Source: Lactobacillus sp.
GTDB taxonomy: Bacteria; Bacillota; Bacilli; Lactobacillales; Lactobacillaceae
DNA length: 64,000 nucleotides
Assembly (NCBI GenBank): GCA_022651245.1
Contig: JALCQM010000008.1
Location: 1 to 64,000, forward strand
Reading direction: 5' to 3'
This document shows, piece after piece, positions 1-64,000 of the stretch. Made by a program: the position numbers and the translations under genes. Below the pieces are notes generated by a model. The model did not search any database, was not told where the DNA came from, and saw only the letters and a program-made list of their open reading frames with translations. Each line of letters starts with the position of its first letter. Position 1 is the stretch's first letter.

Positions 1-2
1 CT

Positions 3-65
3 CTTTCAAATCTGGGTGCCGCGGCGCTTTTGTTTATTTTACTAGGTCTTATGGCGCCGGCCTAA
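3..65 (+). CDS. C-terminal end of an unidentified membrane protein (partial)
   Basis: Only the last 20 codons are inside the window, ending at TAA 63-65. The peptide reads LSNLGAAALLFILLGLMAPA, which is strongly hydrophobic and looks like a final transmembrane helix with a very short tail. It converges on the YidC-type gene, leaving only five bases between the stop codons. Nothing in this fragment identifies the family. The frame was chosen because the other two forward frames give no comparable hydrophobic reading to a stop. Confidence 0.45.
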   Translation, partial: LSNLGAAALLFILLGLMAPA

Positions 66-70
66 GCAGG

Positions 71-1030
71 TTATTTATGGCGTTGTTGCTTCCCGGCGTT
101 GCGATTACGCTTGGTCACACCTGGTCGTGCTGGATTGAGTGGTGCGCTTGGTGTCGTTGCGGCAGTAGGGGCGGCTTCGAAAGTATGTTCATCAACGACG
201 ACCACAGGAGGATTATTCTTGAGTTCTTCGTCCATCTTTTTGCGGATGTTCGGTGTGATGACGTAGGTGACGATGATTTGCTGGATCAAGATGATGACCC
301 CGCCTGCGAGGAAGTACAGGCCTAAACCGGCGTTATACATCAAACAGAACCAAAACGTCATGATCGGAGAGATCAAAGCGCTTGTTTGCATCGCCTTACG
401 TTGCTCAGGCGCCACGCCTTGCAACATGATCCAGCTTTGAATTAAGTATAGGATCGTTGCGCTGATGGTAATGATCAAACTTGAGTGGCCAAGCTGGATG
501 CCAAAGAATGTGCTTTTAGAAATCTCTGGTGAGTAAGCGACCGCTTGGTATAACCCTGAGAAGATCGGTAGCTGAATCAACAGTGTCAAACAGCCCATCG
601 ATGGAATCATGCTCGTGCCATTTTTCTTGTAGACTTCTTGCATGAGCTGATTCAGATGCATGGTTTCTTCTTGGCTAATACCAGGCTTCTTCATTTGCTT
701 TTGGATGATGTCCAGTTGTGGCTTGAGGATCTTCATCTTTTCTTGAGAAGTGGTCATGTTACGCTGCTGGTTAAGCATTGCAGGTAGTAAGACTAAGCGC
801 ACAACTAGCGTGATCAAGAGGATCGCGATCCCGTAGCCGTTGGTGGTGCTGCCGACCATACCGGCGATCCATTCCATGACGTGTTGCAGGGGTTTGCCGA
901 TAATATTGTAAAAAGCCCCGAAGAATCCTGTTGGGGGTTTTAGTTGTGTCGTTGACTTATGGCACGCACTCAAAAGCAAAGCGAGAGTTGTGATCCCGCC
1001 AAGGGTGGCCCATTTTTTTATTCTATGCAT
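71..1030 (-). CDS. yidC: YidC/Oxa1-family membrane protein insertase (lipoprotein type)
   Basis: The 319-residue product inserts and folds membrane proteins, alone or with SecYEG. The N-terminus carries a lipoprotein signal with lipobox LLLSAC at about residues 18-23, so Cys23 is the expected lipidated residue, typical of Gram-positive YidC. The body has the family pattern: a long first helix (about 66-90), a charged cytoplasmic hairpin (about 95-140), then four further hydrophobic segments. The tail is very basic (ends KQQRHK), as in ribosome-contacting YidC2-like paralogues. The gene is followed on the same strand by nothing obvious and is preceded at 57 bases by acylphosphatase, so the two may be co-transcribed. 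Family assignment is secure; which paralogue it is remains an inference. Confidence 0.93.
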   Translation of the reverse strand: MHRIKKWATLGGITTLALLLSACHKSTTQLKPPTGFFGAFYNIIGKPLQHVMEWIAGMVGSTTNGYGIAILLITLVVRLVLLPAMLNQQRNMTTSQEKMKILKPQLDIIQKQMKKPGISQEETMHLNQLMQEVYKKNGTSMIPSMGCLTLLIQLPIFSGLYQAVAYSPEISKSTFFGIQLGHSSLIITISATILYLIQSWIMLQGVAPEQRKAMQTSALISPIMTFWFCLMYNAGLGLYFLAGGVIILIQQIIVTYVITPNIRKKMDEELKNNPPVVVVDEHTFEAAPTAATTPSAPLNPARPGVTKRNRNAGKQQRHK

Positions 1031-1087
1031 GTTGTCTGTCCCTTCATCTCGTACTGAAAATAACTATACTTGAAGGAACACAGGCTT

Positions 1088-1369
1088 TCAACCGGTAACC
1101 CGAAAGTCGTCATATGGGAAATCTTTGGTCAAAACGTGTTCTTCGTAGGTGGCAACGCGACCGCTAGGGGTCGGACTGGCTTTGATCGCGGCGGCAAACT
1201 TTGCCATCGCTAGCACCTCCCCTTTGGCCTCAATGTAAACAGAACCGTCAAAACGATTTTGAACGTAACCTGTAATCTTCAATTGGTCGGCAACCATTTT
1301 GGTCATCCACCGAAACCCGACACCTTGAACGCGACCGGTGACCCGCATTGATTTTGCAATTTCTGCCAT
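1088..1369 (-). CDS. acyP: Acylphosphatase
   Basis: A 93-residue acylphosphatase that hydrolyses acyl phosphates such as acetyl phosphate or carbamoyl phosphate. The signature GRVQGVGFRWMT lies at about residues 12-23, with the catalytic Arg in GVGFR, and the conserved Asn of the family in GYVQNRFDGSV. Length matches the family (about 90). A start five codons further upstream would be TTG inside the Shine-Dalgarno; the ATG at 1369 sits 8 bases after GGAGG and is preferred. The gene is divergent from the SpoU-type methylase and precedes yidC on the same strand. Confidence 0.93.
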   Translation of the reverse strand: MAEIAKSMRVTGRVQGVGFRWMTKMVADQLKITGYVQNRFDGSVYIEAKGEVLAMAKFAAAIKASPTPSGRVATYEEHVLTKDFPYDDFRVTG

Positions 1370-1465
1370 GAATAATTCCTCCAAGGCTATTTTATCACAG
1401 TCACCAGCCGTGGTGTCGGTCGCGGAATACTGCTATACTCATAAAGAAACTATAGGGGGATTAAC

Positions 1466-2224
1466 ATGGAATACATTGCATCACCAAAAAACGAGCATAT
1501 CAAGGCGGCTAAAAAGTTAACGGTCAAAAAATATCAAAAGCAAGGAGACGCCTACCTATTAGAAGGCTGGCACCTGGTCGAAGAGGCGCTCAAAGCCGAT
1601 CAGCAGCCGCGGCGCATTTATGCGACGAACAAATTCTTAGAAGAGCGGGCGTTGCGACCATATTACGAGCAAATCACTGAAATTAGTCCTGAAGTCGCGA
1701 AACATCTCAGTGAAACGCCGACACCACAAGGCATTTTCGCGGTCATGCCGCGAGTTTTAGGCACACTTCCAGAAAAAGCGGCAGGCGCTTATTTATTACT
1801 AGATGGCATCCAAGATCCCGGTAACGTTGGGACTTTGGTTCGGACGGCGGATGCTGCAGGGATCCAGCAGGTCGTTTTTGGCGAAGGCACAGCCGACGCC
1901 TTTAATCCAAAAGTTCTGCGCGCCATGCAAGGCAGCCAGTTTCATGTCAACATCACGACAACGGCTTTAGGGCCGGTAGTGGCGCAATTACAAGCAGCTA
2001 ATGTCCCGGTATACGGGACGGAATTAAATGTGAATGCGAAGTCATATCGGGAGATCCAGCCGACCGCGCATTTTGGCCTGATCGTCGGCAATGAAGGCAA
2101 CGGGATGTCAACGGCGCTTCTAGAGCGCACAGATGTGAACTTGTACATCCCGATCCGCGGTGACGCGGAATCTTTGAACGTTGCGATCGCAGCGGCAGTG
2201 GTCATGTTCCATTTGACGGCCTAA
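1466..2224 (+). CDS. TrmH/SpoU-family RNA 2'-O-methyltransferase
   Basis: A 252-residue SPOUT-class methyltransferase using S-adenosylmethionine to methylate ribose 2'-OH, most likely in 23S rRNA. The N-terminal part (about 1-95) is the substrate-binding SpoU_sub_bind domain. The C-terminal knot domain shows DGIQDPGNVGTLVRTADA (motif 1), VGNEGNGM (motif 2) and IPIRGDAESLNVAIAAAV (motif 3), all intact. It starts at ATG after a GGGGA site and is a single gene, divergent from acylphosphatase. Homologues next to pheST and acylphosphatase are usual in lactobacilli. The exact target nucleotide cannot be told from sequence. Confidence 0.92.
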   Translation: MEYIASPKNEHIKAAKKLTVKKYQKQGDAYLLEGWHLVEEALKADQQPRRIYATNKFLEERALRPYYEQITEISPEVAKHLSETPTPQGIFAVMPRVLGTLPEKAAGAYLLLDGIQDPGNVGTLVRTADAAGIQQVVFGEGTADAFNPKVLRAMQGSQFHVNITTTALGPVVAQLQAANVPVYGTELNVNAKSYREIQPTAHFGLIVGNEGNGMSTALLERTDVNLYIPIRGDAESLNVAIAAAVVMFHLTA

Positions 2225-2282
2225 CCGCTGGCAACAAGCAAATTAAGAATCTTTAAACCATATGCGCAAGTGGGCCTAAGGC

Positions 2283-2291
2283 TGTTATAAT
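2283..2291 (+). promoter_or_regulatory. Extended -10 promoter of the HD hydrolase gene
   Basis: TGTTATAAT gives a perfect TATAAT with an upstream TGn, 43 bases before the ATG at 2334. No good -35 is present, which is tolerable for an extended -10 promoter. Confidence 0.55.
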
Positions 2292-2333
2292 ATAGGTGTG
2301 TTGAACGATAACCGCATATGAAGGGGACTTTGA

Positions 2334-2834
2334 ATGAGCACTAAGCGTGATTGGACCACCGACGCGGAGTATCTGGGTTATGTCAGTGACTTACTGGCAC
2401 AGCCGGCAGTACAAAAATTGGCCGACTATACCCAGCATCATTATTCCAACCGTTTGGAACATTGTATCAGCGTCTCTTACCAAAGCTATTTGCTTGGTAA
2501 GAAGTGGCATTTGAATGTTCGTGCACTCGCTCGAGCAGGTTTGTTGCATGATCTGTTCTATTATGACTGGCGGGTGACCAAGTTCGATCTCGGAACCCAC
2601 GCCTATATCCATCCGCGAATCGCTTTACGAAACGCGGAGAAGTTAACGGATTTGACCCCAATGGAAAAAGACATTATCGTCAAGCATATGTGGGGGGCGA
2701 CGACGGCTTTACCGAAATATAAGGAAAGCTTCGTGGTGTCCTTAGTTGATGATTATGCTGCGATGGATGAAGTCTTAGTTCCTTGGCTCCAAAAGGTGCG
2801 TCATCCTTTCCGGTACCATTTAGAACGATCATAA
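2334..2834 (+). CDS. HD-domain hydrolase
   Basis: A 166-residue protein of the HD metal-dependent phosphohydrolase superfamily. The expected metal ligands are visible: a His in NRLEHCISVSYQSY (about residue 43), the HD pair in GLLHDLFYYDW (about 71-72), further His residues in HPRIA and VKHMWG, and a terminal Asp in SLVDDYAAM. This arrangement fits small bacterial HD enzymes acting on nucleotides or other phosphate esters, but the substrate is not evident. It has its own extended -10 promoter and a good terminator, so it is monocistronic. Confidence 0.85.
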   Translation: MSTKRDWTTDAEYLGYVSDLLAQPAVQKLADYTQHHYSNRLEHCISVSYQSYLLGKKWHLNVRALARAGLLHDLFYYDWRVTKFDLGTHAYIHPRIALRNAEKLTDLTPMEKDIIVKHMWGATTALPKYKESFVVSLVDDYAAMDEVLVPWLQKVRHPFRYHLERS

Positions 2835-2843
2835 TTAGTCGGA

Positions 2844-2872
2844 GGCGTGTGGCTTTTGCCACGCGCCTTTTT
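2844..2872 (+). terminator. Intrinsic terminator after the HD hydrolase
   Basis: A 10-bp stem (GGCGTGTGGC with GCCACGCGCC, one G-T pair), TTTT loop, then TTTTT, ten bases after the stop codon. Confidence 0.85.
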
Positions 2873-2981
2873 AAGTGCTACCGCTTGCTTGGCGAGTGTG
2901 TTCGAGAGTGGTTGCAATTTAAGGCCAAAGCGTTATACTGATACTATATATTTGTAAGTGAGGCTTTATGAGGTGACTAAT

Positions 2982-3344
2982 ATGACAGCGACTGTAGTAG
3001 CAACCAGTAATTGTACCGAAGAACGCTTAGCATTGTGTCCGAAGTTTACGCAGACATTCAAGATTTTGGGAAAGAAGTGGAACGGCTTAATTCTCGAGGT
3101 TTTGTTGCAAAACGGGCCGTCGCGCTTCAAGGATGTTGCCGGTACGATCACGAAATGCTCTGATCGTGTCTTGGTAGAACGGCTGAAAGAGCTGGAAGCA
3201 GAAGGTTTGGTCGATCGGCGGACACATACCGACTCGGCTTTGATCGAGTACGTGTTGACAGCCAAAGGTGAGGCATTGGCGCCTGTGATGGCAGCTGCGC
3301 ATACTTGGGGCGATGCTTGGCTGACAGATCAAGAATGTGAATAA
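2982..3344 (+). CDS. HxlR-family transcriptional regulator
   Basis: A 120-residue winged-helix regulator of the HxlR/YodB class. The family core FKILGKKWNGLILEVLLQNGPSRFKDV is near residues 25-50 and the recognition segment CSDRVLVERLKELEAEGLVDR follows. Cysteines at positions 11 and 19 lie ahead of the winged helix; Cys19 occupies the place of the conserved N-terminal redox-sensing cysteine of this family, so thiol or electrophile sensing is plausible. ATG 2982 lies just after AGGTG and is chosen over a GTG eight codons upstream. The gene is monocistronic with a strong terminator, and no obvious target oxidoreductase lies beside it. Confidence 0.88.
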   Translation: MTATVVATSNCTEERLALCPKFTQTFKILGKKWNGLILEVLLQNGPSRFKDVAGTITKCSDRVLVERLKELEAEGLVDRRTHTDSALIEYVLTAKGEALAPVMAAAHTWGDAWLTDQECE

Positions 3345-3352
3345 CGTCTGCG

Positions 3353-3384
3353 ACGGTTCGCCCTTGACGAACCGTTTTTTTTTT
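3353..3384 (+). terminator. Intrinsic terminator of the HxlR gene
   Basis: ACGGTTCG pairs with CGAACCGT around a 7-base loop and is followed by an uninterrupted run of about ten T residues. Confidence 0.9.
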
Positions 3385-3441
3385 GCTAGCCTAAGTTCAA
3401 CTAAACAAATCAAATACTGTGAGAAAAGCGCAAGCCGGCGG

Positions 3442-3635
3442 ACTAGTCAGGGAACAGCACTCAGCGACTGAGAGGTGCTGATAGGATTAAGGCTCGTATT
3501 CACTTTTTGAGTAGACGATCGTAAGGTCGCTCCGGTACTGCCGTTAAGTTGTTGAGTTGTTTTGCCTATGTCATAGGCATTGAACAAGGGTGGTACCGCG
3601 ATGCTTCGTCCCTTTTTAGGGATGGGGCTTTTTTT
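3442..3635 (+). promoter_or_regulatory. T-box riboswitch (tRNA-Phe) controlling pheST
   Basis: The conserved T-box sequence AAGGGTGGTACCGCG is at 3586-3600, immediately followed by a terminator hairpin (GCTTCGTCCC pairing with GGGATGGGGC, 3603-3628) and seven Ts to 3635. Stem I begins near 3442. The candidate specifier is TTC at 3499-3501, a Phe codon followed by A, which agrees with the downstream phenylalanyl-tRNA synthetase genes. Uncharged tRNA-Phe is expected to pair with specifier and T-box and prevent termination. Confidence 0.93.
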
Positions 3636-3675
3636 GTGCCACTGAATTGAGAGACGCATAAAGGGAGGATTCCAA

Positions 3676-4722
3676 ATGGATCTCAAGTCTAAGTTGGAAG
3701 AATTATTCGAACAGAATCAAGCGAAGATCAAAGGCCTCAAAGACCTTGATCAATTGAATCAAACGCGCGTAGAACTGTTAGGTAAAAAAGGGCCAATCAC
3801 CGAAGTTTTGCGGGGAATGAAAGATCTTGACGCCAGTGAACGGCCAAAGGTCGGCGCGTTCGCCAACAAGATCAAAGATGACTTGCAAGGCGCCATCCAA
3901 GAGCGTAAACATACCTTGGAACAAGCTGTGATCAACCAGAAGCTGGCTGAAGAAACGATCGACGTCACGCTACCAGGCGATGCGGTCGTTTCAGGAACAC
4001 CGCATATTTTGGCGCAGATCATGGATGATATCGAAGAATTCTTTATCGGCCAAGGGTACCAAGTGATCGATGGACCAGAAGTTGAAGAAGACCACTACAA
4101 TTTTGAAATGCTCAATATTCCCAAGAACCATCCTGCCCGGGATATGCAAGACACGTTTTATATTGACGACCAGCTGTTGATGCGGTCGCAAACGAGCCCT
4201 GTCCAGGCGCGGACGCTGGAAGTGCACGACTTTTCCAAGGGGCCGCTGAAGATGATCTCACCAGGACGCGTTTACCGTCGTGATACGGATGACGCCACGC
4301 ATTCGCACCAGTTCCATCAGGTGGAAGGTCTGGTCATTGATCGGCATATTACGATGGCTGACTTGAAAGGCACCTTGTTGGCCTTGGCACAACATGTCTT
4401 CGGGGCTGATCGGAAGATTCGGTTGCGGCCAAGCTTCTTCCCATTCACGGAGCCTTCAGTCGAGGTTGATGTTTCCTGCTTCCGGTGTAACGGGGCAGGT
4501 TGTGCGATCTGCAAGTATTCGGGTTGGATCGAAGTGTTAGGCGCTGGGATGGTGCATCCCAACGTCTTGAATGCGGCAGGCGTCGACGCAACTGTTTACG
4601 GCGGGTTTGCCTTTGGCTTGGGACCTGATCGGTTTGCAATGTTGAAATACGGGATCGATGACATTCGCAGCTTTTATCAAGGGGACCAGCGCTTCTTGTC
4701 TCAGTTCCAGCAGGAGGGTTAA
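3676..4722 (+). CDS. pheS: Phenylalanyl-tRNA synthetase alpha subunit
   Basis: The 348-residue catalytic subunit of the alpha2-beta2 PheRS, charging tRNA-Phe. An N-terminal coiled-coil (about 1-95) contacts tRNA. The class II core follows with motif 2 near [19 protein letters not shown] (about 198-216) and motif 3 in [18 protein letters not shown]. The phenylalanine pocket segment [17 protein letters not shown] is intact. Length is normal (about 340-350). ATG 3676 follows GGGAGG, and pheT starts five bases after the stop, so the pair forms an operon under T-box control. Confidence 0.98.
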
Positions 4723-4727
4723 TCAAC

Positions 4728-7139
4728 ATGAACGTATCATATGAATGGTTAAAAGAGTTAGTCGACGTGCCCGTTGACGCGGATACGCTAGGAGAAAAAG
4801 TTTCGCGAACTGGGATTGAAGTCGATAGTGTGACGCACCCGGATACTGGCTTAAAGAAGATCGTGATCGGGAAGGTCGTCGAATTACGAGAACATCCGGA
4901 TTCTGATCACCTGCACATTGCCCAAGTCGACACAGGCGATGACGACTTGCGGCAAATTGTTTGCGGGGCGCCTAATATTGCGGCTGGCCAAACGGTGATT
5001 GTTGCCTTGCCCGGCGCGCGAATTGGGGATAACGTCAAGATCAAGCGTAGCAAAATGCGTGGTGAAGTCTCCGAGGGGATGATCTGTGCGTTGCAAGAAT
5101 TAGGCTTTTCGGATTCGATTGCGCCTAAGGCCTATGCGGATGGTATCTACGTGTTCAACGAACCCCTGACGCCTGGCAGTGATGCTTTGGCCGCGCTAGG
5201 CATGCATGATGCCATTTTAGATTTTGAAATCACACCCAATCGAGCAGACGCCTTGGGCATGCGCGGGGTGGCTTGGGAAGTCGGCGCCACCTACGGAGAG
5301 CGTCCACATTTTGACGATCAACCAGTCGTTGAAGGTGATACCCCCATCACCAGTTTATTGTCCGCCAGTGTGACCGATGCAACAGATGCCCCAAGTTACC
5401 AAATGCGCATCGTCCAAGGGGTCAAAATTCAAGACAGTCCGCTGTGGCTACAACGGCGGCTATGGAATGCTGGTGTGCGGCCGATCAATAATATTGTCGA
5501 CATCACCAACCTAATCATGTTGGGTTACGGCCAGCCACTCCACGCATTTGATTATGATAAGTTAGCAAACAAGCAGATCGTTGTTCGCCGGGCGCAGGCG
5601 AAGGAATTGTTGACCACGTTAGATGGCAATGACCATGAGCTGGATCCTGAAGATATCGTGATCACAGATGGTGAAAAGCCGGTTGCTTTAGCTGGTGTCA
5701 TGGGCGGCTTGAACTCTGAGATCACCCCTGAGACGGTCAACGTCGTGATCGAAGCGGCTAGTTTTGCGCCAGTCAATATCCGCAAGACGGCATTGAAGTA
5801 CAACCTTCGCTCTCAAGCCTCATCCCGGTTTGAAAAAGGGATCGATGTGGCTAGCATCAACTTGGCGTTAGATGAAGCGGCGCGTTTAATGGCCGATCTT
5901 GGTGACGGGACGGTCGCTAAAGGCCACCTCAGTGCGTCGGCCATTGTTCCTGAACCGGTGGTTGTGCCAATCACGTTGGCACGGATCAACCATGTGCTAG
6001 GGACCGCGTTGAGCAGTACAACCGTGGCTGCTTTGTTTGACCGGTTAGGCTTTGGGGTCGAGGTGGATGATGACACCTTTAGCGTTTCAATCCCGCCACG
6101 CCGCTGGGATATCCACATTGATTCTGACCTGATCGAAGAAGTGGCGCGTCTGTACGGGTACGACAACCTGCCAAGTACGCTGCCAACGACGACGATGACG
6201 ATCGGTCAATTCACCCCTAAGCAAAAACGGCTGCGGCGCACCCGACAGCTACTCGAAGGGTTGGGGTTGAGCCAGGTGATTACGTACAGCCTGACAAGCG
6301 TGGACGAGGCGAGTCAGTTCACCTTGAGTCCTGCCGCTGGGACCCAAGTCGCCTTCCCAATGACGCAAGACCACGCCAAATTACGCGAAAACCTGATTGC
6401 GGGGTTGATCAACGCCGAAAAGTATAACGTGGCGCGGCAACAAGTTGATCTGGCGCTCTACGAACAAGGACGGGTTTTCCCACGGACCCAGGGCCATTCT
6501 CGTCCTGAAGAAAAAGAATACGCGGCTGGCTTGTTTACGGGGAACTTGACCAATAAGAACTGGCATCAAGCCGCTCGTGCCGTTGACTTTTACTATGTCA
6601 AAGGGGTCGTTGAGCAGTTATTGCGGGATTATCGTTTGGCCACACCGGTTCACTACGAGGCAATTCGCGATAGTCAAGACCTTCATCCTGGGCAAAGTGC
6701 CAAGCTGGTGTTAGGCGAGCAGACGATCGGGTTGATCGGGCGCTTACACCCAGCGTATGAACACGCTGCTGGGTTGCCCCAAACGTATGTCTTTGAACTG
6801 GATCTTGAGGCTTTGATGCAGGCGCCGCGGACCGAAATGGCCGCCAAGCCGGCACCGAAATTCCCTTCTGTGACGCGTGATGTGGCGATCCTGGTCGCCC
6901 AAACGGTTGAAAATGCCGCAGTTGAGGCCGTGATCACGGCTAACGGGGGGAAGTTCTTACGGGACGTGACCCTGTTTGATGTTTATGCAGGTAAGAATAT
7001 TGCCAATCATCAAAAGAGTTTGGCGTACACGCTGACTTATCGACGCGATGACCAGACACTGACTGAAGAAGAGGTCAACACCGCTTTTGCTAAGGTCACG
7101 ACCGCATTAGAAGAACAGCTTGGGGCCACGATTCGCTGA
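4728..7139 (+). CDS. pheT: Phenylalanyl-tRNA synthetase beta subunit
   Basis: The 803-residue beta subunit carries the tRNA-binding EMAP/OB domain (about 40-150), the B3/B4 editing domain that hydrolyses Tyr-tRNA-Phe (about 210-390), the B5 domain (about 400-480) and the C-terminal anticodon-binding FDX-ACB domain (about 705-803, beginning near APKFPSVTRDVAILV). Length is typical for Firmicutes. It follows pheS by five bases with a good ribosome-binding site and ends at a terminator a few bases downstream. Confidence 0.98.
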   Translation: MNVSYEWLKELVDVPVDADTLGEKVSRTGIEVDSVTHPDTGLKKIVIGKVVELREHPDSDHLHIAQVDTGDDDLRQIVCGAPNIAAGQTVIVALPGARIGDNVKIKRSKMRGEVSEGMICALQELGFSDSIAPKAYADGIYVFNEPLTPGSDALAALGMHDAILDFEITPNRADALGMRGVAWEVGATYGERPHFDDQPVVEGDTPITSLLSASVTDATDAPSYQMRIVQGVKIQDSPLWLQRRLWNAGVRPINNIVDITNLIMLGYGQPLHAFDYDKLANKQIVVRRAQAKELLTTLDGNDHELDPEDIVITDGEKPVALAGVMGGLNSEITPETVNVVIEAASFAPVNIRKTALKYNLRSQASSRFEKGIDVASINLALDEAARLMADLGDGTVAKGHLSASAIVPEPVVVPITLARINHVLGTALSSTTVAALFDRLGFGVEVDDDTFSVSIPPRRWDIHIDSDLIEEVARLYGYDNLPSTLPTTTMTIGQFTPKQKRLRRTRQLLEGLGLSQVITYSLTSVDEASQFTLSPAAGTQVAFPMTQDHAKLRENLIAGLINAEKYNVARQQVDLALYEQGRVFPRTQGHSRPEEKEYAAGLFTGNLTNKNWHQAARAVDFYYVKGVVEQLLRDYRLATPVHYEAIRDSQDLHPGQSAKLVLGEQTIGLIGRLHPAYEHAAGLPQTYVFELDLEALMQAPRTEMAAKPAPKFPSVTRDVAILVAQTVENAAVEAVITANGGKFLRDVTLFDVYAGKNIANHQKSLAYTLTYRRDDQTLTEEEVNTAFAKVTTALEEQLGATIR

Positions 7140-7144
7140 TCATG

Positions 7145-7172
7145 AACCTGTCGCTTTTTGCGGCAGGTTTTT
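7145..7172 (+). terminator. Intrinsic terminator of pheST
   Basis: AACCTGTCGC pairs with GCGGCAGGTT (one G-T pair) around TTTTT and runs into a short T tract. It separates pheT from mltG and also argues that mltG does not begin upstream of it. Confidence 0.8.
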
Positions 7173-7207
7173 GTATACTAAAAGCAGTATGTGTCAGCAG
7201 GAGGATA

Positions 7208-8344
7208 ATGTTGAGTAAGTTAGATACACGCAAAAAGGCCTTGCACACGGCGGAAAAGCAGGCGGTCAACCGCATCGTGGCTTGGGTGGTTGGGATCGTC
7301 ATCACCGTATTGGTGATCGTCGCGTTCATGGGGTATCGGTATGTCCACCGGGCATTAGGGGCGGTAGATGCCAATGATAAACAATCGGTGACCGTGACGA
7401 TTCCTAATGGTGCGACAACCAAAGCGATCGGCACACGGTTAGAGAAAAAGGGTGTGATCAAAAGCGCCTTGGTCTTTAATTACTATGTCAAATTCCACAA
7501 TGTTTCTAACTTTCAAGCCGGTGATTATTCACTGACGAAAGCCGAGTCACTGCCTGCAATCATCCGCGTCTTACGTGGCGGTAGCGCAACGAGTGATTCG
7601 GCGGGGACCGTCTTGGTCAAAGAAGGGGTCACGGCAGAAACTGTCGCGGACTCTGTGGACCAGTTGAAGACCAAAGATTCGCAGTATACCAAAGCGAACT
7701 TCTTGAAGCTGTTAAAAGACGAGGCCTTTTTCGATCAGCTGAATAAGAAATATCCGCGACTGCTTAAGAGTGCTAAGGCGGCCAAAGGGGTGCGTTACCG
7801 CCTAGAAGGGTACTTATTCCCAGCCACCTATACGGTGACCAAAGGGGAAAGCCTCAAAGCACTGATCACGGCGATGGTTGCGAAGACAGACAGCGTGATG
7901 CAGAATTACTACGGTAGTCTGGGCAAACAAGGCTATTCTGTTCAAGAAGTGCTAACCTTAGCCAGTTTGGTCGAGCGTGAAGGGGTTTCTGCCACAGATC
8001 GGCGTACGATCGCCGGCGTCTTTTTAAACCGGATCGATGCTGGGATGCCACTGCAATCGGATATTTCTGTGATGTACGCCTTGAATACGCACAAGACGCA
8101 TTTAACGAACAAAGATACCAGCGTTGATTCCCCGTATAACTTGTACGTCCACACCGGGTATGGTCCGGGACCATTCAATTCGCCGAGTGAAACGGCGATC
8201 CGCGCGGTCCTTAGTCCGAAGGAACGCGATCGAGGTTACTTGTACTTCGTCGCTAACTTGAAGACTGGTGAGATCCTTTACGCCACCACCTTGGCACAGC
8301 ACGAACAAAATACCGCTAAGTTCTCTGCAGATAATGGCAATTGA
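7208..8344 (+). CDS. mltG: Endolytic murein transglycosylase MltG
   Basis: A membrane-anchored YceG/MltG-type enzyme (about 378 residues) that cuts nascent glycan strands near the membrane and helps set their length. One transmembrane helix lies near the N-terminus (about 25-47: WVVGIVITVLVIVAFMGY). A LysM-like region follows, then the catalytic YceG domain with the essential Glu in LASLVEREG and the conserved NRIDAGMPLQSD segment. The start is ATG 7208 or TTG 7211, both just after AGGAGG; the TTG has the better spacing. A reading starting at 7142 would run through the pheT terminator and is rejected. A TATACT at 7174-7179 could serve as the -10. Confidence 0.93.
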   Translation: MLSKLDTRKKALHTAEKQAVNRIVAWVVGIVITVLVIVAFMGYRYVHRALGAVDANDKQSVTVTIPNGATTKAIGTRLEKKGVIKSALVFNYYVKFHNVSNFQAGDYSLTKAESLPAIIRVLRGGSATSDSAGTVLVKEGVTAETVADSVDQLKTKDSQYTKANFLKLLKDEAFFDQLNKKYPRLLKSAKAAKGVRYRLEGYLFPATYTVTKGESLKALITAMVAKTDSVMQNYYGSLGKQGYSVQEVLTLASLVEREGVSATDRRTIAGVFLNRIDAGMPLQSDISVMYALNTHKTHLTNKDTSVDSPYNLYVHTGYGPGPFNSPSETAIRAVLSPKERDRGYLYFVANLKTGEILYATTLAQHEQNTAKFSADNGN

Positions 8345-8444
8345 TCGGGTTTTTTAAAACAATCAAAACCGCATGGCAGTGGCATTGAGGTGCCGAAAGT
8401 GGGCACTGGGTTGGCGGATATGCCACTAATCAGCGGGAAAAAAG

Positions 8445-8473
8445 TTGACAAGTTGCTTATATCTTCTTAACAT
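8445..8473 (+). promoter_or_regulatory. Promoter of greA
   Basis: TTGACA at 8445-8450, a 17-base spacer and TAACAT at 8468-8473, 45 bases before the greA ATG. This is close to the sigma-A consensus. Confidence 0.85.
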
Positions 8474-8517
8474 CGTAGTTTGAAGTCACATCTAAATCAT
8501 GGAATTGAGGGATTCAT

Positions 8518-8994
8518 ATGGCAGACAAAGTATACCCGATGACAGCAGCGGGTAGGCAAAAGCTGGAAGAAGAGTTAGAGACAATGAAAACCGTTAAGCG
8601 GCCGGAAGTGATCGAACGGATCAAGATCGCACGCGGTTTCGGTGACTTATCCGAAAACTCTGAGTACGAAAGCGCCAAGGATGAACAGTCACAATTGGAG
8701 TCGCGTATCGTGACGATTGAGACTCAGCTGCGCTATGCGCAAATCATTGATTCCAACGCGGTCGCGGCGGATGAAGTATCCTTAGGCAAGAAAGTGACGT
8801 TTGTCGAAGTCGGTGACGATGAGGAAGAAACGTACGAAATTGTTGGCGCAGCCGAAGCGGATGCGTTTAACGGCAAGATCTCTAACGATTCGCCGATCGC
8901 GCAAGGCTTAATCGGTAAAAAAGTGGGCGATGAAGTCGGCATCAGTACCCCTGGTGGCGAAATGCAGGTCAAGATCGTTAAGGTCGAAGGCTAA
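8518..8994 (+). CDS. greA: Transcription elongation factor GreA
   Basis: A 158-residue GreA that rescues backtracked RNA polymerase by stimulating transcript cleavage through the secondary channel. The N-terminal coiled-coil (about 1-78) holds the family segment [18 protein letters not shown] with the acidic tip residues Asp and Glu. The C-terminal FKBP-like domain (about 82-158) ends [14 protein letters not shown]. Length is standard. It has a near-consensus sigma-A promoter and a GAGGG ribosome-binding site, and stands alone. Confidence 0.98.
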
Positions 8995-9053
8995 TTTAAC
9001 CAGAATCTGGGACAGCATTAAGCGCACGACGCGCCTTAAGGCAACGTCCTAAA

Positions 9054-9114
9054 GCCCAAGTGGCGCCTCCTGCAAGATCCAAACGTGGATTTTGTAGGAG
9101 GCGCCACTTGGCTT
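9054..9114. repeat. Long intergenic hairpin (class B, copy 1)
   Basis: A perfect 15-bp outer stem (CCAAGTGGCGCCTCC with its complement) continues inward through TGCAAGATCC and GGATTTTGTA to a short loop. No proper T tract follows on either side. It lies between greA and the liaF-like gene. See the findings on related hairpins at 11697, 41180, 54552 and 57330. Confidence 0.75.
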
Positions 9115-9231
9115 TTGGGCTAAAATCACTTTAGGGCTTGGCGTGATCGCGATTATCGGTCTTGCGCCCCACGGCAAGGGTGTGGTGATAGGGTATAATA
9201 ACAACAAACTAAGCAGGAAAAGGGGGAGCGC

Positions 9232-9942
9232 ATGACACGACGTTGGCAGTGTTTTTGGCTCGTGGAAGTGGCGTTGCTGTTACTATTGTGTTATCAGATC
9301 GTCACTAGTCCACCATTGCTAGTCGGGGTGGTTAGCGGCGTGCTCGCTTTAGTATTAGGTGCACACGTCCATTTTTGGAAGACGTTTTGGTTGACCCTTG
9401 GGAGCCTGCTGATTGTGATCTCAGTTTTTGTTAACCCGACAGTTTGGATCATGCTTTTCTTGGCGGTCCTGGCGGGGATGCACTTATTTACGGGGCGCAC
9501 GAGTAGTTTTGGCCCTTGGGCCCGCAAACACTTCATTGCCGTCACCACGCGTGAGCCTTGTGATAAAGCCGGACAACAGCATAAGCAGACGTGGTTTGGG
9601 GATACGGCGATCGGCCAGACGCAGTTTGAATGGGATGACATTAATATGATCGTTGCGGCAGGCGATACGATTATCGATTTAGGAAACACGATCTTGCCTA
9701 AAGGCGACAATACCATTGTCATCCGCAAAGGCTTTGGGAAAACCCGGGTATTGATTCCGGTGGGGGTCGGCATTGCGATCGATCATGCAGCGTTGATTGG
9801 GGCATTGAGCGTTAATGGTCAAGAAGTCCCGCTAAAAAACGAACAGGTCACCTATTACAGTGATGATTACGATGTTGCGACTCGCCGTATCCACCTCTTG
9901 ACGAACGTGCTCGTCGGTGATGTGGAGGTGTTGGCAGTATGA
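9232..9942 (+). CDS. liaF: LiaF-like membrane protein (cell-wall stress regulator)
   Basis: A 236-residue protein related to LiaF/VraT, which restrains the LiaS/VraS kinase in unstressed cells. About four hydrophobic segments fill residues 1-85, followed by a soluble C-terminal domain with the beta-strand repeats of the cell-wall-active antibiotic response family (about 125-230, for example IDLGNTILPKGDNTIVIRKGFGKTRVLIPVGV). The stop overlaps the kinase start by four bases. ATG 9232 follows GGGGGAG. A TATAAT is at 9194-9199, with no clear -35. Function is inferred from family and operon. Confidence 0.9.
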   Translation: MTRRWQCFWLVEVALLLLLCYQIVTSPPLLVGVVSGVLALVLGAHVHFWKTFWLTLGSLLIVISVFVNPTVWIMLFLAVLAGMHLFTGRTSSFGPWARKHFIAVTTREPCDKAGQQHKQTWFGDTAIGQTQFEWDDINMIVAAGDTIIDLGNTILPKGDNTIVIRKGFGKTRVLIPVGVGIAIDHAALIGALSVNGQEVPLKNEQVTYYSDDYDVATRRIHLLTNVLVGDVEVLAV

Positions 9943-11006
9943 TCAAAGGACAACGGATCGCTTGGCAGTTTTTTTGTTTGTTTGGATTAGCGGGGTTATT
10001 AGAAGTTGGTATCGTCTTCATGGTCAACTACCCCACGAAGCGGAATTTTGGTGAGACCCTTTTGACGACGGTGTTTTCGGCACCGTTAGTGACGTATTTG
10101 ATCGGTGGCGCCATTGTGATCGCAGGCGTGGCGACAATCATGAGTTATGGCGTCGCTAGGCGGCAGCACAATCAGCTCACGAAGCGCCTAGCCGCATTAT
10201 CAGCGGGACAATTAGAAGCGCCGATCCTGGCGCGCCAAGGGCAAGCCACGACGCTTTTAGGTGCGGATGTGGCCGCGATGCTTGAAGACCTACGACAAAA
10301 AATGATACGCTTACAACGAGAAATCGAACGGTACAGTAATACGCCGGTGCTGGTCGCGGGGGAGACCAAAGAAGAGATTCTGACGCAAGAACGCCACCGC
10401 CTGGCCCGAGAATTACACGATTCGGTTTCTCAGCAGCTATTCGCGGCTATGATGATGCTGTCAGCTTTGCGGAGCGTGATGGGGCAACAAGAGCCTGATG
10501 ATCCCCAACTCCAGCAGTTGACCACGATTGAAGGCGTCATCAACGAAGCACAAGCAGAAATGCGCGCGCTGTTACTCCATTTGCGCCCCACCACGCTAGA
10601 AGGCAAGTCACTACGCAGTGGGATCATTGCCTTATTGCAAGAGTTGCAAACGAAAATTAAAATCCAGATTTCTTGGGAGTTAGCAGATGTGCAGCTGGGC
10701 GCAGCGATCGAGGATAATTTGTTTCGAATCGTCCAGGAGTTGTTATCGAATACGCTGCGTCACGCCAAGGCGAAGAGCCTGGAAGTCTATTTGAAACCCG
10801 TGGCGAATAACGTTGTCTTACGCGTCGTGGATGACGGGGTTGGTTTCGATCCCCAAACAGAAAACACGACGGGGAGCTATGGCTTGTCCAATATTCAAGA
10901 GCGGGCCGCCAGCTTGGGTGGGACTGCCAAGGTGATCAGTTTTCCAAATCAAGGGACCAGCGTTGAAGTGCGGGTGCCGATAACAAAGGAAGTTGCAGAT
11001 GATTAA
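9939..11006 (+). CDS. liaS: LiaS/VraS-type sensor histidine kinase
   Basis: A 355-residue membrane kinase with two transmembrane helices (about 9-29 and 50-70) separated by a short extracytoplasmic loop, the layout of intramembrane-sensing kinases. A HAMP-like linker leads to a HisKA_3 domain with the phosphorylated His160 in ARELHDSVSQQL, and a HATPase_c domain with the N box ELLSNTLRHAKA and the G boxes DDGVGFD and GSYGLSNIQERA. It sits between the LiaF-like protein and the response regulator, overlapping both. The likely stimulus is lipid II-cycle antibiotic stress, an inference from the system. Confidence 0.94.
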   Translation: MIKGQRIAWQFFCLFGLAGLLEVGIVFMVNYPTKRNFGETLLTTVFSAPLVTYLIGGAIVIAGVATIMSYGVARRQHNQLTKRLAALSAGQLEAPILARQGQATTLLGADVAAMLEDLRQKMIRLQREIERYSNTPVLVAGETKEEILTQERHRLARELHDSVSQQLFAAMMMLSALRSVMGQQEPDDPQLQQLTTIEGVINEAQAEMRALLLHLRPTTLEGKSLRSGIIALLQELQTKIKIQISWELADVQLGAAIEDNLFRIVQELLSNTLRHAKAKSLEVYLKPVANNVVLRVVDDGVGFDPQTENTTGSYGLSNIQERAASLGGTAKVISFPNQGTSVEVRVPITKEVADD

Positions 11007-11643
11007 GGTATTAATTGTAGATGATCACGAAATGGTCCGCTTAGGCATTTCCACCTATCTGGGGGTCCAGCCTGACCTTGAGGTGGTTGGCCAGGCGACT
11101 GATGGCCAACAAGGATTAGATATGGCGCTGACGTTACGGCCGGACGTCATTTTAATGGATCTCGTGATGCCAAATATGGATGGCATCGAGTCGACGAAGC
11201 GAATCTTGAAGGCTTGGCCTAAGGCACGCATTATCATCTTGACGAGTTTCATCGATGATGAAAAAGTCTACCCGGCAATCGAAGCGGGGGCGGCGTCGTA
11301 CATATTGAAAACGGCAACCGCGGCGGAAATTGCTGATGCCATTCGGCAAACGGCTGGCGGAGAGTCCGTGTTGGAGCCACAGGTCACCACGAAGATGATG
11401 AATCGGCTGACACAAAAACAACAGCCGGCTTTGTATGATGATCTGACTAATCGTGAGCGCGAAGTGTTGCAACTGATCGCGCAAGGCAAGTCTAATCAAG
11501 AAATTGCGACGGCCTTGTTTATCACTTTGAAAACGGTCAAGACTCATGTTTCCAATATTTTGGCGAAATTAGAAGTTGAAGACCGAACGCAAGCTGCGAT
11601 TTATGCGTTTAAGCATGGTCTGGTTAAAGATGATCAGGCATGA
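10999..11643 (+). CDS. liaR: LiaR/VraR-type response regulator (NarL family)
   Basis: A 214-residue response regulator. The receiver domain has the acidic pair Asp8-Asp9, the phosphoacceptor Asp54 (VILMDLVMP) and the conserved Lys in YILKTAT. The C-terminal LuxR-type helix-turn-helix is at about 148-205 (LTNREREVLQLIAQGKSNQEIA). ATG 10999 is used rather than a TTG two codons upstream, because AGGAAG precedes it. It overlaps the kinase stop by eight bases. Targets in relatives include envelope-stress genes and the operon itself; no site was identified here. Confidence 0.95.
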   Translation: MIKVLIVDDHEMVRLGISTYLGVQPDLEVVGQATDGQQGLDMALTLRPDVILMDLVMPNMDGIESTKRILKAWPKARIIILTSFIDDEKVYPAIEAGAASYILKTATAAEIADAIRQTAGGESVLEPQVTTKMMNRLTQKQQPALYDDLTNREREVLQLIAQGKSNQEIATALFITLKTVKTHVSNILAKLEVEDRTQAAIYAFKHGLVKDDQA

Positions 11644-11696
11644 CATGAGGTGGGTATTACCCTTGATGGTCACCGCTCCTAAAGTTGCGCCGTCAC

Positions 11697-11747
11697 AATA
11701 AAGGCTCCTGCAAGTCCCCAAATCGGGTGTTTGCAGGGGCCTTTATT
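11697..11747. repeat. Long intergenic hairpin (class B, copy 2)
   Basis: AATAAAGGC...GCCTTTATT arms flank the inner stem CCTGCAAGTCCCC/GGGTGTTTGCAGG around AAATC. It sits between the convergent liaR and yfhO genes and may terminate transcription from both sides, because the outer arms provide T-rich ends. Confidence 0.75.
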
Positions 11748-11776
11748 AGTTTGCTAGACGATCACAACTTGTCGTT

Positions 11777-14428
11777 TTAGTCGCGTTTTGGCACTTTGGG
11801 GGTGGCGGTATTGGCTGGGACCTTGGTGACCCGGTGACTATGGCGTCCGGTCGGTGTCAATAGCCACCAAAGTACGCGTAAGCCAATGCTAATCAGCGTG
11901 ATGGCGACCCCCCACCATAAATAAGGGGGCGTGTACTGCATCTTGATGGTGTGCTGGCCACGCGTTAACGGAATGGCCATGAACAAGCCTAGTGCGGTTT
12001 TAGGGTGTACAACGTGGCCGTCAACCGTGACGTGCCACCCCGCGATATTTGGGATGGTTGTCATTAAAACTTGCTGCGCCGCTTCAATTGAAATGGTCCC
12101 TGTGAGGTGACGATCACCGCGCTGGGTCACGTCTAGCGGTGATTGCTTCAATTGTGATAGCTTAGCACTAACAGCGGCGTGATTGAGCCGGTATAACAAA
12201 AGCTGGCCAAAATCGGCGGAGTCTTTTAACAATGTGAAGGTCAGCGTCTGTTTGGTCCCAGGGGCTGTCGGGGTGACATTGAGCAGTAGCGGGTCGCGGA
12301 ACGTATCATAAATGGGGACGTTATGGCCGTTTTGCGTGAGGGAGACGACGCTGTCCGTAAAGCTTGCCGGGATCTGCAAATAATAAGGATCGGTCGTTGT
12401 CGCAGTGAAGGTATAGGTGACTGTGGCGATGGCACTGCCCGTTTTTTTCACGGTGGCACCCGACCAGCCAGCCCCCTTAAGGGTGGGGTCAGCTAGCGGT
12501 TCTTTGCTAAATAGTGTCTGGAAACCAGTCCCGGTTAAACCGCTCAGGAGCAATTCTTGATTGACAACAGGCATCCCATCAATGAGCTTAGTTTTTAGGA
12601 TCGCTTGATCAGCGGCGAAACCGATCCCTAAAGCGTAGGGGTTGGTGTACAAGTTGAAGTCAGCGGTTTGCCCGCTTTTCCCATAGCGTTGCAAGTCCGG
12701 GCGGGCGGAAACCTGAGGCAAAAACGTGTGGCGTTTCGTCAGCGGTTTAGGATCAAGCCAGTACTTCAGGTCCAAAAAGGCGTCTGTGATCTCTGTCCCA
12801 TTAGTATAAGCGACGAAGCCGTCTCCCGCAGCTTGTCCAAGTTGCCCAAAGAGTTTTGGAATATTTGGTTCAAACATCGAATTAAACTGATCGGTTCCTA
12901 GGTAATCGACTTGCATCGCGTCGTTTTTGGTTCGCAAAACGGTTTTACCGATACGGTAAGTGCCAGCATGTTTGGCTTGCACTTTGGTCACGCCAGTACG
13001 CAACGCTTCTGTGTAAGTGTGGTAATCGGAATGACTCACGTAACTGAGCTGATTAAGCGTCAAAACGGCATTACTGGCACTTTCAGCAATCAAAAAAAAC
13101 ATGAAGACTAAGGGCGTATAACGGCGGGTATCACTGCGAACGGACAAAAGCACCAAGGCAAAGAAGGCAAATAAGCAAGTCGTCAGCACTTGGCTATTGG
13201 TGAGGTAACTGAACGACTTGAGGTGCAACCAAACATAACCGCCAGCAGAAAGAATGGCGGTCAAAGCCAATGCCAACTGCCACCAATTGATGCCTTCGGG
13301 TAATAGCGCCAGCGCGCGCGTGGCAAGGACCAAAAGCCAAAAGCAAACGACGTAAGAAAAACGGTAAGGGTACCAAACTGGAAATTGGAACCCGTGCCAC
13401 AGAAGGTCAAGTGGCTCGACCATCATGGACAGCGTCAAGAAAATGGTCCATAGGCCTGCGACCAAACGCTCGCGCCAAGGAATTTTGGCCAGGAAAAAGA
13501 ATAGGAGCACGCCGATCAAGGCCAGGCTGCCGACAAAAAGGTTAGGCTGGCCTTTAGGCATTTGATCGAAATTAAACGCACCTGCGAAGAATTTGCCTAA
13601 TATTTTGATCGGCGCGTATTCGAAGCGCCAATGGACCTTGGTGACCGTGTAAGTGCCTTTGGATTGCGTGAGTTGGTACAAGGTCGGCAATAGCACCATC
13701 GCGGCGGTTCCTGCTGCCAAGAGGCTGCCGTACGCAAAGCGCCAGCTGACTTGCCAGGTACTGCGCCAACTGTGTTGATCGCGGCATAACACATAGCCCC
13801 AATAACCACAGATAAATAGACACGTCATGTAGGCCATGTAGTAATTAGTGATGATACTGATGGTCAGCCAAGTGATAAAAAGCCCTGGTCGGTGGGTGGC
13901 GCTGAGGCGATCGAGGCCTGCGGCAATCAAGGGTAAACAAATGACGGCGTCAAACCACATCAAGTTGAGTTGATTGGCTAACATCCAGCCACTGAGGGCA
14001 TAGGTCATCCCCCAGCCCGGCAGCCACAGCCCTTGCCAGCCTCGTCGGTAGAGGTAATAGGCCATAGCGAGGCTGGCAGAGGCGTACTTGGCCAAGGTGA
14101 TGACAACGATTGCCACATCCAGTAGGCTTTTAGGAAACAAGCAAACGATCAAGTTGAATGGGCTCAACAAATAATAGGCGAAAACACCATACATGTCGCC
14201 GCCTAGGTCTTTGTTGAAGGCATAAAAGAGTTGCCCAGGATGGCCAAGGACAGTTTGCCTAAAATAGCTATAAAAATCGATGTATTGTTGTCCCATATCG
14301 ACCGTCAACAGACTGCTGTTACCGAAAGGGTAAACGCCGCGGCCAATAAAATAGACGCCCATTACGAGTATCGGCAAGCAAAAGGCGACGACCAACGCGT
14401 GGCGGGACAAGGTGCGATAAATGCGCAT
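11777..14428 (-). CDS. yfhO: YfhO-family multispanning membrane protein
   Basis: An 883-residue membrane protein of the YfhO family. The first two thirds hold about twelve hydrophobic helices, with the family opening FGNSSLLTVDMGQQYIDFYSYFR in the first large loop (about 38-60), then a long extracytoplasmic beta-rich region (about 480-820) and a final helix with a basic tail. YfhO proteins are required for glycosylation of lipoteichoic or wall teichoic acid in some Firmicutes and are candidate GT-C glycosyltransferases; activity here is inferred. ATG 14428 follows GGAGG; a TTG nine codons upstream is less likely. It is convergent with the Lia operon. Confidence 0.9.
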   Translation of the reverse strand: MRIYRTLSRHALVVAFCLPILVMGVYFIGRGVYPFGNSSLLTVDMGQQYIDFYSYFRQTVLGHPGQLFYAFNKDLGGDMYGVFAYYLLSPFNLIVCLFPKSLLDVAIVVITLAKYASASLAMAYYLYRRGWQGLWLPGWGMTYALSGWMLANQLNLMWFDAVICLPLIAAGLDRLSATHRPGLFITWLTISIITNYYMAYMTCLFICGYWGYVLCRDQHSWRSTWQVSWRFAYGSLLAAGTAAMVLLPTLYQLTQSKGTYTVTKVHWRFEYAPIKILGKFFAGAFNFDQMPKGQPNLFVGSLALIGVLLFFFLAKIPWRERLVAGLWTIFLTLSMMVEPLDLLWHGFQFPVWYPYRFSYVVCFWLLVLATRALALLPEGINWWQLALALTAILSAGGYVWLHLKSFSYLTNSQVLTTCLFAFFALVLLSVRSDTRRYTPLVFMFFLIAESASNAVLTLNQLSYVSHSDYHTYTEALRTGVTKVQAKHAGTYRIGKTVLRTKNDAMQVDYLGTDQFNSMFEPNIPKLFGQLGQAAGDGFVAYTNGTEITDAFLDLKYWLDPKPLTKRHTFLPQVSARPDLQRYGKSGQTADFNLYTNPYALGIGFAADQAILKTKLIDGMPVVNQELLLSGLTGTGFQTLFSKEPLADPTLKGAGWSGATVKKTGSAIATVTYTFTATTTDPYYLQIPASFTDSVVSLTQNGHNVPIYDTFRDPLLLNVTPTAPGTKQTLTFTLLKDSADFGQLLLYRLNHAAVSAKLSQLKQSPLDVTQRGDRHLTGTISIEAAQQVLMTTIPNIAGWHVTVDGHVVHPKTALGLFMAIPLTRGQHTIKMQYTPPYLWWGVAITLISIGLRVLWWLLTPTGRHSHRVTKVPANTATPKVPKRD

Positions 14429-14576
14429 ATAACCTCCGGAATTGGTTAGGGTCAAGGCCCTAAAACGTTAACTTTACTATATCATACCAGTAGAACCATG
14501 GCGTTGTGCGGGGCTTTTTGCTACACTCGTAAAGGATGATCAAACAGTTTCATGACAGTTAAGGGGTTTATGACCG

Positions 14577-16700
14577 GTGAAATACATTCGTACACCAAAG
14601 CCGAAACGGGCCAAGTCGCATATTCCGTTCCGGCTCAACTTATTATTCTTTTTTGTTTTCCTGTTGCTCGCCGCATTAGTGGGGCAACTCGCTTATTTGC
14701 AGATCCTAAACGGGAGCCGGTTTGCTGCCGAAGTTGATCGGACGGATCAAACGGTGGTGACGGGCTCTGTCCCGCGTGGCATGATCTATGACAGTCAAGG
14801 GCGCGCGTTGGTTACGAATAAGGCGAATAATGCCATCACTTATACGAAGAGTCTTGATGCGACGGCGGAATCAATGTACCAGACGGCCAATCGTCTCGCT
14901 AGGTATATTTCGCTGTCCACAGACGGCCTGCAAAAGCGCGACTATGCTGACTACTACCTAGCCAACACCAAGGCGGCTAAGGCGGTCACCAAAGAACTCC
15001 CTGCGGCCCAGCAAAAAATCACGTCGTCGAGTAAGTTGTACAAGTATCAAGTGGCGTATGTTGAAAAACACCTGCCAGAATATAGTGCGAAGCAAAAGCA
15101 GGCGATCGCAATCTATAAGATCATGAATGGGGCGACGGCGCTAACGACGGTATATATCAAAAACAGCGGGGTCAGTGAGGAAGAAAGTGCCACTGTTGGC
15201 GAAAACTTGACGGCAATGTCTGGGGTCAACTTAGGGACAGATTGGGAACGGTATTATCCCAATGGCGCTTCGATGACCAGTGTCTTGGGGACGGTGTCAT
15301 CGACAAAGTCAGGGCTCCCATCAGACGGCTTGAAATCATATTTAGCCAACGGTTATGCCCGTAATGATCGGGTCGGCATTTCTTATTTGGAAAAAGGCTA
15401 TGAAAGTGTCCTTAAAGGGGCCAAGAGCCGCACACAAGTTGAATTAGGAACGAATAATCAGATCGTTAAGCAGGTCCAGACCTTTAAGGGACAACAAGGT
15501 GGCAATCTGAATTTGACGATCGATTCTGCCTATCAAAATAAGGTCGAAGCCGTTTTGAAGTCGACGTTTAGTTCTGCCCTTTCGAGTGGGGATGCCGCCC
15601 ACTCAGACGGGGCGTATGCGGTGGCGATGAATCCGAAGACGGGGGCGATTTTAGCCTTAGCTGGGGTGGCACATAATGCCAAGACTGGTAAGACTTCAGA
15701 CGATGCGCTGGGTGTTTTGAATCGTTCCTTTGCGATGGGGTCCGCGGTCAAACCGGCGATGGTGCTAGGGGCTTTGCAAGACGGCGTGATCAGCGTCAAT
15801 AACAATACGCAAAGTGATGATCCTATTTACTTGCCGTCTACGCCGGTGAAGAAGTCTGTTTATCCGGTCGGGACGTTTGGCTCACTGAACGCGACGACCG
15901 CCTTGCAAGTGTCGAGTAACATCTACATGATGCGGCTAGCCATGAAAGAAGGACACGCACAGTACGTGGCCCACACGTCGATGACGATGGATAACGATAT
16001 CTTCACCAAAATGCGGCGATATTTCTCTGAGTTTGGTTTGGGCCAAACCACAGGGGTCGACTTGCCAGGTGAGGTGAAAGGACAATCGGGGGCGACCACC
16101 ACGAATGGCTCGCTGGCTGTGGGCTCGGCACTGGATTTGTCTTACGGGAACTATGATACGTATACCTTGATGCAAATGGCGCAGTATGTGTCCACGGTGG
16201 CCAATAATGGCTATCGCATGAAGCCGTATATCGTGAAGAGCATTAGTCAGACATTGAGCGATGGCAGCAATGGCCCGACGTTGACGACTACGAGTCCGTC
16301 AGTTCAGGCGAAGATTCCTAATACGCAAGCGCAAATCGATTTAGTGAAGCAAGGTATGTGGCAAGTTGTCCATGGCACGAACGGCTGGACGACGGCGACC
16401 GCGTTGAACACGCTCAACCCTGGGGTCGCCGCTAAAACCGGGACGGCCCAAACGTTCACGCGTTCTGATCCGACGAATACGAGTTCTGAATTGTTGGAAA
16501 CGACGACGTTGAGTTTTGTCGGCTTTGCACCGGCCAAAGATCCCCAAATCGCGATTGCGGTCGTGGTGCCTAACTTAACGACTGACAGTAGCAACTACAA
16601 TTTAACCATTGGTAAGCAGATGATCAGTGATTATTATTCCCTGCATAATATCAAGGGCGACAGCGGCTATAGCGCCCATCAAAGCAGTATCAACGGCTAG
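14577..16700 (+). CDS. pbp2B: Class B penicillin-binding protein PBP2B (D,D-transpeptidase)
   Basis: A 707-residue peptidoglycan transpeptidase. After a basic cytoplasmic tail, one signal-anchor helix lies at about 19-43. The pedestal/dimerization domain spans about 60-300. The penicillin-binding domain carries all three active-site motifs: SAVK (Ser389 nucleophile, Lys392), SSN (446-448) and KTG (620-622). There are no PASTA repeats, which suits PBP2B of the lactobacillus type with a role in septal or peripheral synthesis. The start is GTG 14577 behind AAGGGG. It is probably monocistronic, since a separate promoter and terminator follow. Confidence 0.93.
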   Translation: MKYIRTPKPKRAKSHIPFRLNLLFFFVFLLLAALVGQLAYLQILNGSRFAAEVDRTDQTVVTGSVPRGMIYDSQGRALVTNKANNAITYTKSLDATAESMYQTANRLARYISLSTDGLQKRDYADYYLANTKAAKAVTKELPAAQQKITSSSKLYKYQVAYVEKHLPEYSAKQKQAIAIYKIMNGATALTTVYIKNSGVSEEESATVGENLTAMSGVNLGTDWERYYPNGASMTSVLGTVSSTKSGLPSDGLKSYLANGYARNDRVGISYLEKGYESVLKGAKSRTQVELGTNNQIVKQVQTFKGQQGGNLNLTIDSAYQNKVEAVLKSTFSSALSSGDAAHSDGAYAVAMNPKTGAILALAGVAHNAKTGKTSDDALGVLNRSFAMGSAVKPAMVLGALQDGVISVNNNTQSDDPIYLPSTPVKKSVYPVGTFGSLNATTALQVSSNIYMMRLAMKEGHAQYVAHTSMTMDNDIFTKMRRYFSEFGLGQTTGVDLPGEVKGQSGATTTNGSLAVGSALDLSYGNYDTYTLMQMAQYVSTVANNGYRMKPYIVKSISQTLSDGSNGPTLTTTSPSVQAKIPNTQAQIDLVKQGMWQVVHGTNGWTTATALNTLNPGVAAKTGTAQTFTRSDPTNTSSELLETTTLSFVGFAPAKDPQIAIAVVVPNLTTDSSNYNLTIGKQMISDYYSLHNIKGDSGYSAHQSSING

Positions 16701-16717
16701 GCAGAGCGCTTAAAAAA

Positions 16718-16815
16718 TGCTACACTAGCTGTTGAATGTTGGCACTGCCAACAGGAGTTTTGTACTTGTTTGCGGGCAATCACACACCAACAACAGGTTC
16801 GCCTGTTGTTTTTTT
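16718..16815 (+). promoter_or_regulatory. Promoter and attenuator-like leader before the rhomboid gene
   Basis: An extended -10 (TGCTACACT, 16718-16726) would start a short RNA near 16733. It contains a perfect 7-bp hairpin, TGTTGGC-ACT-GCCAACA (16737-16753). It ends in an intrinsic terminator, AACAACAGG-TTCG-CCTGTTGTT plus Ts (16789-16815). CAACAGG occurs both at 16749-16755 and in the terminator arm at 16791-16797, so the upstream copy could pair with CCTGTTG at 16802-16808 and disrupt the terminator. No known riboswitch class was recognised. Confidence 0.55.
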
Positions 16816-16837
16816 GTTGGACGGAGAGGAGATTCGG

Positions 16838-17515
16838 ATGCGTCATCCTTATTGGCGAACGCGGCTTGCCAACACACCGATCGTGACTTACGCGTTACTA
16901 GCGATCACAATCGCCGTATTTATTGGTGAAACCCTAATGGGGGGCAGCACGAATACTCTGGTTTTGATCGCGTTCGGTGCGCGCTGGAACCAGCTGATCG
17001 ATGCGGGGCAGTGGTGGCGATTCGTCACACCGGCCTTCGTTCACATCGGGTTGATGCACATCATCGTCAACGGGATCTCCCTTTATTATTTAGGGGCGAT
17101 TTGCGAGCGAATCTTTGGCCACTGGCGGTTTGCCATCATCTACTTAGTGTCTGCGGTTGCTGGGAACGTTGCAGGCTACGTGTTTGCGCCAGACATACCG
17201 TCTGCAGGCGCGTCAACCGCGATTTTTGGCTTGATGGGCGCATTTTTGATGTTGGGGGATAGTTTCCGCGATAATTCGATGGTGCGCTTATTGAGCCAGC
17301 AGTTTGCAATGTTGGCGGTCATCAACTTAGTCTTTAACTTGTTTTCTAGCGGTGTCGATATTTCTGGTCATATTGGCGGTTTGATCGGGGGCTTTTTGAT
17401 TGCCGGCACGGTTGGGGCGCCACAGTTAGGGCGCATGAGTAAGATTCGGCAAGTCATTATGGCCACCGTTTTGATTTTTGCTCTGGCAGCGTTATTGGTG
17501 CTAGGCAGACGTTAA
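16838..17515 (+). CDS. gluP: Rhomboid-family intramembrane serine protease
   Basis: A 225-residue rhomboid protease with six or seven membrane helices. The catalytic Ser lies in GASTAIFGLMGA (about residue 126) and the partner His in SGHIGGLIGGFL (about 179). The family HxxxNG element is in HIGLMHIIVNGISLYYLG. It resembles Bacillus GluP/YqgP but lacks the long soluble domain of that protein. The start ATG 16838 follows GGAGAGGAG; longer readings would run through the leader terminator and are rejected. It is followed by yqgQ and glucokinase, the usual neighbours. Confidence 0.92.
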   Translation: MRHPYWRTRLANTPIVTYALLAITIAVFIGETLMGGSTNTLVLIAFGARWNQLIDAGQWWRFVTPAFVHIGLMHIIVNGISLYYLGAICERIFGHWRFAIIYLVSAVAGNVAGYVFAPDIPSAGASTAIFGLMGAFLMLGDSFRDNSMVRLLSQQFAMLAVINLVFNLFSSGVDISGHIGGLIGGFLIAGTVGAPQLGRMSKIRQVIMATVLIFALAALLVLGRR

Positions 17516-17533
17516 AAAGGAGTGAGCCAAAAC

Positions 17534-17779
17534 GTGTATCCAGAAATTCGGACATTTTATGATGTGCTACAGCTTTTAAAACGGTTTGGGACGTTCATTC
17601 ATCTTGGCGACCGCCTATGGGATATCGAACTTGCGGCGGTCGAGGTCGACCGGCTGCATGAGTTACGGTTGATCCCGGACAAAGAGTATGCGACGGCCAA
17701 AATCGTGTTGCGGCATGCCCACGAACAAGAAGCAAAACACCCACTAAATTCAGACCTACGGAGGAATCAAGATGACTGA
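17534..17779 (+). CDS. yqgQ: YqgQ-family protein (DUF910)
   Basis: A small soluble protein (about 81 residues) of the DUF910 family, always found between a rhomboid gene and glucokinase in Bacilli. The conserved core IRTFYDVLQLLKRFGTFIHLGDRLWDIELA is present, followed by a helical, charged C-terminus. Function is unknown; a helical-bundle nucleic-acid or protein-binding role has been suggested for the family. The start is probably GTG 17534, 11 bases after GGAG; the earlier GTG at 17522 overlaps that site. It overlaps glk by eight bases. Confidence 0.88.
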   Translation: MYPEIRTFYDVLQLLKRFGTFIHLGDRLWDIELAAVEVDRLHELRLIPDKEYATAKIVLRHAHEQEAKHPLNSDLRRNQDD

Positions 17780-18731
17780 CAAGAAGTTATTAGGCGTCGA
17801 TCTTGGCGGTACCACGGCCAAATTTGCGATTTTGACGCAAGACGGGGAGATCCAACAACGTTGGAGTATCGATACCAATATTTTGGATGAAGGCCGGCAT
17901 ATTATCCCTGACATCATCGCCTCGATTCAAGATCACTTGCAGCTGTACAATATGCAAGCCAGTGATTTTCAAGGAATCGGGATGGGGACGCCAGGCACTG
18001 TCGATACCGAAGCCGGTACGGTGATCGGGGCTTATAACTTGAACTGGAAGACCTTGCAGCAGCCGAAACGAGATATTGAAACGGCGACAGGAATTCCGTT
18101 TGCCATCGATAATGACGTCAATGTCGCTGCCATGGGCGAGCAATGGAAAGGCGCCGGTGAAGCTGCAGACAACGTGACTTTAGTGGCGTTAGGTACCGGG
18201 ATCGGCGGCGGGGTCATTGCCGACGGGCACCTCTTGCACGGTGTTGCGGGTTCAGCGGGTGAGATTGGGCACGTGACCGTTGATCCTAACGGTTATCTGT
18301 GCACTTGTGGTAAAAAAGGGTGCTTGGAAACCATCGCCAGTGCGACTGGGGTCGTTCGTGTTGCCCGGGATATGGCAGAAGAGTTTGCAGGTGATTCACA
18401 ACTTAAACAAACGTTAGATGATGGCGATGAAATCTCTAGCAAGATCGTGTTTGATTGTGCACAAGCAGGCGACAAATTAGCCTTGATGATTGTCGATCGG
18501 GTCAGCTATTTCTTAGGTTTGGGCTTGGGCAACATCGGTAACATGCTGAATCCTGAATATATCTTGATTGGTGGCGGCGTCAGCGCGGCCGGGGACTTCT
18601 TGTTGACACGAGTTGATCAGTACTTCAAGCAATTCACTTTCCCAAATGTTCGCGAAACGACGAAGTTACGACTCGCGACGCTTGGCAATACGGCGGGTGT
18701 TATTGGTGCAGCAAGTCTGGCGCGACGGTAA
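17772..18731 (+). CDS. glk: Glucokinase (ROK family)
   Basis: A 319-residue ATP-dependent glucokinase producing glucose-6-phosphate. The N-terminal phosphate motif is GVDLGGTTAKFAIL. The sugar-binding region includes DNDVNVAAMGEQWKGAG with the catalytic Asp and GTGIGGGVIADG. The zinc site CTCGKKGCLE marks ROK proteins. No N-terminal helix-turn-helix is present, so this is the kinase and not a ROK repressor. It is translationally coupled with yqgQ and is 12 bases upstream of the rhodanese-like gene. Confidence 0.97.
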   Translation: MTDKKLLGVDLGGTTAKFAILTQDGEIQQRWSIDTNILDEGRHIIPDIIASIQDHLQLYNMQASDFQGIGMGTPGTVDTEAGTVIGAYNLNWKTLQQPKRDIETATGIPFAIDNDVNVAAMGEQWKGAGEAADNVTLVALGTGIGGGVIADGHLLHGVAGSAGEIGHVTVDPNGYLCTCGKKGCLETIASATGVVRVARDMAEEFAGDSQLKQTLDDGDEISSKIVFDCAQAGDKLALMIVDRVSYFLGLGLGNIGNMLNPEYILIGGGVSAAGDFLLTRVDQYFKQFTFPNVRETTKLRLATLGNTAGVIGAASLARR

Positions 18732-18743
18732 GGAGGCCAGAGC

Positions 18744-19151
18744 ATGTTAAGTTTCTTATTGATCCTAATTGGGGCGGGGCTTTTAGCCTGGGCATTGAAC
18801 TGGTTGTGGGTGTGGTACCGCAAATCGCAACTTAAGGCAATCGGCGGTGAAATTGAGCCGGACGAGTTTGAGGCGACGATGCGTAAGGCCCAGATCATTG
18901 ATCTGCGCGAGAAAAAGGACTTCGACGCGGGCCACATCTTAGGGGCCCGCAACATGCCCTATTCGGTTTTGAAAGAGCGAATGAAGGAATTGCGGCCGGA
19001 TCTACCGGTTTACCTTTATGATGCCGCAGGAGAGTTGTCTGTGCGTGCTGCGGGCAAGTTGAAGAAGGCGGGCTTCACGAACGTTGAATTTCTGAAGAAG
19101 GGCTACCAGAACTGGTCCGGCAAGACGAAGAAAAAGAAGTCTTTCGAGTGA
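18744..19151 (+). CDS. Membrane-anchored rhodanese-like protein lacking the catalytic cysteine
   Basis: A 135-residue protein with an N-terminal transmembrane helix (about 3-25) and a single rhodanese domain (about 38-128) with the conserved IIDLREKKDFDAGHILGARN. At the active-site loop, where rhodaneses have YCxxGxRS, it reads YDAAGELSVRAA: Asp93 replaces the catalytic Cys. Sulfur transfer is therefore unlikely and a binding or scaffolding role is more plausible. The tail is Lys-rich. It is the last gene of the rhomboid-glk operon and precedes a 19-bp hairpin. Confidence 0.88.
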   Translation: MLSFLLILIGAGLLAWALNWLWVWYRKSQLKAIGGEIEPDEFEATMRKAQIIDLREKKDFDAGHILGARNMPYSVLKERMKELRPDLPVYLYDAAGELSVRAAGKLKKAGFTNVEFLKKGYQNWSGKTKKKKSFE

Positions 19152-19206
19152 TGCGGTGACGCCGTTATCGGCGTCGACGCCAGAAACTGAAAGCTAGAAA
19201 CAGCAA

Positions 19207-19252
19207 CGCCCTCACCCCACGATTCATTTCACAGAATCGTGGGGTGAGGGCG
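19207..19252. repeat. Long intergenic hairpin (class A, copy 1)
   Basis: A perfect 19-bp inverted repeat (CGCCCTCACCCCACGATTC and its complement) encloses ATTTCACA. It sits between the convergent rhodanese-like and DUF3042 genes. There is no T tract on the forward side. The inner CACGATTC...GAATCGTGG resembles the loops of the hairpins at 26214 and 43410. Confidence 0.8.
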
Positions 19253-19288
19253 CTTGTGATTGTCGTGGTGCGCGATACTAGCTACGAA

Positions 19289-19468
19289 CTAGCCTTGATG
19301 CGCAGCGTGCCGTTTGCGGTTGGCCTTACGGCGGTTGTCATTGATCTCTTCGACCTTGGTTTCAACGGGTTCGATGTATGACTTCTTAAATGCGACGACG
19401 CTTCCAGCGACGGCGCTGATGGTCATCACGGTCCCGAGGAAGAAGCCCTTAGCAAATTTATGTTTCAT
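19289..19468 (-). CDS. DUF3042-family small membrane protein
   Basis: A 59-residue protein starting MKHKFAKGFFLGTVMTISAV and ending RKRHAAHQG, read on the minus strand from ATG 19468 to TAG 19289-19291. The start is preceded by GGAGGG at 6 bases. It has one membrane segment (about residues 8-28) and a basic, charged tail (about 30-59). This matches DUF3042, a family of small proteins confined to Lactobacillales and commonly found near miaA. Function is unknown. It is convergent with the rhodanese gene and divergent from miaA. Confidence 0.88.
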   Translation of the reverse strand: MKHKFAKGFFLGTVMTISAVAGSVVAFKKSYIEPVETKVEEINDNRRKANRKRHAAHQG

Positions 19469-19573
19469 GATTTTCCCTCCAGATACTGAACTTTGTCGCT
19501 ATCTTTATTATACTATATAACGGGTTTTACAACAAAACGAGGCCATTTGTGCGCTCGTGTGAGGAGGTCAGCC

Positions 19574-20500
19574 ATGCAACCACAGGTTCTCATGATCGGC
19601 GGGCCGACGGCGGTGGGGAAGACCGCATTGTCCGTCCAGCTTGCGCAAGCATTAAATGGGGAAATCGTGAATGCGGATGCGTATCAGATCTATCGCGGGA
19701 TGGATATTGGTACCGCCAAAGCAACGGTCGCCGAACGTGCTGGCGTTCCCCACCATCTCTTGGATATCGTGACACCAGGGGAACCCTATACCGTCGCCCA
19801 ATTTAAGCGCCAAGCAACGGCTGTGATCGCAGAGATCCATCAACGGGGACACTTACCGATTGTGGTTGGTGGTACCGGCTTTTATTTGAATGCCCTTCGC
19901 CTGGGTTTACCCCTAGGCGGTGAAGCCCCGCCGAGTCCGTACCGGCAGCAGCTACACGCTCAATTGACGACTCGAGGGCCCGAGTGGTTATGGCAGCAAT
20001 TGCTGGTGCAAGATCCGCAGGCAGCTGAAAAAATTCCCGTTGGCAACAGCAGGCGTGTGATTCGGGCGTTAGAAGTGATCGCGCTTACCGGGCGGCCGTT
20101 TTCGCAGCAACCCGAACCGAAACCAGCGTATGATGCTTTGGTCGTGGGGCTGACCACTGAGCGGGCGCAATTATATGCTAGGATCAATGCCCGCGTCGAG
20201 CTAATGGTTCGCTCTGGACTAGTGCCTGAAGTCCGCCGGGTCGTGGCGCTAGCGGGTCCCGATGCTCAGGCCCTGAAAGCAATCGGGTATAAAGAAATGC
20301 TGCCTTACTTGGCCGGAACCGCCACGCTAGCGACGTGTGTGGCGGCGATCCAGCAACATTCGCGGCAATACGCCAAGCGTCAGCTCACGTATTTTCGCCA
20401 CCAAATGCCGACGCATTGGTTTGACTTGATTGCCGCACCGAATCAATACCAAGCGATTTTGACCTTAGTGTCAAAGTGGTTTAAAAAAGGAGTTTTTTGA
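19574..20500 (+). CDS. miaA: tRNA dimethylallyltransferase
   Basis: A 308-residue enzyme adding dimethylallyl to A37 of tRNAs that read UNN codons. The P-loop GGPTAVGKT is at about 8-16, the DAYQIYRGMDIGTAK motif follows, and the tRNA-binding part includes VGGTGFYLNALRLGL and the C-terminal KRQLTYFRHQ segment. ATG 19574 follows GAGGAGG; upstream in-frame starts would read through the promoter region. Its TGA overlaps the ynbB ATG by one base. Typical length is 300-315. Confidence 0.97.
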   Translation: MQPQVLMIGGPTAVGKTALSVQLAQALNGEIVNADAYQIYRGMDIGTAKATVAERAGVPHHLLDIVTPGEPYTVAQFKRQATAVIAEIHQRGHLPIVVGGTGFYLNALRLGLPLGGEAPPSPYRQQLHAQLTTRGPEWLWQQLLVQDPQAAEKIPVGNSRRVIRALEVIALTGRPFSQQPEPKPAYDALVVGLTTERAQLYARINARVELMVRSGLVPEVRRVVALAGPDAQALKAIGYKEMLPYLAGTATLATCVAAIQQHSRQYAKRQLTYFRHQMPTHWFDLIAAPNQYQAILTLVSKWFKKGVF

Positions 20501-21762
20501 TGAGTTGGAAAGATGATTATGACCCAAAACTGGTTGCGTTAGTTGACCAGATCGATACCCAAATCGCACTGCGATTGGCGGCCATTGATGCGCAAATCGT
20601 TGAGAATCAGGCTAAGGTCTTGAAGAGTTTTCAAGCGCACCACGTGGCTGAAAGTGATTTGAATGGGACCACTGGCTACGGCCATAACGATGAAGGGCGT
20701 GATAAGCTGGAAGCAATCTACGCCGATGTGTTAGGGGGTGAAGACGCCTTAGTACGCCCACAATTTGTCTCGGGGACTCACGCTATTGGGGTGGGCCTTT
20801 TGGGGTTGGTGCGCCCTGGCGATGAGATCTTGTACATTACAGGCGAACCATATGACACGTTACAAGAAGTCTTAGGGTTGGCGGGCAATGGGATCGGCAG
20901 CCCTAAGGAGTATGGGATCGATGTTGATTACGTTGATTTACGTCCCGATGGAGAAGCTGATCTGCCTGCGATCAAGCAGCGTTTGCGCCCGGCGACTAAG
21001 GTTGTCGCGATTCAACGGTCGCGCGGTTATGCGACGCGGGAATCGTTCACCGTAGCTAAGATTCAAGAAATGATTCAAGCCGTGCGGGCCGTCATACCAG
21101 AGGTGTGGATCTTTGTGGACAATGCTTACGGTGAATTCTCTGAAACGCGTGAGCCATTGGCTGTGGGTGCAGACCTCATGGCAGGCTCACTGTTCAAAAA
21201 TGCCGGTGGGGGCTATGCGAAAACTGGTGGCTACATCGTGGGTCGCAAGGATCTGATCGAACGCGTTAGCTACCGCTTCACCGTGCCAGGTATTGGTGGC
21301 GAAGAAGGCGCGACGGGGAGTGCCTTACGTGACATGTATCAAGGCTTCTTTGTGTCTCCCCAAACCACGGGGAATGCGATCAAAGGCGCAATCTTTGAAG
21401 CTGCCTTGCTGTCTGCCTTGGGGCTCACCGTTAGCCCTAAGTGGGACGCACCCCGTACCGATCTGATTCAAACGGTCAACTTCGGCAATCCAGAAGATAT
21501 GATCAAGTTTGCAGAAGCCGTGCAGCGGCATTCGCCGGTTGATTCATTTGTCACACCGATTCCTGAGCAAATGGCAGGTTATGAAGACCAAGTGATCATG
21601 GCTGGGGGATCATTTGTTGCAGGCGCCACAGTTGAGTTCTCGGGTGATGGGCCATTGCGTCCGCCGTATACGTTGTATATGCAAGGGGGACTGACCTTCG
21701 CGCACGTCAAGTTGGCGATCATTGGGGCTGCACAAGAAACTTTTTTTGAAAAAACAAATTAA
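20500..21762 (+). CDS. ynbB: YnbB-type PLP enzyme (methionine gamma-lyase-like, PF06838)
   Basis: A 420-residue fold-type I PLP enzyme of the so-called aluminium-resistance/YnbB family, related to cystathionine and methionine gamma-lyases. The PLP-binding Lys lies in GSLFKNAGGGYAKTGGYIVG (about residue 230) and the phosphate-binding turn is in VSGTHAIGVG. The substrate is not established for the family. ATG overlaps the miaA stop. In Bacillus and many lactobacilli this gene stands directly before glnR-glnA; here the aromatic operon lies between. No terminator was seen between its stop and the next promoter. Confidence 0.88.
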   Translation: MSWKDDYDPKLVALVDQIDTQIALRLAAIDAQIVENQAKVLKSFQAHHVAESDLNGTTGYGHNDEGRDKLEAIYADVLGGEDALVRPQFVSGTHAIGVGLLGLVRPGDEILYITGEPYDTLQEVLGLAGNGIGSPKEYGIDVDYVDLRPDGEADLPAIKQRLRPATKVVAIQRSRGYATRESFTVAKIQEMIQAVRAVIPEVWIFVDNAYGEFSETREPLAVGADLMAGSLFKNAGGGYAKTGGYIVGRKDLIERVSYRFTVPGIGGEEGATGSALRDMYQGFFVSPQTTGNAIKGAIFEAALLSALGLTVSPKWDAPRTDLIQTVNFGNPEDMIKFAEAVQRHSPVDSFVTPIPEQMAGYEDQVIMAGGSFVAGATVEFSGDGPLRPPYTLYMQGGLTFAHVKLAIIGAAQETFFEKTN

Positions 21763-21777
21763 TCTTTACTGTGATTG

Positions 21778-21806
21778 TTGACACTTAATCATGAGAATGG
21801 TTTAAT
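21778..21806 (+). promoter_or_regulatory. Promoter of the aromatic amino acid operon
   Basis: TTGACA at 21778-21783, exactly 17 bases, then TTTAAT at 21801-21806. This strong sigma-A promoter is 15 bases after the ynbB stop and would start an RNA near 21813, giving a leader of about 235 bases before the chorismate mutase gene. Confidence 0.88.
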
Positions 21807-21836
21807 GATAACAACATTCAACGGGAGGACAACATT

Positions 21837-21890
21837 ATGCGCTTAAGTTTCTGGCAATTTGAATATCGTTACTATGCACAAGCACACTAA
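21837..21890 (+). CDS. Aromatic-codon-rich leader peptide (17 residues)
   Basis: The reading frame encodes MRLSFWQFEYRYYAQAH and stops at TAA 21888-21890. GGGAGG lies 8-9 bases before the ATG, and the frame begins about 25 bases into the predicted transcript. Six of its 17 residues are Phe, Trp or Tyr, with F-W, then F, then Y and Y-Y, the end products of the pathway encoded just downstream. An intrinsic terminator follows 99 bases later. This is the classical arrangement of a ribosome-mediated attenuator. The peptide itself probably has no function after synthesis. Identification rests on composition, position, ribosome site and promoter; no homologue search was possible. Confidence 0.85.
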   Translation: MRLSFWQFEYRYYAQAH

Positions 21891-22021
21891 TTCGCTCGTT
21901 AGGATACGGGCGTTCATCGTCCGTGTCGACTGCGCATAGTCTATTCAGATGCCAGCTAGACACGCTGTCTAGCGCATATTGTGTCATCGCCAACTAGGCA
22001 GAAACCTAGTTGGCTTTTTTT
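21871..22021 (+). promoter_or_regulatory. Attenuator region of the aromatic operon with terminator
   Basis: The terminator is GCCAACTAGG-CAGAAA-CCTAGTTGGC followed by seven Ts (21989-22021). Upstream structures: ACTATGC inside the Tyr-Tyr-Ala codons (21871-21877) can pair with GCATAGT (21934-21940). Between these lies a 7-bp hairpin at 21906-21924 (ACGGGCG with CGTCCGT). GCTAGACA-CGC-TGTCTAGC forms an 8-bp hairpin at 21955-21973, extended by ATGC/GCAT. A ribosome stalled on the Tyr codons would block the first pairing. A clean antiterminator partner of the terminator arm was not identified; GTTAGG at 21898-21903 is a weak candidate. Confidence 0.72.
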
Positions 22022-22047
22022 GTACTCATGAAGAGAGGAAGATTCAC

Positions 22048-22380
22048 ATGGAAAAAATGACGCGTCGATGGCGACAAAAATTAGCAGGTACGCCACAAGA
22101 GCAGGCACTGACCATCGTGCGTGAGGAGGTGACGGCGATTGATCATCAGCTGGTCACGTTGCTCGAGCAGCGATTTTCTGCCGTGGCCACGATCGGGGCA
22201 TTGAAAGTGGATCGGTCACAGCCGGTCCGTGATCTTGATCGCGAAACCGCAGTATTGCGCGATGTGGCGGCTCAGTTAGAGAAGCCGGCATTGGCGCCAT
22301 ACTGCCAAGCAATTTTTGAAACGATTATGCAAGAATCGCGGCGCTTGCAAGAAAATAGTCGTGAAGAGGGAGTGAATTAA
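22048..22380 (+). CDS. aroQ: Chorismate mutase, AroQ class
   Basis: A 110-residue all-helical chorismate mutase converting chorismate to prephenate. The N-terminal helix has VREEVTAIDHQLVTLLEQRFSAVATIGALKV, with the R-(x)n-D-x(2)-L pattern and the catalytic Arg and Lys typical of AroQ, and the third helix has ETIMQESRRLQ with the conserved Glu/Gln-Ser-R. It stands alone, not fused to a dehydratase or DAHP synthase. ATG 22048 follows GAGAGGAAG, after the attenuator terminator. It is the first enzyme gene of the operon, one base before aroC. Confidence 0.9.
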   Translation: MEKMTRRWRQKLAGTPQEQALTIVREEVTAIDHQLVTLLEQRFSAVATIGALKVDRSQPVRDLDRETAVLRDVAAQLEKPALAPYCQAIFETIMQESRRLQENSREEGVN

Positions 22381-22381
22381 A

Positions 22382-23548
22382 ATGGAATTTATGACAGCAG
22401 GCGAGTCCCATGGGCCGCAACTAACAGGTGTGATAACGGGGATCCCGGCCGGATTGGCACTCGATGTGGCGGCGATCAACGCACAACTGGCCAAGCGCCA
22501 GGCGGGTTATGGGCGAGGTGCCCGGCAAAAAATTGAACATGATCACGTCCAGATCGTTGGTGGGGTGCGCCACGGCATCACCATGGGTGGGCCTATTGCT
22601 TTGGTTGTGGCGAATCGGGATCATGATCATTGGCAGGCGATCATGGATCCGGTGGCACCGGCAACGCCTGAAAACACGCTCCGTCAGGTGCAACGCCCTC
22701 GAGCGGGTCATGCTGACCTTGTGGGTGGCCAAAAATATGGCCATCGCGACTTGCGCAATGTGTTAGAGCGATCATCGGCTCGAGAAACGGCGATGAAAGT
22801 CGCCATCGGGGCCATATGCGAACAATTGTTAGCAGCGTTAGATATTCAGCTCGTCGGGTATGTGCAAAGTGTTGGCGGCCATGCTGGCGGAGAAGTTGCG
22901 ACTGCGGATGTGGCGACGATCCGAGCGGCAACGGCGACGAACGACTTACGCATTGTTGATGAGACACAGGTGCCGGCAATCCATGCGGCGATTGATGATG
23001 CCCGTCGCGCAGGGGATACACTAGGTGGCGTGATCCGAGTGGTCGCGACTGGTCTACCTGCCGGTATCGGTAGTTACGCGACTGCGACGAGTAAGCTTGA
23101 CGGTCAGTTGGCGGCAGCCGTGATGAGTATCAATGCCATCAAAGGGGTCGCGTTTGGCGACGGGTTTGCGGTGGCGGAACGGCCAGGCAGCACAGTGATG
23201 GATGCGATCACCTGGGATGCCCAACAAGGCTACCAGCGAACCACGAATAACTTGGGCGGTTTAGAAGGGGGCATGACCAATGGGATGCCTTTAGTGCTCA
23301 CGGCAGCGATGAAACCGATCCCGACGCTTTATCACCCCTTGCCAAGCGTCAACATTGAGACGAAAGAAGTTGAGTTAGCGAATGTTGAACGATCAGACAC
23401 CACCGCGATTGTGCCGGCGTCATTGGTGGTTGAAATGGCAGTCGCTATCACGTTAGCGCAAGCGCTTTGTGCCCAGTTTGATGACAGCAACCTCGAACGA
23501 ATGCAGACCCAATTGGCCGCATACCGAGAGGAGTTACGGCAGTTTTAG
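22382..23548 (+). CDS. aroC: Chorismate synthase
   Basis: A 388-residue enzyme that removes phosphate from EPSP to give chorismate, needing reduced FMN. Signatures present: GESHGPQLTGVITGIPAG at the start, GRGARQKIEHDHVQIVGGVRHG at about 40-61, ERSSARETAMKVAIGA near 130, and GGLEGGMTNG with the following C-terminal family region. Length fits Gram-positive AroC (about 385-390). The ATG is one base after the chorismate mutase stop; aroA begins nine bases after its own stop. Confidence 0.97.
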   Translation: MEFMTAGESHGPQLTGVITGIPAGLALDVAAINAQLAKRQAGYGRGARQKIEHDHVQIVGGVRHGITMGGPIALVVANRDHDHWQAIMDPVAPATPENTLRQVQRPRAGHADLVGGQKYGHRDLRNVLERSSARETAMKVAIGAICEQLLAALDIQLVGYVQSVGGHAGGEVATADVATIRAATATNDLRIVDETQVPAIHAAIDDARRAGDTLGGVIRVVATGLPAGIGSYATATSKLDGQLAAAVMSINAIKGVAFGDGFAVAERPGSTVMDAITWDAQQGYQRTTNNLGGLEGGMTNGMPLVLTAAMKPIPTLYHPLPSVNIETKEVELANVERSDTTAIVPASLVVEMAVAITLAQALCAQFDDSNLERMQTQLAAYREELRQF

Positions 23549-23557
23549 GAGGATGTT

Positions 23558-24847
23558 ATGACGGTTTTAACAGCAGCACCGACACAAGGACTACATGGTA
23601 GCGTCCGCGTGCCTGGCGACAAGAGTATCTCACACCGAGCCTTGATGTTGGGCGCGCTGGCGCAAGGCACGACAACGATTACGCATTTTTTAGCCTCTGC
23701 CGACTGTCTCAGTACACTGGAGGCGTTACGGGCATTGGGGGTGCCGATTACTTATGGGGCACAGCAAGTGGTGGTCCACGGCGGGACGGGGTTGAAGCCG
23801 GCACATTTATCTCTGAATATGAATAACGCCGGGACGGCGACGCGTCTCTTGATGGGATTGCTGGCCGCACAACCATTCACGAGTAAGTTGTTTGGCGATG
23901 CGTCATTGAGTCAGCGACCGATGACGCGGGTCACATCCCCGTTAGCGACCATGGGCGCTAAAATCACGACTGAAGATGGCCACTTGCCGGCCGTCATTCA
24001 CGGACAGCAGCTACAGGCGATCGACTACACCTTGCCGGTCGCTAGCGCGCAGGTCAAAAGTGCCATTTTACTTGCCGGATTGCAGGCGCAAGGCACCACT
24101 GTGGTCCGGGAGCCATTACCAACGCGGGACCATACAGAAAAAATGTTGCAGGCTTTTGGGGCCACCGTTAACGTGAGTGCAGACCACCATACGGTTAAGT
24201 TGCAAGGGGGCCAGCTGTTAACGGGGACGGCGGTTGCTGTACCAGGTGATATGTCGAGTGCCGCATTTTTCATCGCGGCGGCAACACTGGTGCCACACTC
24301 ACAAGTGCATTTGCCGAGTGTGGGCGTTAACCCAACGCGGACAGGCTTTTTAGAAGTCGTTAAGCGAATGGGGGGGCGTGTGGAGGTGACGCCGGTGGAG
24401 ACGCCAGGGGAGCCGCAAGCAGATCTAGTCGTCACTGCGGCTAGCTTGCAACCGATCGAGCTTACCGCTAAGGACATTCCGGCAGTGATCGACGAGCTGC
24501 CATTAGTCGCTCTTTTGGCGGCGCACGCTGACGGCGTTAGTCACATCCACGGTGCCGAAGAATTACGGGTGAAAGAAACGGATCGTATTCAGACTATCGT
24601 TAGCGAGTTGCGTAAACTAGGGGTCGCCATCACCGAATACCCTGATGGTTTTGCCGTTGATGGCCGTCAGACACAGACGGTCCTTGATCCGGAAGTTGAT
24701 AGCCATGGTGATCACCGAATCGGGATGATGTTGGCAGTGGCGGCGTTAGTCGTCGAGCGCCCCTTGGTGTTAAAAGATGCCGAGGCAATGACGGTATCTT
24801 ATCCAGACTTTTTGGATGATCTGGCCCAGATCTGTCAGGAGGCGTAG
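23558..24847 (+). CDS. aroA: 3-phosphoshikimate 1-carboxyvinyltransferase (EPSP synthase)
   Basis: A 429-residue enzyme joining PEP to shikimate-3-phosphate. The N-terminal PGDKSISHRALMLGAL contains the conserved Lys and Ser-His-Arg. NNAGTATRLLMGLLA is the LxxGNAGTA-type motif of class II-like enzymes, with NNAGTATR in place of the classic GNAGTA. RVKETDRI near 350 and the GDHRIGMM motif near 390 complete the active site. It follows GGAGG and ends one base before the tyrA ATG. Confidence 0.97.
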   Translation: MTVLTAAPTQGLHGSVRVPGDKSISHRALMLGALAQGTTTITHFLASADCLSTLEALRALGVPITYGAQQVVVHGGTGLKPAHLSLNMNNAGTATRLLMGLLAAQPFTSKLFGDASLSQRPMTRVTSPLATMGAKITTEDGHLPAVIHGQQLQAIDYTLPVASAQVKSAILLAGLQAQGTTVVREPLPTRDHTEKMLQAFGATVNVSADHHTVKLQGGQLLTGTAVAVPGDMSSAAFFIAAATLVPHSQVHLPSVGVNPTRTGFLEVVKRMGGRVEVTPVETPGEPQADLVVTAASLQPIELTAKDIPAVIDELPLVALLAAHADGVSHIHGAEELRVKETDRIQTIVSELRKLGVAITEYPDGFAVDGRQTQTVLDPEVDSHGDHRIGMMLAVAALVVERPLVLKDAEAMTVSYPDFLDDLAQICQEA

Positions 24848-24848
24848 T

Positions 24849-25682
24849 ATGAGTCGAGTTTTGATCTGCGGATTAGGGATGATGGCTGGTGCCTGGGTAC
24901 GCTGTTTGGCCCTTCCGCAGCACACGCTGATCGGTTATGATCGTGATCCTAAGGTTCGCCAGGCGGCGCTGCAAGAAGCCTGGGTCGATTCAACAATCGA
25001 CGATTTAACCCAGGCCCCTGCAGTCGATGTGATCTTGTTGGCGATGCCAGTCGATGGCATCATTGACGCGTTGCAACAACTGCAGCAAATGCACCTGCCA
25101 CCGACAACTTTGGTGACGGATATCGGGAGCGTGAAGGCGCCGGTCATGGCGGCAGCACAGCCACTGATTGCTCAAGGGGTCTCGTTTGTAGGTGGACACC
25201 CAATGGTCGGTAGTGAACATAGCGGTTGGCGGTCTGCGCAAAACGTGGTGTTGGCAGGACAACCCTACTTTTTAGTCGCTCCTGAGGCAACGGCAAAAGC
25301 ATTGCCGCGACTACGGCACCTGCTGCAAGGGCAGCCGCGTTTTGTCCCGATGACAGCTTCGGCGCATGATGCGTTGATGGCCCAGTTGAGCCATGCGCCA
25401 CATATTGCGGCGAGTGCGTTGGTGAATGCGACCCAGCTATCCGCGGCGCAGTTGCAGTTGGCCGCTGGTGGGTTCCGAGATACAACACGGATTGCGATGG
25501 CAGATCCAGCGGTATGGACGGCAATTAGTGAGAGTAACCGTACGGCTTTGGCAAAACAAGTGGCGGCGGTGCAAGCTGAATTGACCCATTTTCAAGCCTT
25601 GTTGGCAGATGGCCAGCGTGATGAGCTGTTTGCCTGGTTTCAGCAAGCACACCAGCGACGCCAAGAAGTGGAGGAAGGCTGA
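24849..25682 (+). CDS. tyrA: Prephenate dehydrogenase
   Basis: A 277-residue NAD-dependent enzyme converting prephenate to 4-hydroxyphenylpyruvate for tyrosine. The Rossmann motif is ICGLGMMAGAWVRCL, followed by Asp34-like YDRD for NAD. The catalytic His is expected in GGHPMVGSEHSGW (about 120-132). There is no ACT domain, so Tyr feedback must act elsewhere or be absent. ATG 24849 follows CAGGAGGCG. It overlaps the aroK ATG by one base. A prephenate dehydratase gene is not in this operon. Confidence 0.94.
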   Translation: MSRVLICGLGMMAGAWVRCLALPQHTLIGYDRDPKVRQAALQEAWVDSTIDDLTQAPAVDVILLAMPVDGIIDALQQLQQMHLPPTTLVTDIGSVKAPVMAAAQPLIAQGVSFVGGHPMVGSEHSGWRSAQNVVLAGQPYFLVAPEATAKALPRLRHLLQGQPRFVPMTASAHDALMAQLSHAPHIAASALVNATQLSAAQLQLAAGGFRDTTRIAMADPAVWTAISESNRTALAKQVAAVQAELTHFQALLADGQRDELFAWFQQAHQRRQEVEEG

Positions 25683-26179
25683 TGAAAGTGATCTTGATCG
25701 GCTTTATGGGTAGTGGTAAGTCTACAATCGGGCGCGGATTAGCGGACCGGTTAGCGGTGGCACATACGGATCTGGATGAATTGATCGTTCAAACGGCAGG
25801 TTGTAGTATTCCTGATATTTTTTCCCGCGAAGGCGAGCAAGGCTTCCGTCAGCGAGAAACGGCTTGTTTACGCCAAGCCGTTTTAGGTTCGGGAATTTTA
25901 TCCACTGGGGGTGGTACCGCCGTGCAGTCAGTCAATCGGGCTGTTTTAGCACAAGCGCAGTCACCGGTAGTTTGGCTGACGGCGACGCCAGAAACCGTCG
26001 CTCAGCGGATCGGTGATGATGCCAATCGGCCCTTGGGCCGGCCGGATCAATTAGCACAGTTGCTGGCAGCACGAACAAAAGGGTATCAAGCAGTCGCCGA
26101 CTTAGTGATACCAACAGATCACCTTGCGCCTAGTGCCATTATTGCGCGTATCCAGTCTTGGCTGGCGCGACAGGCATAA
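25682..26179 (+). CDS. aroK: Shikimate kinase
   Basis: A 165-residue P-loop kinase phosphorylating shikimate. Walker A GFMGSGKSTIG is at 7-17, the shikimate-binding D-x-D pair is in HTDLDELI (about 32-39), FSREGEQGFRQRE provides the conserved Arg, STGGGTAV is the glycine-rich loop, and NRPLGRP is the lid. It is the last gene of the operon and translationally coupled to tyrA. A long hairpin lies 35 bases after the stop. The operon lacks aroB, aroD and aroE, which must lie elsewhere. Confidence 0.96.
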   Translation: MKVILIGFMGSGKSTIGRGLADRLAVAHTDLDELIVQTAGCSIPDIFSREGEQGFRQRETACLRQAVLGSGILSTGGGTAVQSVNRAVLAQAQSPVVWLTATPETVAQRIGDDANRPLGRPDQLAQLLAARTKGYQAVADLVIPTDHLAPSAIIARIQSWLARQA

Positions 26180-26213
26180 GTGGGCACAAGCATGAGGGAT
26201 GCGCGTCTATAAG

Positions 26214-26270
26214 ACAAAACGCCATTGCGTCACGATTCATTCTTTGAGTCGCGGCGTAATGGCGTTTTGT
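26214..26270. repeat. Long intergenic hairpin (class A, copy 2)
   Basis: ACAAAACGCCATT and AATGGCGTTTTGT form the outer 13 bp; the stem continues inward with G-T pairs to CACGATTC-ATTCTTT-GAGTCGCGG. It follows aroK and precedes glnR on the same strand, so it could end the aromatic transcript (the right arm contains TTTT). The apical part nearly matches the hairpin at 43410. Confidence 0.78.
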
Positions 26271-26381
26271 ATTTTGGGGGGTGTATCTGGTGCGCGGCCA
26301 TAACGTCCGGCCTGTTGCCCATTTTGATCCACAAATGGTCTAGACTAGAGAAAACGCTTTACTAACATTTTTTTAGATAGA

Positions 26382-26398
26382 TGTTAGGTTAAGTCACA
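26382..26398 (+). promoter_or_regulatory. GlnR operator upstream of glnR
   Basis: TGTTAGGTTAAGTCACA matches the GlnR/TnrA consensus TGTNAN7TNACA at every fixed position. It ends eight bases before the -35 hexamer of glnRA, the usual place for nitrogen-dependent autorepression. Confidence 0.85.
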
Positions 26399-26405
26399 TT
26401 CACCG

Positions 26406-26434
26406 TTGACGCGGCTAATTCGGGTTGTTAGTAT
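26406..26434 (+). promoter_or_regulatory. Promoter of glnR-glnA
   Basis: TTGACG at 26406-26411, 17-base spacer, TAGTAT at 26429-26434, directly downstream of the GlnR box. Confidence 0.8.
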
Positions 26435-26462
26435 GAACACTGTTATGAAAGGGGCCTTGTTT

Positions 26463-26822
26463 ATGCCAGATATCGGCGATTTGAGAACTAGGTGTGTGCT
26501 GCCAATTGGTACAGTGATCCAGTTGACAGATCTCACCGCGCGTCAGATTCGGTATTATGAGGCTCAGGATCTGGTCCATCCTGAACGGACGGCGGGCAAT
26601 CACCGGATGTATTCATTGAATCATGTCGATACCCTGTTAGAAATCAAAGGGCAGCTAGCTGACGGCTTCAGCTTAGCCGACATTAAGCAATTGATGCATC
26701 CGCGCCACCATGAACCAAATAGTGACGAGGAAGTACGCCAGATGCTGAGAGATGAGCTGATGAACCAGAGTCGCTTGAATCAGGGAAGCAAGCTACAACA
26801 GGGATTCGGTTTCCGGCCGTAA
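26463..26822 (+). CDS. glnR: GlnR nitrogen regulator (MerR family)
   Basis: A 119-residue MerR-type repressor of glutamine and ammonium genes. The winged helix-turn-helix is at about 12-80 (TARQIRYYEAQDLVHPERTAGNHRMYS). The C-terminal tail ends QGSKLQQGFGFRP, matching the autoinhibitory tail by which feedback-inhibited glutamine synthetase controls GlnR in Bacillus. The start ATG 26463 follows AAAGGGG. It is 27 bases upstream of glnA and has a consensus GlnR box in its promoter, so autoregulation is likely. Confidence 0.95.
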   Translation: MPDIGDLRTRCVLPIGTVIQLTDLTARQIRYYEAQDLVHPERTAGNHRMYSLNHVDTLLEIKGQLADGFSLADIKQLMHPRHHEPNSDEEVRQMLRDELMNQSRLNQGSKLQQGFGFRP

Positions 26823-26849
26823 CACTATTTGAAAAGGAGCCCAATTAGT

Positions 26850-28193
26850 ATGGCAAAGAAGACGATCACCGCCGAAGAAATCCGGCAAAGCGTAGAAGAA
26901 GAAAACGTGAAGTTTCTCCGACTGATGTTCACTGATGTCAACGGCATCATCAAGAATGTTGAAGTGCCGGTTTCACAACTCGAAAAGGTGTTAACGAATA
27001 AGATTGCTTTTGATGGCTCATCCATCGATGGCTTCGTGCGTATCGAAGAAAGTGATATGCGGCTCTATCCTGATTTTGACACCTGGTTATTGTTCCCTTG
27101 GGGCAATGAGCATGGGAAGGTTGCCCGCTTGATCTGTTCCGTACATAAGTCAGACGGAACGCCATTCGCCGGTGACCCCCGGAATAATCTGATTCGCGTG
27201 ATCGACAAGATGAAGAAGGCGGGCTTTTCCGCCTTTAACATTGGCCCTGAGCCAGAATTCTTCTTGTTCAAGTTAGATGAGAACGGACAGCCGACCACGC
27301 ACCTGAATGATAAAGGCTCGTACTTTGACTTTGCCCCGTTGGACCTCGGTGAAAATTGCCGGCGAGACATCGTGTTGGAACTCGAAAAAATGGGCTTTGA
27401 AGTGGAAGCTTCCCACCATGAAGTTGCCCCTGGCCAACATGAGATTGATTTCAAGTATGCGGACGCCTTAGCGGCTGCTGATCATATCCAGACGTTCAAG
27501 CTGGTCGTGAAGTCGATCGCCCGTAAGTATGGCTTGTATGCGACCTTCATGCCGAAGCCACTACAAGGTATTAATGGTAGTGGGATGCACATCAACATGT
27601 CCTTGTTCACCAATGAAAAGAACAATGCCTTCTTCTCTGAAGAAGGTGAAGACCAGCTGAGTGAAACGGCTATGCACTTCTTGGCTGGGTTATTGGAACA
27701 TGCTCGGGGATTGACCGCAATCAATAACCCGACCGTCAACTCATACAAGCGGCTGGTCCCAGGATTTGAAGCGCCTGTCTATATTGCGTGGTCTGGGACG
27801 AATCGGAGTCCTTTGATTCGAGTTCCGCAATCGCGTGGTTTGTCCACCCGTTTGGAATTACGGAGCGTTGATCCAACCGCAAACCCGTATCTGGCAATTG
27901 CTGCGATCCTTGAAGCCGGATTAGATGGAGTGGGTAACGGCTTGACTCCTGAAGATGCCATTGATCGTAACATTTACCGGATGCAAGATACTGAACGTAA
28001 GGCGAATCATATCCAAGATTTGCCATCGACGTTGCACAACGCGCTTAAGGATCTCAGTAAGGATCCTGTGGTCAAAGGGGCGTTGGGCGATCACTTATAC
28101 CAAAGCTTCAAAGATTCTAAGGACCTGGAATGGGCAGCTTATCGTCAAAGCGTTTCTGAATGGGAACGCGATCAATACTTGGAACTATACTAA
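26850..28193 (+). CDS. glnA: Glutamine synthetase, type I-alpha
   Basis: A 447-residue dodecameric glutamine synthetase making glutamine from glutamate, ammonium and ATP. The beta-grasp domain includes FDGSSIDGF. The catalytic domain has the family signatures [31 protein letters not shown] and the [25 protein letters not shown] segment. The length (about 444) and lack of the adenylylation Tyr motif place it in the Gram-positive alpha group, controlled by feedback and by binding to GlnR. ATG 26850 follows AAAAGGAG. A terminator closes the operon. Confidence 0.98.
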
Positions 28194-28208
28194 TCCTTTT
28201 CAAAAAAA

Positions 28209-28232
28209 GCTCGCCATTGGCGGGCTTTTTTT
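28209..28232 (+). terminator. Intrinsic terminator of glnRA
   Basis: GCTCGCC-ATT-GGCGGGC followed by seven Ts, 15 bases after the glnA stop. Confidence 0.93.
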
Positions 28233-28286
28233 ACGTTCGTAATGCGCAGGTAGGCTGTTGTGTGAACGTTAAGCGCATAAACCGGT

Positions 28287-30683
28287 TCATTGATTGGCAG
28301 TCTCCTTGCGCTGTGGCAGGATCAGGTGGCTAGTTTTGAGGTCGAGATGATAATTGACCACGGCTGTAGGCCGTATTGTTTGCGCCATATCAGCGCCGTG
28401 AATAATGAGCGTCAGTTGCCGGTCGGCTGGTAGTAGATAGTGCGTCGGCTGTAGGTCAAAGCTGACCGTAAACGGTTTTCCCGGAACGATAGTTTGAGTG
28501 GTATAGGCGTTTTCGGGATTTTGTAAGTTCAAGTGGCCGTAGCTGATCAGCTTGCTAGGCGTGGTGTGAGGGCTAAACCCAAATTCGACGATATTTTGCG
28601 TTTTAAAATCATAGCCTAGCTGATAGCCATCTCGGGCAACCAGCCCAGCATTAGGGGTCAAGCGCTTCGCGTCTCCAAGGTCGATCAGGCGCGCACTTAA
28701 AATGGCGGTGGGGGCGTCGAGCCATAACGTTAAGTTAAGGTGCGGCGTGCCTTCGATCAGTAACGGCTTCGACTGTTTGGGCAGGGTCAGCCACAAGCGG
28801 CTGTCGGCGTATGCACTGTTGGGTGCGATGATGGCAGCTTCAAAGTCGGCAGCGTCATCGTGTTGTGCCGTGAAAATAGCCGTTGCGTTATCCGCAAAGC
28901 TAGCCCGTGTGCTTGAAAAGGTCGTCGCCAAGTTCAGGTCTTGCTGAGGTTGGCCTGGCGTTGCAAAATCACGATAAGTGTGCCACGTTTCGGGAGTCAG
29001 GTTATCTTGAACGGTGACATTTGGAATCTGCTCAGGCGCGTGGTTTGCGACATCCAGTAATTCATAACTTAGCCAGAGGTTCATCATGTCAGTAAAGTCT
29101 AAGGAGCGGACATTATCGAGATAGACGTGTTGGCCTTGATGTAAGAAAAGCTTCTTGTTGATGGGCAGTGAGCGCAGACCTTGCCATAATTTGAGCACAT
29201 TAGCAGGCTTGACGTTGGTATCATTCAAGCCGTGAACGCAGACGACATCGCAGTGGATACGCTCAAGGTGATTGCGGTAGTTACGCTCATCCCACCAAGC
29301 ATTATAATCACCGGTCAGGCGATCTTGGCCTTTTTGAATGGCCGTCAAGCTTTTTTGCCATGCGGCGTCAACGAGGCGCATTTCACCGGGAGATTTAAGC
29401 CGCGAAAAAGTGTCAACTGCTAAGACGTCGGCGTCTTCTCCTTGAAAGCCACCCGGGGCGACCACCAAGCCATTTTCGCGGTAATAATCATACCAACTCG
29501 AGATCGCGGCTTCGCTGATCACGGTTTTTAGCCCGTCTACACCGCTGGTAGCAGCGGCAATGGCCAAAGTACCAAGGTATGATTTGCCCGTCATGGCGAC
29601 TTTGCCGTTACACCACCATGCTGTGATGGTCGTGTGGCCAGTGCGATCAGTGAAGGCGCGACGCTTGCCGGTAAGCCATTCGATTACGGCTACGGCGCTG
29701 GCAGTTTCACTTTCTCCGCCAATGCTCCGGAGACCATCGGACCCCAGTGTGCCCACACCGCCGGAATAAACCGTGGCGAATCCGCGTGCCAAAAAATAGT
29801 CGTTCAAGGCGTAAATACCATTCTCAGCACCATACACGGACGCGGTCGTGGTTTCAGCGGTTGCTTGTCGGTTCGGCAGTTGGGGCTGCTTCGTTGCGTG
29901 GTAAGTCACGTCTTCGCGTCTGTGACTGCTTGTTTTGACGGCAAGCTGTGATGCAGGGGTGTGAGTGGCTTCTTCAACCGGATTGGTCCCGTGGAAATAC
30001 GGGTTAGCCGTGAATAAAGCCGGCATTTTAAGTGCCGTGTCTGTTGCTGCAGGGCGAAAAATGGTCGTCTCAAGTAAGTCCCGTTGCCCGTCATGGTCGG
30101 TATCTAGGTCAGACTCGATCCAGACGACTTCGCGGTGAACGTGATGGACATCAAAAACGGGCTGGCTCTTGCCGTTGAAGAAGCAATACTTGGGCTGTGG
30201 GGCTTGCTGTTGCACCCGGAAAAAGCCGCGGTTGGCGAGGTCATCTAGGTAAGTGCTGAGCTTCGGGGTTCGTGTGTTTAATAATAGGTACAAAGCCGTT
30301 AAAAATTCGGCAGTGGTCGTGATATCAGATGCAATCACAGGGAGCTTAGCAGCCAACATCGTTTGGAGACTATCAGCGAGCTGCTCTCGGCTAGGCATAA
30401 AGCCGAGTAGTTGCAACGCGACGGCGTAAAAGGTTTCCCGGGGCCAAGTTGCTGGGGTGGTTTGTAACCACTCAGCTAAGGATTGGTGGGCGTTAATGAC
30501 AATCATGCTGATTGCGTCCGCCTTAGCTTTCGGAGTGAGTGCTTCGGGAAATAAGCGGGGCAAATTGCGTTTAAGTGATTCAGCTAAAGGCCGGCTTGTT
30601 TGGACGTCAAAGCCAATATTGTCGAGTTCACATAACTGCTGCGTGGTCGTAGGCGTCAACCGCCCAAATTGATTTAGTTTCAT
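28287..30683 (-). CDS. pepX: Xaa-Pro dipeptidyl-peptidase PepX
   Basis: A 798-residue cytoplasmic serine peptidase releasing X-Pro dipeptides, important in growth on proline-rich casein. The N-terminal lactobacillus-specific domain (about 1-150) precedes the alpha/beta hydrolase domain with the nucleophile in GKSYLGTL (about 375-382), the Asp in HGLNDTNVKP and the His in HQGQHVY. The jelly-roll C-terminal domain (about 550-798) is complete. ATG 30683 follows GAGGT; a longer reading by 21 codons has no ribosome site. It is convergent with glnA and read alone. Confidence 0.97.
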   Translation of the reverse strand: MKLNQFGRLTPTTTQQLCELDNIGFDVQTSRPLAESLKRNLPRLFPEALTPKAKADAISMIVINAHQSLAEWLQTTPATWPRETFYAVALQLLGFMPSREQLADSLQTMLAAKLPVIASDITTTAEFLTALYLLLNTRTPKLSTYLDDLANRGFFRVQQQAPQPKYCFFNGKSQPVFDVHHVHREVVWIESDLDTDHDGQRDLLETTIFRPAATDTALKMPALFTANPYFHGTNPVEEATHTPASQLAVKTSSHRREDVTYHATKQPQLPNRQATAETTTASVYGAENGIYALNDYFLARGFATVYSGGVGTLGSDGLRSIGGESETASAVAVIEWLTGKRRAFTDRTGHTTITAWWCNGKVAMTGKSYLGTLAIAAATSGVDGLKTVISEAAISSWYDYYRENGLVVAPGGFQGEDADVLAVDTFSRLKSPGEMRLVDAAWQKSLTAIQKGQDRLTGDYNAWWDERNYRNHLERIHCDVVCVHGLNDTNVKPANVLKLWQGLRSLPINKKLFLHQGQHVYLDNVRSLDFTDMMNLWLSYELLDVANHAPEQIPNVTVQDNLTPETWHTYRDFATPGQPQQDLNLATTFSSTRASFADNATAIFTAQHDDAADFEAAIIAPNSAYADSRLWLTLPKQSKPLLIEGTPHLNLTLWLDAPTAILSARLIDLGDAKRLTPNAGLVARDGYQLGYDFKTQNIVEFGFSPHTTPSKLISYGHLNLQNPENAYTTQTIVPGKPFTVSFDLQPTHYLLPADRQLTLIIHGADMAQTIRPTAVVNYHLDLKTSHLILPQRKETANQ

Positions 30684-30802
30684 CTTTTTACCTCGTTTCG
30701 TCTGGTGCCTTGCATTTAGTTTAGTCGCCACTGACAGATACCGCAAGGGATTGGCGTTGACACGATGAGCGGGGTTACATATAATAATTAGGTTCTAACG
30801 AT

Positions 30803-30876
30803 GTACCAGTAGCTCAGTTGGATAGAGCAATGGTCTTCTAAACCATCGGTCGCGAGTTCGAATCTCGCCTGGTACA
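30803..30876 (+). tRNA. trnR: tRNA-Arg (anticodon TCT)
   Basis: A full cloverleaf of 74 bases: acceptor GTACCAG/CTGGTAC, D arm GCTC-AGTTGGATA-GAGC, anticodon stem ATGGT/ACCAT around CTTCTAA (anticodon TCT), T arm GCGAG-TTCGAAT-CTCGC. CCA is not encoded. A terminator follows 30 bases later. It reads AGA codons. Confidence 0.98.
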
Positions 30877-30905
30877 TATTGGGTACTTTGATCAGTTTGT
30901 TATCA

Positions 30906-30949
30906 TGCTAGGGTAGTGGCGGGGGTCCCGAAGCTACCTTAGCATTTTT
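30906..30949 (+). terminator. Terminator after tRNA-Arg
   Basis: TGCTAGGGTAG pairs with CTACCTTAGCA (one G-T pair) around a GC-rich loop and is followed by five Ts. Confidence 0.8.
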
Positions 30950-31198
30950 GTTTGCCTTTAAGTTGCCATTTTAAGCGTTCAATAAACGGGGCTGAGGAAC
31001 ATCCTCGCAGAACGCATCCTGTATCAGAAATCGGCCGTTGTTATGATACAGTTTCTATTTTAATAGTTGCAACAGCTGGCGGGTTGCGTGACGTGGCCTA
31101 AAAATATGAGTACAGTTATGCGGTTCTTATTATTTTATTCTAGGGAGACCGGTTGCCTAAAGCTCTGACTTTTTTTGACGAAACCGACAGCTAGGCGT
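30950..31198. other. Non-coding stretch after tRNA-Arg
   Basis: No open reading frame with a ribosome site was found on either strand. Two hairpins stand out: GAGGA-ACA-TCCTC near 30994-31006 and CTGTATCA...TGATACAG at 31019-31051 with a 17-base loop. No integrase, duplicated tRNA end or attachment repeat was seen. A run of seven Ts at 31170-31176 is not preceded by a good stem. Confidence 0.4.
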
Positions 31199-31227
31199 TT
31201 GACAAACTTACAAAATAATAGTATATT
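31199..31227 (+). promoter_or_regulatory. Strong promoter of the 40-residue peptide gene
   Basis: TTGACA at 31199-31204, 17 bases, TATATT at 31222-31227, in an AT-rich context. A TSS is expected near 31234. Confidence 0.87.
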
Positions 31228-31281
31228 ATAGACATCGCTACCAGAAGACCATTCACGTGTTATCGAATGGAGGTAATTTAT

Positions 31282-31404
31282 ATGAAATATCGGATTCAGT
31301 TAGATACCGTCACCCAGCAGTTCATCGCGATCGATGTCCACGACCAGCAACATCAAGGTATGGGCCGCACGATCGAGCAAGCGGTGGCACAACTCGAACG
31401 ATAA
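31282..31404 (+). CDS. Orphan 40-residue soluble peptide
   Basis: The product begins MKYRIQLDTVTQQFIAIDVH and ends QAVAQLER, with no signal or membrane segment. The beta-alpha look (short strands followed by a C-terminal helix) resembles the N-terminal strand of small HicB/RHH-type or DUF-like proteins, but it is too short to assign. It has a strong promoter, GGAGGT six to nine bases before ATG, and its own terminator, so it is probably expressed. The sequence CCATTC at 31250-31255 can pair with GAATGG at 31264-31270 just before the ribosome site, which may modulate translation. Function unknown. Confidence 0.72.
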   Translation: MKYRIQLDTVTQQFIAIDVHDQQHQGMGRTIEQAVAQLER

Positions 31405-31409
31405 GTGTT

Positions 31410-31435
31410 AACGCTAGGCGCTTGCCTGGCGTTTT
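31410..31435 (+). terminator. Terminator of the 40-residue peptide gene
   Basis: AACGCTAGGC-GCTT-GCCTGGCGTT with a short T tract, five bases after the stop codon. Confidence 0.85.
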
Positions 31436-31471
31436 TGTTTTGGCGTATACTAGAGTTCCTTGGCAGGGGCA

Positions 31472-31500
31472 GGCCCGAGTTCTTTTCGGGCCGTTTTTTT
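31472..31500 (+). terminator. Second intrinsic terminator, possibly ending a very short RNA
   Basis: GGCCCGA-GTTCTTT-TCGGGCC is followed by GTTTTTTT. A TATACT at 31446-31451 lies about 25 bases upstream, so the stretch could encode a transcript of some 45 bases, or simply be a back-up terminator. Confidence 0.7.
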
Positions 31501-31529
31501 ATGGGACAAAAAAAGCCAGCCGAAGCTGA

Positions 31530-31775
31530 CTAGTGTTGGCGGCGTAAATAGTAGCGTAGTCCGAATAGACCGCCAGTCGTGAGAATAATCCAGAATAAGT
31601 AGAGAATCATAAAGCCGCTGGACCAAGTGAAAAGTTTGCCAGCAATCAACAATAAGCAGAGACTGACAATGACGACCGCGATCACGTTTAAAGGCCGGGG
31701 GATCCGGGCAATGATCGTGATCAGCAGGCCACCGGTGATTAAAAATATTAAGAGATCAATGAGTGCGATTAACAT
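31530..31775 (-). CDS. Small hydrophobic membrane protein, unknown function
   Basis: An 81-residue protein with three predicted transmembrane segments (about 2-22, 28-45 and 50-73) and a basic end (RYYLRRQH), giving a cytoplasmic C-terminus by the positive-inside rule. The start ATG 31775 follows AGGGGG. No family was recognised. It lies alone on the minus strand between two forward transcription units, and is divergent from the rplU operon. Confidence 0.65.
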   Translation of the reverse strand: MLIALIDLLIFLITGGLLITIIARIPRPLNVIAVVIVSLCLLLIAGKLFTWSSGFMILYLFWIILTTGGLFGLRYYLRRQH

Positions 31776-31855
31776 GGCGTGCCCCCTTCATGGCGAAAGT
31801 ATACCTGACTAGACAATCAGCGACAAGCGTTGAAGGGGAATATTCCGGGCGATAG

Positions 31856-31884
31856 TTGCGTCTAATTGGTTTTTTTGATACAAT
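31856..31884 (+). promoter_or_regulatory. Promoter of the rplU operon
   Basis: TTGCGT at 31856-31861, a 17-base spacer ending in TGA, and TACAAT at 31879-31884 (extended -10). Confidence 0.75.
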
Positions 31885-31892
31885 CAATCCGT

Positions 31893-31990
31893 TGTATTTG
31901 TCACCCCTCATCTGCAACCGCGCAATGTTAGGTTTTCAAGCATAGCACCTAACTTGGCGAGTCTTCAGGGGAATTAGCCTACGGGCAACA
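31893..31990 (+). ncRNA. L21 leader (ribosomal protein autoregulatory RNA)
   Basis: The 5' leader of rplU-prp-rpmA shows the expected closing pairing of CACCCCT with AGGGGAA and an internal hairpin GTTAGGT...ACCTAAC (31928-31954). Position and architecture match the L21 leader of Firmicutes, thought to bind L21 and repress its own operon. The assignment rests on position and pairing; a covariance-model score was not available. Confidence 0.75.
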
Positions 31991-32003
31991 GGAGGTGCAC
32001 AAG

Positions 32004-32315
32004 ATGTACGCAATTATCAAGACTGGCGGGAAGCAATACAAGGCTGAAGTCGGCGAAGCACTTTACGTCGAGAAGCTCGATGCAGAACAAGGTGCGACCG
32101 TTACCTTTGATCAGGTTATCCTGGTCGCAGGTGAAGGTGACGCTAAGATCGGCACACCAACGATCGACGGCGCAACCGTAACCGGTAAGGTGGAAAAGCA
32201 AGGCAGTGAAAAGAAGGTCGTTACCTTCAAGTACAAGCCTAAGAAGCATTCCCATCAAAAGAAGGGTCACCGCCAACCTTATACGAAGGTTGTCATTGAC
32301 GCGATCAACGCTTAA
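32004..32315 (+). CDS. rplU: 50S ribosomal protein L21
   Basis: A 103-residue L21, binding 23S rRNA domain II. It opens [20 protein letters not shown] and has the C-terminal basic motif [23 protein letters not shown] that carries the family signature. ATG 32004 lies seven bases after GGAGGT. A reading from GTG three codons upstream would begin inside the ribosome site. It is first in the L21-Prp-L27 operon. Confidence 0.98.
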
Positions 32316-32327
32316 TCGGCACGACAC

Positions 32328-32672
32328 ATGATCAAAGCACGCTTTACCCGCGATGCGCGGGGTAACCTCATTCGGTTCACGATGACCGGACATGCCGATT
32401 CGGGTGAATATGGCCAAGACATCGTCTGTGCTGCGGTTTCGGCCGTGGCGATTGGCGCAGTCAATGGGATCGAAGCCCTCGCCGGATTCGAACCAGGCGT
32501 TGATGCTGATGAGGTGAATGGTGGTCATTTAGTCGTCACTGTGGATCAAACACAGACGGGTGAGCGCCAACACATCGCGCAGATCCTGCTCGAAAACCTT
32601 TTGTTATCGATGCAGAGCATCGCTGAATCGTATGGCGATTATGTCCAGATCAAAACTTCTAATCAATCCTAA
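32328..32672 (+). CDS. prp: Ribosomal-processing cysteine protease Prp
   Basis: A 114-residue protease that removes the N-terminal extension of L27 in Firmicutes. The catalytic pair lies at His22 and Cys34 in GHADSGEYGQDIVCAAVS, the same positions as in the Staphylococcus enzyme. It sits between rplU and rpmA as usual, and the L27 here has the matching cleavable extension. Confidence 0.95.
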   Translation: MIKARFTRDARGNLIRFTMTGHADSGEYGQDIVCAAVSAVAIGAVNGIEALAGFEPGVDADEVNGGHLVVTVDQTQTGERQHIAQILLENLLLSMQSIAESYGDYVQIKTSNQS

Positions 32673-32696
32673 TTCTACATTCGGAGGTGTATCCAC

Positions 32697-32987
32697 ATGT
32701 TAAAGATGAACTTGCAATTCTTCTCTCACCATAAGGGGGGCGGCTCGACTTCTAACGGTCGTAACTCCGCGGGCCGTCGTTTAGGTGCTAAGCGCGCCGA
32801 TGGCCAAACCGTATTGGCTGGGAACATCTTGTACCGTCAACGCGGCACGAAGATCCATCCGGGTCTGAACGTCGGTATCGGCGGCGATGATACTCTTTTT
32901 GCTAAGGCAGACGGCGTCGTTAAATTCGAACGTCTCGGCCGCGACAAGAAGCAAGTATCCGTTTATCCAGCTGCTCAGGCTGAATAA
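32697..32987 (+). CDS. rpmA: 50S ribosomal protein L27 with cleavable N-terminal extension
   Basis: A 96-residue L27, located near the peptidyl-transferase centre. It begins [20 protein letters not shown]: the nine-residue extension ending LQFF is the Prp recognition site, and maturation should expose SHHKGG. The rest matches L27 ([40 protein letters not shown]). It follows GGAGGTG and is closed by a terminator. Confidence 0.98.
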
Positions 32988-32993
32988 TCTTGG

Positions 32994-33020
32994 AACGCTC
33001 CGGCGACGGGGCGTTTTTTT
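32994..33020 (+). terminator. Terminator of the rplU-prp-rpmA operon
   Basis: AACGCTCC pairs with GGGGCGTT around GGCGAC, followed by seven Ts. Confidence 0.9.
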
Positions 33021-33024
33021 GTCT

Positions 33025-33162
33025 ATGTTTGGCAACGTGACGCGCTTAGCGCAGCTAGGCACTGGAGGTGTCCGTATCGAAAACTCGATTTTGATCACGG
33101 CAGACGACCCGATCGTCTTGACGTCGCAAGCCCCGCCGACTCGCTTTGGCGTGCGGGTTTAA
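33025..33162 (+). pseudogene. Remnant C-terminus of a Xaa-Pro aminopeptidase (PepP/YqhT type)
   Basis: The in-frame stretch ending at TAA 33160-33162 contains GTGGVRIENSILITADDPIV then LTSQAP. This matches the extreme C-terminus of M24 Xaa-Pro peptidases, where the last metal-site region reads xGGVRIED-x-vlvt-x-vLT-x-P. Upstream, the family segment with the metal ligand Glu (EPG) is absent; the fragment begins straight after the rpmA terminator. There is no ribosome-binding site before the only ATG (33025). In many Firmicutes a full-length gene of this family stands directly before efp, so this is best read as the tail of a deleted gene. Confidence 0.72.
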
Positions 33163-33225
33163 CTTGCGTGGGTCACACCTGCTTGATATAGTTAATCTTG
33201 TACGAGACAATAATGGAGGAAACAC

Positions 33226-33783
33226 ATGATTTCTGTTAACGATTTTAAGAATGGCTTGACTATTGAAGTCGACCACGACTTATGGCGAATCGTCGAGTTC
33301 CAGCACGTTAAGCCGGGCAAGGGTTCTGCCTTCGTACGTTCCACTTTAAAGAACCTGCGGACCGGTGCGGTGCAGGAAAAGACGTTCCGTTCAACTGAAA
33401 AAGTTGAAAAAGCGCAGATCGATACCAAGACGATGCAATATTTATATGCTGATGGCGACTCGTATGTCTTCATGGATACAACAACATACGAGCAGCTGAC
33501 GTTACCGGGGGATTCGATCCGGGAACAGTTGAAGTATATGAAGGAAAACATGGAAGTGAAGATCATCATGCACGGTGCAGAGACGTTAGGCGTTGAAGTC
33601 CCGAACACGGTCGATCTAGCAGTCAAGGAAACCGAACCTGGTATCCGTGGGAACACCTCTTCTGGTGGTTCTAAGCCTGCAACCATGGAAACCGGTTTGG
33701 TCGTTCAGGTACCATTTTTCGTTAATGAAGGTGATGTGTTGACGGTCAACACGCAAGACGGGACATATATCTCCCGTGCCTAA
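33226..33783 (+). CDS. efp: Translation elongation factor P
   Basis: A 185-residue EF-P that relieves stalling at polyproline. Three domains: KOW-like (1-64), OB (65-127) and C-terminal OB (128-185). The modifiable loop reads [10 protein letters not shown], so the Lys at about position 32 is the expected site. The C-terminal motif [31 protein letters not shown] is intact. ATG follows GGAGG. Confidence 0.98.
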
Positions 33784-33841
33784 CTGCGGCGTTGACGTTG
33801 CGATAGAATAAGTCGATAACAGTTTTCAAGGAGGCTGCCAC

Positions 33842-34276
33842 ATGGCTGAAGAAACAAATATCATACTTGCAAACCGTACGGATGCCCAAGGAACCATTGA
33901 AATCGTCCCAGAAGTATTGGAAGTGATTTTGGGCATCGCTGCAGTGCAAGTCGATGGGGTCTACCAGATGCGCGGCAGCCTGGCAAGTACCATCAATGCG
34001 TGGTTCGGTCGGGCTAACCACGGTAAAGGGGTTGAGCTGACCGTTGATGGGGAACAACTTAAGGCGGACGTTTATGTCTACTTGAATTACGGAGTGGCCG
34101 TCCCTAAAGTTGCTTTAGCGATGCAAGAACAGTTGCGCGAGCAGTTGTTATACATGACGGATCTGACGCTTGACACCGTTAATGTGCATGTTGTTGGCGT
34201 TGTGCCAGAAAAGGCACCGAAGATCGATCCCAATGACTTGTTCAAAGACGATAACGAAACCGAGGATGACGACTAA
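33842..34276 (+). CDS. yqhY: Asp23/Gls24-family protein YqhY
   Basis: A 144-residue Asp23/Gls24 protein. The family domain is at about 12-120 (TIEIVPEVLEVILGIAAVQVDGVYQMRG, then DVYVYLNYGVAVPKVALAMQEQL). The acidic tail ends KDDNETEDDD. In Bacillus, YqhY lies with accB-accC and nusB and its loss selects acetyl-CoA carboxylase mutants; here accBC are absent and nusB follows by one base. Function is inferred from that work only. A second family member, YloU, is at 55188. Confidence 0.93.
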   Translation: MAEETNIILANRTDAQGTIEIVPEVLEVILGIAAVQVDGVYQMRGSLASTINAWFGRANHGKGVELTVDGEQLKADVYVYLNYGVAVPKVALAMQEQLREQLLYMTDLTLDTVNVHVVGVVPEKAPKIDPNDLFKDDNETEDDD

Positions 34277-34277
34277 G

Positions 34278-34679
34278 ATGTTAGGCAGACACGAAATCCG
34301 CGAGGCAGCATTCAAAGCCTTGTTCGCTTTGAATGCAAACCCCGAGGCAGACCGAGACGCGGTTTATGCGGATGCATTACCGGCAGACATGGTAACGCCG
34401 ACTTATATGGTCGAATTAGTTGACGGGGTCTTGGCCAATCAAGCTGCGTTAGACGCCGCCATTGCGAGCAAATTGAAGGCTGGATGGCGGTTGGAGCGGT
34501 TGACAAAACCAGATCTGATCATGCTTCGCTTAGGGTTGTATGAGATTCAATATGAGGCATTACCTGATAAGGTTGCGATCAACGAAGCAATCGAGTTGGC
34601 CAAAAAGTATAGCGATGATCAGGCTGCGAAGTTTATTAATGGGATTTTGGCCCACTTCGTTAAAGCAGATCAAGCTTGA
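34278..34679 (+). CDS. nusB: Transcription antitermination factor NusB
   Basis: A 133-residue all-helical NusB that, with NusE, binds boxA of rRNA transcripts. It starts MLGRHEIREAAFKALFALNA and has the conserved LRLGLYEIQYEALPDKVAINEAIELAKKYSDD segment and FINGILAHF near the end. ATG 34278 directly follows the yqhY stop, so the two are translationally coupled. A terminator follows. Confidence 0.96.
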   Translation: MLGRHEIREAAFKALFALNANPEADRDAVYADALPADMVTPTYMVELVDGVLANQAALDAAIASKLKAGWRLERLTKPDLIMLRLGLYEIQYEALPDKVAINEAIELAKKYSDDQAAKFINGILAHFVKADQA

Positions 34680-34686
34680 TCCACAA

Positions 34687-34724
34687 AGCCGGGGCGCTCA
34701 GCGCGACCGGCTTTTCGCATTTTT
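34687..34724 (+). terminator. Terminator of the yqhY-nusB unit
   Basis: AGCCGG/CCGGCT stem with an inner GCGC-TCA-GCGC helix, then TTTTCGCATTTTT. Confidence 0.8.
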
Positions 34725-34800
34725 AGGGTGATACTAGATTTTTGTTACTGTATAATTGCATAATTGATGATAGGGGATTTCCCCGAGGAGGAGATTCAAT

Positions 34801-35658
34801 TTGACCACTGTACTCGACGGCAAGAAGACGGCAGACGCTTTGATGACGGATTTGAAGCACACCGTGACAACCTTGAAAGCACAAGGGGTAACACCAGCTT
34901 TAGCCGTGATTTTAGTGGGGGATGATCCCGCAAGCGCGATCTATGTGCGTAATAAACATCGGCGCGCTGAGAGTCTGGGAATCCGGTCGCTACAGATCCA
35001 GTTACCCGCCACAACGACTCAAACAGAATTGTTGGCCCGTATCGCGACGCTGAATGCTGATCCAACGGTTGATGGGATTCTTGTGCAGTTACCATTACCC
35101 GCAGGCATTGATGAGCAAGCCGTGATTCAGGCGATTTCACCGGAAAAAGACGTTGACGGGTTTCATCCTATCAATGTTGGTCGCTTGTGGACGAATTTGC
35201 CAGGTGTGGTCGCCTCGACCCCATATGGTATCATGGCGCTGTTAGCCTATTATGATATCGATGTGACCGGCATGAACGCCGTGATCGTTGGTCGTTCTAA
35301 TATCGTTGGGCGACCGATGGCGGCTTTGTTGTTGAACCATGATGCCACTGTGACCATGACGCATAGTCGCACTCAGGATCTCGCCGCTAAAACGCGGGCG
35401 GCTGATTTATTGATCGTGGCGACTGGACGAGCCGAAATGATCACGGCTGACATGGTAAAGCCTGGCGCCATTGTGATTGACGTCGGTATGGACCGCAACG
35501 CAGCGGGTAAGCTCGTTGGGGATGTTGATTATGCAGGGGTCGCACCGATTGCCAAAGCAATCACTCCAGTGCCTGGTGGCGTCGGCCCGATGACAATTGC
35601 AAGTTTAATGTTGCAAACTGTTGCAATAGCAAAGAGGCGTGTGCATGAGCGACAATGA
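34801..35658 (+). CDS. folD: Bifunctional methylene-THF dehydrogenase/cyclohydrolase FolD
   Basis: A 285-residue enzyme interconverting 5,10-methylene-, methenyl- and 10-formyl-THF. The active-site Lys lies in YVRNKHRRAESLGI (about 54), VDGILVQLPLP is the family signature (about 99-109), and PGGVGPMTIASLM ends the NADP domain. The start is TTG 34801, seven bases after GAGGAGGAG. It overlaps xseA by 14 bases. Confidence 0.96.
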   Translation: MTTVLDGKKTADALMTDLKHTVTTLKAQGVTPALAVILVGDDPASAIYVRNKHRRAESLGIRSLQIQLPATTTQTELLARIATLNADPTVDGILVQLPLPAGIDEQAVIQAISPEKDVDGFHPINVGRLWTNLPGVVASTPYGIMALLAYYDIDVTGMNAVIVGRSNIVGRPMAALLLNHDATVTMTHSRTQDLAAKTRAADLLIVATGRAEMITADMVKPGAIVIDVGMDRNAAGKLVGDVDYAGVAPIAKAITPVPGGVGPMTIASLMLQTVAIAKRRVHERQ

Positions 35659-36991
35659 GTATCTCAGTGTTTCGGCCCTGACTGCGTATTTAAAGCGTAA
35701 GTTCGATCAAGATCCATATCTCGGCCGTGTGTATTTGACCGGCGAATTATCAAATTTTCGCTTGCGACCGGGGCATCAATATTTTTCGCTTAAGGATGAT
35801 CACGCTAAAATCAGTGCCGTCGTGTTTAAAGCGGCGTTTGCAAAGCTGAAATTCACTCCCGAAGAAGGGATGAAGGTCATGGTGTGCGGCCGTGTGACGA
35901 TGTATCCGGCTTCGGGCCAGTATCAGATCGTGATCGAGCGGATGGAGCCAGATGGCGTCGGCGCCTTTTATCAAGCCTACGAACAACTTAAGGCTAAGCT
36001 TGAGAAGGAAGGGCTGTTCCAGAAAAATCAGCGTCCGTTGCCGCAGTTCCCGCGTCGTGTCGCAGTCATTACCAGTCCCAGTGGTGCCGTAATCCATGAC
36101 ATCATGACCACGGTAGCCCGGCGCTACCCGATTTTGCAGTTAACCTTATTCCCGGCCCAGGTGCAAGGAGATACCGCTGCTGATTCGTTAGTGATGCAGA
36201 TACAGCGCGTCACTGCGATGGGCAATTTTGACGCGCTGATTATCGGCCGTGGGGGTGGCTCGATTGAGGATTTGTGGCCGTTCAACGAAGAGCGTGTGGC
36301 GCGGGCATTGGCAGAAACGCCGATGCCGGTGGTGAGTTCTGTTGGTCATGAAACAGATACGACAATCGTGGACTTTGTCGCAGACCACCGCGCCGCGACG
36401 CCGACGGCCGCAGCGGAGTTGGTGACCCCAATTACCTTAGTGGATGCCTTGAATGGGATCGCGCAGTATCGTTCTCGGCTTGGCGTGGCGATGCAGACGC
36501 GGTTAGCGGGCCTTCAAGAACGAGTGGCTCGTGTTGGGCATAGCGTTGTGTTGACCCAGCCAGGCAGACTGTATGAACAGCAGAGTCAGACGGTTGATCG
36601 GCTCAAAATGCGACTCCAACAAGCGATGCAAACACAAGTGCAGACACTCGAGCACCGTTTGTCATTATGTGCCGCGGGGTTGACCCCGCGTCGCCTACAA
36701 TTGCGCTTGGTGGCGAGCCAACAGGCCGTATCGTCTGCGCATCAACGGTTGTTACACGCGACCACGACAACGATCGCGCAGCGCCGGCAGCGATTTGCCG
36801 CGGCGGCAGAGGGGCTAGATCACCTCAGCCCGTTGAAGATCCTTGGCCGGGGGTATACCTATGTCACAGATGACGCAGGGAAGATGTTAAAACGTGAAGC
36901 AGATTATCACAGTGGCCATGAGGCAATCGTGCATACGATGGACGGGACGGTACCAGTTCGAATTCTAGAAAGGAAGCAAGAGAATGGCTGA
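35645..36991 (+). CDS. xseA: Exodeoxyribonuclease VII large subunit
   Basis: A 448-residue subunit: N-terminal OB domain binding ssDNA (about 5-100), then the catalytic domain with GRGGGSIEDLWPFNEE (about 200-215) and HETDTTIVDFVADHRAATPTAAAE, followed by a long coiled-coil region (about 270-400) that wraps XseB. ATG 35645 follows GAGGCG, two codons after a TTG/ATG alternative. It overlaps folD and xseB. Confidence 0.96.
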   Translation: MSDNEYLSVSALTAYLKRKFDQDPYLGRVYLTGELSNFRLRPGHQYFSLKDDHAKISAVVFKAAFAKLKFTPEEGMKVMVCGRVTMYPASGQYQIVIERMEPDGVGAFYQAYEQLKAKLEKEGLFQKNQRPLPQFPRRVAVITSPSGAVIHDIMTTVARRYPILQLTLFPAQVQGDTAADSLVMQIQRVTAMGNFDALIIGRGGGSIEDLWPFNEERVARALAETPMPVVSSVGHETDTTIVDFVADHRAATPTAAAELVTPITLVDALNGIAQYRSRLGVAMQTRLAGLQERVARVGHSVVLTQPGRLYEQQSQTVDRLKMRLQQAMQTQVQTLEHRLSLCAAGLTPRRLQLRLVASQQAVSSAHQRLLHATTTTIAQRRQRFAAAAEGLDHLSPLKILGRGYTYVTDDAGKMLKREADYHSGHEAIVHTMDGTVPVRILERKQENG

Positions 36992-37208
36992 ACCAACATT
37001 TGAAGAAAACTTGGCCCAACTTGAGCAGATCGTTGCGCAGTTAGAACAAGGTGATGTGCCTTTGGAAGAAGCACTCAAGCAATTCAAGACAGGCGTCCAG
37101 TTGAGTCAGAAATTAGAAAAAACACTTAAAGATGCCGAACAGGCGGTCACAACGATGGTCACTGAGGATGGTCAGACGCAATTGTTCGATCAAGAGAACA
37201 ATGCTTGA
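36984..37208 (+). CDS. xseB: Exodeoxyribonuclease VII small subunit
   Basis: A 74-residue helical-hairpin protein that assembles around XseA. The family motif FEENLAQLEQIVAQLEQGDVPLEEALKQF fills residues 5-33. ATG 36984 overlaps the xseA end, and its stop overlaps the ispA start, giving a tightly coupled set. Confidence 0.96.
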   Translation: MAEPTFEENLAQLEQIVAQLEQGDVPLEEALKQFKTGVQLSQKLEKTLKDAEQAVTTMVTEDGQTQLFDQENNA

Positions 37209-38070
37209 GCCGCAAACACAAGCCTTTCGACCGGCAGTGATGGCGACGATCGAGGCGTATTTGCAAACCATAACGGTGCCTAATTTGGCGGCGGCAATGC
37301 GTTATTCACTGACCGCCGGCGGCAAGCGGCTGCGACCGTTGCTATTGTTGGCCGTAGTTGATTCTTATGGTGGTGACGTTAACCGCGCAATGCCTGCGGC
37401 AGCAGGGCTAGAATGTTTGCATACCTATTCGTTGATCCATGATGATTTGCCGGCAATGGATAACGATGACCGACGTCGCGGACAACCAACGAGCCATAAG
37501 CAATTCGGTGAGGCATTAGCGATCCTAGCAGGTGATGCGCTGCAAAGCGCTGCATTTGAGTTACTGACACAAACCGTGACGACACCTGCACGGTTGGCAG
37601 AGGGCTTGCGTATTTTCGCACAGGCCGTTGGTGCTAAGGGGATGGTTGGTGGACAAGTTTTGGATATGCAAGGGGAGCACCAGCATTTGACGCTACAAGA
37701 GTTGCAGCATTTGCATGCGTTAAAAACGGGTGCCTTGATCGAGGCCGCGGTGGCGCTAGGGGCGCTTTTGGCGCCGGTTACGGCTGCCGATCGTCAAGCA
37801 TTGCAACGCTTTGCGGCAGCTTTTGGGATCGCTTTTCAGATTCAAGATGATATCAACGACGTGACGAAGACTAGTGCTGAGTTGGGCAAAACAGCCAATA
37901 AAGACATTGGAGAACATAAGAATACGTATCCTGGCTTATTAGGCTTGGTCCAAGCGCGAGCCGCTTTAGCTGCTCAGGTCGGTCAAGCGCAGGCGGCCTT
38001 AGCCGAGTTATCGCGGCCAGTGCCGCAACTAGCCGCATTTTTAACGTATTTTGATGAGGAGAACGCATGA
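37201..38070 (+). CDS. ispA: Polyprenyl (geranyl/farnesyl) diphosphate synthase
   Basis: A 289-residue trans-prenyltransferase making FPP from IPP and DMAPP. The first Asp-rich motif is HDDLPAMDNDDRRRG (about 77-91), the second is QIQDDINDVT (about 218-227), and GGKRLRPLL is the substrate-binding start. The two residues before the first DDxxD are His and Asp, with Ser-Leu-Ile upstream, as in bacterial FPP synthase type. ATG 37201 overlaps the xseB stop. Confidence 0.95.
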   Translation: MLEPQTQAFRPAVMATIEAYLQTITVPNLAAAMRYSLTAGGKRLRPLLLLAVVDSYGGDVNRAMPAAAGLECLHTYSLIHDDLPAMDNDDRRRGQPTSHKQFGEALAILAGDALQSAAFELLTQTVTTPARLAEGLRIFAQAVGAKGMVGGQVLDMQGEHQHLTLQELQHLHALKTGALIEAAVALGALLAPVTAADRQALQRFAAAFGIAFQIQDDINDVTKTSAELGKTANKDIGEHKNTYPGLLGLVQARAALAAQVGQAQAALAELSRPVPQLAAFLTYFDEENA

Positions 38071-38888
38071 GTAAAGAACGGATCGATGTCCTATTGGTCG
38101 AGCAAGGGTTATTTCTATCTCGCGAGCAAGCCAAACGGGCAGTTATGGCCGGCGAAGTCTATGATCAAAACAATGAGCGGCTGGATAAGCCTGGCGTGAA
38201 GATTGCCGCGGACAGTATTTTACACGTTAAAGGCAAAACGATGCCTTATGTCAGTCGCGGGGGCCTGAAGTTAGCTAAAGCGTTAACGGTTTTTGATATC
38301 GATTTGACTGGGAAGACGGTTTTGGACATCGGGGCTTCGACTGGTGGCTTCACGGATGTGGCGCTACAAAATGGTGCGAAACAAAGTTATGCGTTAGACG
38401 TTGGCTACAATCAGCTGGCCTGGAAATTACGCGAAGATCCGCGCGTCATCGTGATGGAACGCGTGAATTTCCGTTATAGCCAGCCGGAAGACTTTACACA
38501 AGGCCCGGTCGAATTTGCCATGACGGATGTCTCCTTTATCTCGTTGAAGTTGATCTTACCGCCACTGAAAGCCATCCTACAGCCTGCCGGCCATGCGGTG
38601 GCCTTGATCAAGCCACAGTTTGAAGCTGGCCCCGCCAATGTAGGTAAAAAAGGGATCGTTCGTGATCCAGCAGTTCACCGTGACGTTTTAAAAACGATCG
38701 TTGATTTCAGTTTAGCAGCGGGATACAACGTCTTGGGGTTAGACTATAGTCCAATCAAAGGTGGCGAAGGCAACATCGAATTTTTGATTCATCTTCAAAA
38801 TGGAGCGGAAAAAGGGGTGCTATCCCCAGCCGTCAGCATTGACGAAACGCTAGCGCGGGCATACGAAGAGTTGAAGCCGAAACACTAA
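38067..38888 (+). CDS. tlyA: TlyA/YqxC-family rRNA methyltransferase (S4 plus FtsJ domain)
   Basis: A 273-residue SAM-dependent 2'-O-methyltransferase. The S4 RNA-binding domain is at 1-65 (RIDVLLVEQGLFLSREQAKRAVMAGEVY). The FtsJ fold follows with SAM motif VLDIGASTGGFTDVALQNGA and catalytic Lys residues in SRGGLKLAKAL and ALIKPQFEAG, with TDVSFISLKLILP between. Targets in other bacteria are 16S C1409 and 23S C1920; here unproven. The ATG overlaps the ispA stop, and argR follows. Confidence 0.92.
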   Translation: MSKERIDVLLVEQGLFLSREQAKRAVMAGEVYDQNNERLDKPGVKIAADSILHVKGKTMPYVSRGGLKLAKALTVFDIDLTGKTVLDIGASTGGFTDVALQNGAKQSYALDVGYNQLAWKLREDPRVIVMERVNFRYSQPEDFTQGPVEFAMTDVSFISLKLILPPLKAILQPAGHAVALIKPQFEAGPANVGKKGIVRDPAVHRDVLKTIVDFSLAAGYNVLGLDYSPIKGGEGNIEFLIHLQNGAEKGVLSPAVSIDETLARAYEELKPKH

Positions 38889-38902
38889 TGTATATCTATG
38901 CA
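38889..38902 (+). promoter_or_regulatory. Possible ARG box upstream of argR
   Basis: TGTATATCTATGCA is a near-perfect 14-base palindrome similar in shape to ArgR operators, 63 bases before argR. Only one clear copy was seen, with CAAATTATTCAAG close by as a weaker partner. Confidence 0.35.
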
Positions 38903-38964
38903 GAAACTAGCCAAATTATTCAAGTTGCGTTAAGCTGGTAGTATCTTAAAGCGAGACGGGTGAC

Positions 38965-39420
38965 ATGATGCAAAAGAGTGAACGTCAGGCGTATATCCGC
39001 CAATTGATTCAAGACCAAGTGATCGAGCGTCAAAGTGATTTTGTAACGGCTTTAGAGGGTCAAGGCGTACCAGTCACACAAGCAACGATCTCACGGGATA
39101 TCAAGGATATGCAGCTTGTGAAAGTGCCGATGCCTAATGGTCGCTACCGTTACAGCATGCCGCCAGAGAAACAATTGGCCCCGCTGGATAAGTTGCGGCG
39201 TACGATGGCGGCTTCTTATCGGCACGGGGATACGATGGATCAATTCGTTCATTTGGTGATGAATCCAGGCACGGCCCCGGCAGTGGGAAACTTGATCGAT
39301 CAGCTGGAAGATCAGCGCATTTTTGCGACGATCGCAGGAGATGCTGCGATCTTGATCGTATGCCGGTCAGTAGAAGCAGCCGGCTCCGTGTTAGAGATGT
39401 TTGACGCGATGGTGGGGTGA
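38965..39420 (+). CDS. argR: Arginine repressor ArgR
   Basis: A 151-residue hexameric regulator of arginine synthesis and catabolism. Winged helix at about 1-65 (RQAYIRQLIQDQVIERQSDFV, ISRDIKDMQLVKVP), linker, and C-terminal arginine-binding hexamerization domain with GTAPAVGNLIDQLEDQRIFATIAGDAAILIVCR. The last domain has the Gly-Asp pair that contacts arginine. ATGATG gives two possible starts. It precedes recN, the conserved pair in Bacilli, by five bases. Confidence 0.95.
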   Translation: MMQKSERQAYIRQLIQDQVIERQSDFVTALEGQGVPVTQATISRDIKDMQLVKVPMPNGRYRYSMPPEKQLAPLDKLRRTMAASYRHGDTMDQFVHLVMNPGTAPAVGNLIDQLEDQRIFATIAGDAAILIVCRSVEAAGSVLEMFDAMVG

Positions 39421-39424
39421 TTTG

Positions 39425-41131
39425 GTGCTGCAAGAATTAGTGATTCATGATTTTGCGATTATTGAATCTTTAGAGGTCGGCTTTGATCAAGGAATGACCG
39501 CCTTGACCGGGGAAACCGGTGCAGGAAAATCAATCATAATCGATGCGGTCAGTCTGTTGGCTGGCGGCCGGGGGAGTGCTGACTTCGTGCGCACCGGTGC
39601 AGCTAAGGCGACTTTAGAAGGGTTGTTTGACGCGACAAGCAACCCTAAAACGGCACAGGTGTTAACGCAGTATGGCTTAGTTAGTGACGACAACAGCGTG
39701 TTGTTGCAGCGAGATATTTATGCAAGTGGGCGTAACCTCTGTCGGGTCAATGGCCACTTGGTGAATACGGCGACCCTACGTGAAGTGGGGGAAACCTTGG
39801 TCGACATTCATGGGCAAAATGAGCACCAGCAGTTGATTCATCCGGAATCTCACCTCGGCTTACTTGATCAGTATGCCGGCGAAACCGTTCAAAAATTACG
39901 TCAACAGTATCACGAGCTGTATGCGCGCTACCAACGTGCCAGCGCTGCCTTGCATAAGAAACAAGAAAACGAGCAGGAATGGGCACAACGGCTAGACATG
40001 CTACAGTTTCAAGTTCAGGAAATTCATAATGCTGATTTGAAGCCTGGTGAAGAAAATGCCTTGTTAGCTGAGCGAGAGCGACTCAGTAATTATCAAAAAA
40101 TTGCGGCGGCATTAAACGGCAGTTATGCCATATTGGCCAATGAAACAGTCAACCCACTTGACCAAGTTGCTGAGGCGATGCGGACGATGCAAGGAATTGC
40201 AGAGTTAGACGATGCCTACCACGCGATCGCTGGTGAGTTGGAATCGGCCTATTATAGTTTGCAAGACGTGCAAACAGAGCTGTCTCGGCAAGTTGATGAC
40301 TTGTCGTGGGATGAGGGCCGGCTAGATGAAGTCGAAAAGCGGCTAGAGTTGTTCGTCCAGTTGAAGCGCAAGTATGGGGATAGTATTGATGCCGTCATCG
40401 CATACGGTGAAAAGGCGGCAGCCGAGTTACAGACGATGCAAGTGACAGAAGCGGACGCAGAAGGCCTCGGACAACAAGTCGAGCAGCAACGCACGGACTT
40501 ACTCGCTTTAGGTGAGCGCTTAAGCCAGGCGCGTCAGCATTCGTCGCGGGCACTTGTCAAAGCAATTCATCAACAATTGGCCGCACTTTACATGGCAAAG
40601 ACAGTTTTTTCAGTGAATTTTTCGCGCCTCGAAGGGGCCCACCTTGGACCGGAAGGGGTGGATGGTGTCGAATTTTACATTCAAACCAATCCGGGTGAAG
40701 CGGCCAAGCCTTTAGCAAAAATTGCCAGTGGCGGGGAGCTGTCACGGATTATGTTGGCGTTGAAGACGATTTTTGCGAAGTCTGATGGCGTGACGAGCAT
40801 TATTTTTGACGAAGTCGATACCGGTGTTTCTGGACGGGTTGCCCAGGCAATTGCTAATAAGATCTCGACTATCGCCCAACATTCGCAGGTGCTGTGCATC
40901 ACCCACCTGCCACAAGTTGCAGCCATGAGTGACCACGAATTCTTGATTCAAAAAGAAGTTCAAAAAGGCCGGACCAAAACACGAGTGGTGCGCCTGGATC
41001 ATAAGCAACGTGTGGTTGAAATTGCCCGGATGGTGGCAGGGGATACGATCACTGATTTAGCGACGAAGCATGCTGAGGAGTTGTTGGCGTTGGCTGAGCA
41101 AACAAAAGCACAGTTACGGGTGGCGGATTGA
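39425..41131 (+). CDS. recN: DNA repair protein RecN
   Basis: A 568-residue SMC-like repair ATPase acting on double-strand breaks. Walker A GETGAGKSIIIDAV (about 32-45), long coiled-coil arms (about 150-400), signature KIASGGELSRIMLALK and Walker B IIFDEVDTGVSGRVA. The start is GTG 39425, six bases after GGGGTG, or TTG one codon earlier. It overlaps nothing after argR, and a long hairpin lies downstream. Confidence 0.96.
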   Translation: MLQELVIHDFAIIESLEVGFDQGMTALTGETGAGKSIIIDAVSLLAGGRGSADFVRTGAAKATLEGLFDATSNPKTAQVLTQYGLVSDDNSVLLQRDIYASGRNLCRVNGHLVNTATLREVGETLVDIHGQNEHQQLIHPESHLGLLDQYAGETVQKLRQQYHELYARYQRASAALHKKQENEQEWAQRLDMLQFQVQEIHNADLKPGEENALLAERERLSNYQKIAAALNGSYAILANETVNPLDQVAEAMRTMQGIAELDDAYHAIAGELESAYYSLQDVQTELSRQVDDLSWDEGRLDEVEKRLELFVQLKRKYGDSIDAVIAYGEKAAAELQTMQVTEADAEGLGQQVEQQRTDLLALGERLSQARQHSSRALVKAIHQQLAALYMAKTVFSVNFSRLEGAHLGPEGVDGVEFYIQTNPGEAAKPLAKIASGGELSRIMLALKTIFAKSDGVTSIIFDEVDTGVSGRVAQAIANKISTIAQHSQVLCITHLPQVAAMSDHEFLIQKEVQKGRTKTRVVRLDHKQRVVEIARMVAGDTITDLATKHAEELLALAEQTKAQLRVAD

Positions 41132-41179
41132 TACGACCAGATCGTCTCGTTTGCAGTTTATGCCCCAGGACGACAAATA

Positions 41180-41224
41180 GCGCCCCTTGTCAAAATCCCG
41201 ATTTTCGGGTTTGATAAGGGGCGC
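41180..41224. repeat. Long intergenic hairpin (class B, copy 3)
   Basis: GCGCCCCTTGTCAAAATCCCG and CGGGTTTGATAAGGGGCGC pair almost perfectly around ATTTT. It lies between convergent recN and the 99-residue hypothetical gene. There is no T tract on the forward strand. Confidence 0.78.
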
Positions 41225-41344
41225 CGCTTGTATACTAGCCATTGTGCTTGCTGGTGGTAGGGCGTGTCTTTTAATGACGCAAAATGATCATCCTAGTACG
41301 CTTGGACCGCTGATCATGTCGCTGTAGACAAAAGATGGTTAGGT

Positions 41345-41644
41345 TTAAACCCGTTGAAGAAAACTTAGCTGGGCTTGGTCGACGACGCGGTAGACGTTGC
41401 TGCGGTAGGCTTTAAGTAAGAAGCGTTGAGCGTCGAGCTGTCGCGTAAAAGTACCTACGATCGGGGCTTGCTCATCTTTGAAGAACGCCGCAATGCGGTA
41501 GTGTCGGGTCAAGCTTTGCTGTGTGAAGAATTGGAGCTGAGTTGCCGGCATGCTTAAGGCCGGGTCTTCTAATGCGAAGAATTGGCGGTATGATGCGACC
41601 AAGTTGGCTTTTACCGTTTGTAGTGTTTGGGCTTTATTTTCCAT
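41345..41644 (-). CDS. Conserved-looking hypothetical protein, 99 residues
   Basis: The product starts MENKAQTLQTVKANLVASYR and ends QAQLSFLQRV. It is soluble, with helical ends and a central beta segment (HYRIAAFFKDEQAPIVGTFTRQLDAQRF). ATG 41644 follows GGAGGGG; a reading of six more codons would start inside the ribosome site. No family was recognised. It is convergent with recN and divergent from the patatin gene. Confidence 0.7.
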   Translation of the reverse strand: MENKAQTLQTVKANLVASYRQFFALEDPALSMPATQLQFFTQQSLTRHYRIAAFFKDEQAPIVGTFTRQLDAQRFLLKAYRSNVYRVVDQAQLSFLQRV

Positions 41645-41747
41645 TAGGACCCCTCCGAACATTTGTTTGTGACTTCATTATACGAACGTGCGTTCTGAAA
41701 CGCAAGTCTTTTTATTTAAAATAATGACAAGATGGGAGATCACGGTC

Positions 41748-42419
41748 ATGGCATTGGCAATTGTATTCGGGGGCGGGGGTGCGCGCGGCGCGTTTCAAGC
41801 CGGCGTATGGGAAGTGTTAGCACCATATTTAAACCCGCGTTTTGTGATCGGGAGTTCGATCGGGGCAGTCAATGCCTGGGCGACCACTCGCTTAGAGGCG
41901 GGGTTGCTGTGCCAATGGTGGCGCACGCAGGCACCAAAGCACGTTTTGCCTTATGAACAAGATGCTTTAAAGACGCCGCTGACTCGGCTAGCGGCGCTTC
42001 CACAACTGCATTCTTGGCCAGCCCTAGCCGTATGCACGCCGTTGGGGAAAAGTCGTCCGCATACTGTGACATTGACTCCGGATCAGGCTGCAATGTGGCT
42101 GACGGCAAGCTGTGCCCTACCTGGGTGGTTTGCACCGGTCCGTGTGGCGGGAAAACCGTATGTTGATGGGGGCGTCCTTAACGATTTACCTGTTGCGATT
42201 GCTCGCGAGCTTGGTGCAACTGAGATCTTAGCAATCGGGGCCGGTGGTTTGGGCCCGACGCCTGATGCCAAGGGTGTCCCATGTATTTTGCCACCTACTG
42301 GATTGGGGCGAATGTTCGATTGGTCCCTTGCTGCCCGCAGCCGCGCGTTGGCTGCTGGACGCCAGGCTGGATTGGCCTGGATGGCTACCAATGAATTTCG
42401 CCGGCTAGTTGAAATCTAG
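41748..42419 (+). CDS. Patatin-like phospholipase
   Basis: A 223-residue patatin-family serine lipase. The oxyanion loop is FGGGGARGAFQAGV at 6-19, the nucleophile elbow is GSSIGAVNA (Ser about 41), and the dyad Asp is in VDGGVLNDLP (about 140). It is shorter than RssA/NTE-like proteins (about 250-300), having only the core. ATG 41748 follows GGGAG; an earlier in-frame GTG/ATG has no ribosome site. It is separate from gmk by 54 bases. Substrate unknown. Confidence 0.87.
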   Translation: MALAIVFGGGGARGAFQAGVWEVLAPYLNPRFVIGSSIGAVNAWATTRLEAGLLCQWWRTQAPKHVLPYEQDALKTPLTRLAALPQLHSWPALAVCTPLGKSRPHTVTLTPDQAAMWLTASCALPGWFAPVRVAGKPYVDGGVLNDLPVAIARELGATEILAIGAGGLGPTPDAKGVPCILPPTGLGRMFDWSLAARSRALAAGRQAGLAWMATNEFRRLVEI

Positions 42420-42473
42420 GTCAAAAAAGTGCAGAATGTAAAATAACACTACAGGGATGAGAGAGGTTAAAGC

Positions 42474-43109
42474 ATGCAAGAACGGGGAATGCTGATCGTT
42501 TTATCCGGCCCTAGCGGCGTCGGTAAGGGGACGGTCCGGCAAGCCATGCTCGCAGATGATTTTCGGGACTTTCAATATTCGGTTTCGATGACCACCCGCA
42601 AGATGCGGCCAGGCGAGGTTGACGGCGTTGATTATTATTTCCGCACGAAAGCGGAGTTCGAGTCTGAGATCGCCAATGGGGGCATGCTGGAGTACGCACA
42701 ATACATCGGTAATTACTATGGCACACCGTTGAAGTATGTGAATCGAACGTTGGACTCGGGGCGCGATGTGCTCCTTGAAATCGAAGTCAAAGGGGCGATG
42801 CAAGTTCGTGAGAAGTGTCCCGATGGCGTGTTTATCTTTTTGACGCCACCAGATCTTAGCGAGCTGAAGCATCGCTTGACAGGCCGCGGCACGGATTCTG
42901 AAGCCGTGATCGAAAAGCGGATCACACAAGCGGCTGAGGAAATCGCGATGATGGCTAACTATGATTATGCCGTTGTCAATGATAAAGTAGACTTAGCGGT
43001 CAAACGGATCGAACGGATCATCGAAAGTGAGCATCTGCGGGTGCCACGTGTCATCGACCGGTATAAGACGATGTTGAAGCACGCAGATGGCGTCTCATCG
43101 AGCAAATAA
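42474..43109 (+). CDS. gmk: Guanylate kinase
   Basis: A 211-residue enzyme phosphorylating GMP to GDP. P-loop [16 protein letters not shown] (about 10-25), GMP-binding [21 protein letters not shown] and [13 protein letters not shown], lid [17 protein letters not shown] 42474 follows GAGAGG. rpoZ follows 14 bases later, the usual pair. Confidence 0.97.
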
Positions 43110-43123
43110 AGGAGCGTTTATTC

Positions 43124-43363
43124 ATGATCATCTATCCATCTATCGATAAGCTGTTGGACAAAGTACCTTCACGTTATTCGCTGGCAGTCCTTGCGGCGAA
43201 GCGGGCACATGAATTAGAAGGTAACGGCATCAAAACCTTGCCGAGTTATAAGTCGTATAAGACTGTTGGCCAAGCACTTGAAGAAGTGGCAGCTGGGGAT
43301 GTCATCATCGACCCAACGTCGAAACTCAAGGAACGCGACGCTGAAAAGCTCGATCACGAATGA
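43124..43363 (+). CDS. rpoZ: RNA polymerase omega subunit
   Basis: A 79-residue omega subunit aiding assembly of RNA polymerase. It begins [20 protein letters not shown], with [16 protein letters not shown] matching the conserved segment that contacts beta-prime. The acidic C-terminus ends KLDHE. It lies between gmk and coaBC, as in most Firmicutes, although here a long hairpin and a separate promoter part it from coaBC. Confidence 0.96.
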
Positions 43364-43409
43364 AACTGGCTAGACGAGGCTGAAACTGCAAACAGGCTTG
43401 GCCCTTAAC

Positions 43410-43470
43410 ACAAGTATCCTCGCACCGCGATTTGTTCTTTGAGTCGTGATGCGAGGGTACTTGTTTTTTT
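43410..43470. repeat. Long intergenic hairpin (class A, copy 3), with T tract
   Basis: ACAAGTATCCTCGCA and TGCGAGGGTACTTGT form the outer stem; the apical portion CGCGATTTG-TTCTTT-GAGTCGTG nearly repeats that of the copy at 26214. It is followed by seven Ts and so can act as a terminator of gmk-rpoZ. Confidence 0.82.
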
Positions 43471-43557
43471 GGTGTTGCGCAAGGAACACGCTTGTTGATT
43501 GACGATCTGTGCTTGTTTTTGCGTTGACGAGTTTGCTCTGAAGTCACGTCGCTTCTT

Positions 43558-43566
43558 TGGTATAAT
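43558..43566 (+). promoter_or_regulatory. Extended -10 promoter of coaBC
   Basis: TTGGTATAAT has a perfect TATAAT at 43561-43566 preceded by TGn, 25 bases before the ATG. No convincing -35 was seen. Confidence 0.6.
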
Positions 43567-43590
43567 GAAGAATCAAAGGGAGTGTGGACA

Positions 43591-44778
43591 ATGACGTCAC
43601 AAAACATTGGGATCTTTGTCACTGGTGGAATTGCGGCTTATAAAATACCGTTGTTAGTGCGGGCGCTCGTGCGGGCGGGCCATGCTGTGCGAGTCGCGAT
43701 GACGCCGGCAGCCCAAGCCTTCGTGACTGAAGGGACGCTTGCAACCGTTAGTAAGCATGCGGTGTTGACAGACCATAATGAGTTTGCTCAACCCGAACAC
43801 GTTGCCCATGTTGCGCTCGCCCATTGGATGGACATGGCCGTTGTCGTACCAGCAACAGCGAATACGTTGGCCAAGCTGGCGGCTGGGTTGGCAGACAACG
43901 TGGTCACAACGACATGGTTAGCATTCAATGGTCCGAAGTTAATCGTTCCAGCTATGAACGATCAGATGTGGCTGAATGACCAGACGCAGGCGAATATCGC
44001 GCACTTGCAGGCGCAAGGGGTCGCAGTACTGCCGCCTGCTGTCGGCTTTTTGGCAGAAGGTTATCAAGCAGTGGGTCGAATGCCAGAAGTCGAGGTGATC
44101 GAGACATTCATCGATACCTATCAACAAGTGCCCTTTTTAGCCGGGAAAAAACTGGTGATCACGGCAGGCGGAACGCGGGAGCGCTTGGATCCTGTGCGCT
44201 ATATCTCTAACGATTCATCGGGTAAGATGGGAACGGCCTTGGCCAATATTGCGGCAGCCGCCGGTGCCGATGTGACACTGATCACCACGGCAAAGCGCCC
44301 AGTGTTGCCGGCTGTCACCGTGCAAAACGTGCAGACGGCTTTAGAAATGCAAGCGGCGGTGGCGACCGCTTTTGAGACTTGCGATGCGGTGATCATGGCT
44401 GCGGCGGTGAGCGATTACCGGCCGCAGACAGTCAGTGCACATAAACTGAAAAAAACAAGTCCGACAGCAGGGCTAACGTTGACGCTAGCACAGAACCCAG
44501 ATATATTGGCTGGTTTAGGGGCGCAGAAAACGACGCAGTTGGTCGTTGGTTTTGCGGCTGAGACAAATGATGTCTTAGCGAATGCAACCAAAAAACTAGT
44601 CAGTAAGCATGCAGATCTTTTGATCGCCAATCGTGTCGGCGTTGGGGTGGGGTTTGATCAAGAAACTAATGCAGTGTGGTTGTTACGGCCAGAACAGGCA
44701 CCGGAGGCCATCGCGGAAGCGCCTAAGACGGTGATTGCGACGCGGATCTTGCAGGTGCTGGCAACAATGATGGGGTGA
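43591..44778 (+). CDS. coaBC: Bifunctional phosphopantothenoylcysteine decarboxylase/synthetase
   Basis: A 395-residue Dfp protein catalysing two steps to coenzyme A. The N-terminal flavoprotein domain (about 1-180) has VTGGIAAYK, PATANTLAKLAAG and PAMNDQMW, with the catalytic His in the HVAHVALAHW region. The C-terminal synthetase domain (about 190-395) has ITAGGTRERLDPVRYISNDSSGKMG and ends with the KKTS and VGFAAET segments. ATG 43591 follows GGGAG. It precedes priA by four bases. Confidence 0.95.
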   Translation: MTSQNIGIFVTGGIAAYKIPLLVRALVRAGHAVRVAMTPAAQAFVTEGTLATVSKHAVLTDHNEFAQPEHVAHVALAHWMDMAVVVPATANTLAKLAAGLADNVVTTTWLAFNGPKLIVPAMNDQMWLNDQTQANIAHLQAQGVAVLPPAVGFLAEGYQAVGRMPEVEVIETFIDTYQQVPFLAGKKLVITAGGTRERLDPVRYISNDSSGKMGTALANIAAAAGADVTLITTAKRPVLPAVTVQNVQTALEMQAAVATAFETCDAVIMAAAVSDYRPQTVSAHKLKKTSPTAGLTLTLAQNPDILAGLGAQKTTQLVVGFAAETNDVLANATKKLVSKHADLLIANRVGVGVGFDQETNAVWLLRPEQAPEAIAEAPKTVIATRILQVLATMMG

Positions 44779-44782
44779 TGCG

Positions 44783-47194
44783 GTGCCAAGAGTTGCAAAA
44801 GTAATTGTAGATGTCCCGACGATGCAAACCGATCGACCGTTTGATTATTTGATTCCAGAGGCCTTCGAAGAGACAATTCTGCCAGGGATGCGCGTCTGGG
44901 TACAATTTGGTAAAGGCGCCCGTAAGGTCAGTGGCATGGTCGTGGCAATCAGCGATCACGCAGACTTTACCGGCGAATTGAAGCCACTTTTGGCCGTATT
45001 GGATTATGCGCCTGTACTGGCGCCAGAGCTACTTGACCTGTCACATTGGTTAGCGCAAACGACCTTTGCTTTTTGGATCACCTGTATTCAGACCATGCTA
45101 CCAGCGCGGTTAAAAGTCGATAGCGATAAGTGGGTCCGAGCATTACCAGCGGCGACGCCAGAGACTTTGGCGCTGCTAGGGGCACAACCTGCGTTGGCGT
45201 TAGCTGATCTGGCACCAGAGGTACTAGCGCCGGTGATGCGTGCCGTACAAAATGGTGAATTGGTGGTTGAGTACCGAGCGAAAGATCGTGCTCGTGTCAA
45301 AACAGAAGATTACGTCGTGCCATTACTGACCCCCGATGCATACGGTCAGATCCGCAATCAATTGCGCGCTAATGCGACACAAAAGTCACGGCTACTTAAG
45401 GCCTTAGCAACGTGGGCTGAAAGCCAACAGACACCCGCAGTTAAGACCGTGACCACCGAAATTCCACGGCCGCAGCTAACGCAAGGAATCAAGGCTGGAT
45501 GGCTCAAACTTGAGGCCAAAGAGGTGTATCGGGATCCCTATCCACAACTAGCCAATCATGCCTTGACAACCGCGTTGCCCCTTACGGCAGAACAGCAGCC
45601 AGTTGTTGAGACTGTTTGCGCTACCGTCACAAAGGAGCAGGCGGAAACCTTCTTATTAGAAGGGGTCACTGGCTCCGGCAAAACCGAAGTGTACTTACAG
45701 ATCATTGCGGCTGCTTTGGCCAAAGGGCGAACGGCGTTAATGCTGGTTCCCGAAATCGCTTTGACGCCACAGATGGTGCACCGGGTTCGTGGTCGTTTTG
45801 GGGCTGCCGTGGCCGTGATGCACTCGGGGTTATCTGAAGGTGAAAAGTTTGATGAGTGGCGACGTATTCAGCGCGGTGAGGCCCAAGTGGTCGTGGGGGC
45901 ACGTTCTGCGGCTTTTGCACCATTACAAAACATCGGCGTTTTCATCATTGATGAAGAGCATGAGGCGAGCTATAAACAAGCAGATGCCCCACGCTACCAT
46001 GCCCGAGACGTCATTTTACACCGGGCGCAAGCTGCCAATGCGCCAGTCGTTTTAGGGTCAGCGACACCATCGTTAGAATCACGAGCGAGAGCCGAAAAAG
46101 GCGTTTATACGCTATTGCGGCTGCCGCATCGCGTCAATCAACACCCATTGCCGCAGGTCCGGTTGATCGATATGCGGGAGGCCTATCAAAATGGTGGCCG
46201 AGATGACTTTTCGACACCGTTGTTGGCTGCGTTGGAAGAACGTTTAGCACGGCATGAGCAAAGTGTCCTGTTATTGAACCGGCGGGGATATTCGGCTTTC
46301 GTGATGTGTCGCGAATGCGGTTATAAGGTCATGTGCCCGAACTGCGATATTTCCTTGACATTACACATGGATAGCCATTCGTTGCGCTGTCACTATTGTG
46401 GGCATGAAGAGCCTGTCCCACAGGTGTGCCCAAGTTGCGGCTCCAAAAAGATCCGCTATTATGGCACTGGGACCCAAAAGGTTGAAGCGACGCTTAACCA
46501 GTTGTTGCCACAAGCACGTGTTTTGCGGATGGATGTGGATACGACTCGTCGTAAGGGCGGACATGCAAAGCTACTCAAGGCTTTCGGCGCACATCAAGCT
46601 GACATCTTATTAGGGACACAGATGATCGCCAAAGGACTGGATTTTCCTGATGTGACGTTAGTGGGTGTGATCAATGCCGACACTGGCCTCGGTTTACCGG
46701 ATTTTCGGGCGAGCGAGCGGACTTTCCAGTTGTTAACGCAAGTTTCAGGACGTGCTGGCCGGGCGGATAAGCCAGGAGAGGTCTTTATTCAGACGTTCAA
46801 TCCAGAACACTATGCGATCCGCTTTGCGCAAAAGCATGATTACGAAGGCTTTTTCTATGCCGAAATGGCGATCCGTCACCGTGGCGATTATCCGCCATAT
46901 TTTTACACGTTAAAGTTGACGGTCAACCATCAAGACGAGACGCAAGCTGCGAAAGCAATTTTTTCACTAGCCAAGCAATTGACGGCAGCCTTATCGCCAG
47001 AAGCGCGGATATTAGGCCCGACGCCAGGCGCAATCGCGCGGTTAAAGAATCGGTATTACTACCAGATGGTGATCAAATACAAGCGTGAGCCACAGTTACC
47101 AGAGGTGTTGACACAAATTTTAGATGAAACACAAGCAAGTGTTCGTCATGGTTTCCAAGTCGCAATCGACAGGGAACCACAAGATTTTATTTAA
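44783..47194 (+). CDS. priA: Primosomal replication restart helicase PriA
   Basis: An 803-residue 3'-to-5' helicase that reloads the replisome at stalled forks. The N-terminal 3'-DNA binding domain (about 1-110) is followed by Walker A GVTGSGKTEVYLQ and DEEH in IDEEHEASYK. The two zinc sites are CRECGYKVMCPNCDI and RCHYCGHEEPVPQVCPSCGS (eight Cys in all). The start is GTG 44783, four bases after coaBC. The full length (about 800) is typical. Confidence 0.97.
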   Translation: MPRVAKVIVDVPTMQTDRPFDYLIPEAFEETILPGMRVWVQFGKGARKVSGMVVAISDHADFTGELKPLLAVLDYAPVLAPELLDLSHWLAQTTFAFWITCIQTMLPARLKVDSDKWVRALPAATPETLALLGAQPALALADLAPEVLAPVMRAVQNGELVVEYRAKDRARVKTEDYVVPLLTPDAYGQIRNQLRANATQKSRLLKALATWAESQQTPAVKTVTTEIPRPQLTQGIKAGWLKLEAKEVYRDPYPQLANHALTTALPLTAEQQPVVETVCATVTKEQAETFLLEGVTGSGKTEVYLQIIAAALAKGRTALMLVPEIALTPQMVHRVRGRFGAAVAVMHSGLSEGEKFDEWRRIQRGEAQVVVGARSAAFAPLQNIGVFIIDEEHEASYKQADAPRYHARDVILHRAQAANAPVVLGSATPSLESRARAEKGVYTLLRLPHRVNQHPLPQVRLIDMREAYQNGGRDDFSTPLLAALEERLARHEQSVLLLNRRGYSAFVMCRECGYKVMCPNCDISLTLHMDSHSLRCHYCGHEEPVPQVCPSCGSKKIRYYGTGTQKVEATLNQLLPQARVLRMDVDTTRRKGGHAKLLKAFGAHQADILLGTQMIAKGLDFPDVTLVGVINADTGLGLPDFRASERTFQLLTQVSGRAGRADKPGEVFIQTFNPEHYAIRFAQKHDYEGFFYAEMAIRHRGDYPPYFYTLKLTVNHQDETQAAKAIFSLAKQLTAALSPEARILGPTPGAIARLKNRYYYQMVIKYKREPQLPEVLTQILDETQASVRHGFQVAIDREPQDFI

Positions 47195-47205
47195 TGGAGG
47201 CAGAT

Positions 47206-48153
47206 ATGACAAGCGTGATTTTTCTCGGGACCCCAGAGTTTGCAGTGCCGATCTTAGAAGCACTCAATGCCGAATATGAGGTCCAACTCGTGATCACTCA
47301 GCCCGATCGACTCGTCGGGCGTAAACAGGTTTTGCACCAAAGTCCGGTCAAACAAGCCGCGACCCGCTTGGGTTTACGAGTATTACAGCCGGAGAAGCTG
47401 TCTGGTAGTCCAGAGTTGGCTGAAGCGATTGCGTTAGCACCAGACCTGTTGATCACGGCGGCCTATGGACAATTTTTGCCGACGAAGTTCTTGAATGCGG
47501 CCAAAATTGCGGCGTTGAATGTACATGGTTCCTTGTTACCAAAATATCGCGGTGGGGCGCCAATTCAATACAGTGTGATCAATGGGGACACCGAAACTGG
47601 CGTTACCATTATGGAGATGGTGAAGGCGATGGACGCAGGCGATATGTATGCGCAGGCGACATTGCCGTTGACACGCGCCGACGATACCGGGACCGTTTTT
47701 GCGAAGCTCAGCGTGATGGGGCGAGATCTGTTATTGGCAACCTTGCCGGCAATTATCGCCAAAACGGCAACAAAGACGCCGCAAGACCCGGAAAAAGTAA
47801 CGTTTTCACCGACGTTGACCAAGGCGCAAGAGCATCTGGATATCACACTGACCGCGTCGCAACTCGATCAGTGGGTCCGTGGCTTACGCCCTGCAGTCGG
47901 CGGCTATATGCTGCTGAACGGGGTGCGCACTAAGCTATGGGCGATTACGCCGCAAACGCAAACGACAACGGCAGCGCCAGGCACTGTGGTTGCCCGGCGT
48001 AAGAAACAATTGCTGGTTGCCGCAGGTGCAGGCACCGTGTTTGCGATTGACGAATTACAACCGGCAGGTAAAGCCAAGCAGACAATCGCGGCATATTTGA
48101 ACGGCGCAGGGCAAGCACTCCAAGAAGGAGACTCAATCATTGGCGAAAAGTAA
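47206..48153 (+). CDS. fmt: Methionyl-tRNA formyltransferase
   Basis: A 315-residue enzyme formylating initiator Met-tRNA with 10-formyl-THF. The Rossmann-like N-terminal domain has FLGTPEFAVPILEAL and the catalytic SLLPKYRGGAPIQYSVINGD (about 110-130) with Asn-His-Asp chemistry. The C-terminal OB domain binds tRNA (about 210-315). ATG 47206 follows GGAGG. It overlaps rsmB by 14 bases. Confidence 0.97.
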   Translation: MTSVIFLGTPEFAVPILEALNAEYEVQLVITQPDRLVGRKQVLHQSPVKQAATRLGLRVLQPEKLSGSPELAEAIALAPDLLITAAYGQFLPTKFLNAAKIAALNVHGSLLPKYRGGAPIQYSVINGDTETGVTIMEMVKAMDAGDMYAQATLPLTRADDTGTVFAKLSVMGRDLLLATLPAIIAKTATKTPQDPEKVTFSPTLTKAQEHLDITLTASQLDQWVRGLRPAVGGYMLLNGVRTKLWAITPQTQTTTAAPGTVVARRKKQLLVAAGAGTVFAIDELQPAGKAKQTIAAYLNGAGQALQEGDSIIGEK

Positions 48154-49480
48154 CCCACGGGCCTTAGCGGTCTCGATTCTAGAAAAAGTGGCCGTGCAAG
48201 GCAGTTATTCGAACCTCACCTTGGATGCGACGTTGCGCCATGCCGATTTGTCGGTGCGCGATGCCCATTTATTGACGACGATCGTGTATGGCGTGATCCA
48301 GCGCCGCTTGACCCTTGATTATGATCTACAGCCATTTGTGGGGAAGCGCAGGCTCGATCCGTGGGTACGCGTCCTCTTGCAAACGGCCGTTTATCAAATG
48401 GTCTATTTGGATAAGGTGCCAACCCGGGCAATTTTTTACGAAACGACGGAAATCGCCAAGCAAAAAGGGCACGCAGGGATTGCGAAGTTTGTGACCGCAA
48501 TCTTGCGGCGCATTCAACGTGAAGGGTTGCCCAGCCTCGACGCCATCCAGTCGCCGCTCGAACGCTTGAGTATCGCTAGCAGCACGCCAATGTGGTTGGT
48601 CGAAAAGTTAGTCACCCAGTTAGGGCAAGTCAAGGCGGAGCGGATTTTAGCCGTGATCAACCAGCCGGCCAATGCGTCATTGCGGGTGAACACCACTAAG
48701 ACAACTGCGTCCGCGTTGCAGGCACAGCTTCAAGACCGCTTTCCTGAACTGGCACCGAGCGCACTCACGCCAGATGGATTGGTTGCACCAGGCGGTCATT
48801 TGGCTGGGACGCCGGAGTTTGCAGCGGGATTATATACGTTGCAGGATGAAAGCTCGATGTTAGTGGCTCCCAGTTTGGCCGTTGCACCAGAGATGCACGT
48901 CTTAGACGCATGTGCTGCCCCGGGTGGTAAAACCACGCACATTGCTCAGCTGCTCGATCCGGATGTGGGTGGCAAAGTGACAGCCTTGGATTTGCATCCG
49001 CATAAGGTGCGCTTGATCGCTGAAAATGCCGCCCGTTTGGGTCTAGCCGATCGGGTCGACGCGTACGCAATGGATGCCCGGCAAGCGCCAGATCAATTTG
49101 CACCGCAAAGTTTTGATCGCGTCTTAGTGGACGCGCCTTGTTCTGGATTAGGATTGATCCGACGCAAGCCAGAAATCAAATACGAGAAGCAACCAGCTGA
49201 TCTCGTTAATTTACCCAAGATCCAGTTAGCCATTCTCGAGGCGGTTGCAGGGTTGGTGAAAGCTGGTGGTCGCCTGACGTATAGTACCTGTACGATCGTT
49301 CGCGAAGAAAATCAGGCGGTAATCGATGCGTTCTTGGTCGCTCATCCTGAGTTCACGCAGATTCAAACACCGACGGCTAAGGGATTGACGAAGGCACATG
49401 GGGCGTTGGCACTGCAACTGTATCCAGATGATTATGGTACTGATGGGTTTTACATTGCGGCATTACAGCGCCGCGCATAG
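48140..49480 (+). CDS. rsmB: 16S rRNA m5C967 methyltransferase RsmB
   Basis: A 446-residue enzyme with an N-terminal NusB-like RNA-binding domain (about 1-140) and a Rossmann methyltransferase domain: SAM motif DACAAPGGKTTHIAQ (about 254-268), motif IV VDAPCSGLGLI and motif VI YSTCTIV with the catalytic Cys. The start is TTG 48140 behind AAGGAG, overlapping fmt. Confidence 0.96.
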   Translation: MAKSNPRALAVSILEKVAVQGSYSNLTLDATLRHADLSVRDAHLLTTIVYGVIQRRLTLDYDLQPFVGKRRLDPWVRVLLQTAVYQMVYLDKVPTRAIFYETTEIAKQKGHAGIAKFVTAILRRIQREGLPSLDAIQSPLERLSIASSTPMWLVEKLVTQLGQVKAERILAVINQPANASLRVNTTKTTASALQAQLQDRFPELAPSALTPDGLVAPGGHLAGTPEFAAGLYTLQDESSMLVAPSLAVAPEMHVLDACAAPGGKTTHIAQLLDPDVGGKVTALDLHPHKVRLIAENAARLGLADRVDAYAMDARQAPDQFAPQSFDRVLVDAPCSGLGLIRRKPEIKYEKQPADLVNLPKIQLAILEAVAGLVKAGGRLTYSTCTIVREENQAVIDAFLVAHPEFTQIQTPTAKGLTKAHGALALQLYPDDYGTDGFYIAALQRRA

Positions 49481-49507
49481 CCTCGTAGGGACACAAAAGG
49501 AGTCAAT

Positions 49508-50251
49508 ATGGAATACGCTTATCGAACCGATATCGGGCGCAAACGGCCCAATAATCAAGACTACGTCGGGGTGTTTGCTAACCAAGGGGCGGCGACCTTA
49601 GCAATCGTTGCTGACGGTATGGGTGGTCATCAAGGTGGAGATGTCGCAAGTGAGATGGCGGTGTCTCATATCGGCTATGCCTTTGAGAAAACGGCGACGA
49701 TCGATATTGAAGCAATCGTACGCTGGTTAGTGTTTGAATTACAAAAAGAAAACAGCTTGATCCTAGAAAAGGCGCAAAAATATACAGATCTCACCGGAAT
49801 GGGGACGACCCTAGTTGCGGTGATCATCTCGGGGACGCGCTTTGTGGTCGCGAATATTGGTGATTCTCGGGGCTATTTGTACCGCAATGGTCATTTGGTG
49901 CAGATCACCGAAGACCACAGCTTGGTCAATGAACTCGTGAAAACCGGCGAGTTGACGCCTGAAGAGGCAAAGCGTTTTCCACAACGAAATGTGATCACCC
50001 GCAGTTTGGGGGTCTCAGATGATGTGGATGCCGATGTGACGATTTATGATATGGAATATGATGATTACCTTTTGTTGTGTTCAGACGGCCTCACAAACCA
50101 AGTCTCGGACACAGAGATCGCGGCGGTATTGGCGGACCGAACACCGATCGGGACGAAAGCGCAGACGCTGATCGATCAGGCGAATGCGGCTGGTGGACCA
50201 GATAATATTACGGCGCTAATTATTCACCAAGATTGGAGGGAAGCAGATTGA
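49508..50251 (+). CDS. prpC: PP2C-type protein serine/threonine phosphatase PrpC
   Basis: A 247-residue PPM phosphatase that reverses PrkC phosphorylation. The metal-binding signatures are IVADGMGGHQGGDVASEMA (Asp about 36), VANIGDSRGYLYR, LLLCSDGLTNQV and AGGPDNITALI. All metal-ligand Asp residues are present. ATG follows AAAAGGAG. Its stop overlaps the kinase start by four bases, so the pair is made together. Confidence 0.97.
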   Translation: MEYAYRTDIGRKRPNNQDYVGVFANQGAATLAIVADGMGGHQGGDVASEMAVSHIGYAFEKTATIDIEAIVRWLVFELQKENSLILEKAQKYTDLTGMGTTLVAVIISGTRFVVANIGDSRGYLYRNGHLVQITEDHSLVNELVKTGELTPEEAKRFPQRNVITRSLGVSDDVDADVTIYDMEYDDYLLLCSDGLTNQVSDTEIAAVLADRTPIGTKAQTLIDQANAAGGPDNITALIIHQDWREAD

Positions 50252-52245
50252 TCGAGCCTGGTTATACGCTTAATGAACGCTATCAATTGAAGCAGACCCT
50301 CGGCGAAGGTGGTATGGCTAACGTCTATTTGGCTCGGGACTTGATCTTAGACCGCGATGTTGCAGTCAAGGTCTTGCGCTTGGATCTGCAAAATGATCCG
50401 GATGCGGCTAGACGGTTTCAGCGTGAGGCTATGGCGACCAGTGAGCTTGTGCATCCGAACATCGTGTCGATTTACGATGTCGGTGAAAGTCACGGGCAAC
50501 AATATTTAGTGATGGAGTATGTGCCAGGTAGTGATCTGAAGAAATACATTGTTGAGCATTTTCCGATCCCATATCAGCGCGTGATTGAGATTATGGGGCA
50601 GATCCTCAGCGCGGTGCAAGTCGCCCATGATCATCACATCATCCACCGTGATTTGAAACCACAAAATATCTTGATCGATCATGACGGCAACGCTAAGATC
50701 TCTGATTTTGGGATCGCCGTGGCGCTGTCGGATAATTCGATGACACAGACAAACTCGTTGCTGGGCTCGGTGCACTATTTGTCACCAGAACAAGCCCGTG
50801 GCGGGATGCCCACGCGACAAAGTGACATTTATGCGCTAGGCATCATTTTATTCGAAATGCTGACGGGAACAGTGCCGTTTGAAGGAGATTCGGCGGTATC
50901 AATTGCCTTGAAGCATTTTCAAGAAGCCATGCCGTCTGTCCGAGACTTTGATCCGCGGATCCCTCAAGCGTTGGAGAATGTGGTGTTGAAGGCCACGACT
51001 AAAGACCCTGCCGAGCGGTATACGTCTGCTGATGCGATGAACAGCGACCTGAAGACGGCTTTGTCAGCCAAGCGCGCGCACGAACCAAAATTTGCGCCGA
51101 CTGGGGATGACTTGGACGAAACTAAGGTGTTACCGACGCTTTCGGCGGCCGCAACGCAAGTCGGCCCAGAGCCGGCCAAGCCGGCGCAACCAGCGGCAGC
51201 AACTGTCAAAAAGCCGCAGCGATGGGCAGGCCTCAAGAAACGCTGGCCATTCATTGCGGCCGCGGTGGCAGCGGGACTCGTTGTGATTGCTTTGGTACTC
51301 GCGTTTTCTGGCGGTAAAGGGGATGTGAAGATCCCAGATCTGCGGGGAATGAGTACCGATCAGGCCACGACGGCGCTTAAAAATGCGGACCTCAAATTAG
51401 GCAAGGTTTCCAAAGATTATTCTGCTTCGGTGGCCAAGAATCGGGTGATTCGCAGTGCCCCGGTACGCGAGACGAGTGTGAAGTCTGGTAGTCAAGTGGC
51501 GGTCACCTTGAGCCGGGGGCCTAAGCGGTTCACGATGGCCGACTATACTGGAGAGTCGTATTCAGATGTTGCCAAGGACTTGCGCAAAAAAGGTTTCACC
51601 GTTCGCTCCGTGAAAACGGCGAGCGAAACAGTGGCCAAAGGCGAGATCTTGAAGCAAGATATTGCTAAGGGCAAGAAAGTTGTGCCGATGGATACGACGG
51701 TGATTTTTACAGTCTCCAGCGGCACAAGCACCTTCTCCTTGCAAAACTTAGTCGGGACCAGCCTGATCTGGGCGCAAACTTATGCGAATGAAGTCGGGCT
51801 GACGATTACGGTGACTGACGCCTATTCCAGTAGTGTCGCAAACGGTGAAATCATCAGCCAAAATCCGGCTGCGGGGGCCCAAATGAGTCGTGGGGATACG
51901 GTGACGGTTGTCTTATCTAAGGGACCACAACCACAAAGTAGTAGTAGTCAACCAGATGCCGTGTCGGCTTCGGATAAAGATAGTTCGACACCTGCCTTGA
52001 CCGTTCCTAACGTGGTGGGACAAACTCAGGCCGCGGCAGCCAGTGCGTTGAGTGCCGCTGGCTTGACACCGCAAGTCGTGACGGAAGAATCTCAGTCTGT
52101 GCCAGCGGGCACGGTGATCAGTCAAACACCTAGTGGTAGTAGTGGGGCAACAAAAGGGGATGCGATCACGATTGTGGTTTCTAGCGGCCCGTCAGCGTCC
52201 AGCAGTAGTAGCACCAGCAGTAGTAGCGCAAGCAGTAATCATTGA
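50248..52245 (+). CDS. prkC: PASTA-domain serine/threonine kinase PrkC
   Basis: A 665-residue membrane kinase sensing peptidoglycan fragments or lipid II. Kinase domain: glycine loop GEGGMANVYLA, AVKVL (Lys), HRDLKPQNIL catalytic loop, DFGIA, and a Ser/Thr-rich activation loop. One transmembrane helix (about 335-357) leads to four PASTA repeats (about 365-430, 432-500, 501-570 and 590-655), with the third and fourth separated by a Ser/Gln/Asp-rich linker and a final Ser/Asn tail. The start TTG 50248 follows GGAGGG. It is the middle of prpC-prkC-rsgA. Confidence 0.96.
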   Translation: MIEPGYTLNERYQLKQTLGEGGMANVYLARDLILDRDVAVKVLRLDLQNDPDAARRFQREAMATSELVHPNIVSIYDVGESHGQQYLVMEYVPGSDLKKYIVEHFPIPYQRVIEIMGQILSAVQVAHDHHIIHRDLKPQNILIDHDGNAKISDFGIAVALSDNSMTQTNSLLGSVHYLSPEQARGGMPTRQSDIYALGIILFEMLTGTVPFEGDSAVSIALKHFQEAMPSVRDFDPRIPQALENVVLKATTKDPAERYTSADAMNSDLKTALSAKRAHEPKFAPTGDDLDETKVLPTLSAAATQVGPEPAKPAQPAAATVKKPQRWAGLKKRWPFIAAAVAAGLVVIALVLAFSGGKGDVKIPDLRGMSTDQATTALKNADLKLGKVSKDYSASVAKNRVIRSAPVRETSVKSGSQVAVTLSRGPKRFTMADYTGESYSDVAKDLRKKGFTVRSVKTASETVAKGEILKQDIAKGKKVVPMDTTVIFTVSSGTSTFSLQNLVGTSLIWAQTYANEVGLTITVTDAYSSSVANGEIISQNPAAGAQMSRGDTVTVVLSKGPQPQSSSSQPDAVSASDKDSSTPALTVPNVVGQTQAAAASALSAAGLTPQVVTEESQSVPAGTVISQTPSGSSGATKGDAITIVVSSGPSASSSSSTSSSSASSNH

Positions 52246-52265
52246 CACTAAAAAGGAGGGACGAA

Positions 52266-53171
52266 ATGAGCGAGACACAAGTTGGTCGAATCATTCGCCA
52301 GATCAGTGGCTTTTATGATATTCAGACGGCTTCGGGCGTGTACCGAACGCGCGGGCGAGGGAAGATGCGCCAACAGAAAATGACGCCACTGGTGGGAGAC
52401 TGGGCGGAGTTTATCCCAGGCGCGACACCAGAAGAAGGTGGTTACTTACAGCGCATTTTATCAAGGCAAAACGCACTAGTTCGGCCTCCGGTTGCAAATA
52501 TTGACCAAGCGATCCTGGTTGTCGCAGCGGCCGAGCCCGATTTCTCGTTAAACTTGTTGGATCGCTTCTTAGTCTATCTGGAAGGCAAGTCGATTCACGC
52601 GGTAATCTATCTGACTAAGACGGACTTAGTACCGGCGACGCGATTGGCGGAAATCGAGGCTGCGCTTGAAGGTTATGCGGCTATCGGCTACCGGAGTTTT
52701 ATGAGCACGCCGCCGTTTGCAGAAGAAACGCTAGCTGCTGTTCGCGCCACCTTTGTTGAGCGGTTGACTATTTTTACGGGGCAAACAGGTGCGGGCAAGT
52801 CGACGTTGATCAATCACCTAGTGCCAGGGTTGACGTTAGCGACTGGCGAGATTTCTAAGGCGTTGAATCGCGGCCGCCACACAACGCGCACGACCGAATT
52901 GTTTGCGGCCGCTGGCGGCTTGGTCGCAGATACGCCTGGATTTTCATCATTAGGGTTACTGGATGTGTCGCTGGAGACGTTGCGAGACCGCTTTCCAGAA
53001 TTTGTGGCTTTAGCCAGTGCCTGTAAATTCCGGGGATGCCAGCATATTAACGAACCACAATGTGCTGTCAAAGCGGCATTAGCTGAAGGAACCGTGATGA
53101 CGAGTCGGTATGATGATTATGTGCAATTTCATACCGAATTAGCGGGCCAGCGCCCCACGTATCGCAAATAA
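52266..53171 (+). CDS. rsgA: Ribosome small-subunit-dependent GTPase RsgA
   Basis: A 301-residue circularly permuted GTPase aiding 30S maturation. OB domain (about 1-70), then G4 YLTKTDL, G1 GQTGAGKSTLINHL, G3 DTPGFSSLGL, and the C-terminal zinc knuckle ACKFRGCQHINEPQCAV. ATG 52266 follows GGAGGG. It belongs to the prpC-prkC-rsgA-rpe-thiN string common to Firmicutes. Confidence 0.97.
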   Translation: MSETQVGRIIRQISGFYDIQTASGVYRTRGRGKMRQQKMTPLVGDWAEFIPGATPEEGGYLQRILSRQNALVRPPVANIDQAILVVAAAEPDFSLNLLDRFLVYLEGKSIHAVIYLTKTDLVPATRLAEIEAALEGYAAIGYRSFMSTPPFAEETLAAVRATFVERLTIFTGQTGAGKSTLINHLVPGLTLATGEISKALNRGRHTTRTTELFAAAGGLVADTPGFSSLGLLDVSLETLRDRFPEFVALASACKFRGCQHINEPQCAVKAALAEGTVMTSRYDDYVQFHTELAGQRPTYRK

Positions 53172-53198
53172 GCCAGTTTTGATTAGGAGGAGATTTCA

Positions 53199-53846
53199 AT
53201 GAAACTAGCACCCTCAATTTTAAGTGCCGATTTTGCTAACTTGCAACGTGACGTTCAAGTGGTCGAACAAGCCGGTGCCGATCTGTTACATGTTGACATC
53301 ATGGACGGCCATTTCGTCCCGAATTTGACCTTTGGCCCCGGCATGGTTGCGGCATTGCGGCCAATCACGAACCTGCCTTTGGACGTGCACTTGATGGTAT
53401 CAGATCCAGAGGCCTGGATCACCCCGTTTGCAACTGCCGGTGCTGATACGTTGCTGATTCATGTGGAAGCGACCGAGCACATTTTCCATGCGGTCCAGTT
53501 AATGAAACATGCCGGCGTTAAGGCCGGTGTTGTTGTTAATCCTGGCACGCCGTTAAGCCAACTCGAAGAAATTTTACCGTTGCTCGATCAAGTCTTGATC
53601 ATGACCGTTAATCCGGGATTTGGCGGCCAACAATTCTTGCCAGCGATGGCCGAAAAAGTTGCGCGGCTGGTCAAAGTACGCGCGCAGCTAGGCTTGAGCT
53701 TTGAGATCGAAGTTGATGGTGGGGTGAATGACCACACGGTTTCGACAGTTGCGAAGGCGGGTGCGGATATTGCCGTTGCCGGATCGTATGTTTACCAAGG
53801 CGACCCAGCGCATCAACTTGAGACGTTGCGGGCGTTTGCCAAATGA
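53199..53846 (+). CDS. rpe: Ribulose-phosphate 3-epimerase
   Basis: A 215-residue TIM-barrel epimerase of the pentose phosphate pathway, interconverting ribulose-5-P and xylulose-5-P. LAPSILSADFANL at the start, metal ligands in HVDIMDGHFVPN, and LIMTVNPGFGGQQFLP are characteristic; the second catalytic Asp is in VDGGVND. ATG follows AGGAGG. It overlaps thiN by four bases. Confidence 0.97.
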   Translation: MKLAPSILSADFANLQRDVQVVEQAGADLLHVDIMDGHFVPNLTFGPGMVAALRPITNLPLDVHLMVSDPEAWITPFATAGADTLLIHVEATEHIFHAVQLMKHAGVKAGVVVNPGTPLSQLEEILPLLDQVLIMTVNPGFGGQQFLPAMAEKVARLVKVRAQLGLSFEIEVDGGVNDHTVSTVAKAGADIAVAGSYVYQGDPAHQLETLRAFAK

Positions 53847-54511
53847 CACAGGTCAACTTGCTTGTCGGTGGGCCTAAGGTATTATATCCCAATGATTGGG
53901 TCCAACTGCCTGGTGTTTGGGGTGGGGTCGATCGCGGGGCCTTGCACCTTTTACAGGCAGGGATCACCCCCGCATTTGCGGTTGGTGATTTTGATTCGCT
54001 GACGGTAGCCGAGCGCACTGAGGTGGCACAGCGTATCCATCAACGCCATACGGCACCAGCCGAAAAAGATGAAACGGATACCGAAATGGGCGTCCGGCTT
54101 GCTTTTGAGCGCTATGCTGCGACTCGCGTGGTTTTGATCGGCGCAACCGGCGGCCGGTTGGATCACTTGCTTGCCAACTTGTTTTTGCCGACCCAGCCCC
54201 GCTTTTCGGCGTACACGAACCAGATCGAATTACGCGATGCCCAGAATTGGGTGCGCTTTTTCCAGCCAGGGGTCCATACCATAACCCCGGTGACGCAATA
54301 CCCATATTTAGGGATCGTGCCGTTGACGGCGGTGGTCCGCCTGACAATTAGTGGGGCGAAGTACCCACTGCGTGATTGGTCCAGTCAGTCGCCCTTTTCT
54401 TGGGCGTCTAACGAATTCGTTGGGGACCGGCCGGTGGCAGTTTCATGGCAGCAAGGGGTGGTTGCGGTGATCTATAGCCGCGATCGTATCGGTCAAAAAA
54501 TGGATAATTAA
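53843..54511 (+). CDS. thiN: Thiamine pyrophosphokinase
   Basis: A 222-residue ThiN converting thiamine to thiamine diphosphate. Catalytic-domain motifs GVDRGALHLL, AVGDFDSL and EKDETDTEMGVRLA (Asp-rich substrate loop), then GATGGRLDHLLANL. The C-terminal thiamine-binding domain follows (about 135-222). It is the last gene of the rsgA-rpe-thiN string and faces a long hairpin and the convergent rpmB. Confidence 0.94.
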   Translation: MTQVNLLVGGPKVLYPNDWVQLPGVWGGVDRGALHLLQAGITPAFAVGDFDSLTVAERTEVAQRIHQRHTAPAEKDETDTEMGVRLAFERYAATRVVLIGATGGRLDHLLANLFLPTQPRFSAYTNQIELRDAQNWVRFFQPGVHTITPVTQYPYLGIVPLTAVVRLTISGAKYPLRDWSSQSPFSWASNEFVGDRPVAVSWQQGVVAVIYSRDRIGQKMDN

Positions 54512-54551
54512 GCGTCGTTGTGAGCCGTCAAACCGTTTTGGCTTCCAGTAG

Positions 54552-54605
54552 AAGACCCTTGCCAAATCAACCTCAGATTTTGTGGATTGATTCGGCAAGG
54601 GTCTT
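54552..54605. repeat. Long intergenic hairpin (class B, copy 4)
   Basis: AAGACCCTTGCC pairs with GGCAAGGGTCTT, continuing through AAATCAACC and GGATTGATTC. It lies between convergent thiN and rpmB. Only short T runs flank it. Confidence 0.75.
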
Positions 54606-54707
54606 TGGTGTACAGGCGGTATTTAGGCGTCGTCTGGTGATATCATTGGTGTCTTATCTTCAGCCTTTGAAGGATGCCTTACCTACTTTCATTGGTACTA
54701 GGTCAAC

Positions 54708-54735
54708 AAAAAAGCACCGCTCGTTTGAGCGATGC
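54708..54735 (-). terminator. Terminator of rpmB
   Basis: On the minus strand, GCATCGCTC-AAAC-GAGCGGTGC is followed by TTTTTT, 15 bases after the rpmB stop. It is separate from the hairpin at 54552. Confidence 0.9.
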
Positions 54736-54750
54736 CCTTGATCTCCGGAA

Positions 54751-54936
54751 TTAGACCCGGGTCACTTTACCTGATTTCAGTGCGCGAGCGGAAACCCAAA
54801 CGCGCTTTGGCTTACCATCAACTAAAATGCGAACCTTTTGGAGATTTGCTTTCCAAGAGCGCCGGCTGGAGTTCAAAGCGTGGGAACGCTTGTTGCCAAA
54901 CACGGTGTGGCGCCCGGTGATTACGTCTTTTGCCAA
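54751..54936 (-). CDS. rpmB: 50S ribosomal protein L28
   Basis: A 61-residue L28, starting [20 protein letters not shown] and containing [22 protein letters not shown]. There are no zinc-binding cysteines. ATG 54936 follows AGGAGG. It is read from the minus strand, divergent from yloU, the arrangement found in most Bacilli. Confidence 0.98.
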
Positions 54937-55116
54937 AATGCTGACCTCCTTGCTTATTCGCCAACTGCGAATTTTTCACTAGACCAACTTATCATAAAGC
55001 GCCGGTGTTTGCAAGATGTTTTGCAAAGGAAAATTACTTGACAGTGGATAACAGGGAGGTTGCTTTCAAAACTTTATGGCCTATGCTAAACTTATTGGGA
55101 AATGCTACCGTAATTT

Positions 55117-55180
55117 GCGGGCCAGTTTTGTGGTCCGCTTTGGGGCGTGGCTTATCACCAGGTGGTAAGCGAATAGGAGG
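55117..55180 (+). promoter_or_regulatory. Structured 5' leader of yloU
   Basis: Two hairpins lie side by side: GCGGGCCA-GTTTTG-TGGTCCGC (55117-55138) and GCTTATCACC-A-GGTGGTAAGC (55150-55170). The second ends five bases before AGGAGG (55175-55180). Neither is followed by a T tract, so a translational or stabilising role is more likely than termination. No known RNA family was recognised. Confidence 0.5.
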
Positions 55181-55187
55181 TTAGAGC

Positions 55188-55550
55188 ATGGCGGTCAAAA
55201 TCAAGACCAAATATGGGACCATCGACATTTCCAACAATGTTATCGCCACGGTTGTTGGCGGGGCGGCGACGGATATTTACGGGATCGTCGGCATGGCCAG
55301 CAAAAATCAGATTCGTGATAACCTAAACGACATCTTGAACCGTGAGAATTATGCGCGCGGGGTCGTGGTTCGCCAACAGGACAATGGCGTCACCGTTGAA
55401 GTGAACATTGTTGTTGGCTATGGCACAAAGATCTCAGAAGTCTGCCGTAATGTGCAAGACAAAGTGAAATATAACTTAGAAACGATGCTCGGCGTCACCG
55501 CCAATGAGGTGACCGTGATCGTGCAAGGTGTGCGAGTCCTAGGCGATTAG
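55188..55550 (+). CDS. yloU: Asp23/Gls24-family protein YloU
   Basis: A 120-residue Asp23/Gls24 protein, YloU type. Family segments: GTIDISNNVIATVVGGAATDIYGIVGMASK, VVRQQDNGVTVEVNIVVGYGTKISEVCRNVQDKVKYNLE and VTVIVQGVRVLGD at the end. It always precedes the fatty-acid-kinase-like gene in Firmicutes, which suggests a link to membrane lipid supply. Biochemical function is unknown. YqhY is a paralogue in this window. Confidence 0.94.
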   Translation: MAVKIKTKYGTIDISNNVIATVVGGAATDIYGIVGMASKNQIRDNLNDILNRENYARGVVVRQQDNGVTVEVNIVVGYGTKISEVCRNVQDKVKYNLETMLGVTANEVTVIVQGVRVLGD

Positions 55551-55609
55551 TCGAATTGGACCAGGAATTTTTTGGCTGACGCGAGGCGTTTGCCGAGGAG
55601 GATTTGTTA

Positions 55610-57280
55610 GTGGAAGTGACAGAAATTAATGCGGCGAAGTTCCAAGAGATGATTCGGATTGCAGCACACCGAATCGCCAAGAATGCGGAATTCGTCAATT
55701 CGTTGAACGTGTTTCCTGTGCCGGACGGTGATACGGGAACCAATATGAACCTGACGTTCCAAACTGGCGCTAAAGCGGTTTTGGAAAGCGATGCTGATCA
55801 CGTTGGTGAGTTGGCTAAGAAGTTGGGCAAAGGCTTATTGATGGGGGCTCGCGGGAATTCCGGGGTCATTTCGTCGCAATTATTCCGTGGATTTGCTAAA
55901 AGTGTCGAAGCCAAGCAGACCTTGACTGCTCAGGACTTAGCAGATGCGTTCGCCGGTGGTGTTGAGACCGCATACAAGGCTGTCATGAAACCAGTCGAAG
56001 GCACAATTTTGACGGTTGCGCGTGAAGGTGCTAAAGCCGGACTCAAGGCTGCTAGTGATAGCCAGGATGCGGCCGCCGTCATGGCTGCGGTGGTCAAGGC
56101 GTCCAAGCGCGCCTTAGCGAAAACGCCGGACTTGTTGCCCGTTCTCAAAGAAGTCGGCGTTGTTGATTCTGGTGGGCAAGGGTTGTGCTTTATCTATGAA
56201 GGCTTTTTAGAAGGCCTTAATGGTGAAGCTGAAGACGATTTGTATGTGCCGGATGAAGTTGAGATGAACGAGATGGTCAACGCGACTCACCATCAAGGTG
56301 CACAGGCAAAATTGAATCCCGATGACATCGTCTATGGTTATTGCACCGAGATGATGGTTGAGTTGGGGGTTGGTGAAGGCCCCAAGAAAGCCTTTGATTA
56401 TGAACCATTTCGCAATTACCTCAACAAGCTCGGCGATTCAACGCTAGTAGTGGCCGATGATGAGGTCGTTAAGGTGCATGTCCATACGGAGCACCCTGGG
56501 ACCGTCTTTAAATACGGCCAACAATTTGGCGCCTTAGCTAAAATTAAAGTTGATAACATGCGCTTGCAACATGAAAGTATCATTGAGCGTGAAGCCGAGG
56601 AAGAGGCTAAACCACAACCGTTAGCCGAATTTGGGGTGGTGGCGATCGCTGCTGGGGATGGTTTGGCAGAGTTGTTTAAGAGCTTGGGGGTAACCTATGT
56701 CTTGAATGGTGGACAAACCATGAACCCATCGACGAATGATATTTTAGAGGCGGTCACGGCGGCGCATGCCAAGCGCGTGATCGTGTTGCCAAACAACTCG
56801 AATATTTTCATGGCGGCAGAAGAGGCGGCCAAAGCCGCAGCAGTCGAGGTGGGTATCGTTAAAACTAAGACGATCAATCAAGGGCTGACAGCGATGCTGG
56901 GGTATAATCCGGAAGCGGCGTTAGCGACGAACCAAGAGGCCATGACAGCCGAATTGGCGAATGTTGTCTCTGGTAGTGTGACCCAGGCGATTCGGGACAC
57001 GACAATCGATGGCTTAGCGATTCACACCCATGACTGGATGGGAATCATTGATGGCGCAATCAAGATTACCGACACGGATCGTGTGCAAGCCACAATCAAA
57101 ATGGTCCAAGCCATGTTAGATAACGATTCAGAAATCGTGACGCTCATCATCGGTGCGGATGGCAATAAAACCGAGGCTGAAGCAATCGAAGCTGGGATCA
57201 TGGCGCTGGATGATGAACTAGAAGTTGAGGTGCATCAAGGCGATCAGCCTGTTTATCCGTACCTCGTGTCAGTCGAGTAA
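55610..57280 (+). CDS. fakA: YloV/FakA-type fatty acid kinase (DhaL plus EDD-like domains)
   Basis: A 556-residue protein. N-terminal DhaL domain (about 1-200) with NSLNVFPVPDGDTGTNM, MGARGNSGVISSQLF and VDSGGQGL; these coordinate ATP and magnesium, and the two Asp of PDGDTGTN are present. A central domain and a C-terminal EDD/DegV-like domain follow (about 330-556). In Staphylococcus FakA phosphorylates fatty acids held by FakB; no fakB is here. Start at GTG 55610, 8 bases after AGGAGG, rather than a closer TTG. Confidence 0.9.
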   Translation: MEVTEINAAKFQEMIRIAAHRIAKNAEFVNSLNVFPVPDGDTGTNMNLTFQTGAKAVLESDADHVGELAKKLGKGLLMGARGNSGVISSQLFRGFAKSVEAKQTLTAQDLADAFAGGVETAYKAVMKPVEGTILTVAREGAKAGLKAASDSQDAAAVMAAVVKASKRALAKTPDLLPVLKEVGVVDSGGQGLCFIYEGFLEGLNGEAEDDLYVPDEVEMNEMVNATHHQGAQAKLNPDDIVYGYCTEMMVELGVGEGPKKAFDYEPFRNYLNKLGDSTLVVADDEVVKVHVHTEHPGTVFKYGQQFGALAKIKVDNMRLQHESIIEREAEEEAKPQPLAEFGVVAIAAGDGLAELFKSLGVTYVLNGGQTMNPSTNDILEAVTAAHAKRVIVLPNNSNIFMAAEEAAKAAAVEVGIVKTKTINQGLTAMLGYNPEAALATNQEAMTAELANVVSGSVTQAIRDTTIDGLAIHTHDWMGIIDGAIKITDTDRVQATIKMVQAMLDNDSEIVTLIIGADGNKTEAEAIEAGIMALDDELEVEVHQGDQPVYPYLVSVE

Positions 57281-57329
57281 TGGGTAAACCAGCTTGAAAG
57301 GCTGATCGCGACATGGATTTAGCCTAGAG

Positions 57330-57386
57330 TATAAGCGCGGCCCCTGGAGAAACCGAACTTAGGTTTTTACAGGGGCCGCGCTTATA
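57330..57386. repeat. Long intergenic hairpin (class B, copy 5)
   Basis: TATAAGCGCGGCCCCTG and its perfect 17-bp complement, with inner GAAACC...GGTTT closing a 7-base loop. No T tract follows. It stands between yloV/fakA and recG. Confidence 0.82.
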
Positions 57387-57479
57387 CGGCTAAGAAGGCG
57401 CATCCAGGCGTAATCGTGTTTCTGTGTTGATGTGTGAGACGCTTGTCCTTCGTTTTAGTCCTATTAGGGGGTGTAAGTA

Positions 57480-59519
57480 GTGCCATTAACAGATCCTGTG
57501 ACGGTGTTATCTGGTGTTGGTCCTAAGCGCCAGGCGGCTTTAGCCAGCCTCGGGTTAGTGACGGTCGGCGATCTGTTGTTTTATTTTCCTTTCCGGTATG
57601 CTGATCTCCAAGTTAAAGACTTGACGACGGCGGCGGATCAGGAAAAGTTGACGGTCAAAGGCCTAGTGGTAGCGGACCCAGTTGTAACGCGCTTTGGCCC
57701 GCGGAAAAATCGTTTGAACGTGCGCCTGCAAATTGAGCGAATGGTCGTTATGGTGACGTTTTTTAATCAGCCGTGGCTGAAAGAAAAATTTACGCAAGGG
57801 GTCGAAGCTGCGATTTACGGGAAGTGGGATGCAAAACGCAAAACGATGACCGGAATGAAGGTCTTAGCGACGCAAACGGAAGACGAGCCGTCTTTGGCAG
57901 GCGTGTACCCGGCGAATAAGAATATTCGGCAACAAACAATTGCCGACCTCGTCAAAGAGGCCTATGCGCGCGATGGCCAAAACATTCAAGATATCGTGCC
58001 CCAAGTTTTGCGGCAACGCTTCAAGCTGTTGACGGATCGCCAGATCGTCCATGGAATGCATTGGCCAGATACGCCACAAGAGGCGCATGCGGCGCGCCGC
58101 TCTGCGATCTTTCGCGAGTTTTTTATGTTCGAGTGTCAGATCCAAGCGCTGCGGGTGGATAACGCTGCCGCCCGTAATGGTTTAGCGATGCCATATGACA
58201 ACCAGCAGTTGCGGGCGTTGATTGCGACGTTACCATTTGCCTTGACTCGGGCGCAAAAACGGGTGGTCAATGAGATCTGCGCCGACATGCGGTCACCCCA
58301 GCATATGAACCGACTGCTACAAGGTGATGTCGGTTCAGGTAAGACGATTGTTGCTGCAATCGTGATGTATGCCGCCGTCACGGCTCGTTATCAAGCGGCC
58401 TTGATGGTGCCAACAGAAGTGTTGGCAGAGCAGCATTTTGCTAAGTTGACTCAGACATTTGCTGATTTTCCTGTGCAACTCGCCTTGTTGACGGGCTCGA
58501 CCCCGACCAAGGCGCGGCGAGAGACCGTGGACGGCTTAGCCAATGGTGAAATTGATATCGTTATCGGGACGCACGCGCTGATCCAAAACGGGGTCGACTT
58601 TGCGGCATTGGGCTTAGCTATTATCGATGAGCAGCACCGATTTGGGGTCCAACAACGGAAAATCCTCCAAGAAAAGGGCCTCAAGCCAGATCTGCTGGCG
58701 ATGACGGCGACCCCCATCCCACGGACCTTAGCAATTACGGCGTACGGGGAAATGGATGTGTCCACGATTGATGAATTACCGGCTGGCCGACAGCCGATCA
58801 CGACGACTTGGGTGCGGCGCAACCAGCTTACAGCGGCATTCAACCGCATCCATGCGGAACTGGCTGCAGGGCACCAAGTCTTTGCAATCACACCGCTGAT
58901 CGCCGAGTCGGAGAAAATTGATTTGCAAAACGCCGAGCAACTATACGCGGATATGCAACAAACCTTTGGGCAAGACGCGCAAGTGGCGCTGTTACACGGG
59001 CAGATGAAAGCGGATGAAAAAGACGCGATCATGCGGGCCTTTGATGCGGGAGAGACGCAGATCCTAGTGTCGACCACTGTCGTGGAAGTCGGCGTCGACG
59101 TCCCAAATGCGACGGTAATGCTGATTATGGATGCCGATCGCTTTGGCTTGGCGCAGCTCCATCAGTTACGCGGTCGCGTCGGCCGGGGACAAGCGGCTGC
59201 TTATTGTATTTTGGTTGCCGACCCGAAGAATGAAATGGGCGTTGAACGCATGCAGACGATGGTGACAACGACGGATGGTTTTAAGCTCGCGGAAAAAGAC
59301 TTGGAGTTACGGGGCTCTGGCGATATTTTTGGTGATAAGCAAAGCGGTCTCCCAGAGTTCCGGGTGGCCGATCCTGTGACGGATTTCGCCACGCTACAAG
59401 CGGCCCAACAATCTGCTGCAGCCTTATTCCGCGCGGATAATACATTGAGTGCGGCGGAGTACGCGCCGTTACGTGCCTGGTTAGCGCGGCAACAAAAGGC
59501 GTTAGGCAGCTTAGATTAG
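57480..59519 (+). CDS. recG: ATP-dependent DNA helicase RecG
   Basis: A 679-residue helicase remodelling stalled forks and Holliday junctions. Wedge/OB domain (about 1-160), Walker A LQGDVGSGKTIVAA (about 281-294), DEQH in IIDEQHRFGVQ, TATPIPRT motif III, and the RecG C-terminal signature LRGRVGRGQAAAYC with FGDKQSGLPEFRV. Start is GTG 57480 behind a GGGG-rich site. It precedes plsX by 12 bases, a common pairing. Confidence 0.97.
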   Translation: MPLTDPVTVLSGVGPKRQAALASLGLVTVGDLLFYFPFRYADLQVKDLTTAADQEKLTVKGLVVADPVVTRFGPRKNRLNVRLQIERMVVMVTFFNQPWLKEKFTQGVEAAIYGKWDAKRKTMTGMKVLATQTEDEPSLAGVYPANKNIRQQTIADLVKEAYARDGQNIQDIVPQVLRQRFKLLTDRQIVHGMHWPDTPQEAHAARRSAIFREFFMFECQIQALRVDNAAARNGLAMPYDNQQLRALIATLPFALTRAQKRVVNEICADMRSPQHMNRLLQGDVGSGKTIVAAIVMYAAVTARYQAALMVPTEVLAEQHFAKLTQTFADFPVQLALLTGSTPTKARRETVDGLANGEIDIVIGTHALIQNGVDFAALGLAIIDEQHRFGVQQRKILQEKGLKPDLLAMTATPIPRTLAITAYGEMDVSTIDELPAGRQPITTTWVRRNQLTAAFNRIHAELAAGHQVFAITPLIAESEKIDLQNAEQLYADMQQTFGQDAQVALLHGQMKADEKDAIMRAFDAGETQILVSTTVVEVGVDVPNATVMLIMDADRFGLAQLHQLRGRVGRGQAAAYCILVADPKNEMGVERMQTMVTTTDGFKLAEKDLELRGSGDIFGDKQSGLPEFRVADPVTDFATLQAAQQSAAALFRADNTLSAAEYAPLRAWLARQQKALGSLD

Positions 59520-59531
59520 GAGGAAGATTCG

Positions 59532-60545
59532 ATGAAGATCGCAGTTGATGCAATGGGTGGCGACAAGGCGCCCGAGGTCGTTTTGACGGGGGTGCAACGC
59601 GCCAGAGACGAGTTTTCGGATCTGGAGTTTGTGCTGTACGGGGACGAGGCTAAAATCACCCCGTTAGTCACCGATAAGACGCGGTTGACGATTCAGCATA
59701 CGACAGAGAAAATCAATGGGGATGACGAACCGGTTAAGGCAGTTCGGCGCAAGAAGCAGGCATCGATGGTTTTGGCCGCTCAAGCAGTCAAGAACAAGGA
59801 AGCAGATGCGGTTTTCTCACTAGGGTCGACCGGCGCGTTATTGGCAGCAGGATTGTTCATTGTTGGGCGTATCCCCGGGGTTGATCGACCGGGATTGATG
59901 CCGACGTTGCCAACGACCGATGGCAAAGGTTTCGTGATGTTAGATGTCGGCGCCAATGCGGAAGGAAAACCGCAACAGTTAGTGAACTACGCGGTGATGG
60001 GGGATTTTTATGCGCGTGATCTGCGCGGCTTGCGCCAGCCACGAGTGGCGCTGTTGAATAACGGCACCGAGCCGAATAAAGGCGATACGTTGCACCAAGA
60101 GACCTACCAGCTCCTCAGTGACTTACCGAATATCAACTTTATCGGTAACGTTGAATCTGATAAACTCCTTCAAGGCGTTGCAGATGTTGTAGTGACAGAC
60201 GGGTTTACAGGTAACGCTGCGTTAAAGGCGACTGAAGGGACGGCGAAGACCATTCTCAAGTTGGTCAAAAGTGCGATTATGGAGAGTGGCCTAAAAGGAA
60301 AGCTCGGTGGTTTGTTGCTTAAAGATGGCATCAAAAACATCGCCAGTACTTTCGATGTTTCGAGTTACGGCGGTGCGGTGCTTTTAGGACTCAAAGCACC
60401 AGTCATTAAGGCACATGGTGGTGCGGATGCAGAGGCGGTTTACTATACGATCCGTCAGATCCGTGAAATGATCAGTAATGATACCGTTGGAAAAGTCAGC
60501 GCATATTTTGCGGCAACAAAGGGTGAGACAAGCATAGACAAGTGA
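59532..60545 (+). CDS. plsX: Phosphate acyltransferase PlsX
   Basis: A 337-residue PlsX making acyl-phosphate from acyl-ACP for phospholipid synthesis. Opens [20 protein letters not shown], has [36 protein letters not shown] and [16 protein letters not shown], the family core. ATG follows GGAGG. acpP follows after 48 bases, so substrate carrier and enzyme are linked. Confidence 0.97.
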
Positions 60546-60593
60546 CGTAAAAACCGCTATATTAGAGTGCGTGTTAAGAAACGGAGGACCGTC

Positions 60594-60839
60594 ATGACTG
60601 AGCAAGAAGTATTCGCAAAGATTTCAGGTTTGATCCAGGATCATTTTCAGATTCCAGAATCCCAGATCAATAATGACCTGAACTTCAAGAAGGATCTTGA
60701 CGCTGATTCGATTGATATCGTTGAATTCGTGTTGGAGCTTGAAGACACCTTCGGGGCTGAGATCCCGGACGAAGATGCGGAAAACATTGTGACTGTTGGC
60801 GACGCTGTGAGTTACGTCATGGCCCATCAAACCAAATAG
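60594..60839 (+). CDS. acpP: Acyl carrier protein
   Basis: An 81-residue ACP. The phosphopantetheine attachment site is Ser39 in LDADSIDIVEFVLELED. The variant DSIDIVEF replaces the usual DSLDxVEL but keeps Asp-Ser. The protein is acidic and four-helical. ATG 60594 follows CGGAGG; a longer reading has no ribosome site. It is followed by a terminator and is 54 bases after plsX. Confidence 0.95.
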   Translation: MTEQEVFAKISGLIQDHFQIPESQINNDLNFKKDLDADSIDIVEFVLELEDTFGAEIPDEDAENIVTVGDAVSYVMAHQTK

Positions 60840-60849
60840 ACAATGAACG

Positions 60850-60875
60850 GTCCGGCCTGGTGCCGGACTTTTTTT
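60850..60875 (+). terminator. Terminator of plsX-acpP
   Basis: GTCCGGC-CTGGT-GCCGGAC followed by seven Ts. Confidence 0.93.
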
Positions 60876-60953
60876 GAGTGCGGATTGGCAGGTGTCATTT
60901 TGTGGCGCCTTTAGTATAATGATAGGGAGAATATAAGGAGGAGTTTAACTATT

Positions 60954-61655
60954 ATGGTCGCTTCAGAATTTGTTTCGGAACTTAGAAATCGGTACGGAAT
61001 CGAGTTTCACGACCTTTCCATCCTCGATGAAGCGTTCACGCATTCCTCTTACGTTAACGAACATCAAGAGCTCGGCTTGAAGGATAACGAACGGCTTGAG
61101 TTTTTAGGTGATGCGGTGTTGGAGTTGACTGTGAGTGATTATCTCTATCGGCACTATCCCGACTTACCAGAAGGCAAGTTGACCCGGATGCGCGCGGCTA
61201 TCGTCCAGACTCGCAGCTTCTCGGCGTTTTCAAAGGAAGCGCACTTCGATCAGTATATTCGTCTGGGTAAAGGTGAAGAGAGTGCTGGCGCACGTCAACG
61301 CAAGACCTTGTTGGAAGACTTGTTTGAAGCCTTTAACGGCGCGTTGTATCTCGATCAAGGGCGCCAAGCCGTGATCGAATTTGCCGAGAAAGTGATCTTC
61401 CCTAAAATTGCTGCCGGCCAGTTTGATGCCAATATGGATCATAAGACGGCGTTGCAAGAATTCTTGCAAAAAGACGGTGAGGTCAAAATCGAATATCACC
61501 TTCTCAGTGAAAGTGGCCCAGCCCACGATCGACGCTTCCAAGTCGAAGTGATCGCTGAAGACCAAGTGCTGGGGTCTGGATTTGGGAAGAACAAGAAAGC
61601 CGCCGAACAAGCTGCCGCCAATGATGCGCTGGAGCAGCTCCAAGGCAAACTATAG
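60954..61655 (+). CDS. rnc: Ribonuclease III
   Basis: A 233-residue dsRNA endonuclease processing rRNA and other structured RNAs. The catalytic domain has the signature NERLEFLGDAVLELTVSDYL (Glu and Asp metal ligands) and EDLFEAFNGALYLD. The dsRNA-binding domain (about 158-228) ends GFGKNKKAAEQAAANDALEQL. A TATAAT at 60915-60920 gives its promoter, and AGGAGG precedes the ATG by about 9 bases. It is 14 bases before smc. Confidence 0.97.
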   Translation: MVASEFVSELRNRYGIEFHDLSILDEAFTHSSYVNEHQELGLKDNERLEFLGDAVLELTVSDYLYRHYPDLPEGKLTRMRAAIVQTRSFSAFSKEAHFDQYIRLGKGEESAGARQRKTLLEDLFEAFNGALYLDQGRQAVIEFAEKVIFPKIAAGQFDANMDHKTALQEFLQKDGEVKIEYHLLSESGPAHDRRFQVEVIAEDQVLGSGFGKNKKAAEQAAANDALEQLQGKL

Positions 61656-61669
61656 TAGGACGTGGAAGC

Positions 61670-64000
61670 ATGCAGTTAAAGACGCTTGTGATCAACGGGT
61701 TCAAGTCGTTTGCGGATAAAACCGAGATCGATTTTGTCCCTGGCTTGACCGGGATCGTCGGACCAAATGGGAGCGGTAAGAGCAACATTACTGAAGCAAT
61801 CCGCTGGAGCTTAGGCGAGCAAAGTGCCAAGAGCTTGCGTGGCGAGAAGATGGGGGATGTCATTTTTGCGGGTACCGCCAATCGTCCACCATTGAACCGG
61901 GCGGAAGTGGTCATGACGTTCGATAATCGCGATGGCTACCTCACAAAGCAGCCGGCGGAAGTCAGTGTGACCCGCCGGCTTTATCGTGATGGGGAATCCG
62001 ATTTTTTGATCAATAACCAGCCGGTCCGACTTAAGGATATTATCGACTTGTTCATGGATTCCGGTTTGGGGAAAGAAAGTTTTTCTTTTATTTCCCAAGG
62101 CCGAGTTGAAGCTATTTTCAATAGCAAACCAGAAGAGCGCCGGGGGATTTTAGAAGAAGCCGCCGGTGTTTTGAAGTACAAACAACAAAAACTTAAGGCC
62201 GATCGGGAGTTGCAAGCCACGACCGATAACTTGGACCGTGTTAACGATATCGTCCAGGAGTTGCACCGGCAGTTGACGCCACTGGAAGAGCAAGCCTCGA
62301 TTGCGCGCGACTTCCAACGCCAAACCAAGGATTATCAGGCGGTACACCAGGCAATCTTGGCGCTGGAGATTCAACAGTTGGCAGCGGAGCAAGCGGCAAC
62401 CGCTACCCAAGCCCAAGTGACGACACAGTTGCTTTCGGGCTTAAAGGGAAAGTTAGCAACGTTGGAGGCGCGTGCCGAGACGTTAACGGCTAAGGATCAG
62501 GATTTCGAAAAGTCGTTAGACGCTTGTAACGATCAATTATTGACGACCTCAACGCGGTTAGAAAGCTTGACAGGTGAAGCCAACCTGTCGTCAGAACGGG
62601 CAAATAACGCCCAACAAACGCTTGCAGATCTCCAGCAACAGTTGGATGATGCCACGCAACAAGCCGCCGAAGCCAGCAAGCAGTTGGCGGCACTGGCGGA
62701 TAAGGCAAAGATCCAAACTGCCGATCGCAAACGGGCAGAGCAAGCGTTGCGTGATGCGCAGGTGGCCGCGCAAAGCCCGACCGCATTGCAAGCGCAGCTC
62801 GATGAGGCGCAGGAATGCTATATTGCGCTACTTCAAGATCAGGCTAACGTGACGAACCAGCTTGCCGCAGCCAAGAAGGACCAGCAGCTTGCGGCGAACC
62901 AAAACGCGGCGCAAACGACCCGCGTCAAGGAATTGACCAAGCGGGTGCAACAAGTGCGACAGGCTGTTGCAGACATAGAAGGACAGCTCACGGCTGCTGA
63001 TCAAGCAACAAAAGCCGATCAAGCGGCGCTGACGAAAGCGCAAGCGGCCGCAGAAGCCGCTCAAACTCACTATTCGCAAACTCGGCAGCGGTATCAAGAA
63101 GCACTCGGGATTTTTCAAAGCACCAAGTCTCGTTATGAAACACTCAAGGAACTTAAAGAAGATTATCAAGGCTTCTTCGCAGGGGTCAAAGCCGTATTAC
63201 AACATAAGTCCCAATTGCAAGGTGTCGTCGGGGCGGTAGCTGAATTGCTGACCGTCCCCAAACCCTACCAGCAAGCGCTAGATATTGCATTAGGGGGGGC
63301 ACTACAATCGATTGTGACCACCGATGAGCAGGCGGCTAAGCAGGCGATCACTTACTTGAAAAAGCAACGGGCCGGACGAGCGACGTTTTTGCCGATCAGT
63401 GTGATTAAGCCACGGCGATTGCCGCAAGCTGTCGTGACAAGCTTACAAAAGCTACCAGGTTTTCTAGGGGTGGGCGTTGATCTTATTCGGTATCCGGAGC
63501 AGGTTGCTGGCATCATGGCCAACCTAGCTGGCAGTTTGATCGTTGCGGATACGCTTGACCACGCGATCGCTTTGGCGAATCATACGGGGCACCGTTATCG
63601 GATCGTGACAGTTGAAGGCGATCTATTAAACGTCGGGGGCTCCTTGTCTGGTGGCCAAGTCAAAGCTAAGGGGAGCTCTCCGTTGGCGCGGACACAGGAA
63701 GTGCAGACGTTAGCTGCGCAATTGAAGCAGATGTCAGCCGCGCTAACGACAAAGCAAAATGAATTGCAAGTGTTGCGGGAAACAGCAACGGATGCGGCTG
63801 ATCGAACTGCGACTGTTCAACAAACTTTGGCGCAGCATCGTGCGGCCCAGCAGACGCTTCAAGCGCAGCAAAGCACTCGCCAAGATGAGCTGCAGCAATT
63901 GGAACGTCAATTGCAGGCTTTGGGATTAGATGCGGCGCAGACCCAAGATTTTGCTGCGATAATCGCAGAGCTTGAGGCGAAAGCGACACAATTAGTGACT
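61670..64000 (+). CDS. smc: Chromosome segregation ATPase SMC (partial, runs off window)
   Basis: The first 777 codons are present; the frame stays open to the end of the window. The N-terminal ATPase half has MQLKTLVINGFKSFADKTEI, Walker A VGPNGSGKSN (about 31-40), and the Q-loop FISQGRVEAIFNSKP with GILEEAAGVLKY. A long coiled coil, rich in Ala and Gln, runs from about 170 to 500. The hinge (about 510-660) includes GVVGAVAELLTVPKPYQQAL and the family GGSLSGGQV, after which the return coil begins. Start is ATG 61670 after a GGAAG site. rnc-smc order is typical of Firmicutes. Confidence 0.97.
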   Translation, partial: MQLKTLVINGFKSFADKTEIDFVPGLTGIVGPNGSGKSNITEAIRWSLGEQSAKSLRGEKMGDVIFAGTANRPPLNRAEVVMTFDNRDGYLTKQPAEVSVTRRLYRDGESDFLINNQPVRLKDIIDLFMDSGLGKESFSFISQGRVEAIFNSKPEERRGILEEAAGVLKYKQQKLKADRELQATTDNLDRVNDIVQELHRQLTPLEEQASIARDFQRQTKDYQAVHQAILALEIQQLAAEQAATATQAQVTTQLLSGLKGKLATLEARAETLTAKDQDFEKSLDACNDQLLTTSTRLESLTGEANLSSERANNAQQTLADLQQQLDDATQQAAEASKQLAALADKAKIQTADRKRAEQALRDAQVAAQSPTALQAQLDEAQECYIALLQDQANVTNQLAAAKKDQQLAANQNAAQTTRVKELTKRVQQVRQAVADIEGQLTAADQATKADQAALTKAQAAAEAAQTHYSQTRQRYQEALGIFQSTKSRYETLKELKEDYQGFFAGVKAVLQHKSQLQGVVGAVAELLTVPKPYQQALDIALGGALQSIVTTDEQAAKQAITYLKKQRAGRATFLPISVIKPRRLPQAVVTSLQKLPGFLGVGVDLIRYPEQVAGIMANLAGSLIVADTLDHAIALANHTGHRYRIVTVEGDLLNVGGSLSGGQVKAKGSSPLARTQEVQTLAAQLKQMSAALTTKQNELQVLRETATDAADRTATVQQTLAQHRAAQQTLQAQQSTRQDELQQLERQLQALGLDAAQTQDFAAIIAELEAKATQLVT

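Follow-up and report, generated by a model that had tools for sequence, protein, structure and literature searches.

The locus raises the question of whether a short reading frame rich in aromatic codons, which lies between a promoter and a terminator in front of the aroQ-aroC-aroA-tyrA-aroK genes, acts as the sensor of a transcription attenuator. An earlier note, made from the sequence of the window (the whole stretch of 64,000 nucleotides that was analysed), had described a near-perfect promoter, a 17-codon frame with six aromatic residues preceded by GGGAGG, and a 10-bp terminator with seven Ts, and had proposed that the operon responds jointly to the supply of Phe, Trp and Tyr by stalling of the ribosome on their codons. 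Promoter, GGGAGG and frame were found where they had been placed, and for the terminator and the genes the hairpin search and Pfam agree with the description. Judged from sequence, the element very probably (we put it at about 0.87) attenuates transcription by means of the ribosome, as his/trp leaders do, and appears to belong to a new RNA family. The leader, with its strands designated S0 to S8, and the controlled operon are composed as follows:

21778-21806, plus strand: promoter, TTGACA (21778-21783), 17-nt spacer, TTTAAT (21801-21806); read from the sequence
21823-21828, plus strand: Shine-Dalgarno GGGAGG; read from the sequence, also present in the sister species
21837-21890, plus strand: leader peptide MRLSFWQFEYRYYAQAH and stop, ATG at 21837, TAA at 21888-21890; sequence, sister species, family
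21871-21880, plus strand: S0, codon strand, pairs with S4; repeats, covariation
21893-21898, plus strand: S1, just 3' of the stop codon; sequence, S1:S2 covariation
21903-21912, plus strand: S2, partner of S1 or alternatively of S3; covariation
21918-21927, plus strand: S3, partner of S2 or (21922-21927) of S5; covariation
21931-21940, plus strand: S4, predicted partner of the codon strand S0 when the ribosome is absent; inverted repeat, covariation
21955-21964, plus strand: S5, left arm of the hairpin 21955-21973, 21959-21964 alternatively pairing with S3; repeat, covariation
21966-21973, plus strand: S6, right arm of the hairpin 21955-21973, with S7 as alternative partner in relatives
21989-22021, plus strand: intrinsic terminator, S7 (21989-21998), S8 (22005-22014) and seven T (22015-22021); hairpin search
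22048-22380, plus strand: aroQ, type II chorismate mutase, which heads the controlled operon; Pfam PF01817
22382-23548, plus strand: aroC, chorismate synthase; Pfam PF01264
23558-24847, plus strand: aroA, EPSP synthase; Pfam PF00275
24816-25682, plus strand: tyrA, prephenate dehydrogenase, coordinates of the longest frame (the true start may differ); Pfam PF02153, PF20463
25682-26179, plus strand: aroK, shikimate kinase; Pfam PF01202

The promoter at 21778-21806 agrees with the consensus in 11 of 12 bases and is absent from the promoter-scan list because the scan requires an A at position 2 of the -10 element; TTGAC[AG]...TTTAAT precedes the leader in 11/11 aligned loci, the window locus counted among them. 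The leader peptide comprises 17 codons with six aromatic residues (F, W, F, Y, Y, Y), and a large share of its coding region pairs with strands located further 3', additional pairings of the coding strand beginning at 21857 and 21832. The leader RNA (21810-22025) is predicted to fold at -81.7 kcal/mol compared to -51.8 +/- 4.1 kcal/mol for shuffled sequences (z -7.3), none of 200 shuffles being as low. In the window copy, S1:S2 consists of six pairs only, formed by S1 with 21907-21912 as found by reading, and the terminator hairpin (21989-22014) has 10 pairs and a loop of 6.

Lack of the frame in relatives that keep the terminator had been named beforehand as a refuting outcome; the frame is in fact conserved, both in the sister species Lacticaseibacillus baoqingensis, where the frame is kept as MRMSFWQFEYYYYAQAH, and in a family of related leaders. 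A DNA search with the leader in 30 genomes of the genus yielded one convincing relative, the sister species, the remaining matches being short; in genus g13, all nine aroC loci (among 30 examined) have MTxxxxxxxx[YF]YF[DG]YAYF[RKM] upstream. A covariance model built from 11 leaders and designated R1 matched 101 of 397 Lactobacillaceae genomes, spread over 19 of 40 genera (116 matches, of which 110 were fetched, the remaining six having E-values of 5.5e-4 to 0.009). The element is not peculiar to the aroQ operon and represents one member of a wide family.

Each of the 110 fetched R1 matches contains a leader frame of 17-22 codons preceded by a match resembling a ribosome-binding site, with the stop codon 25-40 nt into the match and, in 107 cases, an ATG start. 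Which frame was taken depended on its start codon, its ribosome site and where its stop fell; composition played no part. Aromatic residues account for 59% of the last ten leader positions and for 4% of the rest, R1 including part of the coding region and therefore favouring aromatic codons among its matches. At least four aromatic residues within the last nine are present in 108/110 leaders and in none of 157 control frames, i.e. other ATG frames from the fetched loci that are 16-23 codons long and preceded by a Shine-Dalgarno sequence; the window peptide is one of the two leaders below this number, because three of its six aromatic residues sit further upstream. Counted back from the stop codon, the common tail is Y-Y-[YF]-[GD]-[FY]-[AY]-[YW]-F-[RKS]. 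At the Gly/Asp/Asn position the codon, for the most part purine-purine-C (columns 16-18), pairs with S4, which may be the reason for the interruption of the aromatic run by Gly, Asp, Asn or Ser. The first half of the peptide drifts; conservation is seen in the residue class (aromatic, or I/L/V) and in the codons paired in the RNA. In total, the leaders contain 426 Tyr, 218 Phe and 33 Trp codons, so that Trp contributes little to the signal. Ribosome-mediated attenuation, as proposed in the earlier note, is supported by the covarying exclusive stems and the matching genes described below, with Trp in a subordinate role.

Within the genus, 5 of 30 genomes possess aroC and the same five are among the R1 matches; within the Lactobacillaceae, 99 of the 204 genomes with aroC are R1-positive, as are 2 of the 193 that lack this gene. 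On the other side of the balance, 105 of the 204 aroC-bearing Lactobacillaceae genomes gave no match with R1 and 66 none with a second covariance model, R2. The latter matched 196/397 Lactobacillaceae genomes (26 of 40 genera), 70 of 355 genomes in the order, including 46 that do not belong to the Lactobacillaceae, and 4 of 299 in the class, a single one of which, holding three copies, lies outside the order; this distribution marks a family largely of the Lactobacillales, and the low count in the class argues against many false matches. In the three copies of the genome outside the order (L273, L274, L269), the downstream genes are a transketolase, a class I/II aminotransferase and an MFS-like gene (by reading). 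A set of 71 R2 loci was examined, consisting of 45 of the 49 matches outside the Lactobacillaceae and 26 selected within. Based on the last nine residues, 61 of them carry at least four aromatic residues, seven at least four I/L/V, and three neither. Five of the 71 (L205, L206, L209, L244, L246) lack a ribosome-site match by the pattern used, and two (L205, L244) lack a recognised downstream gene; L244, an 8-residue frame with an E-value of 0.005 counted among the seven I/L/V-rich ones, is probably a false match.

The type of codon in the leader corresponds to the gene that follows. The reference set for downstream genes was picked after the loci had been seen, so the names are to be read as groupings with checked representatives, and on this basis a recognised gene is the first one downstream in 110/110 R1 loci: MFS transporters (66), aroQ (24), aroE (9), aroC (4), aroA (1), the NhaC type (3) and a type of 176-178 amino acids (3). 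In 38 of the 110 (L094 and 37 others), MFS and chorismate mutase are fused in one frame. Aromatic tails in the R2 loci precede TrpX-like ABC systems (41), MFS (7), aroE (5), family-3 binding-protein systems (3), the NhaC type (2), the 178-amino-acid type (2), aroK (1), an amino acid permease (1) and aroQ (L248), the tails of L248 and of L265 (178-amino-acid type) having three aromatic residues in the last nine. Six leaders with at least four I/L/V on the same scaffold (L207, L210, L213, L224, L227, L235), all from families of the Lactobacillales other than Lactobacillaceae, precede ilvA-like (2) or LivK-like (4) genes and nothing else, and no aromatic leader examined precedes either of these. 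Pfam backs the gene classes for the representatives scanned except for the 176-178-amino-acid type, and in NCBIfam the LivK-, TrpX-, NhaC- and MFS-like representatives score below the curated cut-offs.

These data bear on a rival explanation, nascent-peptide arrest. Inside the exit tunnel, a peptide such as YYYGFAYFR could bind a free aromatic metabolite and so halt translation, as in TnaC, in which case the peptide itself rather than the rate of decoding would be the sensor. The conservation of the tail, with its Gly/Asp/Asn position and its often basic last residue, does exceed what codon counting needs. Against this, Tyr, Phe and Trp interchange at several aromatic positions, the same scaffold carries tails such as IIISIIIR or LLLLSLIIR before branched-chain genes, and the pairing of the purine-purine-C codon with S4 offers a reason at the RNA level for the position that interrupts the tail. 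We consider arrest of this kind improbable.

Attenuation by decoding is further supported by the RNA itself, which in the family forms a relay of mutually exclusive helices (S1:S2 or S2:S3, S3:S5 or S5:S6, S6:S7 or S7:S8) together with S0:S4, S1 starting at or directly after the stop codon of the leader and a terminator-like hairpin with a T run being present in 110/110 fetched R1 loci. Covariation was determined in an alignment of 100 matches (A3; 97 distinct sequences, L146, L148, L149, L150, L152, L154, L155, L156, L158 and L160 being absent), with counts referring to sequences and not to independent events. S1:S2 is paired in 96.6% with double changes in 8/8 pairs, S2:S3 in 93.6% (6/10 pairs), S3:S5 in 97.1% (4/7 pairs) and S0:S4 in 94.7% (7/9 pairs), S2:S3 and S3:S5 being absent from the structure of either model, including the one behind the alignment. 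The covariation score of these four helices was reached by 0/500 shuffles; by other measures S2:S3 and S3:S5 stand out less clearly, and for the latter the number of doubly changed pairs was matched in 41/500 and the pair types in 37/500 shuffles. S5:S6 shows little covariation (score reached by 7/500 shuffles, percentage paired by 187/500; cognate strands by genus p 0.23), partly because its right arm is misaligned. In a comparison of 16 genera, cognate strands pair better than strands of other genera for S1:S2, S2:S3, S3:S5, S6:S7, S7:S8 and S0:S4 (p<0.02). At the family level, covariation therefore supports mutually exclusive helices, with S5:S6 as the weakly supported one.

Single bases fit two alternative partners in most sequences, as for columns 45-79-101 (150/161 rows), 46-78-102 (152/161), 44-80-100 (151/159), 49-74-107-173 (136/152) and 73-108-170 (132/152). 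The same pairings recur in a wider set of 62 loci, from which three references had been removed and in which one column is mapped ambiguously (left out of this alignment, A4, were L198, L205, L215, L244, L248, L256, L257, L259, L260, L261, L262 and L266): paired cells amount to 474/487 for S1:S2 and 453/495 for S2:S3 (eight pairs counted each), 354/389 for S3:S5 (seven) and 218/226 for S0:S4 (five), largely through other base pairs. Relays of the CG type, common in Lactobacillaceae, are replaced by the UA type elsewhere, the base and both its alternative partners changing together, and this joint change, counted in sequences and not in independent events, is the strongest indication that both states matter.

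The relay was also folded up to the terminator loop with the footprint of a ribosome blocked, the footprint being assumed to reach 15 nt upstream and 13 nt downstream when counted from the first P-site base. A ribosome at the stop codon then covers 8 nt beyond it, approximately the length of S1. In these equilibrium calculations, S1:S2 is lost with the footprint at the stop codon, and S2:S3 is higher than on stalling in 93/100 copies; with the footprint on the aromatic codons, S3:S5 is higher in 81/100, S6:S7 higher in 79/100 and S5:S6 lower in 67/100 than with the footprint at the stop. The shift is modest (median of 1.06 expected S6:S7 pairs when stalled and 0.24 at the stop). When S1:S2 was imposed, S3:S5 rose by more than 0.1 in 71/100 copies and fell in two, and S6:S7 rose by more than 0.1 in 57, fell in none and showed no clear change in 43. 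In the window copy, in a further two from g1 and in g6 and g29, S6:S7 is about zero in both states; in g3, g10 and g15 it is high, to about the same degree, in either state, so that the relay does not discriminate in the calculation for any of these. In the window copy, which is divergent, S3:S5 is predicted on stalling with S1:S2 imposed; S6:S7 (21966-21972 with 21994-22000) is possible by reading only and is not predicted by folding, so the last step is taken from relatives. A pairing of 9 bp between 21951-21959 and 22006-22014, seen by reading, may substitute for S6:S7 in this copy.

From the parts, their conservation, the family-wide covariation of the alternative helices and the match between codon type and downstream gene, we infer the stalling, the order of events and the physiological response, the S6:S7 step of the window again following its relatives. 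RNA polymerase would start at the promoter 21778-21806 and a ribosome would follow on the leader frame. With charged Tyr, Phe (and Trp) tRNAs in ample supply, translation would proceed to the stop codon and the ribosome there would cover S1, S2:S3, S5:S6 and S7:S8 would form, and transcription would end at about 22021. When these tRNAs are scarce, the ribosome would stall on the aromatic codons (S0) and S1:S2 would form, whereupon S3 would take S5, S6 would take S7, the terminator would be blocked and aroQ-aroC-aroA-tyrA-aroK would be read. If the leader is not translated, S0:S4 would form and termination would be favoured, because S3:S5 would cross S0:S4 as a pseudoknot. The leader and its chain of competing hairpins thus probably turn on the aromatic genes when a shortage of these amino acids stalls the ribosome.

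That the operon is governed by a T-box, by a riboswitch or by an RNA-binding protein, with the short frame being incidental, is still less probable than peptide arrest; a T-box or protein-binding motif in the leader had been the other refuting outcome named in the earlier note. T-boxes are reported to precede many amino-acid genes of Firmicutes, chorismate mutase genes included (excerpts of PMC2494555), and the pheST leader of the same window is one, as the earlier note had recognised: RF00230 matches at 3410-3616 (core GGTGGTACCGCG; 56.8 bits, E 8e-12 in a 501-base search), though below the gathering score of 93 bits, so that a default Rfam scan misses it. The aro leader itself matched no Rfam family, T-box included, at the gathering score, and neither did 17 aroC loci including the window, amino-acid leader families being among those searched; a protein without an Rfam signature would escape such searches. 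A permissive scan of the window leader gave five weak matches, the best being Qrr with 25.7 of the 50 bits needed. The conservation of frame, ribosome site and aromatic tail is unlike that of an incidental frame. A small protein with a function of its own, followed by an ordinary attenuator responding to something else, would account for frame conservation across many genera and is highly unlikely, since the frame sits within the RNA switch and its conservation is confined to residue class and paired codons.

The his, trp and phe leader attenuators of enteric bacteria have a leader peptide whose frame abounds in codons for the amino acid under control, together with alternative antiterminator and terminator structures. 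The present element resembles them in these respects and in the coupling of translation to transcription; unlike them, it matches no Rfam leader family and has the first of its switching strands immediately 3' of the stop codon. The his type is described in the available part of PMC9413887. For Gram-positives, the parts of the literature available report His leader peptides in bacilli (PMC2965389) and in the B. cereus group, Eubacteriales and Erysipelotrichales (PMC9413887), and a Leu-rich ilv attenuator in Staphylococcus aureus, and mention predictions of branched-chain leader peptides for Lactococcus lactis and Streptococcus (PMC5794164). Compared by description only, these represent the same kind of control but do not concern aromatic genes; the branched-chain predictions in Lactobacillales may overlap with the Ile/Leu members of the present family. 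The uORFC-13-1 motif before aroF in Acholeplasma (24 representatives, with known hosts in one genus according to the part available of PMC8632094) shares, again by description only, a short frame with at least one Phe codon, an aromatic gene and a terminator. In Firmicute studies, as far as their accessible parts go, T-boxes prevail and leader peptides are the exception, and trpX of S. suis is reported to be T-box regulated (PMC9382623). The T-box leaders of pheST and trpX serve the same gene classes as the aromatic leader-peptide family. T-boxes sense uncharged tRNA directly, without translation. Panina et al. are said to have described, in 2003, 'ARO boxes' in streptococci, which may overlap with the present family.

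As a mechanism this is familiar; what appears not to have been described, as far as the literature searched goes, is the RNA family, the relay that follows its stop codon and the redeployment of the family with changed codons. No description of the leader family was found in the open-licence literature, in agreement with the earlier note, which had known of none. We favour, with some reserve, the view that one ancestral, retargetable scaffold spread through the Lactobacillales, in which the relay was kept and the codons (Tyr/Phe, Phe, Trp-containing, Ile, Leu) were swapped to match the downstream gene, as a translation-based counterpart of the T-box. If this is true, leader codons would predict the substrates of uncharacterised transporters, e.g. 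that many TrpX-like ABC systems answer to Phe and Tyr. In lactic acid bacteria, aromatic synthesis and several transporters appear to be under the control of a large family of leader-peptide attenuators whose switching relay is well documented; this family is a candidate for a new Rfam entry and would serve as a model for attenuation outside enteric bacteria.

Several observations concern single genes. YY..YAY-like tails stand before NhaC-type antiporters in L153, L156, L252 and L267 (PF03553 in L153 and L252), which suggests that these carry tyrosine or another aromatic compound. Among proteins of the 176-178-amino-acid type, L102 and L254 gave no Pfam match and L254 no NCBIfam match either; the start of this type (L102, L254, L265) resembles prephenate dehydratase by eye. 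The window further contains a ribosomal protein L21 leader (RF00559) at 31906-31974 and a tRNA at 30803-30876.
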